Below, piece after piece: positions 1 to 52,704 of a stretch of DNA of 52,704 bases; the stretch's first letter is position 1; every line of letters starts with the position of its first letter. Source of the stretch: Ignavibacteriota bacterium (GTDB lineage: Bacteria > Bacteroidota > Ignavibacteria > UBA10030); assembly GCA_022616555.1 (NCBI GenBank), contig JAKEEG010000028.1, forward strand, positions 1-52,704, in the 5' to 3' direction. The position numbers were made by a program, and so were the translations under genes. The notes under the pieces are model-generated. The model was not told where the DNA came from and made no database searches. It saw only the letters and a list, made by a program, of their open reading frames with translations.

Positions 1-98
1 AACGTTCTCTTACTGTAATTTAAGGCGATAAAGGAGATATAACAGGGTTGCCCCAAGGTTGCAATAATTTACTAAAACTTGAACAACCTGAGTAAAAC

Positions 99-833
99 TT
101 GAGACTATTTCTCGTTTCGTTATCCATAGCCCTTGTTTTCAGCGTTTTATTGCTCGCTGGGTGCTATACCCCGAGCTCCAGCCTTAATATTGTCCAGAAA
201 TTTGGCATTTCTGGGGATATTTTTTCGATAAACCCACCGGAACCCGGTTCGGCCGAAATTGACCACCTTACCGCAAAGTCGATCAACCAATACGGATCAC
301 TGATCCGTAAGTATTCCCATAAGTACGACATGGATTGGCGGCTGGTATTGGCTGTGATTAAGCAGGAGTCGAGATTCCGCCATAACGCTGTGAGCCGAAC
401 TGGGGCCTACGGGCTGATGCAGATCATGCCTGTTACACAGGCAGAATTGACGGATAAAATCGGTATTGATGAAGCCAAAAGCCCCTGGAATAATATCCGG
501 GCTGGGGTTTTCCATCTTCGGTCATTATACCGGTATTTCGACCAAGCCGAGAATATGGACAGGATCCACTTGAGCCTAGCTGCTTACAACGCCGGCTTAA
601 GTCGTATTCGGGATGCTCAGAGCATTGCAGAGTATCTTGGGCATAATCCAAACTCTTGGGGACATGTGAAGGATGCACTTCCCCTGCTTTCCAAGCAGTA
701 CTACACGTTGCATAGGCAGATTTGGAAGGATGGTATGCCCACGGGCGGTTATTTCCGAAATTACCGCCAGACGACGGCGTACGTCGAAAATATTATGCAG
801 TACTACGATGAGTATAAACTGGCATTAAACTGA
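99..833 (+). CDS. Lytic transglycosylase, SLT-domain lipoprotein
   Basis: A 244-residue periplasmic murein hydrolase that would cut the MurNAc-GlcNAc bond to give anhydro-muropeptides. The N-terminus is a lipoprotein signal ending in the lipobox LLAGC (Cys22). The Slt/MltC-type fold runs from about residue 65 to 215, with the catalytic Glu90 in the ES motif of KQESRFR, then GAYGLMQIMP and LAAYNAG. The start is TTG at 99, chosen because it places the signal peptide correctly; no strong Shine-Dalgarno is seen. The PAP2 gene begins 3 bases after the stop, so the two are probably cotranscribed and both act on the envelope. The substrate class is secure, the exact subfamily is not. Confidence 0.9.
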   Translation: MRLFLVSLSIALVFSVLLLAGCYTPSSSLNIVQKFGISGDIFSINPPEPGSAEIDHLTAKSINQYGSLIRKYSHKYDMDWRLVLAVIKQESRFRHNAVSRTGAYGLMQIMPVTQAELTDKIGIDEAKSPWNNIRAGVFHLRSLYRYFDQAENMDRIHLSLAAYNAGLSRIRDAQSIAEYLGHNPNSWGHVKDALPLLSKQYYTLHRQIWKDGMPTGGYFRNYRQTTAYVENIMQYYDEYKLALN

Positions 834-835
834 GT

Positions 836-1528
836 ATGTTAACAAGTGTGAGAGCGGCTTTATTGCTGGCCGCGTGCTTTGTTTCACCCATTGATCTAGT
901 CGCTCAGGACGAATCAAGCTTCGATGTAACGCTCTTTCGTTATATTAACAATCAGCAAACAGAGAAGGATGGATTGTTCGAATTTATAGACCAATCGTCC
1001 TTCTCGGTATTTATAGCTGTTCCAGTGGGATTGCTCGTTTATGGAGCGCTGGCTGATGATAGGTCGGTGTTCGATACGGGAGTATTAGTAGGAACTTCGC
1101 AAACGCTCACGTTAGGTGCGACAGCGCTCGGGAAATTCTTTATTGATAGGCCCAGGCCATTCCAGGAACTACAAAACGTGAAGCTCAAGCATCAATCTTC
1201 GGCGACTGGTTCGTCGTTTCCTTCTGGGCATGCATCCGGGTCATTTGCCATTGCAACAGCGCTTGCGTGGAGATCGGGTCCAGCGGTATATATCCCGGTA
1301 GCATTATGGGCTGCTGCGGTGGGCTACGGTCGCATCTATGTTGGGGTGCATTACCCGACTGATGTGATCGGCGGCATAGTGTGTGGGGTATTAATTTCGT
1401 CGCTTGTTCATGCCTATCGCGGCGATATCATCAATACAAAAGACAGATTATTGAATACTCAGCCGACGAACGTGAGCGCCGTCAACACGCCGATATTAAG
1501 CATGCGGATTCCATTGAGTACGTATTGA
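836..1528 (+). CDS. PAP2-family membrane phosphatase
   Basis: A 230-residue type 2 phosphatidic acid phosphatase, likely acting on a lipid phosphate such as undecaprenyl diphosphate or phosphatidylglycerol phosphate at the outer face of the inner membrane. All three signature motifs are present: KFFIDRPRP (about residues 101-109), SSFPSGHASG with the catalytic His, and GRIYVGVHYPTDVIGG with the second catalytic His. A signal peptide precedes LVA|QDE, leaving Gln at +1. Several hydrophobic segments follow. It lies 3 bases after the transglycosylase gene. The substrate cannot be told from sequence. Confidence 0.9.
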   Translation: MLTSVRAALLLAACFVSPIDLVAQDESSFDVTLFRYINNQQTEKDGLFEFIDQSSFSVFIAVPVGLLVYGALADDRSVFDTGVLVGTSQTLTLGATALGKFFIDRPRPFQELQNVKLKHQSSATGSSFPSGHASGSFAIATALAWRSGPAVYIPVALWAAAVGYGRIYVGVHYPTDVIGGIVCGVLISSLVHAYRGDIINTKDRLLNTQPTNVSAVNTPILSMRIPLSTY

Positions 1529-1553
1529 TATTCGTTCACGAGTTGGCTATATT
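1525..1553 (+). promoter_or_regulatory. Sigma-70-like promoter, apparently leaderless
   Basis: TTGATA at 1525-1530, a 17-base spacer, and TATATT at 1548-1553. The ATG of the redoxin gene lies at 1560, exactly where transcription should begin, and no ribosome-binding site fits between. Confidence 0.6.
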
Positions 1554-1559
1554 TTTACT

Positions 1560-2573
1560 ATGCAACTTACTCCCAGACTCGCACGCGCCCCAGAATTGTA
1601 TGGTGACTACTGGCTCAACTCCGAGCCGGTGTCGATTTCCGCGCTACGCGGATATGTAGTCCTGCTCAATTTTTGGGATTACAGCTCGGCTGCTTCCTTG
1701 CGCGCAGTGCCTTACCTTAACGAGTGGTACCGCAAATACCAAGAGTATGGACTTGTTGTGATTGGCGTACATACTCCGGAATTCAAATTTGGCAAGAATC
1801 CGGAGAACGTAACGCGTGCAATTGAGCATACTGGCATTAAGCACACGGTGGTGATGGACAACGAAGCGATTATCTGGAATGCATTCGGCAACCGCGTAAA
1901 GCCCACACGTTGCTTGATCGACAAGGATGGCTTTGTTCGTTTTACGCATGAGGGTGAGGGTGGTTACGAAGAATTTGAGAGAGAAATTCAAGTCTTGCTG
2001 ATGGATGCAGGAACACGCGGCGAGTTGCCACAATTGATGGATCCGATTCGCGAAGCAGACAGGCAGGGTGCAGTGAGCTACCGCCAGAGTGCTGATGTTG
2101 CATTCGGGTACTTGCGCGGTACGATGGGCAACGTTGAGGGCTTCAGCCCTGAGTCGACCGTAGAGCATACTGATCCAGGGTTACACTTACCGGGTAGATT
2201 TTACGCGCAGGGGGTATGGATGGATGACCGAGAGTGCATTCGCTTCCGCGGTGAGGAGCCCGGTTATCTCCTTGCCCAATACGAAGCGTTAGATGTCGAA
2301 GGCGTGTTGAGTATGGAAGACGGAAAGGGCTGCGAGTTACTTGTGGAGCAAGATGGACAAATGTTGAGTGAAGGCAATAAAGGCGATGATGTCACCATCA
2401 ATAAACAAGGTGCAAGTGTTTTACGTGTTGATAAACCCCGGTTATATAGTATTGTGAAGAACGCGGAATTCGGAGGGCACACGCTAAAATTGCACGTTTC
2501 ACGAAACGGGATGGAGGCGTACTCCCTGAGCTTTGGTACGGGTGTCATTCCGGAGTTGGTCTCTAATAATTAA
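1560..2573 (+). CDS. DipZ/TlpA-like redoxin without active-site cysteines
   Basis: Residues 1-150 of 337 match the thioredoxin-like domain of DipZ-type proteins: VVLLNFWDYSS..., GLVVIGVHTPEF, VTRAIEHTGI and a conserved WNAFGNRVKPT block with the cis-Pro. The family normally carries a C-x-x-C motif after FWxY; here that segment reads SSAASLRA, so neither cysteine is present and dithiol redox chemistry is not expected. Residues 190-337 resemble the beta-rich C-terminal domain that follows DipZ-type thioredoxin domains. There is no signal peptide, so it is probably cytoplasmic. It has its own promoter with no leader. The role is unknown; a binding or chaperone function is inference. Confidence 0.75.
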   Translation: MQLTPRLARAPELYGDYWLNSEPVSISALRGYVVLLNFWDYSSAASLRAVPYLNEWYRKYQEYGLVVIGVHTPEFKFGKNPENVTRAIEHTGIKHTVVMDNEAIIWNAFGNRVKPTRCLIDKDGFVRFTHEGEGGYEEFEREIQVLLMDAGTRGELPQLMDPIREADRQGAVSYRQSADVAFGYLRGTMGNVEGFSPESTVEHTDPGLHLPGRFYAQGVWMDDRECIRFRGEEPGYLLAQYEALDVEGVLSMEDGKGCELLVEQDGQMLSEGNKGDDVTINKQGASVLRVDKPRLYSIVKNAEFGGHTLKLHVSRNGMEAYSLSFGTGVIPELVSNN

Positions 2574-2588
2574 GCGATTGCGAGCCTA

Positions 2589-2617
2589 TTGCTCTTTAGT
2601 TGAAAATTTTGTATGTT
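2589..2617 (+). promoter_or_regulatory. Promoter of the metH leader
   Basis: TTGCTC at 2589-2594, 17 bases, TATGTT at 2612-2617. The predicted transcript starts near 2624, at the first stem of the SAM-II aptamer, which supports both calls. Confidence 0.6.
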
Positions 2618-2620
2618 TAT

Positions 2621-2679
2621 TACGTGGTGATTTGAGCCGACAGCTTGCGGCCACGTAAAATAATCGCTAAAGCGTCGCC
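2621..2679 (+). promoter_or_regulatory. SAM-II riboswitch aptamer upstream of metH
   Basis: The segment carries the hallmarks of the SAM-II (metA motif) aptamer in order: P1 strand ACGTGG (2622-2627), the conserved TGATTTG (2628-2634), GCTTGC (2643-2648), the returning P1 strand CCACGT (2651-2656), an A-rich stretch, and GCTAAA (2666-2671). A pseudoknot pairing CGAC (2638-2641) with GTCG (2674-2677) sits where SAM-II places P2. SAM-II is known from Alphaproteobacteria and Bacteroidetes ahead of methionine genes, which fits metH here. The call is by eye; a covariance search was not possible. Confidence 0.85.
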
Positions 2680-2696
2680 CTAAGAAATGCATCTCT

Positions 2697-2729
2697 ACCC
2701 GGCGTCGCTCACGCTGGGTTTTTTGTTTT
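2697..2729 (+). terminator. Intrinsic terminator, expression platform of the metH riboswitch
   Basis: A 9-bp stem (2697-2705 with 2711-2719, one G-T pair) and a 5-base loop run into TTTTTT. It lies between aptamer and coding region. AGCGT at 2671-2675, partly within the pseudoknot strand, can instead pair with ACGCT at 2711-2715 in the terminator's 3' arm, giving a plausible antiterminator. SAM binding would then favour termination and lower MetH. Confidence 0.75.
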
Positions 2730-2739
2730 CTACGCCGAA

Positions 2740-2768
2740 GTACGACGCATGTTCGACATGCGTCGTAC
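2740..2768 (+). repeat. Perfect 12-bp inverted repeat before metH
   Basis: GTACGACGCATG (2740-2751) and its exact complement (2757-2768) flank a 5-base spacer. It falls 11 bases before the metH ATG and could be an RNA hairpin that limits ribosome access or an operator for a dimeric regulator. Confidence 0.7.
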
Positions 2769-2779
2769 ATATACGACCT

Positions 2780-5700
2780 ATGCCTAAATCCTTTCTCGAC
2801 ATATTAAAAGAAAAAATCGTTGTCTACGACGGTGCGACCGGAACACATCTGCAGGAGCAAAACCTGACGCCGGATGATTTTGGCGGCGAGCACCTTGCCG
2901 GGTGCAACGAGTACCTCGTCGTCACAAAGCCTTCTGCTGTCGAGAACGTCCACCGCGACTATCTCGAAGCAGGTTGCGACGTCATTGAGACGAATTCCTT
3001 TGGCTCAACCAGCATCGTGCTTGCTGAATACGGCCTCCAGGACAAAGCTTACGAGCTCAACTACAAAGCAGCGCAGATTGCCAAACGTATGGCGTCGGAT
3101 TACTCGACGAACGGCAGGCAGCGTTTCGTTGCCGGCTCGATGGGTCCAACGACAAAGCTTCCTTCGCTCGGTCACATCGGTTTCAAGCAGATGGCGGAAG
3201 CGTATTACGAGCAAACGAAGGGGTTGGTCGAGGGTGGCGCTGATTTGCTCAATATCGAAACATGCCAGGATATACTCCAGACAAAAGCAGCTCTGTACGG
3301 GATATTTGAGTATTTCGAATCTGTCAAACGGCGTGTGCCAGTGGTTGCATCAGTCACTATCGAAACTGTTGGCACGATGCTGCTTGGTACGGAAATCTCG
3401 GCAGCGCTGACTTCGCTCGAACCTTACGATATCGACGTTTTTGGGATGAACTGTGCCACCGGACCCAAAGAAATGTCCGAACATGTGCGGGTACTTTCGT
3501 CCAGCAGTCCCTTGCCCATTTTTGTGATGCCCAATGCAGGCTTGCCGGAAAACATCGGAGGCCATGCGCATTATCATCTCAGTCCCGAAGAGTTGGTACA
3601 GTATCTCTCGCATTTTGTCAAGGATTTAGGTGTTAGCATTGTCGGCGGTTGCTGCGGCACAACGAAAAAGCACATCCGCCAGCTTGTTGAGGCTGTAGGC
3701 GGGCTTTCGCCTCGTGAGCGCAAATATGAATTTACCCCGGCTGCTTCGAGCTTGTACCAGCCGGCGCCATTCCGAATTACGCCGCCGCCGGTGTTCGTCG
3801 GTGAGCGGACAAACGCCAACGGCAGCAAGCTCTTCCGTGACCTCCTGAGCCGAGAAGATTGGGAAGGGATTGTCGCGATGGGACGCGAGCAGGTCAAAGA
3901 ACAGGCGCACATGATAGATGTGTGCGTCGCGTACGTCGGCAGGGACGAAGCACGAGACGCTCGGGAGGTCGTTTCGCGTTTCAATACGCAGGTGACTGTG
4001 CCGATGACCATTGATTCGACCGAGCCGCCGGTAATAGAAGAAGCGCTTCAGCGCATCGGTGGGAAGGCAGTGGTGAACTCCATCAACCTCGAAGACGGGG
4101 AGGAGCGCCTGAAACGCATTGTCACGCTGTGTAAGAACTACGGTGCGGCAGTGATTGCGCTGACCATCGACGAGAAGGGCATGGCGAAGAAAGCTGAACA
4201 TAAGCTTGCCATCGCCAAACGAATTTACAGTCTTACGATCGAAAAATACGGCATGAAGCCGCACGATTTGATTTTTGACACACTCACATTTACGCTTGGT
4301 TCCGGGGATGAAGAATTTCGCCGCGCAGGTCTCGATACGATCGAAGGCATACGGCTGATTAAAAAGGAATTTCCTGAAGTCCATACAATTTTGGGAGTCA
4401 GCAACATTTCGTTCGGCCTGGCACCAGTAGTGCGCAACGTACTCAACAGCGTCTTCTTGCATTACGCGGTAGAAGCCGGGCTGGATATGGCTATTGTCCA
4501 TGCCTCGAAAATCATGCCGCTCTATAAGATTGACGAGCGGGGAAGGGAGCTTTGCAGGCAGTTGATTTTCGATGAGCGGAAGTTCGAGGGCGAGGGTGAA
4601 AACCGCAAGGTAGTGTACGACCCGCTCACAGAACTGATGGCTTATTACTCGGACAAGAAAACCGAAACCAAGAAGAAGTCGGTAGTTAAAGGCGACACGG
4701 TTGAAGAGCGGTTGAAGAATAGGATTATCGATGGCGAGCGAGTAGGCTTGCAGGCGGATTTGGATGATGCGCTGAAAAAACACCCTGCGCTCGACATTAT
4801 CAACACAATTTTGCTTGATGGGATGAAAGTGGTGGGCGAGTTGTTTGGCTCCGGACAGATGCAATTGCCGTTTGTTTTGCAGTCTGCGGAAGTAATGAAA
4901 GCCGCTGTCGCTCATCTAGAACCACACATGGAAAAAACCGAGGGCTCTCAGAAGGGCACCATGGTGATTGCAACCGTTAAAGGCGACGTGCACGATATTG
5001 GGAAAAATTTGGTCGATATTATCCTCACCAACAACGGCTATAAAGTGATAAACCTCGGCATCAAGTGTCCTGTGGAAACCATGCTGCACGCCGCCGAGGA
5101 GCACCAGGCGGACGCCATCGGAATGAGTGGTTTGTTAGTGAAATCCACGCTCGTGATGAAGGAAAACCTTGCCGTGATGAACGAGAGGAATATCGACATT
5201 CCGGTGATTTTGGGCGGAGCCGCGCTGACGCGGCGGTACGTGGAGCAAGACCTTCGCTCGGTCTATAACGGCAATGTGCTGTATGCGAATGATGCATTTG
5301 ACGGGCTTTCGTTGATGGAGAAAATCATTTCGGGGCAGCTAGAGCAGGCGCCGCTTACTGGCGATGAATCCATTGAAGCAGAAGAGGAAGTCCTCACCGG
5401 TGCGGAAGCAAAGATTGCATTGGCGATGGCTGAGGATGTCCACTATAGCAAGGACAACGGCTCCCTGAAGTCTGACGTTGCAGTGTTAGAGGTACCAAAG
5501 CGCTCGGCAGTGAAAATTGATGTGCCGATTCCAACTCCCCCGTTTTGGGGAGCGAAAATTGTTGAAGACATTTCACTCGATGAGACATTCCAATACGTTA
5601 ACGAAATCGCTCTCATTCGCGGGCAGTGGCGTGTAGTGCGCGGAAAGTTGAGCGAACAAGAATACCAGAAAGTTCTGAAAGAGCAAATTTATCCGGATCT

Positions 5701-6325
5701 CGAGAAGCTGAAATCGAAGGTCGCAGCTGAGAAACTGCTGGAGCCAAAGGTGGTGTATGGGTATTTCCCCTGCCAATCGGATGGCAACGAACTTATTATT
5801 TACAACGATGCACAATCATCATCGGAACGACTACGGTTTTCTTTCCCGCGTCAACAGCATAAACCGTATTTATGCTTAGCGGACTACTTTGCACCAATTG
5901 ACTCCGGAAGAGTCGATGTGGTGGCATTTCATCTTGTGACTGTGGGAAGAAAAGCGTCTGATTATTCAAGGAAACTCTTTGAATCCAATCAATATAAAGA
6001 CTATCTTTATTTCCACGGACTAAGCGTGGAAAGCGCTGAAGCGATGGCCGAGCTATGGCACAAGCGCATTCGCGAAGAGCTGGGCATTGCCGGCAACGAT
6101 GCGAAAGAAATTCGTAAACTGTTTAGCCAGGGTTATCAAGGCTCGAGATACAGCTTCGGTTACCCTGCATGCCCGAATCTTGAGGACCAGGCAAAACTGT
6201 TTGAGTTGCTCCAGCCGGAGCGTATCGGGGTTGAGCTGACAGATGAGTTTCAGCTTGTGCCGGAGCAATCCACAAGTGCAATAGTTGCCCATCATCCTGA
6301 AGCACGGTATTTTAATGTGAAATAA
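2780..6325 (+). CDS. metH: Cobalamin-dependent methionine synthase MetH
   Basis: 1181 residues, close to the usual length. It transfers methyl from methyltetrahydrofolate to homocysteine through cobalamin. Domains in order: homocysteine-binding barrel (about 1-310) with zinc ligands Cys225, Cys291 and Cys292 (GGCCGT); pterin-binding domain (about 335-600, VGERTNANGS); B12 cap and Rossmann domains (about 640-870) with DVHDIGK, axial ligand His738; and a reactivation domain (about 900-1181) ending in the RYSFGYPACP region. The start at 2780 (MPKSFLDIL) is preferred over an ATG at 2687, which lies upstream of the terminator and would translate the riboswitch platform. Regulation is expected through the SAM-II riboswitch. 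Confidence 0.97.
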   Translation: MPKSFLDILKEKIVVYDGATGTHLQEQNLTPDDFGGEHLAGCNEYLVVTKPSAVENVHRDYLEAGCDVIETNSFGSTSIVLAEYGLQDKAYELNYKAAQIAKRMASDYSTNGRQRFVAGSMGPTTKLPSLGHIGFKQMAEAYYEQTKGLVEGGADLLNIETCQDILQTKAALYGIFEYFESVKRRVPVVASVTIETVGTMLLGTEISAALTSLEPYDIDVFGMNCATGPKEMSEHVRVLSSSSPLPIFVMPNAGLPENIGGHAHYHLSPEELVQYLSHFVKDLGVSIVGGCCGTTKKHIRQLVEAVGGLSPRERKYEFTPAASSLYQPAPFRITPPPVFVGERTNANGSKLFRDLLSREDWEGIVAMGREQVKEQAHMIDVCVAYVGRDEARDAREVVSRFNTQVTVPMTIDSTEPPVIEEALQRIGGKAVVNSINLEDGEERLKRIVTLCKNYGAAVIALTIDEKGMAKKAEHKLAIAKRIYSLTIEKYGMKPHDLIFDTLTFTLGSGDEEFRRAGLDTIEGIRLIKKEFPEVHTILGVSNISFGLAPVVRNVLNSVFLHYAVEAGLDMAIVHASKIMPLYKIDERGRELCRQLIFDERKFEGEGENRKVVYDPLTELMAYYSDKKTETKKKSVVKGDTVEERLKNRIIDGERVGLQADLDDALKKHPALDIINTILLDGMKVVGELFGSGQMQLPFVLQSAEVMKAAVAHLEPHMEKTEGSQKGTMVIATVKGDVHDIGKNLVDIILTNNGYKVINLGIKCPVETMLHAAEEHQADAIGMSGLLVKSTLVMKENLAVMNERNIDIPVILGGAALTRRYVEQDLRSVYNGNVLYANDAFDGLSLMEKIISGQLEQAPLTGDESIEAEEEVLTGAEAKIALAMAEDVHYSKDNGSLKSDVAVLEVPKRSAVKIDVPIPTPPFWGAKIVEDISLDETFQYVNEIALIRGQWRVVRGKLSEQEYQKVLKEQIYPDLEKLKSKVAAEKLLEPKVVYGYFPCQSDGNELIIYNDAQSSSERLRFSFPRQQHKPYLCLADYFAPIDSGRVDVVAFHLVTVGRKASDYSRKLFESNQYKDYLYFHGLSVESAEAMAELWHKRIREELGIAGNDAKEIRKLFSQGYQGSRYSFGYPACPNLEDQAKLFELLQPERIGVELTDEFQLVPEQSTSAIVAHHPEARYFNVK

Positions 6326-6372
6326 GTTTTTTATTCCTCAGTATTACTTAACCATCAAATAAGCACCGACAC

Positions 6373-7008
6373 ATGCCTAATCTTGTACTGGTTCGCCACG
6401 GCGAATCGCAATGGAATCTCGAAAACCGCTTCACCGGCTGGGTGGATGTGCCCCTCTCGCCAAAAGGCGAGCAGGAGGCGCGGCAGGCCGGCGAGAAGTT
6501 AAAATCGTATACATTCGACAAAGCTTATACCTCCGTCCTCAAGCGCGCAAATGACACGCTGAAGATTATTTTGAAGGCTAGCGGACAATCGGGAATCCCG
6601 ACTGAATATGACAAGGCCCTCAATGAGCGTCACTACGGCGCTCTCCAAGGCTTGAACAAAGCGGATATTGGCAAGCAGTATGGTGAGGAGCAGTTGAAAA
6701 TATGGCGGAGGAGCTATGATATCCCGCCTCCCAAAGAGAAAACCGAGCTCAACCCCGACGGCATCAGTGAGAGTCTCAAGGATACAGCCGCGCGGACGCT
6801 TCCGTATTTTGAGAAGAAAATCCTGCCTGATGTTCTTGCAGGCAAGAATATCATCATCGCCGCGCACGGTAATAGTCTCCGGTCCATCGTGATGAAGCTT
6901 GATAGCCTGACGAAAGAGCAGGTATTAGAGCTGAACATTCCTACCGGCGTTCCATTGTTGTACGTGTACGACGGGAAGGGGGAGATTGTGGAGCATCGGT
7001 ATTTGTAA
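6373..7008 (+). CDS. gpmA: 2,3-bisphosphoglycerate-dependent phosphoglycerate mutase
   Basis: 211 residues. It interconverts 3- and 2-phosphoglycerate in glycolysis. The phosphohistidine motif LVRHGESQWN is at residues 5-14, followed by NRFTGWVDVPLS, the ERHYGALQG segment with the proton-donor Glu, and AAHGNSLR with the second catalytic His. The length is at the short end of the dPGM family. Spacing from metH is 47 bases and no promoter is evident. A palindromic hairpin follows the stop codon. Confidence 0.95.
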   Translation: MPNLVLVRHGESQWNLENRFTGWVDVPLSPKGEQEARQAGEKLKSYTFDKAYTSVLKRANDTLKIILKASGQSGIPTEYDKALNERHYGALQGLNKADIGKQYGEEQLKIWRRSYDIPPPKEKTELNPDGISESLKDTAARTLPYFEKKILPDVLAGKNIIIAAHGNSLRSIVMKLDSLTKEQVLELNIPTGVPLLYVYDGKGEIVEHRYL

Positions 7009-7014
7009 AACAGT

Positions 7015-7047
7015 AAACCTGCGAGGTTTCCAAAACCTCGCAGGTTT
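7015..7047. terminator. Perfect 15-bp hairpin after gpmA
   Basis: AAACCTGCGAGGTTT (7015-7029) pairs with 7033-7047 around a 3-base loop. It follows the gpmA stop by 6 bases. There is no long T-run, so it may be a REP-like palindrome or an mRNA 3'-end stabiliser rather than a classical terminator. Confidence 0.6.
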
Positions 7048-7171
7048 CTGAGAATGAAATTTTTGTAACAAAACTCCTTATCGCACTTACTCTTAGCCTG
7101 TTTCTCCCATTTCCCCCTTCGAAAATCTCTGTGACGAAACGCACCTAAGCAGAAACCTCTACGCTTTCTGC

Positions 7172-7200
7172 TTGACAGAAGGTAGGAAATTTGCTAATAT
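7172..7200 (+). promoter_or_regulatory. Near-consensus promoter of the alpha-amylase gene
   Basis: TTGACA at 7172-7177 (perfect -35), 17-base spacer, TAATAT at 7195-7200. It is immediately followed by the operator at 7201. Confidence 0.85.
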
Positions 7201-7216
7201 GTGGAAGCGCTTCCAC
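7201..7216. promoter_or_regulatory. LacI-family operator at the amylase transcription start
   Basis: GTGGAAGCGCTTCCAC is a perfect 16-bp palindrome with the central GC of LacI/GalR-family (CcpA/MalR-type) sites. It covers roughly +1 to +16, so a bound repressor would block initiation. Control by a sugar-responsive regulator is inferred; no LacI-type gene is in the window. Confidence 0.75.
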
Positions 7217-7262
7217 GATGACATCCCCACACCACAATCACAATTAAAGAGGAGGTCCGGCC

Positions 7263-9662
7263 ATGACACTCTCACACAAGTTGTTTCGCCGGTTGTTGAT
7301 GTTCCTCTCCCCAATGTTGTTCGCAGTACATCTTCAAGCTCAAAACGATGTTATGATGCAGGCGTTCTATTGGAATCTGCCTGTCGATACCGCGAGCAAG
7401 AACGGCTTTTGGTATGACACGCTTGCGGCGAAGATTCCCAGCCTCAAATCCGCAGGGATCACGGGAATCTGGACGCCGCCGCCGAGCAAGGGCAATTGGG
7501 GTATCGAGGATATGGGTTACGGGCTTTTTGACCATTACGACCTCGGAGCCTATAATCAGAAGGGGTCGACGGAAACCCGTTTCGGCTCCAAATCCGAGTT
7601 GCTCAACATGCTTTCGGTTGCGCATAGCACGTCGAATGGCCCCAAGATGGAAGTCTATGCCGATGTCATCCTCAACCACATTTACGCCAACGAGTCGCAA
7701 AACGAGAACAATCCCGCGGTCAAGGAGTATGTATTCGACGAGGCATATCGTAACGGTAATCAATATGTACCGTATCCAACGAACGAGGTCTATTGGAGGC
7801 TACCCAATGCCGGCTCGGGCGATTATTACATCCAGATCAAAGGGTACAACCTTGATTGGGGTGCGAGCTATACTCAACGAGGGTACGACCTATACATCAA
7901 CTGGACGGGTGCCAATCCCGATGCGACGGTGTATTGGGAATCAGAACCGAACAACGGCAGCGGTCAGTGGAATAGCTTTCCGGGTACGGGTAAGACGATT
8001 CGGGGTCACATGCAGTCTTCTTCGGACATCGACGAATTCAAATTCACGCTATCTTCATCAGCAACAGTAGAAATACGGTTAATTGCACGCAAAGAAGGAA
8101 CGAACAGTCAGGGCCAATGGGAGTGGCAGTGGGCAGATCAGACGAACGGGTACTATCCTGCGGCGATTTGGAACAATGGGAGCAATCTCGCAAATAGCTT
8201 GTTACAGGCCCGGACGTCAACTGGCATTTCCTACGTAAACCACACGGGGAGCGGTGAAGCGAATCACTCTTGGACGTACACGGATTTCCATCCCGTCGAT
8301 AGCGCGGATTGGCTCGGCGATGAGGGCTACCAAGACGAAATAGTTACAAACACGAGATGGTTCGGGAACGATCTCAACACGTTTAGTTCCACAGTCCAGA
8401 ACAGACTGATTGCGTGGGGACAGTGGTTGTCATCGAACAACGTTGGATTCGACGGCTATCGCCTTGATTTCGTGAGGGGATTTCAGGAAGAAATGGTTTC
8501 GAAATGGGCCTGCAATCTCCCGAGAAAAGGGGATGGCAGTCAGCCGTTTATCGTTGGAGAGTACTGGACCTCGTATAAATATCGGCTTAAGAACTGGGTC
8601 AATGATACGTGGGATGATTACACGTTTAACGGGTACCGGGCCGACGTTGATGTGTTCGATTTCCCGCTGAGGATGGATTTGGCGAACATGGCGAATTGGA
8701 ATGGCGGCGATTATAATATGGCGTGGTTGAATCATTCTGGCATGGTGCGGGATAACGGAGGTAATTCGCTCTCCGGCACGTCAATTGTCACTTTTATCGA
8801 TAACCACGATACCGGGAAGGAAAGCGATAAGTGGCTGTGGCGGGATTGGGATATGGCGTATGCATATATCCTGTTTGCCGAGGGAAGGCCGTGTATTTTC
8901 TATCCACATTATTATGGGGTAACGCAAGTCGATAACCACAATCCATCGACAACGGTGACGGCTCCGAGCAGCCTGCAAACCGATATCAATAAGCTGATTC
9001 ACGCTCGGAAGGAGTACCTTGGTGGAGGAATGGTTGTGTTGAGTGAGGTTGGGAATCCTTGGCCTTCGGGCGACACGTGGAATGTGTATGTCGCACGCAG
9101 GCAAGGCAACGGCACGAAATCCGGCGGTATTCTCGTGCTCAACAATCATGAATCATCGACCAAGAGTCTGTGGGTTGACAGCTCACCCACCGGGTATTCG
9201 AGTTGGGCGAACCAAACACTCGTCAATGCGTTGAACCCTTCGGATACGACGATAGTGCAATCGGATGGCAGAGTGAATGTTTGGGCGCCTGCCAGAGGTT
9301 CTTCTATCTGGGTGAAAGCGAGCGAATATGTTGCATATTCGCCCAGCCTTGCAAGTGATAATGAGGCGGAGGCAGAGCTAGGTTCTGAAGATACCCCGCG
9401 GGAATTTGAGCTAAAGCCGAATTATCCCAACCCGTTTAATCCTTCAACGATGATTACGTTTAGCGTTCCCAAGAATGGACATGTTTCGCTCACCGTGTTT
9501 GACCCGCTGGGGCGCGAAGTAGCTCAGTTGTTGAATGAGTATAAGGTAAGCGGTACGTATCAAGTTGAGTTTAGCGCAGGCACGTTACCGAGTGGGGTGT
9601 ATTTCTACAGGCTGAATGCGGGAGGGAGAAGTTCGATTCAAAAGATGCTGGTCCTGAAGTAA
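7263..9662 (+). CDS. Secreted GH13 alpha-amylase with T9SS sorting domain
   Basis: 799 residues. A signal peptide ends LQA|QND. The GH13 barrel shows the triad Asp402 (GYRLDFVRGF), Glu433 (IVGEYW) and Asp516 (IDNHDTG), so it should hydrolyse alpha-1,4-glucans. Between beta-3 (VYADVILNH, about residue 135) and SWTYTDFHP (about 340) lies an unusually long B-domain insertion of roughly 200 residues. Residues from about 712 form a type A T9SS C-terminal domain beginning NYPNPFNPST and ending KMLVLK, so the enzyme is exported through the outer membrane and probably retained on the surface or released. A strong Shine-Dalgarno (GAGGAGGT) precedes the ATG. Control is by the promoter and operator at 7172-7216. 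Confidence 0.95.
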   Translation: MTLSHKLFRRLLMFLSPMLFAVHLQAQNDVMMQAFYWNLPVDTASKNGFWYDTLAAKIPSLKSAGITGIWTPPPSKGNWGIEDMGYGLFDHYDLGAYNQKGSTETRFGSKSELLNMLSVAHSTSNGPKMEVYADVILNHIYANESQNENNPAVKEYVFDEAYRNGNQYVPYPTNEVYWRLPNAGSGDYYIQIKGYNLDWGASYTQRGYDLYINWTGANPDATVYWESEPNNGSGQWNSFPGTGKTIRGHMQSSSDIDEFKFTLSSSATVEIRLIARKEGTNSQGQWEWQWADQTNGYYPAAIWNNGSNLANSLLQARTSTGISYVNHTGSGEANHSWTYTDFHPVDSADWLGDEGYQDEIVTNTRWFGNDLNTFSSTVQNRLIAWGQWLSSNNVGFDGYRLDFVRGFQEEMVSKWACNLPRKGDGSQPFIVGEYWTSYKYRLKNWVNDTWDDYTFNGYRADVDVFDFPLRMDLANMANWNGGDYNMAWLNHSGMVRDNGGNSLSGTSIVTFIDNHDTGKESDKWLWRDWDMAYAYILFAEGRPCIFYPHYYGVTQVDNHNPSTTVTAPSSLQTDINKLIHARKEYLGGGMVVLSEVGNPWPSGDTWNVYVARRQGNGTKSGGILVLNNHESSTKSLWVDSSPTGYSSWANQTLVNALNPSDTTIVQSDGRVNVWAPARGSSIWVKASEYVAYSPSLASDNEAEAELGSEDTPREFELKPNYPNPFNPSTMITFSVPKNGHVSLTVFDPLGREVAQLLNEYKVSGTYQVEFSAGTLPSGVYFYRLNAGGRSSIQKMLVLK

Positions 9663-9685
9663 CCGGCTCGAGCGATAAATCTCAA

Positions 9686-9730
9686 GCGAAGCCCTCGGAA
9701 GTATGCCGAGGGCTTCGCCGTTTCTTTTCA
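9686..9730 (+). terminator. Rho-independent terminator after the amylase gene
   Basis: A perfect 13-bp stem, GCGAAGCCCTCGG (9686-9698) with 9706-9718, and a 7-base loop, followed by a T-rich tract. Confidence 0.85.
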
Positions 9731-9755
9731 CAAGACTATTTTGTATGTTGACACT

Positions 9756-10172
9756 ATGGATGAGCGATTTCACCAAGGAATCCGTGAGTTTAACGAGCGG
9801 AGATTTTTCGAGGCGCATGATGTGTTGGAGGATTTCTGGCATGAATATCGCGAAACCGACCGGACGTTTCTCCAGGGTCTTATCCAAGTGGCTGTGGGAT
9901 TCTATCACTTCGAGAATGGCAATTACAAAGGTTCCCGCAGTCAGTTTTCCAAGGGGATTGCGAAATTGCAGGACTATCTCCCAGACCATCACGGCATTGA
10001 GACCGAACGGTTTCTCGCAAATGTCCGTCACTGGTTGAGCGTTATCGAACGACTGGAGCAAGGGGAGACAGTGCCTTTCAATAGCGATGCAATCCCCAGC
10101 ATCGAGTATCTTCCGAATACTATTCCAGAAAGCATCAATGAAGATCGGTCCTTACGAAATTCACACACTTGA
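9756..10172 (+). CDS. DUF309 domain protein
   Basis: 138 residues from the ATG at 9756. It matches DUF309: the helical motif FNERRFFEAHDVLEDFWHEY near the N-terminus, then LQGLIQVAVGFYHFENGNYKGS. No biochemical function is established for the family. An in-frame ATG at 9741 would add five residues but overlaps a TATGTT that could be a -10 element, so 9756 is preferred. The next gene starts inside its 3' end (35-base overlap), implying translational coupling. Confidence 0.8.
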   Translation: MDERFHQGIREFNERRFFEAHDVLEDFWHEYRETDRTFLQGLIQVAVGFYHFENGNYKGSRSQFSKGIAKLQDYLPDHHGIETERFLANVRHWLSVIERLEQGETVPFNSDAIPSIEYLPNTIPESINEDRSLRNSHT

Positions 10173-10983
10173 AACAGGCAGGTTCGCGCTTGACGGTGGT
10201 GCAATGTTCGGCATTGTTCCATTCGTATTTTGGAGCAAGACGAATCCGCCCGACGACCGCCGCCGCATTAATTTAGCTGCGCGGTGTTTGCTTATCCGTG
10301 GTAACGGGAAAATCATCCTGGTGGATGACGGGAACGGTGATAAATGGAACGATAAGCTAAAGGACATTTATCGGCTCGATACATCGCAGCAGGATATTGT
10401 ACGCTCACTGAAGAAGCATGGCTTGACACCGGATGATGTGACTGATGTGATTCTGACGCACCTGCATTTTGACCACGCGGGCGGCTCGACAGTCCGCATG
10501 AACAGCGAAGTTGTACCGACGTTCAAGAATGCGAAATACTATGTGCAGAAAAAGCACTGGGAGCTTTCGCAGAACCCGACGGAAAAAGACCGCGGCAGTT
10601 TTATGCGGGATGATTATATGCCATTGAAGGAACATGGCGTGCTTGAGCTTGTTGATGGTGAGTTTGAGATTTTTCCGGGTATTGAGATGCTTGTTTGCAA
10701 CGGACATACTGCCGCTCAGCAATTGCCGAAGATTTCCGACGGCAAGACCTCACTGCTCTTTTGTTGCGATTTGTTTCCCACTGTTTCGCATTTACCGTAT
10801 CCTTATGTGATGGCGTATGATGTTCGGCCGCTCGTTACGATCGAAGAGAAGAAGAAAGTGCTTGGAAGGGCGTACGAGGAAAAGTGGGTATTGTTCTTTG
10901 AGCACGACCCTGCGACTGAAGCTGTTACCGTTAAACCCAGTGAAAAAGGCTTTGTGATTGACCAGAAAATGGCGATAGGATAG
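10138..10983 (+). CDS. MBL-fold metallo-hydrolase
   Basis: 281 residues. The metallo-beta-lactamase signature LTHLHFDHAGG gives the HxHxDH zinc site; further ligands are in the VCNGHTAAQQ and FEHDPA segments, and FCCDLFP supplies the bridging Asp. Such proteins hydrolyse varied esters, lactones or thioesters, so the substrate is unknown. The start MKIGPYEIHTLETGRF at 10138 is chosen over an upstream in-frame ATG at 10087 because homologues begin at this strand; it overlaps the DUF309 gene by 35 bases. No signal peptide, hence cytoplasmic. Confidence 0.88.
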   Translation: MKIGPYEIHTLETGRFALDGGAMFGIVPFVFWSKTNPPDDRRRINLAARCLLIRGNGKIILVDDGNGDKWNDKLKDIYRLDTSQQDIVRSLKKHGLTPDDVTDVILTHLHFDHAGGSTVRMNSEVVPTFKNAKYYVQKKHWELSQNPTEKDRGSFMRDDYMPLKEHGVLELVDGEFEIFPGIEMLVCNGHTAAQQLPKISDGKTSLLFCCDLFPTVSHLPYPYVMAYDVRPLVTIEEKKKVLGRAYEEKWVLFFEHDPATEAVTVKPSEKGFVIDQKMAIG

Positions 10984-11017
10984 CGGAATTCCGGGAACTC
11001 GGTTTTGTTCTATAACT

Positions 11018-11332
11018 ATGGACGGGTACGTTAAAATAGCGCGGAAAGACCAGCTAAAATCCTCATCCGGAGTTTCCGTAAATGTGGAAGGGGAGGAGGT
11101 TGCTGTATTCCAAATTGATGGAGATATATTGGCGGTTCGGAATACTTGTCCACACCAACACTTTCAGTTGTTGCATCAAGGGGAGCTGGATGGCCATGCG
11201 GTGACTTGTCCCATGCATGGATGGAAATTTGACTTGCAAACTGGGAGGGGAATTGCCAATAGCGGAAATTTGAGAACATACGCAGTGAAGGTGATAGGAG
11301 ACGATGTTTGGGTTGAGCGCCCGGAGGAGTGA
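11018..11332 (+). CDS. Rieske [2Fe-2S] ferredoxin-like protein
   Basis: 104 residues of the NirD/biphenyl-dioxygenase-ferredoxin type. The cluster ligands are Cys44 and His46 (CPHQH) and Cys64 and His67 (CPMHGW). It is a small soluble electron carrier; the partner is not obvious. The stop codon is one base before the queG start, whose Shine-Dalgarno (GGAGGAG) lies in the last codons of this gene, so the two are cotranscribed. Confidence 0.9.
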   Translation: MDGYVKIARKDQLKSSSGVSVNVEGEEVAVFQIDGDILAVRNTCPHQHFQLLHQGELDGHAVTCPMHGWKFDLQTGRGIANSGNLRTYAVKVIGDDVWVERPEE

Positions 11333-11333
11333 G

Positions 11334-12272
11334 ATGGAGACACTCACGCAGAGAATAAAATCACACGCGCTGGAACTTGGCTTTGCCAAGATAGGTATTG
11401 CGCGTGCTGATGCACTGACGGATGAAGCAAAGCATCTGCGAGAGTGGCTGGGTCGTGGCTATCAGGGTACAATGGAGTGGATGGAGAGGAATTTCGAGAA
11501 GCGCACAGACCCGTGCAACATCGTGCCGAATGCCAAGTCGGTCCTTTGCGTGGCGATGAATTATTACACAGACACTCAGCACCCTGTTGACCCGTCTGTC
11601 GGACGAATTTCGCGTTATGCGTGGGGGGACGATTACCATATTATTGTGACGAATCGGCTGAATGAGTTATTCGAGTATGTAAAAGAAATTGCTCCGAACG
11701 TGAACGGCAAGCTGTACGTCGATACGGGTCCAATAATAGACAAAGCCTGGGCAGCTCGTGCCGGTATCGGGTGGCAGGGAAAACATACGAACGTCATCAC
11801 GAAAGAATACGGCTCGTGGGTGTTTCTCGGAGAGATCATTCTTGATGCAGAGTTGGAGTACGACGAGCCCATAGCGGATTTCTGCGGGAGTTGCACAGCA
11901 TGCCTCGACGCGTGTCCGACTGGAGCAATCATTGAACCGTACGTGCTTGATTCGACGAAATGCATCTCGTATCTCACCATCGAGCATCGTGGTGAGATTG
12001 ACGACAAGTTAAAGCCGCATTTTGAGAACTGGGTGTATGGTTGCGATATTTGCCAGGACGTCTGTCCGTGGAATAAATTTCAACAAATGACGAACGAGGA
12101 GACGTTTCAACCACGGGAGTTAAACATTGCGCCAAAACTCTCAGAGCTTGTGGAGATCACACAAGAAGAATTTACGGAGCGATTCCGAAAGAGCCCGATC
12201 AAACGTACGAAGCGCGAAGGATTAGCCCGCAATGCAAAGGCGGTATTGGCTGGACAAGAAGCAACGGCGTGA
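11334..12272 (+). CDS. queG: Epoxyqueuosine reductase QueG
   Basis: 312 residues. It performs the last step of queuosine synthesis in tRNA, reducing epoxyqueuosine with a corrinoid and two 4Fe-4S clusters. The ligands are visible in CGSCTACLDACPTGA and GCDICQDVCPWN; the N-terminal half carries the cobalamin-binding region (AARAGIGWQGKHTN). The start at 11334 (METLTQRIK) is supported by GGAGGAG just upstream; an ATG at 11304 would overlap the Rieske gene. Archaeal-type QueH is not needed when QueG is present. Confidence 0.95.
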   Translation: METLTQRIKSHALELGFAKIGIARADALTDEAKHLREWLGRGYQGTMEWMERNFEKRTDPCNIVPNAKSVLCVAMNYYTDTQHPVDPSVGRISRYAWGDDYHIIVTNRLNELFEYVKEIAPNVNGKLYVDTGPIIDKAWAARAGIGWQGKHTNVITKEYGSWVFLGEIILDAELEYDEPIADFCGSCTACLDACPTGAIIEPYVLDSTKCISYLTIEHRGEIDDKLKPHFENWVYGCDICQDVCPWNKFQQMTNEETFQPRELNIAPKLSELVEITQEEFTERFRKSPIKRTKREGLARNAKAVLAGQEATA

Positions 12273-12362
12273 TACTGGATGTGGGATATGCGAAGATAAA
12301 GATGTTTTGCTTTGTCAAACGATGAACTATTCACGATTAACCATTAACAGTTTTTAACGACC

Positions 12363-13322
12363 ATGTCAGAGAACAATCATCATAAAGTCATTATAATTGG
12401 CTCAGGACCTGCGGGTCTTACAGCTGCACTCTATACCGCAAGAGCTAATCTAAGCCCCATCGTTTTTGAAGGCAACCAGCCGGGTGGACAGTTGACGATC
12501 ACCACAGAAGTTGAAAATTATCCCGGTTTTCCCGAAGGCGTTATGGGGCCGGAAATGATGGAGCTTTTCCGCAAGCAAGCGCAGAAATTTGGAGCGCAAT
12601 GCTTTTACAAAGAAGTGACGGAAGTTGATTTTTCAAAGCGCCCGTTTAAAGTTGTAGCGAATAACGAAACGTACTATGGAAATTCTGTTATCGTTGCGAC
12701 CGGAGCGTCCGCGAAGCTGCTGAACTTGCCTTCGGAAGCGGAATATATGGGGTATGGTGTCTCCGCATGCGCAACGTGCGATGGGTTCTTTTTCAAGAAC
12801 CAGCACGTTGTTGTGATTGGGGGAGGTGATACAGCGATGGAAGAAGCAACGTATCTCACCAAGTTCGCGTCGAAGGTTACCATAGTGCACCGCCGGAATG
12901 AGCTCCGGGCGTCCAAAATCATGCAGGAACGTGCACGCAAGAATCCGAAGATCGAGTTCATATTCGATTCAGTTGTAGAAGAGGTTTTGGGCAAAAATGA
13001 AGGTGGAAAGAAATCGGTAACGGGCGTCCGGTTGAAGAATGTTAAAACTGGAAAGGTCAGCGACTTGGCCTGTGACGGCTTCTTCTTAGCCATCGGTCAC
13101 CAGCCGAACACGAAGATTTTCGAGGGGAAATTAGAGATGGATTCCGTCGGTTATTTACTGACGAAACCTCATAGTACTGCAACGAACGTGCCGGGAGTGT
13201 TTGCGGCTGGTGATGTGGCGGACGCTGTCTATCGTCAAGCAGTGAGTGCAGCAGGTACAGGCTGTATGGCTGCGATCGATGCTGAGCGTTTTCTTGCACA
13301 CCAAGGCGATGGACAAGATTAG
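12363..13322 (+). CDS. trxB: Thioredoxin-disulfide reductase
   Basis: 319 residues, typical low-molecular-weight TrxB. The FAD motif GSGPAGL is near the N-terminus, the redox pair Cys136-x-x-Cys139 is in [16 protein letters not shown] is the NADPH motif, and [10 protein letters not shown] is the C-terminal FAD signature. It passes electrons from NADPH to thioredoxin in the cytosol. The gene is monocistronic by spacing. Confidence 0.96.
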
Positions 13323-13415
13323 AAGCCCTCTGTACGCTTGTTTACTCCTCAAGTTTAAAGAAGGTGACGATTCGCATCCAACCTTCCCTAATCTGCTATC
13401 GCACCCCGTATCTTG

Positions 13416-13444
13416 TTGACTTTCGAGCATCGGTTTCGTATAAT
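13416..13444 (+). promoter_or_regulatory. Promoter upstream of sppA
   Basis: TTGACT at 13416-13421, 17 bases, perfect TATAAT at 13439-13444. The leader to the sppA ATG would be about 56 bases. Confidence 0.8.
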
Positions 13445-13506
13445 TCAATGCCTTGTAATGAGTTACGGGTATTCTCTCCCCAGTCAGAAAGAAAGCCTCA
13501 GGACGA

Positions 13507-14409
13507 ATGTCAACTTCAACAAAATGGATCATCGGTATCGCCGTCGTTGTGCTATTCTTTTTTGGGATCTTCTCCCTGGTGATGCTCAGTTGGCTGTTCT
13601 CCAAACCCTACGACGATTCACTCTCAACCTCAGGCCAAAAAGTCGCCGTTGTCGAACTGAATGATATTATTTATTCATCGGAAGACATTGTCCGGCAATT
13701 CAAGAAGTATCGCGAGAACAGGTCTGTGAAAGCGATTGTCTTCCGTGTCAACTCACCGGGCGGCGGCGTTGCGGCGAGTCAGGAAATTTTCGAAGAGGTG
13801 AAAAAAACGCGCGACAGTAATACGCCTGTTGTCGTTTCGATGGGAGAAGTGGCGGCGAGCGGCGGATATTATGTATCAATCGGTGCGGATAGAATTGTCG
13901 CTAACCCCGGCACACTGACCGGAAGTATCGGCGTGATTATTCAGTACCTCGAAGTTGATGAATTGATGAAAAAAATCGGTATTGAGGCGCAGACGTTCAA
14001 GAGCGGGCGGTTGAAGGATATCGGCTCGCCGTTTCGTAAATCCACCGAGGATGAAAGAAAATTCTTCGACCAGCTTATTCAGAACGTGTACGAGCAGTTC
14101 GTAGACGATGTGATTGCGGAACGAGAGCTTGATAGGAATATCGTACTGCGTTATGCTGATGGACGCGTCTTCACAGGCGCACAAGCTTTGGAATACGGTT
14201 TCGTGGATACCTTAGGAACGTTTGAAGACGCCATTGCCATTGCTGCAGAAATGGGGGGAATCGATGGTGAGCCAAAGGTGATCAAAGAGTATCGCACCCA
14301 GACCTTCTTCGAGCGGCTCATGGGCGAGGACCTATCGGAAATCGCTTCCCTCAAAAAAGAAGTATTGAATCAGCCCATCATCCAGTACCGGTTGCACATC
14401 CCTTTTTAA
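13507..14409 (+). CDS. sppA: Signal peptide peptidase SppA (S49)
   Basis: 300 residues, the short single-domain form of the S49 family, which degrades leftover signal peptides in the membrane. One transmembrane helix spans about residues 7-29. The catalytic Ser lies in GEVAASGGYYVS and the catalytic Lys in SGRLKDIGSPF; VNSPGGGV forms the oxyanion region. The HU gene follows 17 bases later. Confidence 0.93.
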   Translation: MSTSTKWIIGIAVVVLFFFGIFSLVMLSWLFSKPYDDSLSTSGQKVAVVELNDIIYSSEDIVRQFKKYRENRSVKAIVFRVNSPGGGVAASQEIFEEVKKTRDSNTPVVVSMGEVAASGGYYVSIGADRIVANPGTLTGSIGVIIQYLEVDELMKKIGIEAQTFKSGRLKDIGSPFRKSTEDERKFFDQLIQNVYEQFVDDVIAERELDRNIVLRYADGRVFTGAQALEYGFVDTLGTFEDAIAIAAEMGGIDGEPKVIKEYRTQTFFERLMGEDLSEIASLKKEVLNQPIIQYRLHIPF

Positions 14410-14426
14410 CAACATCAGGAGGTCAC

Positions 14427-14726
14427 TTGACTAAAGCCGACATCGTAGATAAGATTGCGTCAGCCACGGGGTTAACGAAGGTGGAAACGGAAGCGGTGGT
14501 GGATGGCTTTCTCACAACAGTGATCGATGCGTTGAAGGAGGGAAATAATATTGAGATTCGCGGGTTTGGTAGCTTTAAAGTGAAAAAGCGGAAGGGGCGA
14601 GTTGCGCGCAACCCACGAACTGGTGAGCAAGTGATGGTGTCTGAGCATTTTGTCCCGGTATTTAAAGTTTCGAAAGAGCTTAAGCACACTGTAGATGCAA
14701 ATCTCAAGAATACACAGCCGAAGTAG
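14427..14726 (+). CDS. HU/IHF-family DNA-binding protein
   Basis: 99 residues of the HU fold, with the DNA-binding arm around GRVARNPRTGEQVMV. It bends and compacts DNA as a dimer. The start is TTG at 14427, supported by AGGAGG at 14417-14422 four bases upstream; there is no in-frame ATG near the family's usual start. HU and IHF subunits cannot be told apart with certainty here. Confidence 0.95.
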   Translation: MTKADIVDKIASATGLTKVETEAVVDGFLTTVIDALKEGNNIEIRGFGSFKVKKRKGRVARNPRTGEQVMVSEHFVPVFKVSKELKHTVDANLKNTQPK

Positions 14727-14744
14727 GTATTGCCAACAAGCGTT

Positions 14745-15617
14745 ATGAAGCCAACGATTTTGTGTGGAGAGTGCGGAAAACCGATTGAGCTGGGGAGTAA
14801 GTTCTGTAATCATTGTGGGAAACCGGTGCAATGGTCGCAGCAAACTCAGGGCGATCAGCTACAATCGAGTACTCTACAGTGTGAGCGCTGTGGAGCCGAA
14901 AACGAAATTACGAGTTCAGTTTGTTGTGCTTGCGGAGAAGTCCTCAATCTACAGCAGCAGAGAACGGGCGCTCAGCGTAAGCAAGACCAGAAGGGGCGCA
15001 AGAAACGCGCGGAACAACCCCTTGTGCTTTCGTGGAAAGTCATTCTTGGCTTTGTCGTATTCATTGCAGTCGGAGTTTTGGGGTTAGAGTTGCTGACGGC
15101 AAAGAAACTGCCGGATGTTCCCCATACGCATGACGACACATCGCTCGAGCCGGCGGCGAACATGCTGGCGCTCCAGGAAATTGAAGATTTAGAGAAGCGC
15201 GTTTCAGATAGTCCAAGTGATATCCCGCTTCGCATCAAACTAGCAAACTTGTTGCATGACGCACGATTCTACGACAAGGCGATCCAGCGCTATAACGAGT
15301 ATCTGAAACTAAAGCCGGATGACGTGGACGCGCGAGTTGACCTCGGGATATGCTATTATGAGATTAACAAAACGACGGACGCGAAGCGTGAGATGTTAAC
15401 GGCGCTCGAGCACAACAAAAAGCATGTGTTAGCACATTTCAACCTCGGCATTGTGCATTTGCGAATCGCACAGGCCGAGATGAAGACAGGGAACACGGAT
15501 CAAGCAAACGAAGCAGTGCTTGAGGCAAACGAGTGGTTCCGGAAGACAATTGCATTAGACCCGAATGGAAGTGCAGGGCAACGCGCTCAGCAGCTTCTTA
15601 CTGAGCATTTTAATTAA
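14745..15617 (+). CDS. Zinc-ribbon, membrane-anchored TPR protein
   Basis: 290 residues. Two zinc ribbons sit at the N-terminus (CGECGK...CNHCGK and CERCGA...CCACGE), then a basic linker, one transmembrane helix (about residues 105-127), and TPR-type helices (about 150-290) including RYNEYLKLKPDDVDARVDLG. The topology suggests a cytoplasmic ribbon and a periplasmic TPR domain, probably a scaffold. The ATG at 14745 is preferred over a TTG at 14730. No specific function is recognised. Confidence 0.8.
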   Translation: MKPTILCGECGKPIELGSKFCNHCGKPVQWSQQTQGDQLQSSTLQCERCGAENEITSSVCCACGEVLNLQQQRTGAQRKQDQKGRKKRAEQPLVLSWKVILGFVVFIAVGVLGLELLTAKKLPDVPHTHDDTSLEPAANMLALQEIEDLEKRVSDSPSDIPLRIKLANLLHDARFYDKAIQRYNEYLKLKPDDVDARVDLGICYYEINKTTDAKREMLTALEHNKKHVLAHFNLGIVHLRIAQAEMKTGNTDQANEAVLEANEWFRKTIALDPNGSAGQRAQQLLTEHFN

Positions 15618-15650
15618 CCCAATTTTCTCACTTACTAACGGAGGAGCTCC

Positions 15651-15746
15651 ATGCCAAGCGGCAAAAAGCGCAAGCGCCACAAGATGGCGACGCATAAGCG
15701 GAAAAAACGGCTGCGGAAGCTGCGCCACAAGAAGAAAATCCGTTAA
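15651..15746 (+). CDS. COX24/AURKAIP1-like small ribosomal protein
   Basis: A 31-residue, extremely basic peptide starting MPSGKKRKRHKMATHKRK and ending HKKKIR. It matches the short AURKAIP1/COX24 family of Bacteroidetes-group bacteria, related to mitochondrial small-subunit protein mS38. GGAGGAG at 15640-15646 is an excellent ribosome-binding site. A hairpin follows the stop. The gene is below most length cut-offs. Confidence 0.88.
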   Translation: MPSGKKRKRHKMATHKRKKRLRKLRHKKKIR

Positions 15747-15765
15747 GCAATCTTTGTTACGCTCT

Positions 15766-15810
15766 CCCGCCAGATACTGATTCTGTGTCTGGCGGGTGTA
15801 TTATGTTGTT
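15766..15810 (+). terminator. Terminator-like hairpin after the COX24-like gene
   Basis: CCCGCCAGA (15766-15774) pairs perfectly with 15788-15796, loop 13 bases, then a T-rich stretch. Confidence 0.65.
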
Positions 15811-15820
15811 TTACCGTTCC

Positions 15821-16714
15821 ATGAAAAGTATAAAAGTACTCGCCAGCATACTGCTTCTTCTCTCTGCGTTATTTGTACTCTCCTCGCCAATGCTTTTTAG
15901 TTGGGGCTATTGGGCGCACAGGGAGATACACCGCCATGCCATTGAAGCACTGCCGGAAGGTCCCAAGGCATTCTTTCAACATCATGCCGATAGTATTGTC
16001 TCTCGATCGATAGAACCGGACGAGCGGCGCTGGGTGGATTCGTTGGAAGCATATTATCATTATATAGATATTGACCGGTACGGCGCCCACCCTTTCAACG
16101 AGCTTCCGCGAGAGTATAACGCGGCGGTCAAAAAATTCGGCAAGGCGTATGTGGATACTACCGGTACGGCACCATGGCGTATTGCAGATTTTACCGCGAA
16201 ACTCTCGGACGCAATGAGGCGCAACGACGCTGAGGCCATCCAGTTGTATGCGTCAAATCTGGGGCACTACGTCGCCGATATCAACGTTCCATTGCATACC
16301 GTTGTCAATTATGACGGACAGCTCACCGGACAAAAAGGTATCCATAGCCGTTGGGAGTCGCACTTGCCTTCGAGGTACGGCAAAACCTATAAGTTGGGAG
16401 CAAAAAATCCAGAGTATATCAAGAATCCACTTACTACTGCGTTTGATATTATTTTAGAAAGTTATCAGTCGGCAGATAAGCTTTTAGCGTTGGATCTTGA
16501 AACACAAAAAGAAATTCCCAAGGAAAAGCTCTACACATATATTATACGCGATAGTGTTCAAGTTCGTGTTTTCAGCGACGAATACTACGAGCGCTACCAG
16601 AACAAATTAGGCAGTATGGTAGAGGAGCGTATGAATCGGTCAATTCACTGGGTGGCGAGTTACTGGTATACCGCTTGGGTAGATGCGGGGAAGCCGAAAC
16701 TTACTATGAAGTAG
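15821..16714 (+). CDS. S1/P1 nuclease or zinc phospholipase C-like secreted enzyme
   Basis: 297 residues with a signal peptide ending LFS|WGYWAH. Members of this trinuclear-zinc fold use the amino group of the mature N-terminal Trp as a ligand, which fits cleavage just before WGYW. Further ligands are in YYHYIDIDRYG, the HYVADINVPLHT motif and HSRWE. It would cleave phosphodiesters (single-stranded nucleic acid or phospholipid) in the periplasm or outside the cell; the substrate is not resolved. The ATG at 15821 (MKSIKVL) gives a normal signal peptide; the in-frame ATG at 15803 and GTG at 15785 are less likely, the latter lying inside the terminator stem. Confidence 0.8.
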   Translation: MKSIKVLASILLLLSALFVLSSPMLFSWGYWAHREIHRHAIEALPEGPKAFFQHHADSIVSRSIEPDERRWVDSLEAYYHYIDIDRYGAHPFNELPREYNAAVKKFGKAYVDTTGTAPWRIADFTAKLSDAMRRNDAEAIQLYASNLGHYVADINVPLHTVVNYDGQLTGQKGIHSRWESHLPSRYGKTYKLGAKNPEYIKNPLTTAFDIILESYQSADKLLALDLETQKEIPKEKLYTYIIRDSVQVRVFSDEYYERYQNKLGSMVEERMNRSIHWVASYWYTAWVDAGKPKLTMK

Positions 16715-16878
16715 AACAAGCCGAAACGGCTGAGTCTCGCTGGAAATAAGGGCGAGAATAAAGGTTATTTGATTGGCAGATTTTATGAGTTGGGTGTTCC
16801 GAAATCACTTGTGTTTTTCGTCATTTCTTGTAGTTTGTACATAGGTAATTTGACGGGATTTTTCCCCTAGGAGGGCTT

Positions 16879-17244
16879 ATGGCACAAGAAAATGATGGAC
16901 TAGCAAAAGGATTGTTAGCCGGCTTCATCGCTGGCAGTGTGGTTGGGGCTGTGCTGGCGTTATTGTATGCGCCCAAAAGCGGCCGTGAATTACGTCGTGA
17001 CATCAAGGATCGCTCGACAGAGTTGTTAGGCAACGCGGATGAGTTCATGGCTAATGCGCGCAGCAGGGCTACGGATATCATCAACGAAGGGAAGCGCCGG
17101 TCCGAGTACGTCATCAACGATGCGCGCAAAAAAGCAGAAACACTGCTGGGAGACGCCGAGCGCATTATCTCGGATGCGCGTGAGAAGACGCGAGGAGAAG
17201 GGGCGAAGGGCGACTCATCGAAGAGCGGATCGTCAAAGAACTAG
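16879..17244 (+). CDS. YtxH domain protein
   Basis: 121 residues. An N-terminal Gly/Ala-rich transmembrane helix (about 8-30, LLAGFIAGSVVGAVLALLYA) is followed by APKSGRELRRDI, the YtxH signature, and a charged amphipathic helical tail. The family is linked to general stress in Firmicutes, but its action is unknown. A clear Shine-Dalgarno (AGGAGGG) precedes the ATG. It is followed 53 bases later by a DUF948 gene, the usual YtxH-YtxG pairing. Confidence 0.85.
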   Translation: MAQENDGLAKGLLAGFIAGSVVGAVLALLYAPKSGRELRRDIKDRSTELLGNADEFMANARSRATDIINEGKRRSEYVINDARKKAETLLGDAERIISDAREKTRGEGAKGDSSKSGSSKN

Positions 17245-17297
17245 CCTTCAAGGTGAAGGCGGGTTAGCAAACCGGAGCACTTGTTTAGGAAAATTGA

Positions 17298-17696
17298 GTG
17301 GAAACACTTCTTAGTGTCGCCCAATTAATAGCCTTAGTGAGCGTCTCGGCGCTCTGTGTGTACTTAATCGTCGTGCTTGTGCGGGTGCAAGACGTGCTCG
17401 GTTTGCTGCAACGAAACCTGGCCGATTTCAATGAGCACGCGAAACCCGTTCTGGAAAATCTCCATTACATTACGGAGAAGTTCCGCTCGATTTCGGCGAA
17501 GATTGATGACCAGGTGGGCGTTGTGAAAGAATCGCTAGAGTCGATTCAGCTCGCTGTCGATAACGTTGTCGCCTTCGAAGAGCGCCTACAGCAGTGGCTT
17601 GAAGAGCCGGTGTTCAGGTTGGTTTCATCCGTTAGCGCATTCGTCAACGGGATTGTTTCATGGATTGATGCATTGCGCGGCGAGAGAACGAAGTAA
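17298..17696 (+). CDS. DUF948 (YtxG-like) membrane protein
   Basis: 132 residues. One N-terminal transmembrane helix (about 5-30) and a long helical region with heptad character (LENLHYITEKFRSISAKIDD) typical of DUF948. The start is GTG at 17298. It probably works with the preceding YtxH protein at the membrane; no biochemical role is known. Confidence 0.8.
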   Translation: METLLSVAQLIALVSVSALCVYLIVVLVRVQDVLGLLQRNLADFNEHAKPVLENLHYITEKFRSISAKIDDQVGVVKESLESIQLAVDNVVAFEERLQQWLEEPVFRLVSSVSAFVNGIVSWIDALRGERTK

Positions 17697-17820
17697 AAAA
17701 CAATACTGATAATAGCTATCTTCTATACAGTGGTGAGCGTTCCGCTCGAAGAGCGCGAATTACACAGTTTCCTGCCTCGTAGACACTCCATTGATTCGTT
17801 AACTAAGCGGAGATGAGTCT

Positions 17821-19929
17821 TTGGCGCACGCACCTCAAAAGGATTACTCTCTCGATCATATTCGAAATATCGCTTTCGTCGGTCACGGCGGAGCGGGCAA
17901 AACGATTCTGTGCGAAAGTATTCTGTTTGACACGAAAACAATCAACCGCATCGGTAAGATCAGCGAAGGGTCGACTGTTTCCGATTACCACCCGGATGAG
18001 GTAGAGCGAAGTATTTCCATCAACGCCTCTTTACTGCACTGTGATTGGAAAGACCACAAGCTGAACATCCTTGATACTCCAGGCTACACCGATTTTACAG
18101 GAGAGGTCCTTTCTGCCTTGCGAGTATCTGACACGGCAGTTGTCTTCCTCAAGGCGGTCGAAGGCGCTGAGGTGGGGACCGAAATTGTCTGGAATTATAC
18201 CAAAGCCGGGTTGCTTCCGGCTTTGTTCGTTATCAATAAACTCGATAACGAGAATTCGGATTTTGACCACGTGATGACAATAGCGCGCGAGCGTTTCGGC
18301 CATGATGTGACGATTATTCAATTCCCGGTTAACGAAGGCTTGCCGTTTGACTCTGTGGTGGACGTCTTGAGAATGAAGCTTCTCAAGTATGAACGGGATG
18401 GCAGCGGGAAGTACGCAGAACTGGATATTCCAGCAGATTTGAAAGGCAAAGCCGACCAGCTGCACGAGGAGCTGGTAGAAAAAATCGCCGAGACGGACGA
18501 AACACTGTTGAATAAATTTTTTGAAGAAGGCACGCTCCATGAGAGCGAGCTGCAGTCAGGTTTGCGGCTTGCGCTCAATACCCGAAAAATTTTCCCCGTC
18601 TTTTGTGCGGCTGCAGACCTCAATATCGGTGTTACTCCACTATTAGATTTTATTGTCAGTTACGTTCCCTCTCCGAAAGACCGCGGTTCCGTCAAAGCGA
18701 TCAACATTCAGACCAAAACAGAGATCGATGTGCCGCCTAATCCTGCCGGTGAACCCGCGTTATTTATCTTTAAGACGGTTTCCGAGCAGCACGTCGGAGA
18801 GCTGTCATATTTCCGCGTTTTTTCTGGGACGATTCAGGCGGGAATGGATTTGGTTAATGAATCGACGGGAAAAGGCGAGCGCCTAGGCCAGATTTTTGTG
18901 ATGAATGGAAAAGAGAGGAAGGAAACGGCGAAGCTCAGTGCAGGAGATATTGGCGCCGTCGTAAAACTTAAAGATACGCATACGAATAATACGCTCAGTG
19001 GTAAAAATTTACCTGTTGAATTTCCCAAAATCGGATTCCCCGATCCGGTGATTCGGATGGCGATTGTTTCCAAAGCCAAAGGAGACGAAGAGAAGATTGC
19101 TACCGGACTGCATTCGCTCCACGAAGAGGACCCGACATTCCTTGTACAGGTTGACGGCAAGCTGAGCCAGACCGTTATCGCAGGGCAGGGGGAATTGCAT
19201 TTGCTCATTATCACGAAGCGGTTCAAAGAACGGTACGGCGTTGAAGTGGATTTGGTTGAACCAAAAATTCCGTATAAGGAAACCATTAAAGCTGTTGTTC
19301 CAAGCATAGAGTACAAACACAAAAAACAGACCGGTGGTCGCGGTCAATTCGGGCATGTCTACATAAAAGTTGAACCGAAACAGCGGGGCACAGGGTTTGA
19401 GTTCGAGGATGCAATCGTGGGTGGGGTAGTGCCTGGCAGGTTTGTGCCCGCCGTTGAAAAGGGCATCGTTGAGGTTATGCAAAAGGGAGTGATAGCAGGT
19501 TACGAAGTAGTGGATGTGAAAGTCACGCTTCACGATGGTTCCTACCATTCCGTTGATTCTGACGAGCATTCGTTCAAGATTGCGGGGGCAATGGCATTCC
19601 GAAAAGGGTTTCAAGACGCAAGGCCGATCCTCTTGGAACCCATCAACGAAATCGAAGTTACCGTACCGGAAGAGTATATGGGTGACGTGATGGGCGATAT
19701 TTCCGGCAGGCGCGGGAAAATTCTCGGTATGGAGACAGAAGGTCATTTCCAAAAAATCAAATCTCTTGTTCCGATGGGTGAATTGCACAAATATTCGACG
19801 ATCCTTCGCTCGATGACGCAGGGGAGAGGGGTGTATAAAACGCACTTCTCGCATTACGATGAAATGCCGCGCGAGCAGGCGGAAAAGATTATCGAAGCCT
19901 ACCAGAAACACAAAGTGGAGGCTGAATAG
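17821..19929 (+). CDS. EF-G-like translational GTPase (EF-G paralogue)
   Basis: 702 residues with all EF-G domains. The G1 loop is GHGGAGKT (21-28) rather than AHIDAGKT, G3 is DTPGYTDF with Tyr89 in place of the catalytic His of true EF-G, and G4 is NKLD (139-142). These changes place it in the EF-G-like group rather than as the main translocase. The role may be in stalled or slow translation, which is inference. The start is TTG at 17821 with GGAG at 17808-17811; no closer ATG is in frame. A strong terminator follows. Confidence 0.9.
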   Translation: MAHAPQKDYSLDHIRNIAFVGHGGAGKTILCESILFDTKTINRIGKISEGSTVSDYHPDEVERSISINASLLHCDWKDHKLNILDTPGYTDFTGEVLSALRVSDTAVVFLKAVEGAEVGTEIVWNYTKAGLLPALFVINKLDNENSDFDHVMTIARERFGHDVTIIQFPVNEGLPFDSVVDVLRMKLLKYERDGSGKYAELDIPADLKGKADQLHEELVEKIAETDETLLNKFFEEGTLHESELQSGLRLALNTRKIFPVFCAAADLNIGVTPLLDFIVSYVPSPKDRGSVKAINIQTKTEIDVPPNPAGEPALFIFKTVSEQHVGELSYFRVFSGTIQAGMDLVNESTGKGERLGQIFVMNGKERKETAKLSAGDIGAVVKLKDTHTNNTLSGKNLPVEFPKIGFPDPVIRMAIVSKAKGDEEKIATGLHSLHEEDPTFLVQVDGKLSQTVIAGQGELHLLIITKRFKERYGVEVDLVEPKIPYKETIKAVVPSIEYKHKKQTGGRGQFGHVYIKVEPKQRGTGFEFEDAIVGGVVPGRFVPAVEKGIVEVMQKGVIAGYEVVDVKVTLHDGSYHSVDSDEHSFKIAGAMAFRKGFQDARPILLEPINEIEVTVPEEYMGDVMGDISGRRGKILGMETEGHFQKIKSLVPMGELHKYSTILRSMTQGRGVYKTHFSHYDEMPREQAEKIIEAYQKHKVEAE

Positions 19930-19980
19930 TCCGGAACTGTATCCATGATTGCGGTATGGTTCCTGCGCTTGCAGTTGTTG

Positions 19981-20033
19981 AGGTTGAAGCCGATACCGCT
20001 GAACGGTATCAGGCGTTCAACCTCATTTTTTTT
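19981..20033 (+). terminator. Strong intrinsic terminator after the EF-G-like gene
   Basis: AGGTTGAA...TTCAACCT outer stem and GATACC...GGTATC inner stem (19981-20023), followed by eight T. Confidence 0.9.
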
Positions 20034-20068
20034 GTTACAGTTTTTTTGGTATCTTCTTACCACTTCTT

Positions 20069-21391
20069 ATGACACTTGAACAAAAAATTCGATCAAAACA
20101 ACTAACAGTCGGCATTGTAGGCTTAGGGTACGTCGGTTTGCCTCTCGCGGTGGAATTCGCCTCGAAGGGCATCAAAACAACCGGTATCGACGTCGATCAG
20201 ACTAAGGTAAAGAGCATCAACGCCGGCAAAAACTACATCGACGATGTCGATGATGAGAAGCTGCGCTCGCTCGTAAAAAAAGGATCCCTGCAAGCGGCCG
20301 ATAATTATAACAGCATTGGTAAGTTGGACGTGATTTTCATTTGTGTCCCCACACCGTTTACACCGAACAAAGAACCGGACATTTCCTATATTGTCACTGC
20401 AACAGAGCACATTGCGAAACGACTCCGAAAAGGCCAGATCATTATCTTAAAGAGCACAACGTTCCCAAATACGACCGAGGGGTACGTCAAACCCATACTC
20501 GAAAAAGCGTCTAAACTCAAAGTCGGCAGAGACTTTCATCTCGCGTTTTCACCGGAGCGTATCGACCCGGGCAACAAAAAATGGACAACGGCAAATACTC
20601 CTATCGTTGTGGGGGGCGTAACGCCTGAATGTACCCAACTAGCATGTATGGTGAGCGAGTTCGTGGTGAGTAAAGTGATTCCCGTTTCAGGACCGAAAGT
20701 CGCTGAGATGGAGAAGCTGCTTGAGAATATTTTCCGGAGCGTCAACATAGCACTGGTGAACGAGCTTGCACAGCTGTGTGACCGCATGGGCGGTATTAAC
20801 ATGTGGGAAGTCGTTGAAGCCGCGGCGACAAAACCGTTCGGGTTCATGCCGTTTTACCCCGGTCCAGGTATCGGCGGGCATTGCATTTTGATTGATCCTT
20901 ACTACCTTGCTTGGCTTGCACGCCAGCATGATTTCCAAACAAAATTCATTACGCTTGCCGCCGAAACGAATGAGAATATGCCCTTCTATGTGAAAACGAT
21001 GATCGAACGAGAAGTCAGCAAAATGCCAACTTCTCTCCGGGCGGCAAAAATCTTTTTCCTCGGCGTGGCTTTTAAGCGCGATGTGGACGATACGAGGCAT
21101 TCTCCAGCTCTTAGGGTGATGGAGATACTCCATGCGGACGGCGCGAAGCGGTTATCATATAACGATCCCCATGTAGCAGATGTGAAGATCAACGGGACCC
21201 GATTCACCTCGCAAAAGTTGAGCGCAGCAGCATTGAAGGGAGCCGACTGTGTTGTGATTACAACCGATCACTCGAGCTATGATTATGAGTTTGTTGTTTC
21301 CAACGCCAAGCGCATTATCGACACGCGTAACGCGACAAAGAACATTAAGAAAAACCGCGACCGTATCGTTTTATTAGGGGACGGGGTATAA
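20069..21391 (+). CDS. Nucleotide-sugar dehydrogenase, WbpA/UDP-HexNAc type
   Basis: 440 residues of the UDP-glucose/GDP-mannose dehydrogenase family. The Rossmann motif GIVGLGYVGLP is at the N-terminus, the catalytic Cys is in GPGIGGHCI, and the C-terminal UDP-binding domain contains FKRDVDDTRHSPALRVME. The GHCI form and the FSPERIDPG segment match UDP-N-acetylglucosamine 6-dehydrogenases (WbpA) more than Ugd. It would make UDP-GlcNAcA or a related uronate for surface polysaccharide. It heads a closely spaced operon that contains a second, distinct dehydrogenase. Confidence 0.88.
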   Translation: MTLEQKIRSKQLTVGIVGLGYVGLPLAVEFASKGIKTTGIDVDQTKVKSINAGKNYIDDVDDEKLRSLVKKGSLQAADNYNSIGKLDVIFICVPTPFTPNKEPDISYIVTATEHIAKRLRKGQIIILKSTTFPNTTEGYVKPILEKASKLKVGRDFHLAFSPERIDPGNKKWTTANTPIVVGGVTPECTQLACMVSEFVVSKVIPVSGPKVAEMEKLLENIFRSVNIALVNELAQLCDRMGGINMWEVVEAAATKPFGFMPFYPGPGIGGHCILIDPYYLAWLARQHDFQTKFITLAAETNENMPFYVKTMIEREVSKMPTSLRAAKIFFLGVAFKRDVDDTRHSPALRVMEILHADGAKRLSYNDPHVADVKINGTRFTSQKLSAAALKGADCVVITTDHSSYDYEFVVSNAKRIIDTRNATKNIKKNRDRIVLLGDGV

Positions 21392-21402
21392 GACCGTAAA
21401 TT

Positions 21403-21897
21403 ATGAAGCGCTTATTCTCGCCGTGGCGTTCGGCATATATCCGGACGTTCAAAAGCGAAAGGAAGTCAAAACGCTGCCTCTTTTGCCGTATCGCAAAAGA
21501 GAAAAAGGACGCGAGAAACCTCGTTGTATGGCGCGGCAAGACTTGTTTTGTGGTAATGAACCTGTTTCCGTACAATGCGGGACATGTGCTCATCGTGCCC
21601 TACAATCATACCTCGAGCTTGGAGAGTTTATCAACTGCTGAACATGCAGAAGCGATGCGCGCGACTGCACTCTGTTTGAAAGCATTGAAAAAACTAAGCG
21701 CGCCGCACGGGTTTAATTTTGGCGCGAATTTAGGCAGGGTGGCAGGGGCGGGCATCGAACATCACGTGCATTTTCATGTTGTGCCGCGTTGGAGCGGAGA
21801 TACGAATTTCATGTCAGTTTTAAGCGACACAAAGGTGATCTCTGAAGACATGCAAGCATTGTGGAGTAAACTCAGTGCCTTGCTAGTGAAGCTCTAA
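21403..21897 (+). CDS. HIT-family nucleotide hydrolase/phosphorylase
   Basis: 164 residues. The histidine triad is HHVHFHVVPRW, preceded by NAGHVLIVPYNH. An N-terminal pair CLFCRI is typical of the Ap4A phosphorylase-like branch. It probably cleaves dinucleoside polyphosphates or nucleotide adducts in the cytosol. It lies 11 bases after the dehydrogenase gene; its presence in a polysaccharide operon may be incidental. Confidence 0.88.
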   Translation: MKRLFSPWRSAYIRTFKSERKSKRCLFCRIAKEKKDARNLVVWRGKTCFVVMNLFPYNAGHVLIVPYNHTSSLESLSTAEHAEAMRATALCLKALKKLSAPHGFNFGANLGRVAGAGIEHHVHFHVVPRWSGDTNFMSVLSDTKVISEDMQALWSKLSALLVKL

Positions 21898-21905
21898 CCG
21901 GGTTC

Positions 21906-22373
21906 ATGGGGGAATCAATGGGACGAAATGTGGATAAAGATGGTTTTTATAAAACGTTGCGCGCCAAAGTCGATGCATGGCTGAAATCCAAGACTGGGAA
22001 GCACCACAAGCATGCGCGCTATATATTGCTTGCGCCTGATTTATTCCATCTCGTGAGCAGGTTGATTACTGAGCCTAAAGTTCCTATTGAGCTTAAAGCA
22101 ATTCTCGGGTTTGCGCTCGCATATTTTGTTTTGCCTACTGATTTGTTGCCTGAAGGTTTCATCGGCCCGGCAGGATATATGGAAGATATTATTCTCACCG
22201 TCTGGGTGTTGAACAGACTCATTAATAAAACAGGACCGCACATCGTGCAGAAGTATTGGGCCGGCGAAGAAGACCTTCTGCTCGTGCTTAAGAATATCAC
22301 TGCCAAGGCCGATAAGCTGGTCGGGAGCGGTATCCTGAAAACGATAAAACGGTTGCTTGGTGGTAAACGATAG
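21906..22373 (+). CDS. DUF1232 (YkvA-like) membrane protein
   Basis: 155 residues. The conserved core is ILGFALAYFVLPTDLLPEGFIGPAGYMEDI, with the PxDLxPD-like turn diagnostic of DUF1232, and a central hydrophobic helix. Function unknown. It starts 8 bases after the HIT gene (an in-frame ATG at 21918 is an alternative) and is followed by ugd. Confidence 0.82.
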   Translation: MGESMGRNVDKDGFYKTLRAKVDAWLKSKTGKHHKHARYILLAPDLFHLVSRLITEPKVPIELKAILGFALAYFVLPTDLLPEGFIGPAGYMEDIILTVWVLNRLINKTGPHIVQKYWAGEEDLLLVLKNITAKADKLVGSGILKTIKRLLGGKR

Positions 22374-22391
22374 GCTGGTCAAGAACATAAC

Positions 22392-23693
22392 ATGAATATT
22401 TCCATTGTAGGTACGGGCTACGTTGGTTTGGTGCAAGGCGCGTGTTTTGCCGACACGGGCAATGATGTAATTTGTATGGACATTGACGAGCGGCGAATCA
22501 ACACACTCAAAAGCGGCGGCATTCCGATTTACGAGCCCGGCTTAGAAGAGATCGTACGTCAAAACGTTCACGAGGGAAGACTGCATTTTACGACATCCTT
22601 GAAAGAGGCTGTGGAAAGCGAACTGATATTTCTCTGTCTTCCAACGCCTCCCCAAGAAGATGGCTCAGCAGACCTACAATATATTTTAGGTGTGTCGGAG
22701 CAAATCGCCAAACTAGCCACTTCCGCGAAAATCTTGATCAGCAAAAGTACGGTTCCGGTTGGGACAGCAGAGAAAGTGAAGAAGATTGTTACGCAGCATT
22801 CGAAGCAGCAAATTGATGTTGTGTCCAATCCTGAATTTTTGAAGGAAGGTTCTGCGGTGGAGGATACGCTCAAGCCGGACCGGATTATCATCGGCTCAAA
22901 GAGTGAACGAGCAAATGCGTTGCTCTCGGAATTATACGAGCCGTTCGTGCGTACGGGCGCGCCAATTTTGGTAATGGATGAACGGAGTGCGGAAATGGTT
23001 AAGTATGCTGCTAACGCATTCCTCGCGGCAAAAATTTCCTTTATCAATGAAATAGCAAACCTCTGTGAGCTAGCTGGAGCTGATGTTGACTGGGTGCGAA
23101 GAGGTATTGGCGCTGACCAGCGCATCGGTAAAGCGTTCTTGTTTCCCGGTGTGGGGTATGGAGGTTCGTGCTTTCCGAAGGATGTGAAGGCACTGATGCG
23201 CACGGGTGAAGAACACGGATATGATTTGAAAGTAATCAAGGCTGTAAACCAGGTGAACACTCAGCAGAAAACTGTTATTGTAGAAAAAGTTAAAAAGCAT
23301 TTTGGGAATAATCTTCGAGATAAAACATTTGCCGTGTGGGGTTTGTCGTTCAAGCCGCGCACAGATGATATTCGCGAAGCTCCCTCTCTTGTCATACTAC
23401 GCGCCCTTCGTGCGGAAGGGGCAACTATACGCGCCCACGACCCAGTCGCGATGCCGATCGTGCAGGCGGCGCTAGGATCTGAAATCGAACTGTGTAGCAA
23501 CAATTACGATGCTCTCAAAGGAGCGGACGCATTGATTGTCGTAACCGAATGGAATGAGTTTAGGCAGCCGGATTTCGAGAAAATGAAAAAAATGATGAAG
23601 CAACCTATTGTGTTTGACGGACGCAATATCTACGATCCGAAAACAATGAGCGAGCGAGGTTTTATTTATTACAGTATTGGGCGAGGTAAGTAA
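22392..23693 (+). CDS. ugd: UDP-glucose 6-dehydrogenase
   Basis: 433 residues. It oxidises UDP-glucose to UDP-glucuronate using two NAD+. The N-terminal NAD motif is GTGYVGL, the catalytic Cys is in [11 protein letters not shown], and [16 protein letters not shown] is the C-terminal signature. The stop overlaps the ATG of the UDP-xylose synthase gene by one base, and that enzyme uses this product, so the pair forms a two-step pathway. Confidence 0.96.
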
Positions 23694-24634
23694 TGCCCAC
23701 TACGCTTGTGACCGGCGGCGCCGGTTTCCTTGGGTCTCATTTGTGCGACAAACTCTTAGGTGAAGGCCATCGGGTGATTTGCCTAGATAATCTTGTTACC
23801 GGTTCGCGTTCCAATATTTCACACCTTGCCAAGCACCCGCAGTTTCAGTTCACAGAGTTTGATGTGACGAACTATCTTTCGATAGACGGCACAATTGATT
23901 TTATTTTCCACTTTGCTTCCCCTGCGAGCCCAATTGATTACCTTAAGCTTCCGATACAAACACTCAAAGTTGGTTCGCTCGGAACCCATAAAGCTCTCGG
24001 GCTGGCGAAAGCAAAAGGCGCCCGCTTCTTGTTGGCGTCGACCTCTGAAGTTTACGGCGATCCGCTTGTGCATCCTCAGGCAGAAGAGTATTGGGGGAAT
24101 GTTAATCCCGTCGGTCCCCGCGGCGTCTATGACGAGGCGAAGCGCTTTGCAGAGGCGATGACCATGGCATACCATCGGTATCACCATGTGGATACACGCA
24201 TCGTTCGTATTTTCAATACGTATGGAGAGCGTATGCGTATCAATGATGGGAGAGCTATCCCGGCCTTCATGTCGCAAGCGTTGGAAAACGAAGACGTTAC
24301 CGTTTTCGGCGACGGCAGTCAGACCCGAAGTGTTTGTTATGTCACCGACTTGATTGATGGTATTTACCGTTTGATGATGTCAGATTATAAACTCCCTATG
24401 AATATCGGTAACCCCGAAGAAGTCACGATGCTCGCACTTGCTCAAGAGATTGTTGAGTTGACGAAGAGTGCAAGCAAGATTGTTTTTAAGCCGCTTCCGC
24501 AAGATGACCCGAAGATCCGCCAACCAAATATCTCGAAAGCAAAAGAGATCTTAGGATGGACTCCCAAAGTCAATCGTAGAGACGGTCTGATGAAGACGAT
24601 GGCATATTTTCGAGAGAAGCTGAACGTCGCGTAG
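23693..24634 (+). CDS. UDP-glucuronate decarboxylase (UDP-xylose synthase)
   Basis: 313 residues, extended SDR family. The NAD motif is [11 protein letters not shown], the substrate segment is [10 protein letters not shown], and the catalytic Tyr-x3-Lys is in [24 protein letters not shown] matches UXS enzymes. It converts UDP-glucuronate to UDP-xylose. Directly coupled to ugd by TAATG. Confidence 0.94.
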
Positions 24635-24649
24635 CGATTCGCGTTTTCA

Positions 24650-25393
24650 ATGCGTTTTTCTATTATTATACCTACCTACAACGAGCAAGAGTACATCGAG
24701 CGCTGCCTTCAGTCTATTTTTCTGCAAGAATTTGACAAGAAGGAATTTGAAGTCATTGTTTCAGACGCACTGTCTGAGGATGAAACCGTGCGGCTTGCGC
24801 TCAGTCATTCTGCTCGTGTTGTGAATACAACGAAGCGTGGGATTGCGCACGGCAGAAACATTGGAGCTCAGAACGCAAAAGGGGAAATACTCCTCTTCGT
24901 CGATGCGGATGTTACCTTAACTCCTGATTTTCTCTCCCGAATCGACAAAGCCTTTCAATCTCCCGGCACCATCGCCGTAACTGGCAAAGCGATTCCTGTT
25001 GACGGTAATGCATTTGCACGGATGGTTTATAGGTCAACTTACCTGCTGGTAAATGTCTTTCACTTTTTCGGAATGCCGTTATATCCCGGTCTGTGTGTGG
25101 CGTACCGCGCCGCAGCTTTCGGAAAGTTGGGCGGCTTCCGCGAAGACTTCGGTGTTGCTGAAGATCTCGACCTCAGCAAACGTATTTCCCAGCTTGGGAC
25201 ATGCCGTGTAGATAACAGCGCTCGAGCGTATGTTTCTACCCGTCGGCTGCAGCGGCATGCCTTTTCGACGGTACTCTTCCACGTATACCATGACCTTCGA
25301 TATCTACTATTCGGAAAAAGCGCTCGAGTCTATCCTAAAAGTGAAGAGGTTCGTTCGGCGCGCGATTTGTGGAAAATGAATCGCCAACCGTAA
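24650..25393 (+). CDS. Family 2 glycosyltransferase
   Basis: 247 residues of the GT-A fold: IIIPTYNEQEYI at the N-terminus, the metal-binding DADV motif near residue 85, and EDLDLSKRIS as the ED catalytic region. No transmembrane segment of note. It could use UDP-xylose or UDP-glucuronate made by its neighbours; donor and acceptor are unknown. Confidence 0.88.
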   Translation: MRFSIIIPTYNEQEYIERCLQSIFLQEFDKKEFEVIVSDALSEDETVRLALSHSARVVNTTKRGIAHGRNIGAQNAKGEILLFVDADVTLTPDFLSRIDKAFQSPGTIAVTGKAIPVDGNAFARMVYRSTYLLVNVFHFFGMPLYPGLCVAYRAAAFGKLGGFREDFGVAEDLDLSKRISQLGTCRVDNSARAYVSTRRLQRHAFSTVLFHVYHDLRYLLFGKSARVYPKSEEVRSARDLWKMNRQP

Positions 25394-25439
25394 GGCTCGC
25401 GCTTGGAAAGTGATGTAGTATACCTGCAGTCTGAGCATG

Positions 25440-25468
25440 TTGCTATTCATTGTAAAATCCGATATACT
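25440..25468 (+). promoter_or_regulatory. Promoter of the GAF-SpoIIE gene, apparently leaderless
   Basis: TTGCTA at 25440-25445, 17 bases, TATACT at 25463-25468. A GTG start codon lies at 25476, at the expected first transcribed base. Confidence 0.6.
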
Positions 25469-25475
25469 TTGCACT

Positions 25476-26846
25476 GTGAAAAAATCTAACACTCGCACAT
25501 CGACCAAAGCAGCCCGAAGGACGAACGCTGCGTCAAAACGGCGACCACTCAACAGTGTAGGACTCGGCCTGAAACCCTCAACGGCCAATGTTGCCGCACG
25601 GCAAGAAATCAAACGGCTTCAGTCGCTGATACAGGCTTCACAACTGCTTAATACTACGCTCGACCTTGACAAGCTGCTCAAGATTATTCTCGACCTCACA
25701 CTTCAGAACCTCAACGCAGCACGCGGCACCATTTACTTGATCGACCACGGACGCAACGAACTCTGGTCAAAGGTCGTCAAAGGCAGGGAGCTGGTGGAGA
25801 TTCGCTTGCCTGTCGGTACCGGCATTGCTGGGAACGTAGCGAAGACGGGTAAAACGATTAATCTCGAAGACGCTTGGAAAGACAAACGCTTTTATTCCGG
25901 CTTCGATGTGAAGTCTGGTTTTAAAACCAAAAGCATGTTGTGCATGCCGATGCGGAACCGTCAGAAAAAAATCATTGGCGTGTTTCAAGTATTGAACAAG
26001 CAGCATGGGGTATTTGACAGCCGCGACGAGGAATTCCTCGAAGCATTTTCCGACCACGCGGCATTGGCAATAGAGAACGCGATGCTTCACCAGGCGATCG
26101 TCGAGAAAGAGCGCGTAGAGAAGGAAATTCAAATTGCCGGTGAAATACAACGCCGACTCTTGCCAAAAGAGATCCCCGTTATCCCATCGTATCAGGTTGA
26201 TGCGGCGGCTATACCGAGCAAAAGTGTCGGGGGAGATTATTTCAACATTATTCCGCTTGAAGACGGTCGATGGCTGCTCGTGATTGCCGACGTGTCCGGA
26301 AAAGGCATCCCTGCATCCTTGTTGGTGTCGACCCTTCATGCGTCGCTGCACGCGTATATCCAATCATCAGCAGATCTTGTTGAACTCTCCCGTCGTCTCA
26401 ACGCAATGGTCTATCGCAACACATCGCCGGAGCGTTATATCACTTTTTTCAGCGCGCTGCTTGACACACAACATCACACGCTGGCGTACGTTAACGCGGG
26501 GCACAATTTTCCGTTCCGTGTCCAGCTCGGCAGTGATGCGCTGGAGCCGCTGTCGGTCGGCGGACTTCCGCTTGGCATGTTCGAGCTCGCTGAATATCAA
26601 GCCGGCACCGTTGAGTTAAACGCGAACGATACGGTGGTGCTGTACACGGACGGCGTGACCGAAGCGATGGATGAGGGCCAGAACGAATACAGCGACGAAC
26701 GCCTCAAGAATATCATTACTTCAGCAACCACAAACACCGCATTTGATATTAAATCGAAAATCCTGACCGATGTTCGAAAATTCACCGGTGATGAACCACA
26801 ATCCGACGACCTGACGCTGATGGTGCTTAAACGCACTGCCAATTAA
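25476..26846 (+). CDS. GAF domain SpoIIE/RsbU-type serine phosphatase
   Basis: 456 residues from GTG 25476 (VKKSNTRTST). A basic N-terminus precedes a GAF domain (about 55-200), a coiled linker, and a PP2C/SpoIIE domain (about 225-456) with KSVGGDYFN, IADVSGKGIPASLLVS, VNAGHNFP, LYTDGVTEA and QSDDLTLMV metal-site motifs. Such proteins dephosphorylate anti-sigma-factor antagonists in response to a GAF ligand. An ATG at 25437 would add 13 residues but overlaps the promoter. No anti-sigma antagonist or RsbW-type kinase is nearby, so its target lies elsewhere. Confidence 0.9.
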   Translation: MKKSNTRTSTKAARRTNAASKRRPLNSVGLGLKPSTANVAARQEIKRLQSLIQASQLLNTTLDLDKLLKIILDLTLQNLNAARGTIYLIDHGRNELWSKVVKGRELVEIRLPVGTGIAGNVAKTGKTINLEDAWKDKRFYSGFDVKSGFKTKSMLCMPMRNRQKKIIGVFQVLNKQHGVFDSRDEEFLEAFSDHAALAIENAMLHQAIVEKERVEKEIQIAGEIQRRLLPKEIPVIPSYQVDAAAIPSKSVGGDYFNIIPLEDGRWLLVIADVSGKGIPASLLVSTLHASLHAYIQSSADLVELSRRLNAMVYRNTSPERYITFFSALLDTQHHTLAYVNAGHNFPFRVQLGSDALEPLSVGGLPLGMFELAEYQAGTVELNANDTVVLYTDGVTEAMDEGQNEYSDERLKNIITSATTNTAFDIKSKILTDVRKFTGDEPQSDDLTLMVLKRTAN

Positions 26847-26872
26847 CGCTGAAATTCATGTCCTGTTTTTTA

Positions 26873-26899
26873 AACCAACGCTTTATTCGCAGTGTCTAA
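26873..26899 (+). promoter_or_regulatory. Possible ECF-type promoter before the sigma gene
   Basis: AACC at 26873-26876 and GTCTAA at 26894-26899 are 17 bases apart, the layout of many ECF sigma-dependent promoters. ECF genes often control themselves. This is a pattern match only. Confidence 0.35.
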
Positions 26900-26922
26900 T
26901 AGATGTCATGGTAATGATGTGA

Positions 26923-27483
26923 ATGAGTCCAAGCAGCGACGTCGAACTAATTCAACGGTTCCAACAAGGCGAAGAAGCGGCGTTCAACGAGCTGGTACGC
27001 CGGTATCAAGAGAAAGTGTATTGGCTCGCCCGACGTTTTGTTAATGACCATGATAACGCCGATGACATTGTACAAGATGTGTTCATCAAGGCATACGACG
27101 CCTTGAAGAATTTCCGGAACGAGTCCGGCTTTTACACATGGATTTACCGCATTACCGTCAATGCGTCGTTGAATGCTGTGCGCCGCGAGCGAGTGAGGAA
27201 TTTTTTCCGTATCGACGAGCAATTCGAGTACGAGGATACCGGAACCGAGTCCCCAACCGAGAAGGTCGAACTGCAAGAGCAGCGCGCACTCATTGAAAAA
27301 GCGATCGAAACATTACCTGAGAAGCAGAAGGCGGTTTTCATTTTACGATATTACGATGAATTGCCATACGAAGAAATTGCCAATATCTTGAAAACTTCCG
27401 TCGGCGGATTGAAAGCAAATTACTTTCACGCCGTCCAAAAAATTGGAGAGTACCTGAAACGTGCAAACGCAACACGTCCATAA
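26923..27483 (+). CDS. ECF RNA polymerase sigma factor
   Basis: 186 residues. Region 2 is visible as YWLARRFVNDHDNADDIVQDVF and region 4 as TLPEKQKAVFILRYYDELPYEEIA, joined by an acidic linker; regions 1 and 3 are absent, as in RpoE-type factors. The last 23 bases overlap the anti-sigma gene. It likely responds to envelope stress, judged by the Spy-like gene at the end of the operon. Confidence 0.94.
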   Translation: MSPSSDVELIQRFQQGEEAAFNELVRRYQEKVYWLARRFVNDHDNADDIVQDVFIKAYDALKNFRNESGFYTWIYRITVNASLNAVRRERVRNFFRIDEQFEYEDTGTESPTEKVELQEQRALIEKAIETLPEKQKAVFILRYYDELPYEEIANILKTSVGGLKANYFHAVQKIGEYLKRANATRP

Positions 27484-28078
27484 TTTGTTGCCGGATTTTG
27501 TGAACAAGACGCTTGACAACGCACTTCATCATGAAGTGTCAGAGCACCTTGACGCATGCCCGGAATGCCGCGCAGAAGCGGAGCGTGTTGGTGAAGTATT
27601 TCGCTCAATACAGTCATTGCAATTTGAACAACCACCCGTTGGATATTTTTCGAATGTATTGCCACGAATTCGCGAACGCGCGGAACATGATGAACGATTC
27701 GCATGGCTCAAGAATCCACTTCTTGTAAAGTTCGCTGCCCCGCTGGCCGCAGTTTTTGTACTTGTATCGTTGGCAAATCTGGTATCCTTCGACCAATCCA
27801 GTGAGGAATACATTACGTATGACGATGTTGCCGACGTACTGGTACGTCAAACGGAAGGGCAGCCATTTGCCAACGACCAAGTAGAGCTATTTGCCGCTTC
27901 AGCTTTGCCGGAAGAAACGGTTGAACACCAAATCACCGGCCTGCTTGTGGCAAACGGCGATACATTTTCTTTTGATGACCTCGCTGGTACGTCCACAGAT
28001 CTGTTGCTTGAAAACCTGAGCGAGCAAGAAGTTGAAGCGCTCCTCCAACGACTTGAAGAAGGGAGCCTGTCCCTGTGA
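27461..28078 (+). CDS. Zinc-finger anti-sigma factor
   Basis: 205 residues. The ZAS motif His29-x3-Cys33-x2-Cys36 marks the sigma-binding domain. A transmembrane helix lies at about residues 88-108, and the remainder is an acidic periplasmic region. It would hold the preceding sigma factor at the membrane until a signal triggers release. The start is GTG at 27461, inside the sigma gene; its end overlaps the next gene by four bases (GTGA). Confidence 0.88.
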   Translation: MQTQHVHNLLPDFVNKTLDNALHHEVSEHLDACPECRAEAERVGEVFRSIQSLQFEQPPVGYFSNVLPRIRERAEHDERFAWLKNPLLVKFAAPLAAVFVLVSLANLVSFDQSSEEYITYDDVADVLVRQTEGQPFANDQVELFAASALPEETVEHQITGLLVANGDTFSFDDLAGTSTDLLLENLSEQEVEALLQRLEEGSLSL

Positions 28079-28584
28079 TTGCGTCTCGTCGATATTATGT
28101 ACTTGCCGGCTTGTTATTTATTGCCCCTATATTACTCCGCGCGCAAGATGAACCGCCCCCGGATATGCCGATGCGCGGTCCTGCGTTTGAGCGGATAGAG
28201 CGGCTGAAGAAAATCCGCCTGATGGAAGAATTGCGTCTCGATGAAGAGACCTCCGTACGATTCATGAGCAGGTACAATGCCCATCAGGATGAGCTGCGGC
28301 GTTTTCAGAGGCAGCGCCAAGCTGCAATGGCAAAAGTAGATGACCTCCGCAAGTCCGACGCTTCCGATGCCGAGCTGGAAAAAGCGATTCAAGCACTTCG
28401 TGCATTCGATTCCATTTTTTTGGAACTGCGCGACAAGCACTGGCAAGAGGTTCGCGAGATTCTTACGACGAAACAGTTCGCAACGTATGTCGTATTTGAG
28501 CATAACTTTCAACGATACCTCCGTGAACTGATGCGTGACGTCCAGCGCGAACGAGGCGGACGCATGATGCCACGAGGCCGGTAG
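28075..28584 (+). CDS. Spy/CpxP-like periplasmic protein
   Basis: 169 residues. Signal peptide ending LRA|QDE (Gln at +1), then a helical, Arg/Glu-rich region (LMEELRLDEETSVRFMSRYNAHQDELRRF) with the pattern of Spy/CpxP or periplasmic metal-sensor proteins, though the LTxxQ motifs are degenerate. Start GTG at 28075 overlaps the anti-sigma stop. In this operon it is probably a stress-sensing chaperone, which is inference. Confidence 0.7.
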   Translation: MIASRRYYVLAGLLFIAPILLRAQDEPPPDMPMRGPAFERIERLKKIRLMEELRLDEETSVRFMSRYNAHQDELRRFQRQRQAAMAKVDDLRKSDASDAELEKAIQALRAFDSIFLELRDKHWQEVREILTTKQFATYVVFEHNFQRYLRELMRDVQRERGGRMMPRGR

Positions 28585-28606
28585 TAAACGTTTTTAACCG
28601 TTCAAC

Positions 28607-28631
28607 GAGCCGGAGCGTTTCGCTTCGGCTC
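28607..28631 (+). terminator. Terminator-like hairpin after the ECF operon
   Basis: An 11-bp stem (28607-28617 with 28621-28631, one G-T pair) around TTT. The following T-run is weak. Confidence 0.5.
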
Positions 28632-28651
28632 TGTCGTTTATAGGGTCATCA

Positions 28652-28680
28652 TTGATTCTGCTTTACTTAGTTGCTATCTT
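28652..28680 (+). promoter_or_regulatory. Promoter of the cysteine desulfurase gene, apparently leaderless
   Basis: TTGATT at 28652-28657, 17 bases, TATCTT at 28675-28680; the ATG is at 28686, five bases on. Confidence 0.6.
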
Positions 28681-28685
28681 ACAAC

Positions 28686-29852
28686 ATGCGCAGAGTATAT
28701 TTGGACCATACCGCAACGACGCCTCTTGACCTGGCAGTGCTTGAGTCTATGCAAACGGCGTTTGCATCGAGTTACGGCAACGCTTCGTCTATTCACTCGT
28801 TCGGCAGGGAAGCGAGAGCGCTGCTCGAGGAAAGCCGCGAGACGATTGCTAAATTCATCGGCGCCCGCCCTGAGGAGATATACTTCACGAGTGGGGGCAC
28901 GGAATCCAATAACTACACTATTGCTGGCGTCGCGTCTGCCGCGGCGCAATCAGGCAAACGTCATGTCATCGTCAGTGCTGTGGAGCATCACTCGGTACTT
29001 CATCCTGCCGAGGCTTTGCGAACACTCGGGTTTACGGTGGATGTTATTCCTGTCGATAGGTATGGAGTAGTCGATCTGGATAACACCCGAAAATTGATTT
29101 CAAAAAAAACGTGCCTGGTGTCCGTCATGCACGCCAATAACGAAGTTGGAACGATACAACCGATTCAAGAGATGGCTCGAATCGCTCATGAGCACGGTGC
29201 AATGATCCATACCGACGCCGTGCAGACTGTGGGAAAAATCCCACTGATAGTCGACGAATTGCATGTCGATTTGCTTTCCATGTCGGCTCACAAAATTTAT
29301 GGTCCGAAGGGCATCGGCGCTCTATATATTCGTCGTGGAACCAAAATCGACTCGTTACTGAAAGGCGGTGCTCAGGAGAGCAACCGCCGCGCTGGCACGC
29401 AGAATGTACCGCTGGCTGTCGGTTTCGCGAAAGCCGTTGAGCTTGCTTCCGAGCGAATGGCTGACGACGCGATTCGCTTCGCTCAATTGCGACAAGTACT
29501 GAAGTCGCAGCTTGCACAACTTGGCGATGGTGTTATCATGAATGGCCACCCGACGCTCAGCCTGCCAAATATTTTTAGTGTCTCGTTTGATTCAACCGCA
29601 CGTCCGATTGATGGCGAGGCGCTGATCATGGGCATGGATTTGCGGGGCGTTGCCGTTACTAGCGGCTCTGCGTGCACCTCCGGCAGCCTCGAGCCCTCGC
29701 ATGTGCTGCTTGCCATGGGGCGCAATGAGAAGACAGCTCGCGCTACGATTAGGTTCTCGCCCGGACGAAACACGACTGAGGACGATCTTGCATTCGCCGT
29801 GTCGTCGCTGCGTGATGTGCTTGAGACGATGAAGAACGTGAAGGTTGCATAA
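28686..29852 (+). CDS. Cysteine desulfurase (NifS/IscS family)
   Basis: 388 residues, PLP-dependent. It removes sulfur from cysteine to form a persulfide for Fe-S clusters or tRNA thiolation. The PLP lysine is Lys203 in SAHKIYGPKG, and the catalytic Cys330 is in TSGSACTSGS, a group I (IscS/NifS) loop. The ATG at 28686 (MRRVYLDHTATTPLD) is the family start; an upstream in-frame TTG at 28671 falls inside the promoter. No iscU or mnmA is adjacent, so its pathway is not fixed by context. Confidence 0.95.
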   Translation: MRRVYLDHTATTPLDLAVLESMQTAFASSYGNASSIHSFGREARALLEESRETIAKFIGARPEEIYFTSGGTESNNYTIAGVASAAAQSGKRHVIVSAVEHHSVLHPAEALRTLGFTVDVIPVDRYGVVDLDNTRKLISKKTCLVSVMHANNEVGTIQPIQEMARIAHEHGAMIHTDAVQTVGKIPLIVDELHVDLLSMSAHKIYGPKGIGALYIRRGTKIDSLLKGGAQESNRRAGTQNVPLAVGFAKAVELASERMADDAIRFAQLRQVLKSQLAQLGDGVIMNGHPTLSLPNIFSVSFDSTARPIDGEALIMGMDLRGVAVTSGSACTSGSLEPSHVLLAMGRNEKTARATIRFSPGRNTTEDDLAFAVSSLRDVLETMKNVKVA

Positions 29853-29860
29853 CAATGTAG

Positions 29861-29897
29861 TAAAACCTCCCCCCGCCCCCTCAGAGAAAGGGACAAT
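29861..29897. repeat. GC-rich hairpin repeat, family A fragment
   Basis: A CCTCCCCCCGCCCCCTC...AAAGGGACAA stretch between the convergent desulfurase and ppx genes, related to 39431-39464. It may help termination from both sides. Confidence 0.5.
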
Positions 29898-29937
29898 AGC
29901 ACTTGCCTTTGCCAATTTGTCAATTCGCTTCCTTGCT

Positions 29938-30861
29938 TTAGGTCAAACTCGCTATTTTTTCAAGTATCATTCCATACCGCAAGCCGCGGTCGCTAGCAGT
30001 TATTTCATCCCTTCCGAATACTTCGAGTGTTTCCAGTAGAATAAGAACTCCCGCAAGAAGAATATCCGCCCGCTCCGGCAGTATTTGTGGATGTGCTTTG
30101 ATTTCGTCAAGTGATTGTACGCTGAGCTCATCGAAGATTGTGCGGATTGTTTTCAAATGAAGCACATGGCCGCTCACAGCGGTTCTATCGTACTGTGCGA
30201 GCCGAAGATCCATCGCTGCGAGAGTTGTCAGGGTCCCTGCAACGCCGATAAGCCGCGCCGATTGAGATGGGTGGGGGAATGATTGTACCTGCTGGCGTAT
30301 GAGCTGACTCGCATTGTCCAGGGCTGCTCGTGAGGGCGGAGAGGACTTGAGAACCCGCTCCGTTAGCCGCACGCTGCCGATATCAAGACTTTTTCGACGA
30401 GACACGTTAATGTCTGTGCCGAAAGTCAATTCTGTGCTCCCACCTCCAATATCGATGACGGCAAAACGTTGTGAAGAGCCGGGCGAATAGAATTCTGAGA
30501 TTGCACCAAGATAGGTCAGCGTTGCCTCTTCCTCGCCGCTGAGCACGCGCACGTCGTATCCGACATGCTTTTTGACATGGTCGATAAATTCCTGCTTATT
30601 CAGCGCGTCCCTTAAAAAGCTTGTGGCGCAGACGGTAACGGTATCCACTCGCTCTTTGTTGAGAATCGCTTGGTACGGGCGAAGAAATTCCACCGCGCGG
30701 TCAAATGTTGCAGGGAGAACCCGGCGATGTTCGTCGACACCTTTTCCAAGCCGGGCGATGGCGTGCTCATCCCGAACAACAGAGAGAGAACCATCCGCTT
30801 GCACATCTGCAATAAGCAGGAGTATGGTGTTTGTGCCGATATCGATCGCGCCGATGCGCAT
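29938..30861 (-). CDS. Ppx/GppA exopolyphosphatase family protein
   Basis: 307 residues of the actin/Hsp70-like ATPase fold. Motifs: AIDIGTNTILLLIAD at the N-terminus, LSGEEEATLTYLGA with the catalytic Glu, and VIDIGGGSTEL. Only the core Ppx domain is present, without the HD-like C-terminal domain of long forms. It degrades polyphosphate or pppGpp. It starts 10 bases after the prmA stop, in the same operon. Confidence 0.93.
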   Translation of the reverse strand: MRIGAIDIGTNTILLLIADVQADGSLSVVRDEHAIARLGKGVDEHRRVLPATFDRAVEFLRPYQAILNKERVDTVTVCATSFLRDALNKQEFIDHVKKHVGYDVRVLSGEEEATLTYLGAISEFYSPGSSQRFAVIDIGGGSTELTFGTDINVSRRKSLDIGSVRLTERVLKSSPPSRAALDNASQLIRQQVQSFPHPSQSARLIGVAGTLTTLAAMDLRLAQYDRTAVSGHVLHLKTIRTIFDELSVQSLDEIKAHPQILPERADILLAGVLILLETLEVFGRDEITASDRGLRYGMILEKIASLT

Positions 30862-30871
30862 TGTGCGTTAC

Positions 30872-31744
30872 TCATTTCCCATCGGATTTCACCAATGCCA
30901 GAGCCGCCCATTCATTTTCACTCAGGACTTCAACGGGCACTACTGATTGATGCTTGAGGGCGTCGAGGAGCGGATTGAGGTCTTGTGTGAGGAGGCCGGA
31001 CAGTATTAAAGTGCCGCCATGCTTCACCGGCCTGACTAGCTTTGCAAGGTTTTTCACAATCGTCGGGTAGTCGATGTTCGCGACGACGACGTCGAACTTC
31101 TTATCGGGTAAGGAGCTGACATCGCCTTTTCGCACGCGCACAGTTCGTCCTGCGTGGTTCCGGTACACGTTTTCTTTAGCGTTTGCAATGGACCACTCAT
31201 CTATGTCGATCCCAATTGCGCTGTGAGCGCCCAATTTTACCGCGGCGATGGCAAGAACACCGGTCCCTGTGCCGACATCAAGCACACGTGCGCCTTGATA
31301 GCAACAACGCTCGAGCAACGTGAGACTGAGGCGCGTGGTTTCGTGATGCCCTGTGCCGAACGCCATTTTCGGGTCGATGTGCAGGACGATCTTTTTCTTG
31401 TCCGAAGCCCGGAGCTTTTTCCACGAGGGCTTGATGATGATGCGTCCGGTCGCTTCGATAATTCCAGCGCTGCGTTCCCACGCGGCGTTCCAATTTTTTT
31501 CCCGCACAGTTCGAAGCATGTACCGTCCTTCAAGCTGCGGAAACTCTTTCCGAAACCTTGAGAGTAGGTTCCTGAACTTAACTTCAACGGCATGAGTCCA
31601 TGCACGAGAGGGGATGAATCCTGTGAGACGCGTCTCTTCTTGCACAAATCCACCAAAACCCAGGGCAACGAGCGACCCGGTGAGAAGTTCGTGGTGTGAT
31701 TCCGGGATGGAGAGAACAACCTGCTTCCACGTTCGTTTTTTCAT
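30872..31744 (-). CDS. prmA: Ribosomal protein L11 methyltransferase PrmA
   Basis: 290 residues. The N-terminal L11-binding domain (about 1-75) is followed by a linker and a class I SAM domain: MAFGTGHHETTR, VLDVGTGTGVLAIAA, and VVANIDYP in place of the usual NI. It trimethylates L11. It sits 6 bases after the membrane-protein gene and 10 before ppx. Confidence 0.94.
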   Translation of the reverse strand: MKKRTWKQVVLSIPESHHELLTGSLVALGFGGFVQEETRLTGFIPSRAWTHAVEVKFRNLLSRFRKEFPQLEGRYMLRTVREKNWNAAWERSAGIIEATGRIIIKPSWKKLRASDKKKIVLHIDPKMAFGTGHHETTRLSLTLLERCCYQGARVLDVGTGTGVLAIAAVKLGAHSAIGIDIDEWSIANAKENVYRNHAGRTVRVRKGDVSSLPDKKFDVVVANIDYPTIVKNLAKLVRPVKHGGTLILSGLLTQDLNPLLDALKHQSVVPVEVLSENEWAALALVKSDGK

Positions 31745-31750
31745 CTGACA

Positions 31751-32428
31751 TCATTTCTCTGGAACGCTGACGTCTCGGTAACTGCGGAGCGTTGTTTCAA
31801 CCAATTCGTTGTTCATTTGCAGCCAGAAAATTTGATCCTGGTAATTTTCCTGCATTTTGCGGTCGGCTTTGTTGTAGCGGACATTCAGCAGATAGACAAG
31901 CAGCACTCCGATTACAAACAAGAGCAAGCTTTGCACATCAGGCAGGGATGTTCGACAGTACGCGTATTCAAAACCGACGGCGACCGCGCCGACGGCAGAA
32001 AACCACAACGACGTGCGCCGGATGGTCGTCATAATATGGTACACTGTCCCGAAGAAGAAAATTTTCTCGTGGAATGGCTCCGCCATATGATTATTCAGCA
32101 GATACAGGTAGAGCTGTCGCGCGGCTTTCATGTCCAACAGCGGCATGTTTTTCATGGTGCGCGCCTTATCGCTCAAATATCGGCTCGGCTGATTTTCGCT
32201 GAATGCCTTGCGGCGTTTGGTGGTTTCTTTCGCGTAGAGGGTTAGCCCGGCAATGACGGTGAAGAACAGAAAAAGAAATACTATAACCGCATCGCCGGGA
32301 TGCGACGGGAAAAATTGATGCATGTAGCTTACGTAGAAGAGGTACAGTAGAGCTGTGAAGTAAAAACCCGGAATAAGGATTCTGAATAACTCATATAACC
32401 CAAAGGCGGTGCTTGATGTGTGGTTCAT
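31751..32428 (-). CDS. Membrane protein of unknown function
   Basis: 225 residues with about four hydrophobic segments: two near the N-terminus (about 15-33 and 48-64) and two in the C-terminal half (about 140-160 and 168-185). The loop between the pairs is basic (KETTKRRKAF). The C-terminus is soluble and helical. I do not recognise the family. It is the first gene of the operon with prmA and ppx. Confidence 0.7.
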   Translation of the reverse strand: MNHTSSTAFGLYELFRILIPGFYFTALLYLFYVSYMHQFFPSHPGDAVIVFLFLFFTVIAGLTLYAKETTKRRKAFSENQPSRYLSDKARTMKNMPLLDMKAARQLYLYLLNNHMAEPFHEKIFFFGTVYHIMTTIRRTSLWFSAVGAVAVGFEYAYCRTSLPDVQSLLLFVIGVLLVYLLNVRYNKADRKMQENYQDQIFWLQMNNELVETTLRSYRDVSVPEK

Positions 32429-32480
32429 AAGTTCTGGAGATGCAGTGATAATTTCAGACTCTGAAGTATTTCAGAGCAGT

Positions 32481-32535
32481 AACCCCCTGCGGCTCAGAAA
32501 GCGAGCCGCGTCCCCATTTGTTAGGGGGACAAATG
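32481..32535. repeat. Palindromic repeat, family B
   Basis: Starts AACCCCCTGC, has an inner 7-bp hairpin (GCGGCTC / GAGCCGC), and ends GGGGGACAAA so that the flanks pair. Related copies lie at 40088-40205 and 49505-49628. Confidence 0.7.
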
Positions 32536-32574
32536 ACTACTGGTAGACTAATATAAAAACCCACGCAAAGAATT

Positions 32575-33555
32575 CTACATCTGGGCTTTTGAATAAATGA
32601 CATAGAGCAGCACTTTTCCGACGGCGCCGAGGCTTTCCGCACTGCATTTATCCGGCGTGTCTTCAGTGGTATGCCAGTACCTGTTTGTTTCATCCGGGTA
32701 GTTGAAATCGATAAGGTCAACAGCGCGAATACCGACGTCGTTGAGCGGAATATGGTCGTCATACACGGCGCTTCCGCGCTTATCGGCAAACTGGTGCAGG
32801 TTGAGTTTTCCAGCGATAGAAAAAATCATGTTCACAACATCCGGTACGTTTTGCTCTGAGTATTCCTCGCGTGGAATGGCGAGCATCTTGTCGCCAATCA
32901 TATCAATGTTGATGGCGAAACGCGGGTTGAAGCCAGTCGCTTTTGTACGAGCAAAGTGCTTGGATCCCAGACACCATGTGTCGAGTGAACCGGATTTCCC
33001 AATGTCTTCGCCGTCAAAGAGCACGATGTCCACGCCAATGGGAGGCGGCTGTTGCTTGAGGACTCGGGCAATTTCGAGCATCACGGCAACGCCGCTCGCT
33101 CCGTCGTTTGCCCCCAGCACGGGAGTGTTGTGTTTTGCCGTGTTCGCGTCTTCGTCCGCCCATGGGCGCGTGTCCCAGTGCGCAGTGAGCAGAATCCTGT
33201 CTGTCGCTTGCAAATTGAACGAGGAGACAACGTTCGTGAGTTGATACTGCTTTCCCTTATAGTCAGCGCCAGAGAAGTTTTGCACGGTCACTGCCTCGGC
33301 GTACTTACTTAACTCAGTCTGCAGGAATGTGAGGCATGCCCGGTGTCCCTGTGAGCCGGGGTTGCGGGGACCGAAATCGGTTTGCGTCGTCAAATACTTG
33401 AAAGCAGATTGGCTGTCGAACTCCGGTACCGAGACGAGAGCTTCTTCAATGCGCGGCGAGGGTTGAGGCTCCGATTGCTCTTGTTGTTTTGTGCAAGAAA
33501 CTGCTGCGAGTGCAAGCAGGAGGAGAAGGCAATGAAGCCAGGGGCGGTTGTTCAT
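32575..33555 (-). CDS. Glutaminyl-cyclase-like M28 lipoprotein
   Basis: 326 residues with a lipobox (AVSC, Cys21). The M28 zinc fold shows AHWDTRPWADED, GANDGASG (zinc Asp), FDGEDIG (zinc Glu), LGSKHFA and the YWHTTEDTPDK segment (zinc His). This set, especially LGSKHFA and WHTxxDTxDK, matches animal-type glutaminyl-peptide cyclotransferases rather than simple aminopeptidases. Such enzymes convert N-terminal Gln to pyroglutamate in the periplasm; five exported proteins in the window expose Gln after signal-peptide cleavage. The start at 33555 (MNNRPWLHC) is preferred over 33603 because it gives a normal lipoprotein signal. Confidence 0.85.
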   Translation of the reverse strand: MNNRPWLHCLLLLLALAAVSCTKQQEQSEPQPSPRIEEALVSVPEFDSQSAFKYLTTQTDFGPRNPGSQGHRACLTFLQTELSKYAEAVTVQNFSGADYKGKQYQLTNVVSSFNLQATDRILLTAHWDTRPWADEDANTAKHNTPVLGANDGASGVAVMLEIARVLKQQPPPIGVDIVLFDGEDIGKSGSLDTWCLGSKHFARTKATGFNPRFAINIDMIGDKMLAIPREEYSEQNVPDVVNMIFSIAGKLNLHQFADKRGSAVYDDHIPLNDVGIRAVDLIDFNYPDETNRYWHTTEDTPDKCSAESLGAVGKVLLYVIYSKAQM

Positions 33556-33568
33556 GTGTATTAGTGAT

Positions 33569-33597
33569 AACGTAGAAAAAAGTGCATGGAAAAGCAA
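33569..33597 (-). promoter_or_regulatory. Possible promoter of the M28 gene
   Basis: On the minus strand TTGCTT (33597-33592), 17 bases, TACGTT (33574-33569), 13 bases before the ATG. The -10 is weak. Confidence 0.35.
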
Positions 33598-33696
33598 CGA
33601 CACCTAAAGAAATCCTTCCGCTTCGCTGGATTTCGCAGCAAGCGCTCAACCCGCGTTCAGTTTCTTGATTTTTCTTCAAACCAAATTTGTCGCATC

Positions 33697-33740
33697 AAAG
33701 CTCACCACCCCTTACCCCTCCTCGAAGAGGAGGGGGATAT
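33697..33740. repeat. GC-rich hairpin repeat, family A (AAGCTCACCACCCC type)
   Basis: AAGCTCACCACCCC leads into a 9-bp stem CCCCTCCTC / GAGGAGGGG (33715-33723 with 33727-33735, loop GAA). Nearly the same sequence is at 39661-39700. Confidence 0.7.
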
Positions 33741-33794
33741 TCCCGTCAAAAAAGTACTCAATACTTCCTAATAGTCACAAGTATACACACTCAT

Positions 33795-35270
33795 CTATTG
33801 CGCCGGTGCACGTGGTGCGAGTGTTCTGCTGAATTCGGCAAGCCGCGCGCCGATGGAATCCTGAACCATGCGGTACGCTCGTGTTCCTTCCAAGAAGTTT
33901 TGCATTAGAATGGAGAACGCCAGCATCTCACCATCCCGCGTGGTTACGTAACCGGAGAGGCTGCTGACACCGCTGATCGAGCCCGTTTTCGCTTTGAGAT
34001 TGCCTTCGGCGAGCGTGCCTTTCATGCGCGAGCTTAGGGTTCCGTCAACACCGGCTATGGGTAAGGACTCGTAGAAGAGTGGGAAGAGGTCGGGGCGTTG
34101 CGCCATGCCGGTCAGCAGTTGCACAAGCATCTCGGCGGTGAGAAGGTTATAGTGCGAGACGCCAGAGCCATCGACCATCAAGAATTTTGTTGTATCAATG
34201 CCGAATTGCGAGAGGAATAATTTCGTCTCGTAGATGCCGTTCTCGGCAGTGCCGGGCAGACCTCGTTGAAACGCGCCAAGCGTTTTCAACGTGTTTTCGG
34301 CGGAGAGGTTGTCGCTGACTTTGTTCAGATTCACGACTACCGAATCGAATCCCCATGTATGCGTAGCAATTTCGCGCGCTTCCATCGGCGCTATGCCGAT
34401 CTGCGCAGAGCCGTTCACCGCGATGCCGTTATCTTCGAGCGTTTCTTTCAGCAGATGCGAGGCATACAGCTCCGGCTGCCACACGCTCAACACATATTCC
34501 CGCGGTCTTGAGCTTGCGAGCATCTGTCCATCAACAATAATGGTATTGAGCCGCTCCTTAAAAAGCCTTGTGACGTTAAGCGGAACGAGGGCGGTGTCTG
34601 TAACGGTAGTTGCTGTGTTCATAAGCTTGACGTACGAGGTAACAGGCTCGACGGAAACAGAAACCGTATCGCCGGGGTTCACTCCGGGCGTTACTTTGAT
34701 GCGCACGCAGTTATCGTTTATCGATAATGGCGTGATAAATGCTTCAAATTCGTACGGCTCGTCGTCCCACATCCAGCCTGCGCCCCAGTAGAGGTCGTCG
34801 AAGTACTGTACATCGGAAACGATATTACCCGTCACCGCTTTAATTCCTGCCCACTTTATTTGGGCTATCAGCGAATCGAGGTCGGCGCTCTTTAAATCTG
34901 GATTACCGTAGCCTTTAAGGTAGAGGTTGCCGTGCAGCGTATCCGGCGAGAGCACGGTGTCTGTGAGGATTGCTGTTCTGAACTGATAGTCTTTACCGAG
35001 TAGGCCGATGGCAGTGGATGTTGTCAAGAGCTTCATGTTTGATGCAGGGCGCAGAAGCATCTGGCTGTTGCGTTCGTATAAGGTTTCGCCCGTCTTGAGA
35101 GAAACAATCTTGATCCCAGTGCGCGCGAGGATGAAGAGTGTGTCGCTTAATAAGCGGTCGATGTCGTAGCGAAGCCGCTCGACGGGGTGGCTAGGCACAG
35201 CTGGAGAACGCAGAGCTGCGCAACCGCCAAATGTGAGAATGCTAATAAGAAGCGAAGCACATAGTTTCAT
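33795..35270 (-). CDS. dacB: PBP4-type D-Ala-D-Ala carboxypeptidase/endopeptidase (S13)
   Basis: 491 residues, lipoprotein (FGGC lipobox near residue 17). Penicillin-binding motifs: SxxK in PASNMKLL, SxN in VSDNLSAEN, and KTG in KAKTGSISG, with the large insertion between SxxK and SxN that defines DacB. It trims peptidoglycan cross-links in the periplasm. The start at 35270 (MKLCASLLIS) is preferred over an upstream ATG at 35345. Lipidation is less usual for DacB but clear here. Confidence 0.92.
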   Translation of the reverse strand: MKLCASLLISILTFGGCAALRSPAVPSHPVERLRYDIDRLLSDTLFILARTGIKIVSLKTGETLYERNSQMLLRPASNMKLLTTSTAIGLLGKDYQFRTAILTDTVLSPDTLHGNLYLKGYGNPDLKSADLDSLIAQIKWAGIKAVTGNIVSDVQYFDDLYWGAGWMWDDEPYEFEAFITPLSINDNCVRIKVTPGVNPGDTVSVSVEPVTSYVKLMNTATTVTDTALVPLNVTRLFKERLNTIIVDGQMLASSRPREYVLSVWQPELYASHLLKETLEDNGIAVNGSAQIGIAPMEAREIATHTWGFDSVVVNLNKVSDNLSAENTLKTLGAFQRGLPGTAENGIYETKLFLSQFGIDTTKFLMVDGSGVSHYNLLTAEMLVQLLTGMAQRPDLFPLFYESLPIAGVDGTLSSRMKGTLAEGNLKAKTGSISGVSSLSGYVTTRDGEMLAFSILMQNFLEGTRAYRMVQDSIGARLAEFSRTLAPRAPAQ

Positions 35271-35419
35271 TGAAATTCCATGAAGATTTCTTTGAGTGAA
35301 AACAGCTAGTGCAATGAATTTCATAGTAAATGCGCGGAAATGCAAGAGTTGTTTGACAGTTTCCAGTTGCCAGTTTAGAGTTTCGAGTTAAAAAAGCACA
35401 CTAATCCCTTTCGCCAAGT

Positions 35420-35802
35420 CGAAATTTTAAAAATTTCTGGCGTACTGAGAAATGCTCTTACAGTTAGTTCTTACTTGAGAAGCTTGATGGGGCGATATGG
35501 ATTTCTTCTGTGGTTTTAACTCAATTACCTCTTTTTTTGAGAACCCAACCGAAAGGGGCGTCGCACCGAGGATGTTAAAGAAAGTGACTTGTCCGCTCGG
35601 CCCTTCCCGCATTGTAAACTGCGGGACAGGCTCATGGGGTCCAGAAGCCCAAGTCTGCCAAGTGCGGACTTGCGTCGTGTGGCTCCTACAACGAACCCCG
35701 GTCGGGACAGCCCCTAACAGGTTAGGAAGCATTATACACTCAATGCAGCAGCGTGGCCACGCCGCCTGCACTGTTTACATTTTCTACAAATAAACTATAA
35801 TG
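35420..35802 (-). ncRNA. Candidate structured RNA in the dacB-secA spacer
   Basis: A GC-rich tract between AT-rich flanks holds many nested complementarities: 35606-35611 with 35620-35625; 35636-35642 with 35693-35699; 35643-35648 with 35681-35686; 35651-35658 with 35664-35671; the palindromes 35713-35726 and 35751-35762. Read on the minus strand it starts just after a promoter (35809-35836) and reaches a hairpin (GAAATTT / AAATTTC) near 35425-35445. Overlapping ORFs of 98 and 114 codons on opposite strands show no recognisable domain. It does not look like tmRNA, RNase P, SRP or tRNA. A degraded mobile element is the main alternative. Confidence 0.35.
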
Positions 35803-35808
35803 TATATA

Positions 35809-35836
35809 AATATAATAATATAAATTACATTGTCAA
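35809..35836 (-). promoter_or_regulatory. Promoter-like site reading into the structured element
   Basis: On the minus strand, a perfect TTGACA (35836-35831), 16 bases, TATATT (35814-35809), in very AT-rich DNA. AT-richness raises the chance of a coincidental -10. Confidence 0.5.
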
Positions 35837-36166
35837 GAGAAAAAATCAATAAAATTCAAAATGTAATATCTTCTGAAATGTTAAGAAAGTGGGGGGTTTT
35901 TGTGGGGTTGTGAGATATGAGGAAATAGGTGGTAGGTGATGGGTTGTAGTCAAGAGGTTCTAAACATTCCTTGGAAGGATATCAGATGTGCGATGTGGGC
36001 TCTGTGTGAGAAGCAATTAAGAGGTAGAACGGCAAACGAGGTGACTACATGTACGTGAGAATAAACTCAACGGCTTGTTTCTAGGTTTGTTTAACGAGGT
36101 TTTATGTAGATGCTGAAACGAGTTCAGTATGACGTTTGTTTATCAGTCTGACCCATCACACATTCC
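35837..36166. other. Spacer before secA
   Basis: No gene is supported. It holds AT-rich DNA, then a G/T-rich low-complexity tract (35885-35960), and at 36111-36129 a short hairpin (TGCTGAA / TTCAGTA) of a type commonly dispersed in bacterial spacers. Confidence 0.5.
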
Positions 36167-36195
36167 TTGCTTACGCGGTGAAAAAAGGGTATATT
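36167..36195 (+). promoter_or_regulatory. Promoter of secA
   Basis: TTGCTT at 36167-36172, 17 bases, TATATT at 36190-36195, leaving a leader of about 29 bases that contains AGGAAAGG before the ATG. Confidence 0.6.
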
Positions 36196-36230
36196 TTCAA
36201 ACATTTTCGAAGTTTTTTTCAGGAAAGGCT

Positions 36231-39200
36231 ATGCTACAATTTTTTAAAAATGTTTTCGGGTCGAAGCGCGAGAAGGACGTCAAGGTTCTGGTGCCCATCG
36301 TTGCGGAAATCAACAAGCATTACGAGCAGCTCAAGGGGCTCACAGACGAGCAGCTCAAGGCTAAGACTGATGAATTCCGCACAAGAATTAAGGAAGCGAC
36401 AGCGGACATCGAGAAGGAAATCGTTGAGCTAAAGGAAGAGGTCAAACAGAAGCAATCCTTCGAAGAGCGTGAGGATCTCTATGCCCGCGTCGATGAATTG
36501 CAAAAGGAGCTTGACCGGGCGATTGAATCAGCCCTGGGCGAAATACTCCCCGAAGCCTACGCTGTGGTAAAGGACGCCTGCCGCAGGTTGGTGGGGAAGA
36601 CGTGGGATGTTGCCGGCAACAAAGTGGTATGGGATATGGTGCCGTTCGATGTGCAATTGATGGGTGCCATCGTGTTACACCAAGGGAAGATCGCCGAGAT
36701 GGCGACGGGCGAGGGCAAAACGCTTGTTTCGACGCTGCCGGCGTATTTGAATGCTTTGCCGGGACGCGGCGTACACATCGTGACTGTGAACGACTATCTG
36801 GCGTTGCGCGATAGCCAGTGGGTCGGAAAGGTACATGAGTTCCTTGGGCTAAAAGTTGGCTGCATCCTCCAGCCGATGGACCCGCAGCACCGGCGTGTGC
36901 AGTACGCGGCGGATATCACCTACGGCACGAACAACGAATTCGGCTTCGACTACCTCCGCGACAACATGGTGACGACGCCGGAGGAGATGGTGCAGCGTGG
37001 GCATAATTATACGATTGTGGACGAAGTGGACTCGGTCTTAATCGACGAAGCCCGAACGCCGCTCATCATCAGCGGTCCCGTTGCGGTAGAAGACCACAAG
37101 TTCAACGAGATGAAGCCGCATGTGGAGAGGCTTGTGAATGCCCAGAAGAACCTTGTCGCAAAGGTTCTCACGGACGCCGAGCAGCTGCTCGCTCAGGGCA
37201 ACACGAAAGAGGCCGGCGTGCCGCTCCTACGGGCGAACCGAGGATTCCCGAAAAACAAAAAGCTGTTGAAAATTTTCTCCGAGCCTTCCAATAAGACGCT
37301 CGTCCAGGAAACCGAGAAAATTTACCTGCGCGACCAGGAAAACCGGATGCACGAAATCGATGACGAATTGTATTTCAGCGTCGATGAAAAATCCCGCGTG
37401 ATCGACCTGACCGAAAAAGGAAGGGAGTTCCTCGCACAAACTTTCCCCGGCAAGGATAAAGAGCTGTTCGTGATTCCCGATATAGGGACGGAGTACAGCC
37501 ACATCGATAACGATTCCATGCTCACGCCCGAACAACAACAGCAAAAGAAAGACCAAGTCAACAAGCTGTTTGCCGAGCGCAGCGACCGCATCCACACAAT
37601 TCTCCAGCTCCTCAAAGCCTACTGTCTGTATGAAAAAGACGACGAGTACGTTGTCTCCGAAGACGGCAAGGTGATGATTGTGGATGAATTCACCGGCCGC
37701 TTGCTGCCGGGGCGAAGGTACTCTGAAGGCTTGCACCAGGCGATTGAAGCGAAGGAAGGCGTGAAGGTCGAACGCGATACGCAGACTCTCGCCACGGTGA
37801 CGCTGCAAAATTATTTCAGGCTCTACAAGAAAATTTCCGGTATGACGGGAACGGCCGAAACGGAAGCCGCGGAGTTCTTTGAAATCTACAAGCTCGATGT
37901 CGTGGTGATCCCGACGAACAAGCCGATGGTGCGCGACGACGATGATGACCGGGTATATAAAACGAAGCGCGAGAAGTATAATGCGTTGCTCGACGAAATT
38001 GAAGAGATGCGGAAGGCGAATCGCCCGGTGCTTGTGGGTACGACGAGCGTTGAGGTATCTGAGACGCTCAGCCGCATGCTGAAGCGGAAAGGCATTCCAC
38101 ATAACGTGTTGAACGCCAAGCAGCACCAGCGTGAGGCGGAAATCGTTGCGCACGCAGGGTTGCCCGGTGCGGTAACGATTGCCACGAATATGGCAGGCCG
38201 CGGCACGGACATTAAGCTTGGGCCCGGCGTAGCGCAAGCAGGCGGTTTGCACATCGTAGGCACAGAACGTCACGAAGCGCGGCGCATCGACCGGCAATTG
38301 CGAGGCCGCACGGGCAGGCAGGGCGACCCCGGCTCGTCGAGGTTTTTCCTTTCACTCGAAGACGATTTAATGCGGCTGTTTATCAGCGAACGTGTTGCGC
38401 GCGTGATGGAGCGGATGGGGCTAAAAGAGGGCGAGGTTATCCAGCACCCGATGATTACCAAATCGGTTGAACGCGCACAGAAGAAGGTGGAAGAAAACAA
38501 CTTCGGCATCCGCAAGCGCTTGCTGGAATACGACAACGTAATGAACCAGCAGCGCGAAGTGATTTACTCACGGCGGCGCCATGCGCTGTTGGGAGAGCGC
38601 CTGCGCGACGACATTATGGACATGGTGCGAGACCTCGCTGCGAAAATCGCCGAGCAATTTCATCCCGAGGGCGACCTCGAAGGGCTCCGCACCGAAGTTC
38701 GAACCCGATTCCTCGTCGATCTGCAGTTGACCCCGGAGCAATTCCAGCAGATGGGGCAAGACGGGGTCGCGGACACGATCGTGAAGGCGGGAGAGGAATT
38801 CTACCGCCGGAAGGAAGAACAGCTCGGTCACGACTTGATGGCAATGCTCGAAAAAATGGCGACGCTGCAGGTGATCGATACGAAATGGCGCGACCATTTG
38901 CGCGAGATGGACGATTTAAAAGAAGGCATTCATCTTCGCGGGTATGGGCAGAAGGATCCTCTTGTTGAGTATAAGACCGAGGCGTTCAAGATGTTCATGG
39001 AGTTGATGGAGCTTATTGCGGATGAAGTGGTGAAGATTGTCTATACGTATTTCCCAGAACGCCCGGAGCAATTGCCTGTACAGCGCGGGCGGCAACCCGT
39101 GCGGCGCGAGGATATTGTGATGACGCACGAGTCCGCGTTGGGAGCGGGGTTCCAGGGGAACCGTGAGGCGATTCCCTCTGCGGCGGGTCAAGCAGTGCAG

Positions 39201-39329
39201 TCGGCTATGCAAGCCGGCCAGCGGCCCGGCAAGCCGCAGCCGATCCGCGTTGGGGAGAAAGTTGGGCGCAATGACCCGTGTCCCTGCGGCAGCGGGAAGA
39301 AGTATAAGAATTGCCATGGGGCGGGGTGA
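36231..39329 (+). CDS. secA: Protein translocase ATPase SecA
   Basis: 1032 residues. It drives preprotein export through SecYEG. Walker A is in ATGEGKTLV, the DEAD-like motif is in [27 protein letters not shown] and [13 protein letters not shown] are NBD2 motifs, and the C-terminus ends with the zinc SEC-C motif [14 protein letters not shown]. It is longer than E. coli SecA because of an insertion in NBD1 (about residues 300-420), common in Bacteroidetes-type SecA. The start at 36231 is fixed by AGGAAAGG; the ATG at 36129 lies upstream of the promoter. Confidence 0.97.
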
Positions 39330-39430
39330 GGGATTACAGATTGCAGATTAGTGATTGGAGCAGGATGTTGGATGTGAGGTATGGGTTGTGATATGGAATG
39401 AAGGGGACCGAAAAAATTAAAAACAAAAAC

Positions 39431-39464
39431 CTCCCCCTGCCCCCTCGGAGAGGGGGACAGAGAC
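39431..39464. repeat. GC-rich hairpin repeat, family A
   Basis: CCCCCTC (39440-39446) pairs with GAGGGGG (39450-39456) around GGA, flanked by CCTCCCCCTG and GACAGAGACA. A related fragment is at 29861. Confidence 0.65.
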
Positions 39465-39548
39465 AAGATTCAAGTGCAGAATGTAGAGTGTTCGTTTGTA
39501 GATTGTGGATTGATGATTTTTAGAGACCATTTCAAAAATACCACTTTA

Positions 39549-39617
39549 TGTCATTCCCGCATGCCTTTAGCGGGAATCCAGTAAGTGGATGCCCGCCAAA
39601 AATCCTCGGGCATGACA
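39549..39617. repeat. Cloverleaf-shaped palindromic repeat
   Basis: Four stems are exactly contiguous: TGTC (39549-39552) with GACA (39614-39617) closes the element; ATTCCCGC / GCGGGAAT (39553-39560, 39570-39577); CCA / TGG (39578-39580, 39586-39588); ATGCCCG / CGGGCAT (39589-39595, 39607-39613). The ATTCCCGC arm resembles widespread REP/dRS3-like repeats. Confidence 0.75.
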
Positions 39618-39660
39618 GATTACTTTTTTTGGCATATTCTATATAGTCTGGAGCCAATAG

Positions 39661-40080
<420 letters not shown>

Positions 40081-40087
40081 CCCTAGT

Positions 40088-40205
40088 TCAAAAAGTAATT
40101 TTGTAATTCTTAATGCATAAGGAAACCCCCTGCTCGCTGAAAAGCGCTCGCGTCCCCCTTTGACAGGGGGACAAAATGCTTCTCTGGAGATTCTTCTCCT
40201 CCTAT
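40088..40205. repeat. Palindromic repeat, family B
   Basis: Homologous over about 115 bases to 49505-49628, including the T-rich lead-in, the core AACCCCCTGCTCGCTG, the GTCCCCCTTTGACAGGGGGAC hairpin region (core arms GTCCCCCT / AGGGGGAC) and a CTTCTCCTCC tail. Confidence 0.8.
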
Positions 40206-40289
40206 CCAAGGAGAAGAAGCTGGTGAGGATACGATATATCGATGGTTCGAATGATTAATCTTGTTTTGCTGAAGCGCAGAAAGAAAAAC

Positions 40290-40391
40290 ATGACCCCATC
40301 CTAACCTTCCCCTAAAGGGGAAGTCCCGAAGGGATTCCTTCGGAAGAACTTAGTCCCCCCTCCTTTTAGGAGAGGGACAGGGTGAGGTCAT
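40290..40391. repeat. Long inverted repeat, family A (GACCTCACCC type)
   Basis: Starts ATGACCCCATCC and ends GGGTGAGGTCAT, so its ends pair imperfectly, with two internal hairpins. Its reverse complement matches 45198-45273. Confidence 0.8.
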
Positions 40392-40453
40392 ATTAACACA
40401 AGGTTGTTCTTGAGAAACAATATTAGGTGATGCAGTTCGTTCGAAATCAAGTT

Positions 40454-42877
40454 ATGAAGAAGACAAACCTTTTTCGCATCTTTCTTAAATGGGGCGGCTT
40501 GCCAGTCGCCCCTACGATTATTTTCTTGTGCTTATTGTTGACACTGCCGGTTGCAGCGTTGTCGCAAGAGAATCCTAAAGTTAAAGTCCAAAATAAAGTA
40601 CCACTCAAGGTAAAACCCTTTGACCTTACAGCAGTTCGTTTGTTGGATGGGCCATTTAAGGAGGCGATGGAGCGAGACAAGAAGTATCTGCTTAGTCTCG
40701 ATCTGGATAGGTTGCTGCATAACTTCCGCGTGAACGCCGGGTTGCCATCGACTGCCAAGCCGCTGGGCGGATGGGAAACTCCGACAGTTGAACTGCGCGG
40801 GCACACGCTTGGTCATTTCCTGACGGCAAATGCTTTCATGTACGCAAGCACCGGGGATGCGCGCTTTAAGTTAAGAGGTTATTCGGTTGTTGCAGCGCTT
40901 GAGCAGGTTCAGGACGCGTTGCCTAAGCGCGGATTCAATCCCGGCTACCTTTCCGCTTATCCTGAAGAACTCATCGACCGCGTTGAAGCAGTCAAGCCAG
41001 TTTGGGCTCCGTATTATACTCTGCATAAGATCATGGCTGGATTGCTTGATATGTATTTGTATTGCGATAACCGGCTTGCGCTTCAGATTCTCGAGAAGAA
41101 AGCCGATTGGGTGAAGTTCCGTATGGACAGGCTTACCACCGAGCAGCAGCAAGCGATGTTGCAGAACGAATTCGGCGGTATGAACGACGTGCTGGCCAAC
41201 TTGTATGCTGTGACGGCGAATCCCGAACATTTGCGGCTCGCCCGGCTGTTCGACCATGAGGCATTTTTCGGTCCGTTGTCGCGCGGAGTGGATTCGCTCG
41301 ACGGTTTGCACGGGAATACGCAATTCCCGAAAATCATTGGCGCGGTGCGGGAGTACGAGCTGACGGGCGAGAAGCGCTATATTGATATAGCGCGATTTTT
41401 CTGGGACCGCATTGTAAACCATCGTTCGTTTGTCATTGGCGGCAATACAAACGACGAGGGATTTTTTCCGATAAACTATTTCTCGAAGAATTTGGGAATT
41501 TCGAGCACAGAGACTTGCAACACGTACAACATGCTCAAGCTCTCCCGCAACTTGTTTGCGCATGAGCCTTCGGCGGAGATTATGGACTTTTACGAGCGCG
41601 GATTGTATAACCAGATTCTTGCCTCGCAAGACCCGGCTACGGGAATGGTTTGCTACTACGTGTCGCTAAAGCCCGGCGCGTACAAAACGTACTCAACGCC
41701 AGATTCGTCATTCTGGTGTTGTGTCGGTACGGGGATGGAGAACCACGCGAAGTACGGCGAGACGATATATTTTCATAATGACAGCTCGCTGTACGTGAAT
41801 TTGTTCATTCCATCCGAATTGAATTGGAAAGAAAAAGGCTTGGTACTACGGCAGGAGACGCGATTCCCGGAGGAAGACAAGAGTAAATTAATTCTGAAAT
41901 TAAATGCGCCCGCACAATTTACTGTGAACATCCGTTACCCAGCTTGGGTAAGAGACGGAATGATCATTACCGTGAATGGCAAGAAACAATCACATGCAGT
42001 AGAGCCAGTGCCATATGTTCCCATCGAAAGAGAATGGAAGGACGGCGATGTGATGGAGATTGAAACGCCGATGAGCGTACGGCTTGAGCGGATGCCCGAC
42101 AATCCGGATATGGTCGCGCTACTGTACGGTCCAATTGTTCTCGCTGGGAATCTTGGAACGGAGGGGCTTGATGACACCAATCGGTACGGCCCGAGCGCGC
42201 CTGGTATGAGCGGTGTGCAGCCCGTGGAAGTTGGGGTGCCGGTGTTTACAACGAACGAAATAGATTTGGTCAAACAGATAAAGCCGGTTGAAGGAAAGTC
42301 GTTAACGTTTCGAACCGAAGGCGTTGGGTATCCGAAGGATGTCACTCTCTTTCCGTTGTATACAATTTCTCAGGAGCGTTTCGCAGTCTATTGGAAACTC
42401 TCCACGCCGGAAGAATGGGATAACGAAAAAGCAAGAATGGGGGCGCATCGCGAACGGCGCAAAGAAATCGACAGACTCAAAGTGGATATGGTCAATGTGA
42501 ACGACCGCAAGAATGAACAGGACCATAATTTTAAGGTTGAGAATCCCGGCGAGCATTGGTTTGACGGCCGCAGAGGACGCGAAGGCCGGAACGGAGGGTG
42601 GTTTAGTTATGAGATGAAAGTGCTGCCGGATGAGCCGCAGGTACTTGTGTGTAAGTACCGGGGAAGTCAGGGAGTGCCAAGGGAATTTGACATTCTGGTT
42701 GACGGCGCGCAGATTGCAACGCAATCGCTCAACATGCATCACGGGGAATTTTTTGATGTTGAGTATCCGTTGCCCGTTGATGTAGCAAAAGGAAAAGAGA
42801 AAGTTACGTTAACGTTTCGAGCGCATCCCGGGGCATTCGCCGGCGCCGTGTATCAAGTGTGGGTCGTGCGGAAATGA
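40454..42877 (+). CDS. GH127-type beta-L-arabinofuranosidase
   Basis: 807 residues from ATG 40454, with a signal peptide ending ALS|QEN. The (alpha/alpha)6-barrel catalytic domain matches GH127 (DUF1680): LGGWETPTVELRGHTLGHFLTA, then the zinc site Glu353, Cys355 (TETCNTYNML) and Cys422-Cys423 (FWCCVGTGMENHAKYG); the second of the Cys pair or its neighbour is the expected nucleophile. Beta-sandwich domains follow. It would release L-arabinofuranose from plant-type glycans in the periplasm. An ATG at 40427 adds nine residues. The stop overlaps era by four bases. Confidence 0.88.
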   Translation: MKKTNLFRIFLKWGGLPVAPTIIFLCLLLTLPVAALSQENPKVKVQNKVPLKVKPFDLTAVRLLDGPFKEAMERDKKYLLSLDLDRLLHNFRVNAGLPSTAKPLGGWETPTVELRGHTLGHFLTANAFMYASTGDARFKLRGYSVVAALEQVQDALPKRGFNPGYLSAYPEELIDRVEAVKPVWAPYYTLHKIMAGLLDMYLYCDNRLALQILEKKADWVKFRMDRLTTEQQQAMLQNEFGGMNDVLANLYAVTANPEHLRLARLFDHEAFFGPLSRGVDSLDGLHGNTQFPKIIGAVREYELTGEKRYIDIARFFWDRIVNHRSFVIGGNTNDEGFFPINYFSKNLGISSTETCNTYNMLKLSRNLFAHEPSAEIMDFYERGLYNQILASQDPATGMVCYYVSLKPGAYKTYSTPDSSFWCCVGTGMENHAKYGETIYFHNDSSLYVNLFIPSELNWKEKGLVLRQETRFPEEDKSKLILKLNAPAQFTVNIRYPAWVRDGMIITVNGKKQSHAVEPVPYVPIEREWKDGDVMEIETPMSVRLERMPDNPDMVALLYGPIVLAGNLGTEGLDDTNRYGPSAPGMSGVQPVEVGVPVFTTNEIDLVKQIKPVEGKSLTFRTEGVGYPKDVTLFPLYTISQERFAVYWKLSTPEEWDNEKARMGAHRERRKEIDRLKVDMVNVNDRKNEQDHNFKVENPGEHWFDGRRGREGRNGGWFSYEMKVLPDEPQVLVCKYRGSQGVPREFDILVDGAQIATQSLNMHHGEFFDVEYPLPVDVAKGKEKVTLTFRAHPGAFAGAVYQVWVVRK

Positions 42878-43782
42878 GCGCAGAGACGCAAGAGTTTCGA
42901 GCCGGGTATGTGGCGATTGTCGGTGAGCCGAACGTGGGGAAATCCACACTCCTCAATGCTTTACTCAAGCAGAAAATCTCCATTGTTGCGCGAAAACCGC
43001 AGACCACGCGGCAGCGCGTATTGGGGATTTACAGCAACGAACGTGCGCAGGTTATTTTTCTCGACACGCCGGGATTGCTTAAGCCAAAGTATTTGCTCCA
43101 CGAACGAATGATGCGCCATGCCGAGACCGCGTTGCAGGATGCGGATGTGATTCTTGTGATGACGGAGGTGTCCCGAAGAGCAGAGCTTCCTGAGGCGGTG
43201 GACAATATTGTTCTCAAGAAATATGGCTCGAAGCCGCTTTTCTTGCTTATCAATAAAGTCGATACCATCGATAGACGGGAAGCATTGCCATTGATTGCGG
43301 AGTTTGCGAAAGGCAATGTCTTTCAGGAGATTTTCCCTGTCTCTGCGCTGAAACAGGAAAATCTCGAACCGCTGGTAGCAACACTCATCAAACGCATGCC
43401 CGTGCACGAGCCATTTTATCCGACGGACATCGTGAGTGAGCAGCCGGAGAGGTTTTTTGTAGCGGAGTTTGTGCGGGAGAAGATTTTCGAGCAATTCCAA
43501 GAGGAGATACCGTACTCCACTGCTGTCGAAGTACAGGAATTCAAAGAACGAAAAGCGGGAAAGACGTTCATCTCGGCAGATATTATTGTCGAGAGAGACT
43601 CGCAGAAGGGCATTTTGATTGGGAAAAAAGGAGAAGCGCTCAAGAAGATCGGTGAGCGTGCTCGACGTGACATCGAAGCGTTTCTGGACCGGCCTGTGTT
43701 TCTTGAGCTTCATGTGAAGGTCGGTGAGCAGTGGAGGGAGAGCGAGAAGTGGCTGAACCGGTTGGGGTACAAAGCAGATTGA
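42874..43782 (+). CDS. era: GTPase Era
   Basis: 302 residues. The G domain has GEPNVGKSTLLN, DTPGLLKP and NKVD; the C-terminal KH domain includes ILIGKKGEALKKIG, which binds the 3' end of 16S rRNA. It is a ribosome-assembly factor. The ATG at 42874 overlaps the GH127 stop (ATGA), an odd coupling of a glycosidase with a ribosome GTPase; a GTG at 42859 is less likely. Confidence 0.95.
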   Translation: MSAETQEFRAGYVAIVGEPNVGKSTLLNALLKQKISIVARKPQTTRQRVLGIYSNERAQVIFLDTPGLLKPKYLLHERMMRHAETALQDADVILVMTEVSRRAELPEAVDNIVLKKYGSKPLFLLINKVDTIDRREALPLIAEFAKGNVFQEIFPVSALKQENLEPLVATLIKRMPVHEPFYPTDIVSEQPERFFVAEFVREKIFEQFQEEIPYSTAVEVQEFKERKAGKTFISADIIVERDSQKGILIGKKGEALKKIGERARRDIEAFLDRPVFLELHVKVGEQWRESEKWLNRLGYKAD

Positions 43783-43889
43783 CGATTGTTGATTGTCAAT
43801 TGCAGATTGATGGTTGAGGGTTCAGGGTTATGAGTTCTGGGTTTAGAGTTCAGAGTTGTAGAATATTACATAACAAGTGATAGGAACGC

Positions 43890-45170
43890 ATGGCTGATAT
43901 TAAAGCATTTCGCGGGTATTTGTATAATCAATCGAAAGTGAACATTCAGGAAGTCGTTGCGCCGCCATACGATGTGATTTCGCCTGAGCAGCAAGAGAGA
44001 TTGTATGAAGTAAGCCGGTACAATATCGTGCGGTTGATCCTCGGCAAAGAAGCAGACCGCTATGCATCCGCGGCGAAGCATTTTGCGGACTGGCAACAGG
44101 AGCACGTGCTGGCGCGCGATAGCGCTCCCGCCCTTTACGTGGTGCATCAACGCTTTACAGACAAGGACGGGAAGGAAGTTATCCGCAAAGGCTTTATCGC
44201 ACTCTGCAAGTTGGTAGAATTTGAGAAGCGCGTTGTGCTTCCGCATGAGAAGACGATGGCAAAGCCGAGAGAGGACCGGTTGAAGCTGTTCAAAGCAACG
44301 AATGCGAATTTCAGTCAAGTGTTTTCATTGTATTCCGACCCCGGAAAGGAAGTCGATTCACTGTTAAACGGCATAGCGAAGTCCGAGCCGGCGGTGAATG
44401 TTCTCTACGAAGATGTGGAGAACAGCGTGTGGCGGCTCACAGACGCAAAGGTGCAAAAAGCGGTGCAGGAATTTTTATCAGGCAAACAAGTGCTGATTGC
44501 AGACGGGCATCACCGTTACGAAACAGCGTTGGCGTACAGAGATTTCATGCGCCAGAGCAATCCCCAGCATACCGGGAATGAGCTGTACAATTATATGATG
44601 ATGTTCTTCACCAACATTGACGACGAAGGATTAGTGATTTACCCGACGCATCGGCTTGTGCACTCGTTGAGGGATTTCAAAGGTGAAGACTTTCTCGCAC
44701 GGTTGGAGGAGCATTTCATTGTGCGAGATGTAAAAGATTATGAATCATTGTCTGAAGGGATGAAATCAAGCTCCGTACCAGCGTTTGGGTTGATCGTCAG
44801 TGGGTTCCCGATGTATTATTTGATAACGCTCAAGCCTACTCCAACGCTGCAGGAAATTATCAAAGAAGAAATTCCATCGGAAGTGAAAGAGCTCGATGTG
44901 ACTGTCCTGCACACACTAATTATCAAAAATCTTTTGGGAATTTCTGCCGAGGCGCAGGAACAGAAGACGAATCTCGATTACGTGAAAGATGCGCGGCATG
45001 CGATCGAGGCGGTGGAGAGCGGCAGCATGCAGCTTGCTTTTTTGATGAATCCGACAAAGATTGAGCAGGTACGCGCCGTTGCGAAGGCCGGGCACACAAT
45101 GCCGCAGAAGTCAACGTACTTTTTCCCGAAACTGCTTTCAGGGTTGGTGATAAATAAGTTGGAAGCGTAG
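43890..45170 (+). CDS. DUF1015 family protein
   Basis: 426 residues spanning the whole DUF1015/COG4198 domain: IKAFRGYLYN, VVAPPYDVIS near residue 25, VVLPHEKTMAKPREDR, and IADGHHRYETAL. The strong conservation suggests an enzyme, but I cannot state its reaction. It is preceded by 107 bases of low-complexity filler and followed by a repeat. Confidence 0.85.
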   Translation: MADIKAFRGYLYNQSKVNIQEVVAPPYDVISPEQQERLYEVSRYNIVRLILGKEADRYASAAKHFADWQQEHVLARDSAPALYVVHQRFTDKDGKEVIRKGFIALCKLVEFEKRVVLPHEKTMAKPREDRLKLFKATNANFSQVFSLYSDPGKEVDSLLNGIAKSEPAVNVLYEDVENSVWRLTDAKVQKAVQEFLSGKQVLIADGHHRYETALAYRDFMRQSNPQHTGNELYNYMMMFFTNIDDEGLVIYPTHRLVHSLRDFKGEDFLARLEEHFIVRDVKDYESLSEGMKSSSVPAFGLIVSGFPMYYLITLKPTPTLQEIIKEEIPSEVKELDVTVLHTLIIKNLLGISAEAQEQKTNLDYVKDARHAIEAVESGSMQLAFLMNPTKIEQVRAVAKAGHTMPQKSTYFFPKLLSGLVINKLEA

Positions 45171-45197
45171 ATTACGGTATTTGACAGTTGATTTTGA

Positions 45198-45273
45198 GAC
45201 CTCACCCCGTCCCTCTCCTAAGAGGAGAGGGGACAAATCCCTTCCCCTCTTAAGGGAAGGTGAGGATGGGGTC
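45198..45273. repeat. Long inverted repeat, family A (GACCTCACCC type)
   Basis: GACCTCACCCCGTCCC...GGTGAGGATGGGGTC with two internal hairpins (TCTCCTAAGAGGAGA and CCCTCTTAAGGG types). It is the inverted counterpart of 40290-40391. Confidence 0.8.
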
Positions 45274-45309
45274 TGTTTTTGATCTTTGTGTTCAAATTAT
45301 TAAAAGCCA

Positions 45310-45714
45310 ATGTTTAAATCCATTGCACATATTGGCGTGGCAGTGAAGGACATGAAGTCGGCCACGGAATTGTTCCGGAAGCTTTTCAACAAAGCGCCAG
45401 ATCATGTCGAAGAGGTAGCCGGGCAAAAGGTAGCGACGGCGATGTTCCGCATCGGCGGTACGGCGGTAGAGTTGACCGCGGCGACCGATGGAGAATCCCC
45501 CATCGCGCGTTTTATTGAGAAACGCGGTGAGGGGATGCACCATATTTCGTTCGTGGTGGACGATATCGAGGCGGAATTACGGCGGCTGAAGCAATTGGGA
45601 TTCCAGCTCATCGACGAGCAGCCACGGATGGGAGCCGATAATTACCGCGTGGCGTTTCTTCATCCGAAATCCACTAATGGCGTGTTGATTGAAATCAGCC
45701 AGAAGGCGGAGTGA
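45310..45714 (+). CDS. mce: Methylmalonyl-CoA epimerase
   Basis: 134 residues of the VOC fold with two beta-alpha-beta-beta-beta repeats. Metal ligands fit His7 (IAHIGVAV), the His of GMHHISFVV and the Glu of VLIEIS. It converts (2S)- to (2R)-methylmalonyl-CoA in propionate metabolism. The final bases overlap the uvrC GTG (GTGA). A mutase gene is not in the window. Confidence 0.9.
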   Translation: MFKSIAHIGVAVKDMKSATELFRKLFNKAPDHVEEVAGQKVATAMFRIGGTAVELTAATDGESPIARFIEKRGEGMHHISFVVDDIEAELRRLKQLGFQLIDEQPRMGADNYRVAFLHPKSTNGVLIEISQKAE

Positions 45715-47594
45715 GCACGATGAGTGGCGGGCACGACACGACGCTCAGCCTGCGTGCGAGCGAACTAACGCTATCTGAGAAGTTAGATTCCCTTCCGACA
45801 AACCCCGGGGTGTATCAGTTTAAAAATGCCGATGGCAAAGTGATCTACGTCGGCAAGGCGCAGAATTTACGCTCGCGCGTGCGGCAATATTTTCAGAAAT
45901 CGAGGTCGTCTGACCCGAAGCTCGATGCGATGGTGGAGAAGATTGTCGATGTGGAGCTGATTGTCACCGACTCCGAAATCGAAGCGCTCATCCTCGAAGC
46001 AAACCTCATCAAGAAGCTCAAGCCCCGCTACAACGTCGTATTGAAGGACGACAAAAGCTACCCCTACATTGTTATTACCAACGAGCCATTCCCGCGCGTA
46101 TTTGTGACGCGGAGAGTTATTCGCGACGGGTCGCGGTACTTCGGTCCCTATACAGACGTGAAAGCCGTCCGCTACGCCTTGAAAACCGTGCGCGATATCT
46201 TTATGATCCGAAGCTGTAATTTCGACCTCACGGAAGAAACAATCCAAAAGAAGAAGTATAAAATCTGTTTGGATTATCACATTAAAAAGTGTGAAGGACC
46301 ATGCGAGGGCTTGGTGACGCAAGCACACTACAAACGGATGATTGACCAGGTAGCGAGCGTTTTAAAAGGCAAGACGGAGAATGTTGTGGAAACTCTTGAG
46401 CACGATATGCAGCGATTTTCCGATGAGACGCGTTATGAAGACGCAGCGAGGATTCGGGACAGCATTCGCGCGCTGTATGTGTACACGGAGAAACAGAAAG
46501 TGGTCGATGCGAAACAGGTTGACCGCGATATTTTCGCCGTGGCGGTGAAAGGCGACGATGCGGCGGGAGTGATTTTCCGTGTACGCGAAGGAAAACTCGT
46601 CGGCAGCCGGAATTTTTACATGGGCAACGCCGAAGGAAAGCCCGACCGGGAATTGCTGGAGAACCTTATCGAGCGTTACTATCTGGAAGACGAGGATATC
46701 CCGGGTGAGATCGTCTTGCCCGTCAGTTTGGAAGCGGAGAGCTTGGTGCAATCGTGGCTGGAAACGCGGCGAGGTGCGGCAGTGAGTATAGAAGTGCCGA
46801 AAGCCGGTGAGAAAATGAAGCTGATTGCGATGGTGCGGAACAACGCCCAGTATTTAGTTGATGAGCTGGAAATCCAGCGAATGAAGCGCAGCGAGTATGT
46901 GCCGCATTCAGTGAAAGCGTTACAGCGCGACCTGCGCTTGAAGTCGACGCCGCGGCGGATTGAGTGTTTCGACAATTCAAATATTCAAGGCAGCGATGCA
47001 GTTGCTTCGCTGGTGGTCTTTGTCGATGGAAAGGCGAAGAAGAGCGAGTACCGGCACTTCAAGATCCGGAGCGTGAGCGGACCGGACGATTTCGCCAGCA
47101 TGAGGGAAGTTGTTCAGCGCCGTTACACGCGCGTACTGCAAGAGGAAGGCACGCTACCTGATCTCATTATGGTGGATGGCGGAAAGGGACAGCTTTCGAG
47201 CGCTGTGGAAGTCCTTACCGGGTTGGAGCTGCAAAAAGTCCCCATCATTGGACTGGCAAAGCGGCTGGAAGAAGTGTTCGTCCCGGGTTCGAGTGAAGCG
47301 TTGATGTTGCCAAGGACTTCATCGGGGCTTCGACTATTACAACAGATACGCGACGAGGCGCACAGGTTTGCCATCACGCATCACCGCACGCTGCGCTCGA
47401 AGCGGATTCTGCAAACGGAGCTCGACCTTATTGAAGGCATTGGCAAGAAACGAGCGAAGGAGTTGCTGGAAGCGTTTGGCTCTGTGCAAGGCGTAAAGTT
47501 TGCGACGGAAGACCAGCTTGCCGAGATCGTCGGCAACAAGGTTGCTCAGAAGATTAAGGAATATTTTAAGGATTCAGCGGAAGAGAAAGGGTAG
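45711..47594 (+). CDS. uvrC: Excinuclease ABC subunit C
   Basis: 627 residues. It makes both incisions in nucleotide excision repair. The N-terminal GIY-YIG domain (NPGVYQFKNADGKVIYVGKA), the UVR motif region near residue 210-240, the RNase H-like domain (ECFDNSNIQGSDAVASLVVF) and the C-terminal HhH2 (LIEGIGKKRAKELLEAFGS) are all present. The start is GTG at 45711, overlapping the mce stop; ATG at 45720 is an alternative. Confidence 0.95.
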   Translation: MSTMSGGHDTTLSLRASELTLSEKLDSLPTNPGVYQFKNADGKVIYVGKAQNLRSRVRQYFQKSRSSDPKLDAMVEKIVDVELIVTDSEIEALILEANLIKKLKPRYNVVLKDDKSYPYIVITNEPFPRVFVTRRVIRDGSRYFGPYTDVKAVRYALKTVRDIFMIRSCNFDLTEETIQKKKYKICLDYHIKKCEGPCEGLVTQAHYKRMIDQVASVLKGKTENVVETLEHDMQRFSDETRYEDAARIRDSIRALYVYTEKQKVVDAKQVDRDIFAVAVKGDDAAGVIFRVREGKLVGSRNFYMGNAEGKPDRELLENLIERYYLEDEDIPGEIVLPVSLEAESLVQSWLETRRGAAVSIEVPKAGEKMKLIAMVRNNAQYLVDELEIQRMKRSEYVPHSVKALQRDLRLKSTPRRIECFDNSNIQGSDAVASLVVFVDGKAKKSEYRHFKIRSVSGPDDFASMREVVQRRYTRVLQEEGTLPDLIMVDGGKGQLSSAVEVLTGLELQKVPIIGLAKRLEEVFVPGSSEALMLPRTSSGLRLLQQIRDEAHRFAITHHRTLRSKRILQTELDLIEGIGKKRAKELLEAFGSVQGVKFATEDQLAEIVGNKVAQKIKEYFKDSAEEKG

Positions 47595-47601
47595 GTCTCC
47601 G

Positions 47602-47629
47602 CAGGCGACGTGGCGCCACGTCGCCTTCT
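47602..47629. repeat. Long palindrome, family C, copy 1
   Basis: A perfect 22-bp palindrome (47605-47626), GGCGACGTGGC followed by its complement, lies 10 bases after uvrC and 25 before the tRNA promoter. The same sequence is at 52071-52098. Confidence 0.8.
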
Positions 47630-47651
47630 TAGTTAATATTAGATTTGCCGC

Positions 47652-47680
47652 TTGTTTCGTGGTCTCGGTTTTCGTATATT
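47652..47680 (+). promoter_or_regulatory. Promoter of tRNA-Val
   Basis: TTGTTT at 47652-47657, 17 bases, TATATT at 47675-47680, 11 bases before the tRNA. Confidence 0.6.
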
Positions 47681-47691
47681 GAAAAGCCCGA

Positions 47692-47766
47692 GGGCGCTTA
47701 GCTCAGCTGGTTCAGAGCGTACGCCTCACACGCGTAAGGTCGTAGGTTCGATCCCTACAGCGCCCA
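47692..47766 (+). tRNA. tRNA-Val (anticodon CAC)
   Basis: 75 bases folding as a full cloverleaf: acceptor GGGCGCT / AGCGCCC, D stem GCTC / GAGC, anticodon stem TACGC / GCGTA with loop CTCACAC, and T arm GTAGG TTCGATC CCTAC. The anticodon CAC reads GUG. Discriminator base A; CCA is not encoded. A perfect 8-bp hairpin at 47787-47803 follows. Confidence 0.96.
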
Positions 47767-47786
47767 CTGCCGAATGCGGAATTCGG

Positions 47787-47803
47787 ATTGCGAAATTCGC
47801 AAT
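47787..47803 (+). terminator. Hairpin after tRNA-Val
   Basis: ATTGCGAA / TTCGCAAT around one base. No T-run; weak terminator or processing site. Confidence 0.4.
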
Positions 47804-47830
47804 AGAATCGTTCTTTGAATAGTTCCTTTA

Positions 47831-47860
47831 ATTCCTGTCCAGCGAGGCAGGGAAGGATTG
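47831..47860 (+). promoter_or_regulatory. PyrR-binding loop (anti-antiterminator) of the pyr leader
   Basis: A hairpin CCTG / CAGG (47834-47837, 47848-47851) presents TCCAGCGAGG, matching the PyrR-binding consensus ARUCCNGNGAGGYU at all but the first and last positions. Its 3' arm CAGGGAAGGA (47848-47857) can instead pair with TCCTTTCCTG (47955-47964) of the terminator to form the antiterminator. Confidence 0.85.
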
Positions 47861-47951
47861 CTAAAAGTATATAAGTCGAAAGTAGTAAGTATCAAGTAGA
47901 ACTCTTTTTAGTCTTACTACTTAATACTTCAGTACTTGAGTACTTCACCAT

Positions 47952-47988
47952 GCCTCCTTTCCTGATTTCGGGATTGCGAGGCTTTTTT
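47952..47988 (+). terminator. pyr operon attenuator
   Basis: Outer stem GCCTC / GAGGC (47952-47956, 47978-47982), inner CCTG / CGGG stem, then six T. It lies 16 bases before the pyrR ATG and is the switchable terminator of the leader. Confidence 0.85.
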
Positions 47989-48004
47989 AGTTTATGGAGC
48001 ACAC

Positions 48005-48580
48005 ATGAAAAAAACAAAACTCTTCGATGCCGCAGGGCTTCGCCGCACCGTCAACCGGCTTGCGCATGAAGTGGTGGAAAAAAATAAAGGCGTAGAAGAT
48101 TTAGCCATCGTTGGTATTCGGACGCGAGGCGATTATCTTGCTCGCCGCCTGGCGCAAAAAATTGAGGAAATCGAGCACAAACCTGTGCCGGTTGGCAGCC
48201 TGGATATCACGCTGTACCGGGACGATTTGCACGGGAAACTTGAGCAGCCACAGCTCAAGAGCACGGAGATACTCTTCGACGTGACGGGGAAAATACTGGT
48301 TCTGGTCGATGACGTTCTCTTTACAGGCAGAACGGTGCGAGCGGCGCTGAATGCGCTGATGGATATCGGCAGGCCCTCAAGCATACAGTTGTTGGTACTA
48401 GTCGATAGAGGCCACCGCGAGCTGCCGATCAAAGCAGATTTTGCGGGGAAGAATGTCCCTACATCGTTAAGACAGCAAGTTCAGGTGTTATTGGAGGAAG
48501 CCGATAAGGAAGATGGAGTTTACCTACTCGATGCTAAGGTCGATGCGGAGGAGATTGAACAGAAGGAGAAGAAACAATGA
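48005..48580 (+). CDS. pyrR: Pyr operon attenuation protein PyrR / uracil phosphoribosyltransferase
   Basis: 191 residues, type I phosphoribosyltransferase fold. The PRPP loop is [19 protein letters not shown]. PyrR binds pyr leader RNA when UMP or UTP is plentiful and causes termination, and it can also make UMP from uracil. The leader directly upstream has the matching binding loop. It overlaps pyrB by four bases (ATGA). The acidic, Lys/Glu-rich C-terminal tail is longer than usual. Confidence 0.95.
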
Positions 48581-49497
48581 AACTCCACAGTCGCCATCTG
48601 TTAGGATTGGATGGAATGCCGAAGGAGGATATTCAATTAATTCTCGATACGGCAATATCATTCAAAGAAGTGTTAGAGAGGCCGATAAAGAAAGTCCCGC
48701 CATTGCAAGGCAAAACGATCGCCAACATGTTTTTCGAAAGCTCAACGCGCACACGATTGTCCTTTGAGCTGGCAGAGCGGAGGCTTTCCGCCGATGTCGT
48801 GAGTTTCACGACAGTCGGGAGCAGTGTTACCAAAGGCGAGACACTGAAAGATACCGCCCGGAACATCGAAGCGATGAAGATCGATATGGTGGTGATACGG
48901 CACTCAGCGCCGGGGGCAGCGCATTTTTTGAGTAGAGTAGTTGACGCAAACGTGCTCAACGCCGGCGATGGGTCTCACGAGCATCCGACACAAGCGTTGC
49001 TCGATATGTTTACACTTCGTGACCGGCACGGAACTCTCGAAGGTCTGAAGGTCTGCATCGTCGGCGATGTTACGCACAGCCGTGTTGCGCGGTCGAATAT
49101 CTTCGGGTTGAAAACAATGGGGGCGCACGTTTCCGTGTGCGGCCCTGCTACGCTCATTCCACGCGAAATAGAAAAGCTGGGAGTGGATGTGTATCATAAT
49201 CTGGAAGATGTTATTCCGAATGTAGATGTGTTGAACGTTCTGCGGATTCAGCTCGAGCGGCAGGAGAGGGGTTTGTTTCCTTCGCTACGCGAATACCACC
49301 GGTTCTTCGGTGTGACACAAGAAAAAATGGCGCGCGCCACCCGACCGATCACCATCATGCATCCCGGCCCGATTAATAGGGATGTAGAAATTTCGGCAGA
49401 CCTCGCTGATAGCGAGCATTCTGTTATTTTGCAGCAGGTAACGAACGGCGTAGCTGTGCGGATGGCGGTGTTGTATTTGTTGGGAACAACGAACTAA
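48577..49497 (+). CDS. pyrB: Aspartate carbamoyltransferase catalytic subunit
   Basis: 306 residues. It joins carbamoyl phosphate and aspartate in pyrimidine synthesis. The carbamoyl-phosphate loop is [13 protein letters not shown], followed by [14 protein letters not shown] and the aspartate-binding MHPGPINR. No pyrI regulatory subunit is seen, so it is probably controlled at the RNA level by PyrR. Confidence 0.96.
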
Positions 49498-49504
49498 CGA
49501 CGTA

Positions 49505-49628
49505 TCAAAAAAAGTAATCTTCTAATTTTTTGCGTATGAAGAAACCCCCTGCTCGCTGGAAGGCGCTCGCGTCCCCCTTGGTTAGGGGGACAAAGTGGAT
49601 TTCCGGAGCTTTCTGTTCTTCTCCTCAT
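49505..49628. repeat. Palindromic repeat, family B
   Basis: Homologous copy of 40088-40205 in the same orientation, here inserted between pyrB and pyrC inside the operon. Confidence 0.8.
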
Positions 49629-49660
49629 CAACGTAACGCTATTTTCTTAAAGGACTGTTT

Positions 49661-50947
49661 ATGAAGATTTTACTCAAGGCTGGACGCTTAGTTGACCCGG
49701 TTTCAGGCAAGGATGAGGCGCTGGATATATTGATTGCCGATGGCCGCATCGAAAAAATCGGGAAATCACTTTCAGCCGATAAATCCGTTCCTGAAATTCC
49801 ACTGAACGGTAAGATTATCGCTCCTGGTTTTATCGATATGCATGTGCATTTACGAGAGCCGGGCTTCGAGCACAAGGAAACGATTGAGACAGGATGCGAG
49901 TCTGCCATTGCAGGCGGATTTACCGCGGTATGCTGTATGCCAAATACAAATCCCGCAATCGATGATGAATCTGTTGCGCGGTACGTTCACGAAAAAGGCA
50001 AATCCGTGTGCGAAGGGATTGTGGACGTGTATCCAATTGCTGCAGTAACGAAGGGCAGGCAGGGAAGCCAGCTTTCGCCTATGGCAGAGCTGGTGGGAGC
50101 GGGCGCTGTTGGATTTTCCGACGACGGTTCGCCTGTGATGAGCGCTGAGATTATGCGGCGCGCGCTGGAGTACTCGTCGATGTACAACGTGCCTATTATT
50201 CAACATGCGGAGGATTCGACGCTGAGTCATGGTGGAAGCATGAACGAGGGATATGTATCGACGCGGTTGGGCATTCCCGGCATTCCGCCTATCGCTGAGG
50301 TGCTGATGGTGGAGCGGGATATCACTTTGCTGAGGTATATTCCCGCGGCACGATATCACGTTGCTCACGTCAGCACGACAGATGCGGTCGAAAGCGTTCG
50401 GCGCGCGAAGAAGGAAAAGCTGCGGGTGACGTGCGAAATTACCCCGCACCATTTTACACTTGCAGATGAGGTGGTTGAATCGTACGATACAAATACGAAG
50501 ATGAATCCCCCGTTGCGGACACGCGATGACCTTCGCGCGATGAAAGAAGCGCTACGGGACGGCACAATCGACGTCATTGCAACCGACCATGCCCCTCATA
50601 CGGTCGATGAGAAGGAAGTCGAGTATACACATGCGCCGTTCGGCATTGTGGGGTTGGAGACGGCTATTGGGCTTTCAATCACGGAGCTTGTTGAACAGAA
50701 GTTCCTAACGCTGTTTCAGCTCGTTGAAAAATACTCTACTAATCCGCGAAAAATACTCTCGCTGCCGTCAATCAAGATTGCGGAAGGAGAAACTGCCAAT
50801 CTCACTTTACTTGACCCGCAGATTGAATGGACAGTTGATGTGAAGGCGTTTAAGTCGAAGTCCAAGAATTCTCCTTTTCATGGGAGGAAACTGAAGGGGA
50901 AGGCAATTGGGGTTATTAATAATGGGAAGGCGAGGATTTTTCAGTAA
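49661..50947 (+). CDS. pyrC: Dihydroorotase
   Basis: 428 residues, type I amidohydrolase. Zinc ligands are in GFIDMHVHLREPG and in IATDHAPHT; HVSTTDAVE is the central metal His. It cyclises carbamoyl aspartate to dihydroorotate. A gap of 163 bases with a family B repeat separates it from pyrB, so full cotranscription is likely but not certain. Confidence 0.95.
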   Translation: MKILLKAGRLVDPVSGKDEALDILIADGRIEKIGKSLSADKSVPEIPLNGKIIAPGFIDMHVHLREPGFEHKETIETGCESAIAGGFTAVCCMPNTNPAIDDESVARYVHEKGKSVCEGIVDVYPIAAVTKGRQGSQLSPMAELVGAGAVGFSDDGSPVMSAEIMRRALEYSSMYNVPIIQHAEDSTLSHGGSMNEGYVSTRLGIPGIPPIAEVLMVERDITLLRYIPAARYHVAHVSTTDAVESVRRAKKEKLRVTCEITPHHFTLADEVVESYDTNTKMNPPLRTRDDLRAMKEALRDGTIDVIATDHAPHTVDEKEVEYTHAPFGIVGLETAIGLSITELVEQKFLTLFQLVEKYSTNPRKILSLPSIKIAEGETANLTLLDPQIEWTVDVKAFKSKSKNSPFHGRKLKGKAIGVINNGKARIFQ

Positions 50948-51131
50948 AAGCTGATTCTCGCAAACCTACTTGCCGGCAGGCAGGGGCGCAAAGAGCGCAA
51001 AGTTTTTATTTAAAAATTCCTTATAGTACACACGTCCACAATACTACACTATTGCGCTATTCAATAGACAGTTCATTATATTTATCAGTCAACAATCGCC
51101 GGGAATTAGTTGTTTTTGTTTGGCACACTGT

Positions 51132-51160
51132 TTGGAGTATTGTTCTCCAGCAGATATACA
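51132..51160 (+). promoter_or_regulatory. Possible promoter of the FnIII lipoprotein gene
   Basis: TTGGAG at 51132-51137, 17 bases, TATACA at 51155-51160; GGGAG follows before the ATG at 51177. Confidence 0.45.
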
Positions 51161-51176
51161 ATATAGGGAGATTGTT

Positions 51177-51974
51177 ATGAAATCGATTCCAGTATTCATG
51201 CTCGGCTTATTTGTTGCGGGATGCACCGTGAATGAAGTTGATCGCATCGCACCGGGCGTACCTCGCAGGATACGCACTGTTTCACTGGATAACGCGGTAG
51301 AAATCCGTTGGCTCGCGAACTCCGAGCCGGATATTGATGAGTATAAAGTCTGGGTAGGCACCGCTCCGAGCGGTCAGTATGTGCTCATCGGCACGACCGT
51401 CAATACGACGTTTATCGATAATGGGGCAAACAACGGCACGACGTACTACTACGCCCTCAGCGCGGTTGATTTCAACGGCAACGAGAGCGGTCTGAGCGCA
51501 GAGCTTGTGTATGATACGCCGAGGCCGGAAGGATATGGTGAAGAGGCGTCAAACTATTTAACTGCTCCGAATTCTTCAGGATATGATTTTTCAACATACT
51601 CGATTGGACCATATGATGACGATTTTACTGATGTATTCTATGAACATTTTAACGGGATATTTTATCTAAACGTATGGGATGATACGGATATTCAAGATAT
51701 GGGCTACACGAGTAATTTAGATGAAATTTCCGTTGCCCCAACGCAGGGGTGGGCGCCATCTCGGTCTGTAGAAGCGATTCCCGGACACACATACGTTGTA
51801 TGGACGTGGGATGACCATTATGCAAAGGTACGGGTGATAAGTGTAAGTACGTCGTTAGTTGTGTTTGACTGGGCGTACCAAACTGCTCCGCAAAACCCAG
51901 AGTTGAAACGCTCGATACCACCTGATGGCAAGAGAAGTTTGAAGAAAAAGGGCGCGGTGGCGTTACATCGGTAG
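51177..51974 (+). CDS. Fibronectin type III lipoprotein
   Basis: 265 residues. A short signal ends at the lipobox VAGC (Cys16). An FnIII domain spans about residues 25-110 (VEIRWLANSEPDIDEYKVWVG...NGTTYYYALSAVDFNGNESG). The remainder (about 115-240) is a beta-rich region with aromatic and Asp residues and no family I recognise. Probably an outer-membrane-anchored adhesion or glycan-binding protein. The start at 51177 is supported by GGGAG; an upstream TTG at 51120 is rejected because it precedes the promoter. Confidence 0.8.
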   Translation: MKSIPVFMLGLFVAGCTVNEVDRIAPGVPRRIRTVSLDNAVEIRWLANSEPDIDEYKVWVGTAPSGQYVLIGTTVNTTFIDNGANNGTTYYYALSAVDFNGNESGLSAELVYDTPRPEGYGEEASNYLTAPNSSGYDFSTYSIGPYDDDFTDVFYEHFNGIFYLNVWDDTDIQDMGYTSNLDEISVAPTQGWAPSRSVEAIPGHTYVVWTWDDHYAKVRVISVSTSLVVFDWAYQTAPQNPELKRSIPPDGKRSLKKKGAVALHR

Positions 51975-51998
51975 ATTAAGGCTGTGCGGTTGTGCACG

Positions 51999-52045
51999 AC
52001 ACACTCCCTTTTCAGTATAGCGGAAGGGGAGTGTGTTGCCCGTTT
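51999..52045 (+). terminator. Terminator-like hairpin after the FnIII gene
   Basis: ACACACTCCC (51999-52008) pairs perfectly with 52027-52036; the T-run is interrupted. Confidence 0.5.
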
Positions 52046-52070
52046 TGGTAATGGCTAAATTTTGACATGC

Positions 52071-52098
52071 GCAGGCGACGTGGCGCCACGTCGCCTGC
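52071..52098. repeat. Long palindrome, family C, copy 2
   Basis: A perfect 28-bp palindrome sharing its 22-bp core with 47605-47626. The 30 bases that follow are also similar to those after copy 1. Confidence 0.8.
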
Positions 52099-52130
52099 TT
52101 AAATTGTGGTTGGCGGCGTGTTTTTACGGA

Positions 52131-52159
52131 TTGACTTTTGAGGCGTTTTGTAATACTTT
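52131..52159 (+). promoter_or_regulatory. Promoter of the DUF4783 gene
   Basis: TTGACT at 52131-52136, 17 bases, TACTTT at 52154-52159, 12 bases before the ATG at 52171. Confidence 0.55.
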
Positions 52160-52170
52160 CAGATGTAGAA

Positions 52171-52641
52171 ATGAAAAAGCTGTTGCCGGTCATACTGTGT
52201 TTTGTCGCAGCCCAGGTTGGTGCGCAGACTCCTCTCAAAAAGGATAATAGGCTGCAGAATAATTTTCTTCAGTCCGCGCCAGTTGTGCAAGAGCAGCGCG
52301 AGGGCGTGAGTGAAGTATTCGAGGAGCTGGAGAAACTTATTGCAGTCGGCGAAGTACGGTCGCTTGTTGGATACATCGGCTCGCAAGTGTATCTCGATGT
52401 GAGCGGCGGAAGCCACGGCTATTTTTCATCGAACCAGGCGCTGTCACTGCTTGAGAGCTACTTCGCGCAGCGGAAGCCTCAATCATTCGCACTGAAGAGT
52501 ATCAATCAGCGTGCGCCGTCGCCGTTTGCCACGGGAACGCTCGACTTTGTGTATAAAGGCAACCGTGAAACGGCTCAGGTCTATATCGCTCTTTCACAGA
52601 GGGATTCTCTCTGGCTCATGACGCAGTTCACCATCTACTAA
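52171..52641 (+). CDS. DUF4783 secreted protein
   Basis: 156 residues. A signal peptide ends VGA|QTP (Gln at +1). The remainder matches the NTF2-like DUF4783 fold: VSEVFEELEKLIAVGEVRSLVGYIG, SGYFSSNQA-like FSSNQALSLLESYF, and a C-terminal WLMTQFTIY. The family is nearly confined to the Bacteroidetes group and has no known role. The ATG at 52171 is preferred over 52138, which is inside the promoter. Confidence 0.8.
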   Translation: MKKLLPVILCFVAAQVGAQTPLKKDNRLQNNFLQSAPVVQEQREGVSEVFEELEKLIAVGEVRSLVGYIGSQVYLDVSGGSHGYFSSNQALSLLESYFAQRKPQSFALKSINQRAPSPFATGTLDFVYKGNRETAQVYIALSQRDSLWLMTQFTIY

Positions 52642-52651
52642 AACGATATTC

Positions 52652-52704
52652 ATGGAGAAACTTCGAAGTTCTCTTACAAGCGTGAAACGCCCCTTGTTGT
52701 GGGG
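52652..52704 (+). CDS. Start of a further gene, cut by the window edge
   Basis: An ATG at 52652 opens a frame (MEKLRSSLTSVKRPLLWG) with no stop before the edge, 10 bases after the DUF4783 gene. Too short to identify. Confidence 0.45.
   Translation, partial: MEKLRSSLTSVKRPLLW

Follow-up and report, generated by a model that had tools for sequence, protein, structure and literature searches.

The metH locus

The window analysed here is the whole 52,704-nucleotide stretch of contig JAKEEG010000028.1 from an Ignavibacteriota bacterium. It carries on its forward strand metH (2780..6325), which encodes a cobalamin-dependent methionine synthase of 1181 amino acids. The assignment comes from Pfam domains (S-methyl_trans, Pterin_bind, B12-binding_2, B12-binding, and Met_synt_B12), and the nearest named MetH sequences, at 67–75% identity, are from Ignavibacteriales and Ignavibacteriae MAGs, which places the host in this section of the Bacteroidota. 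An in-frame upstream ATG at 2687 was considered as the start and rejected, as comparison with relatives backs 2780. A thioredoxin-like gene on the same strand ends at 2573, and the metH leader follows it.

An earlier sequence-only reading had assigned 2589–2768 to a riboswitch. Its riboswitch parts are borne out below, while the right end (2740–2768) is a separate element: a 13-bp perfect inverted repeat, GTACGACGCATGT-TCG-ACATGCGTCGTAC, located past the terminator and ahead of the metH start. A genome search found no other copy of this palindrome. In some relatives (G402 and G399) hairpins likewise stand immediately ahead of the start codon; their sequences are unlike that of the 2740–2768 repeat.

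The SAM-II aptamer

The same reading had placed a SAM-II aptamer ahead of metH and suggested an Rfam covariance search to check it. Scanning the whole window gave two matches above the Rfam cut-offs, a tRNA at 47692 and a full-length SAM-II match (RF00521) at 2614–2690 on the forward strand. The latter scores 50.9 bits (E = 1.4e-8) against a curated gathering score of 36 bits, so the search came out clearly in favour of the aptamer. It is the sole copy, as an Rfam search of the same genome found no second RF00521 element elsewhere. The window scan gave no above-cut-off match to the SAM-II long loop model (RF01726).

The RF00521 alignment and pair counts across fifteen leaders place the P1 hairpin at 2622–2656 (+), where 2622–2628 pairs with 2650–2656; the helix is lengthened by pairs U2620–A2658 and U2621–A2657. 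The P1 loop contains the 5′ strand of the P2 pseudoknot, CGAC (2638–2641, +), which pairs with GUCG at 2674–2677, and 91.7% of P2 cells are paired in the fifteen leaders. The core segments GAUUUG, GCUUGC, and CGCUAAAG agree with the SAM-II consensus letters in the RF00521 alignment. With its covariance score, P1 and P2 around a conserved core, and a methionine/SAM gene (metH) downstream, 2614–2690 is by sequence a SAM-II riboswitch aptamer, and this copy would be expected to bind SAM.

Promoter and terminator

A Bacteroidota-type promoter stands at 2589–2619 (+), with TTG at 2589–2591 (TTGC in full), a gap of 20 nucleotides, and TATGTTTA at 2612–2619, giving the pattern TTG-N20-TAnnTTT. A generic sigma-70 scan of the window did not list it; the TTG / TAnnTTTG combination is the Bacteroidota promoter type, which such a scan overlooks. 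Among the twenty-four leaders in which we tested the pattern, eighteen are from two families of the same order, and sixteen of these have TTG-N19-21-TAnnnT in the same place before P1 (shuffles: mean 0.9, maximum 4). The promoter proposed in the earlier reading is thus shared by most of these relatives, and the transcript is expected to start at or just before P1.

Downstream of the aptamer, a terminator pattern scan identified a hairpin at 2697–2719, with nine pairs (2697–2705 with 2711–2719) and a five-base loop, followed by UUUUUUGUUUU; with its U tract, this intrinsic terminator occupies 2697–2730 (+). The scan is expected to return 0.8 terminator-like sites per 700 bases by chance. The call nevertheless holds because every readable leader of the family has the same hairpin in that position and the hairpin's stem covaries. 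In the family, a terminator-like hairpin is present in all eighteen of the readable metH leaders with SAM-II, 14–48 nucleotides past the GCUAAA motif and mostly 28–33, and the stem covariation score in fifteen leaders is 0.356, compared with 0.248 when shuffled (0/500). The alignment of relatives' metH leaders that the sequence-only reading had recommended therefore upholds its promoter and terminator alike. The hairpin could instead end transcription of the thioredoxin-like gene, which lies upstream on the same strand, but a conserved promoter and aptamer intervene and the distance from aptamer to hairpin is kept in relatives, and we give this explanation practically no credence.

A predicted antiterminator

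Folding of growing transcripts points to an antiterminator that joins the aptamer to the terminator. Its 5′ arm is the switch strand AGCGUCGCC (2671–2679, +), which includes the P2 3′ strand, and its 3′ arm is GGCGUCGCU (2701–2709, +), inside the 5′ arm and loop of the terminator. The duplex has eight pairs around one U–U mismatch at −14.8 kcal/mol, a value equalled by 0.3% of letter shuffles. In transcripts ending at 2708–2717 the antiterminator has a probability of about 1, and the terminator replaces it at 2718–2719. We mimicked the SAM-bound state by keeping the P2 and binding-core strands unpaired; the terminator then forms from 2714–2716 and is near 1.0 from 2716. For the full-length leader without ligand, equilibrium favours the terminator by about 2 kcal/mol (−31.2 vs −33.1). 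With so small a difference, and with the terminator preferred, control would be kinetic.

On this modelling, 2671–2679 with 2701–2709 is the likely antiterminator, and it is longer than the strand first proposed. The overlap of an antiterminator with the P2 strand had been correctly anticipated, while the strand given for it, 2671–2675, covers only half of the likely one. That proposal named no partner; on our reading the partner would be 2711–2715, in the terminator 3′ arm, and we rejected this pairing given its −1.8 kcal/mol, an ensemble probability of zero, and no excess in relatives. Another candidate, the register seen in the family (2672–2677 with 2700–2705), is possible in the window at −4.2 kcal/mol and is outcompeted by 2671–2679/2701–2709.

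We compared each P2-side strand with its own and with swapped terminators in fifty-two aptamer–terminator units drawn from the class-level and phylum-level samples. Paired with its own terminator 5′ arm, the strand averages −7.97 kcal/mol, compared with −6.53 (sd 0.29) for the arms of other units (0/5000 permutations). For the terminator 3′ arm in the same fifty-two units, own pairing was not better than swapped (z = −0.5). Since relatedness inflates the permutation test, we repeated the comparison family by family. Own pairs beat both within-family and cross-family swaps in f1, f2, f3, f6, and f14; in f13, f40, and f57 they were not better than cross-family swaps. A helix of at least five pairs is kept in seventeen of eighteen leaders of the window's family (shuffles: mean 3.4, maximum 8), and the antiterminator helix is weak at a small number of loci in relatives (L142 and some in f13 and f40).

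In the family register, a pair-count test found that antiterminator pairs covary no more than shuffles do (219/500), since the P2 strand shows almost no variation. Only the purines G and A occur at position 2702, in step with a change of the terminator partner between C and U, and both can pair with U2675, an invariant base in the P2 strand. Support for the putative antiterminator is a matter of complementarity and such one-sided changes.

Distribution among relatives

We searched for RF00521 in phylum, family, order, and class samples. Matches at E ≤ 0.001 occur in 14 of 32 family, 29 of 98 order, and 62 of 391 class genomes. The Rfam model overlooks some elements: metH leaders read directly show the core and a terminator in five further family members (G404, G395, G396, G419, and G240). 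Several other family genomes, such as G399, G398, G414, G004, G228, and G410, had no SAM-II before metH when their leaders were read, and the family has therefore seen gain or loss of the element. The genes behind SAM-II in relatives look like members of the methionine and SAM pathways: metH (by BLAST) and, as judged by eye, metK-like, sulfhydrylase-like, and aspartokinase-like genes.

Several relatives have leaders of other builds. At L028 (G413) and L030 (G420) the loop that connects P1 to the GCUAAA motif contains additional, inserted hairpins. At three loci of the order (L010, L103, and L112) a gene with imperfect inverted repeats on both sides lies between the SAM-II terminator and metH. 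It looks like an inserted element, and its product is presumably a four-helix-bundle protein like those of 23S intervening sequences, a name we gave from the letters only. In f14, SAM-II precedes the N-terminal part of MetH at L006, L118, and L124, and a gene beginning at about residue 605–613 of MetH at L007, L117, L119, L120, L122, L125, and L127; methionine synthase may be split in this family, with one switch per half.

Tandem aptamers were found in other families of the class (L004, L123, L129, and L130). The second aptamer of L129 appears translational, with AAGGAG just past the core and a metK-like gene next. In f2, from the same order as the window, four loci (L106 in G448, L107 in G449, L109 in G447, and L113 in G444) apparently have three SAM-II-like aptamers before a sulfhydrylase-like gene of the metY/metZ type. 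Two aptamers about 50 nucleotides apart without an intervening terminator are followed by a terminator and then by the third aptamer; Rfam gave no score to the middle aptamer, which is a variant. The consulted portion of a 2022 tandem survey has SAM-II doublets only (PMC9481103).

Proposed mechanism

We consider it very probable that the leader is a SAM-II OFF switch that controls metH by transcription attenuation. The terminator lies downstream of the aptamer, and the antiterminator is predicted to exclude the aptamer fold as well as the terminator. RNA polymerase would begin just ahead of P1. At low SAM, pairing of 2671–2679 with 2701–2709 would sequester the terminator 5′ arm and metH would be transcribed. 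Bound SAM would fix P2 and should exclude the antiterminator, because 2671–2679 includes the P2 3′ strand at 2674–2677. Hairpin 2697–2719 would then fold and transcription would stop near 2720–2730, so metH is probably off when SAM is plentiful. The model builds on the aptamer, promoter, terminator, mutual exclusion of helices, and conservation in relatives established above, to which it adds presumed SAM binding by this copy and termination that would depend on SAM.

The terminator might instead be a constant attenuator or a source of small RNA, uncoupled from SAM, with the riboswitch acting on translation or RNA stability. We modelled this alternative on the proposal for the metA leader terminator of Sinorhizobium meliloti, where a terminator past SAM-II worked in either medium and prediction gave no antiterminator driven by SAM (PMC9373788); the slight equilibrium preference for the terminator in the window would suit it. 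Here, however, there is a specific conserved antiterminator in which the P2 strand pairs with the 5′ arm of the terminator. Furthermore, S. meliloti metZ, with a predicted terminator-type SAM-II, yields on Northern blots a short RNA (RZ) whose size matches the predicted termination product, at higher levels when SAM is high (PMC9373788). Uncoupled attenuation is therefore unlikely in the window.

Direct control of translation, with the ribosome-binding site hidden by the P2 strand, is the view drawn from the metX structure (PMC10907184), and locus L128, from another family, fits it, with an aptamer directly before the start codon and GGAG in the P2 region. In the window, P2 is about 100 nucleotides upstream of the metH start at 2780 with the terminator between, and the P2 strand has neither GGAG nor any other Shine-Dalgarno-like sequence. 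Direct occlusion would place a ribosome-binding site close to the start codon and inside the P2 3′ strand, and the window has none there. Shine-Dalgarno sequences are largely absent from Bacteroidota, according to the part of PMC6847099 consulted. A translational switch is very improbable here, and attenuation by a terminator that would depend on SAM is the reading we prefer.

Comparison with known SAM-II systems

The sequence-only reading regarded a transcriptional platform as unusual for SAM-II. This was mistaken, as SAM-II elements with terminators have been known since 2005 (PMC1273637, PMC2258182). The translational view derives chiefly from structural work on the metX element, and a recent review based on that structure presents the class in this way (PMC10907184). 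Corbino et al. (2005) already described a near-consensus promoter just before P1 and, in many representatives, intrinsic terminators between P2 and the ORF, and noted SAM-II in the Bacteroides group (PMC1273637). Among papers naming both Ignavibacteria and riboswitches, we found none devoted to the subject by title and abstract.

The leader resembles these terminator-type elements (RF00521; PMC1273637; Barrick and Breaker 2007, PMC2258182) in having a promoter before P1, a single stem plus pseudoknot, and a terminator before a methionine-pathway ORF. It differs from them in its Ignavibacteriales-like Bacteroidota host, its Bacteroidota-type promoter, and an explicit antiterminator backed by relatives. 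With S. meliloti metZ it shares a predicted SAM-induced terminator, though the gene and the phylum are different (PMC9373788). Like the tandem SAM-II and SAM-II/SAM-V riboswitches with terminators already catalogued (PMC9481103), it has a first aptamer followed by a terminator; unlike them it has one aptamer, while tandems are present in related genomes. SAM-II long loop (RF01726) shares its ligand class and core, and the window falls below the cut-off of that model.

Structural papers for the most part describe SAM-II as a translational switch, so a clean terminator-type case is useful for a direct test. Assuming that it responds to SAM as predicted, the leader also provides a defined RNA switch by which SAM controls metH in an uncultured Ignavibacteriales-like lineage. 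Whether SAM-II in this class of Bacteroidota acts mainly co-transcriptionally, with the terminator 5′ arm tracking the P2 strand, we judge to be evenly balanced; if so, the class would offer a natural set for studying kinetic competition between a pseudoknot aptamer and an antiterminator. Set against the known systems, the leader is a sound further example of a known device whose arrangement has long been described, and the useful refinement, at the level of sequence, is the explicit candidate antiterminator with support from relatives.
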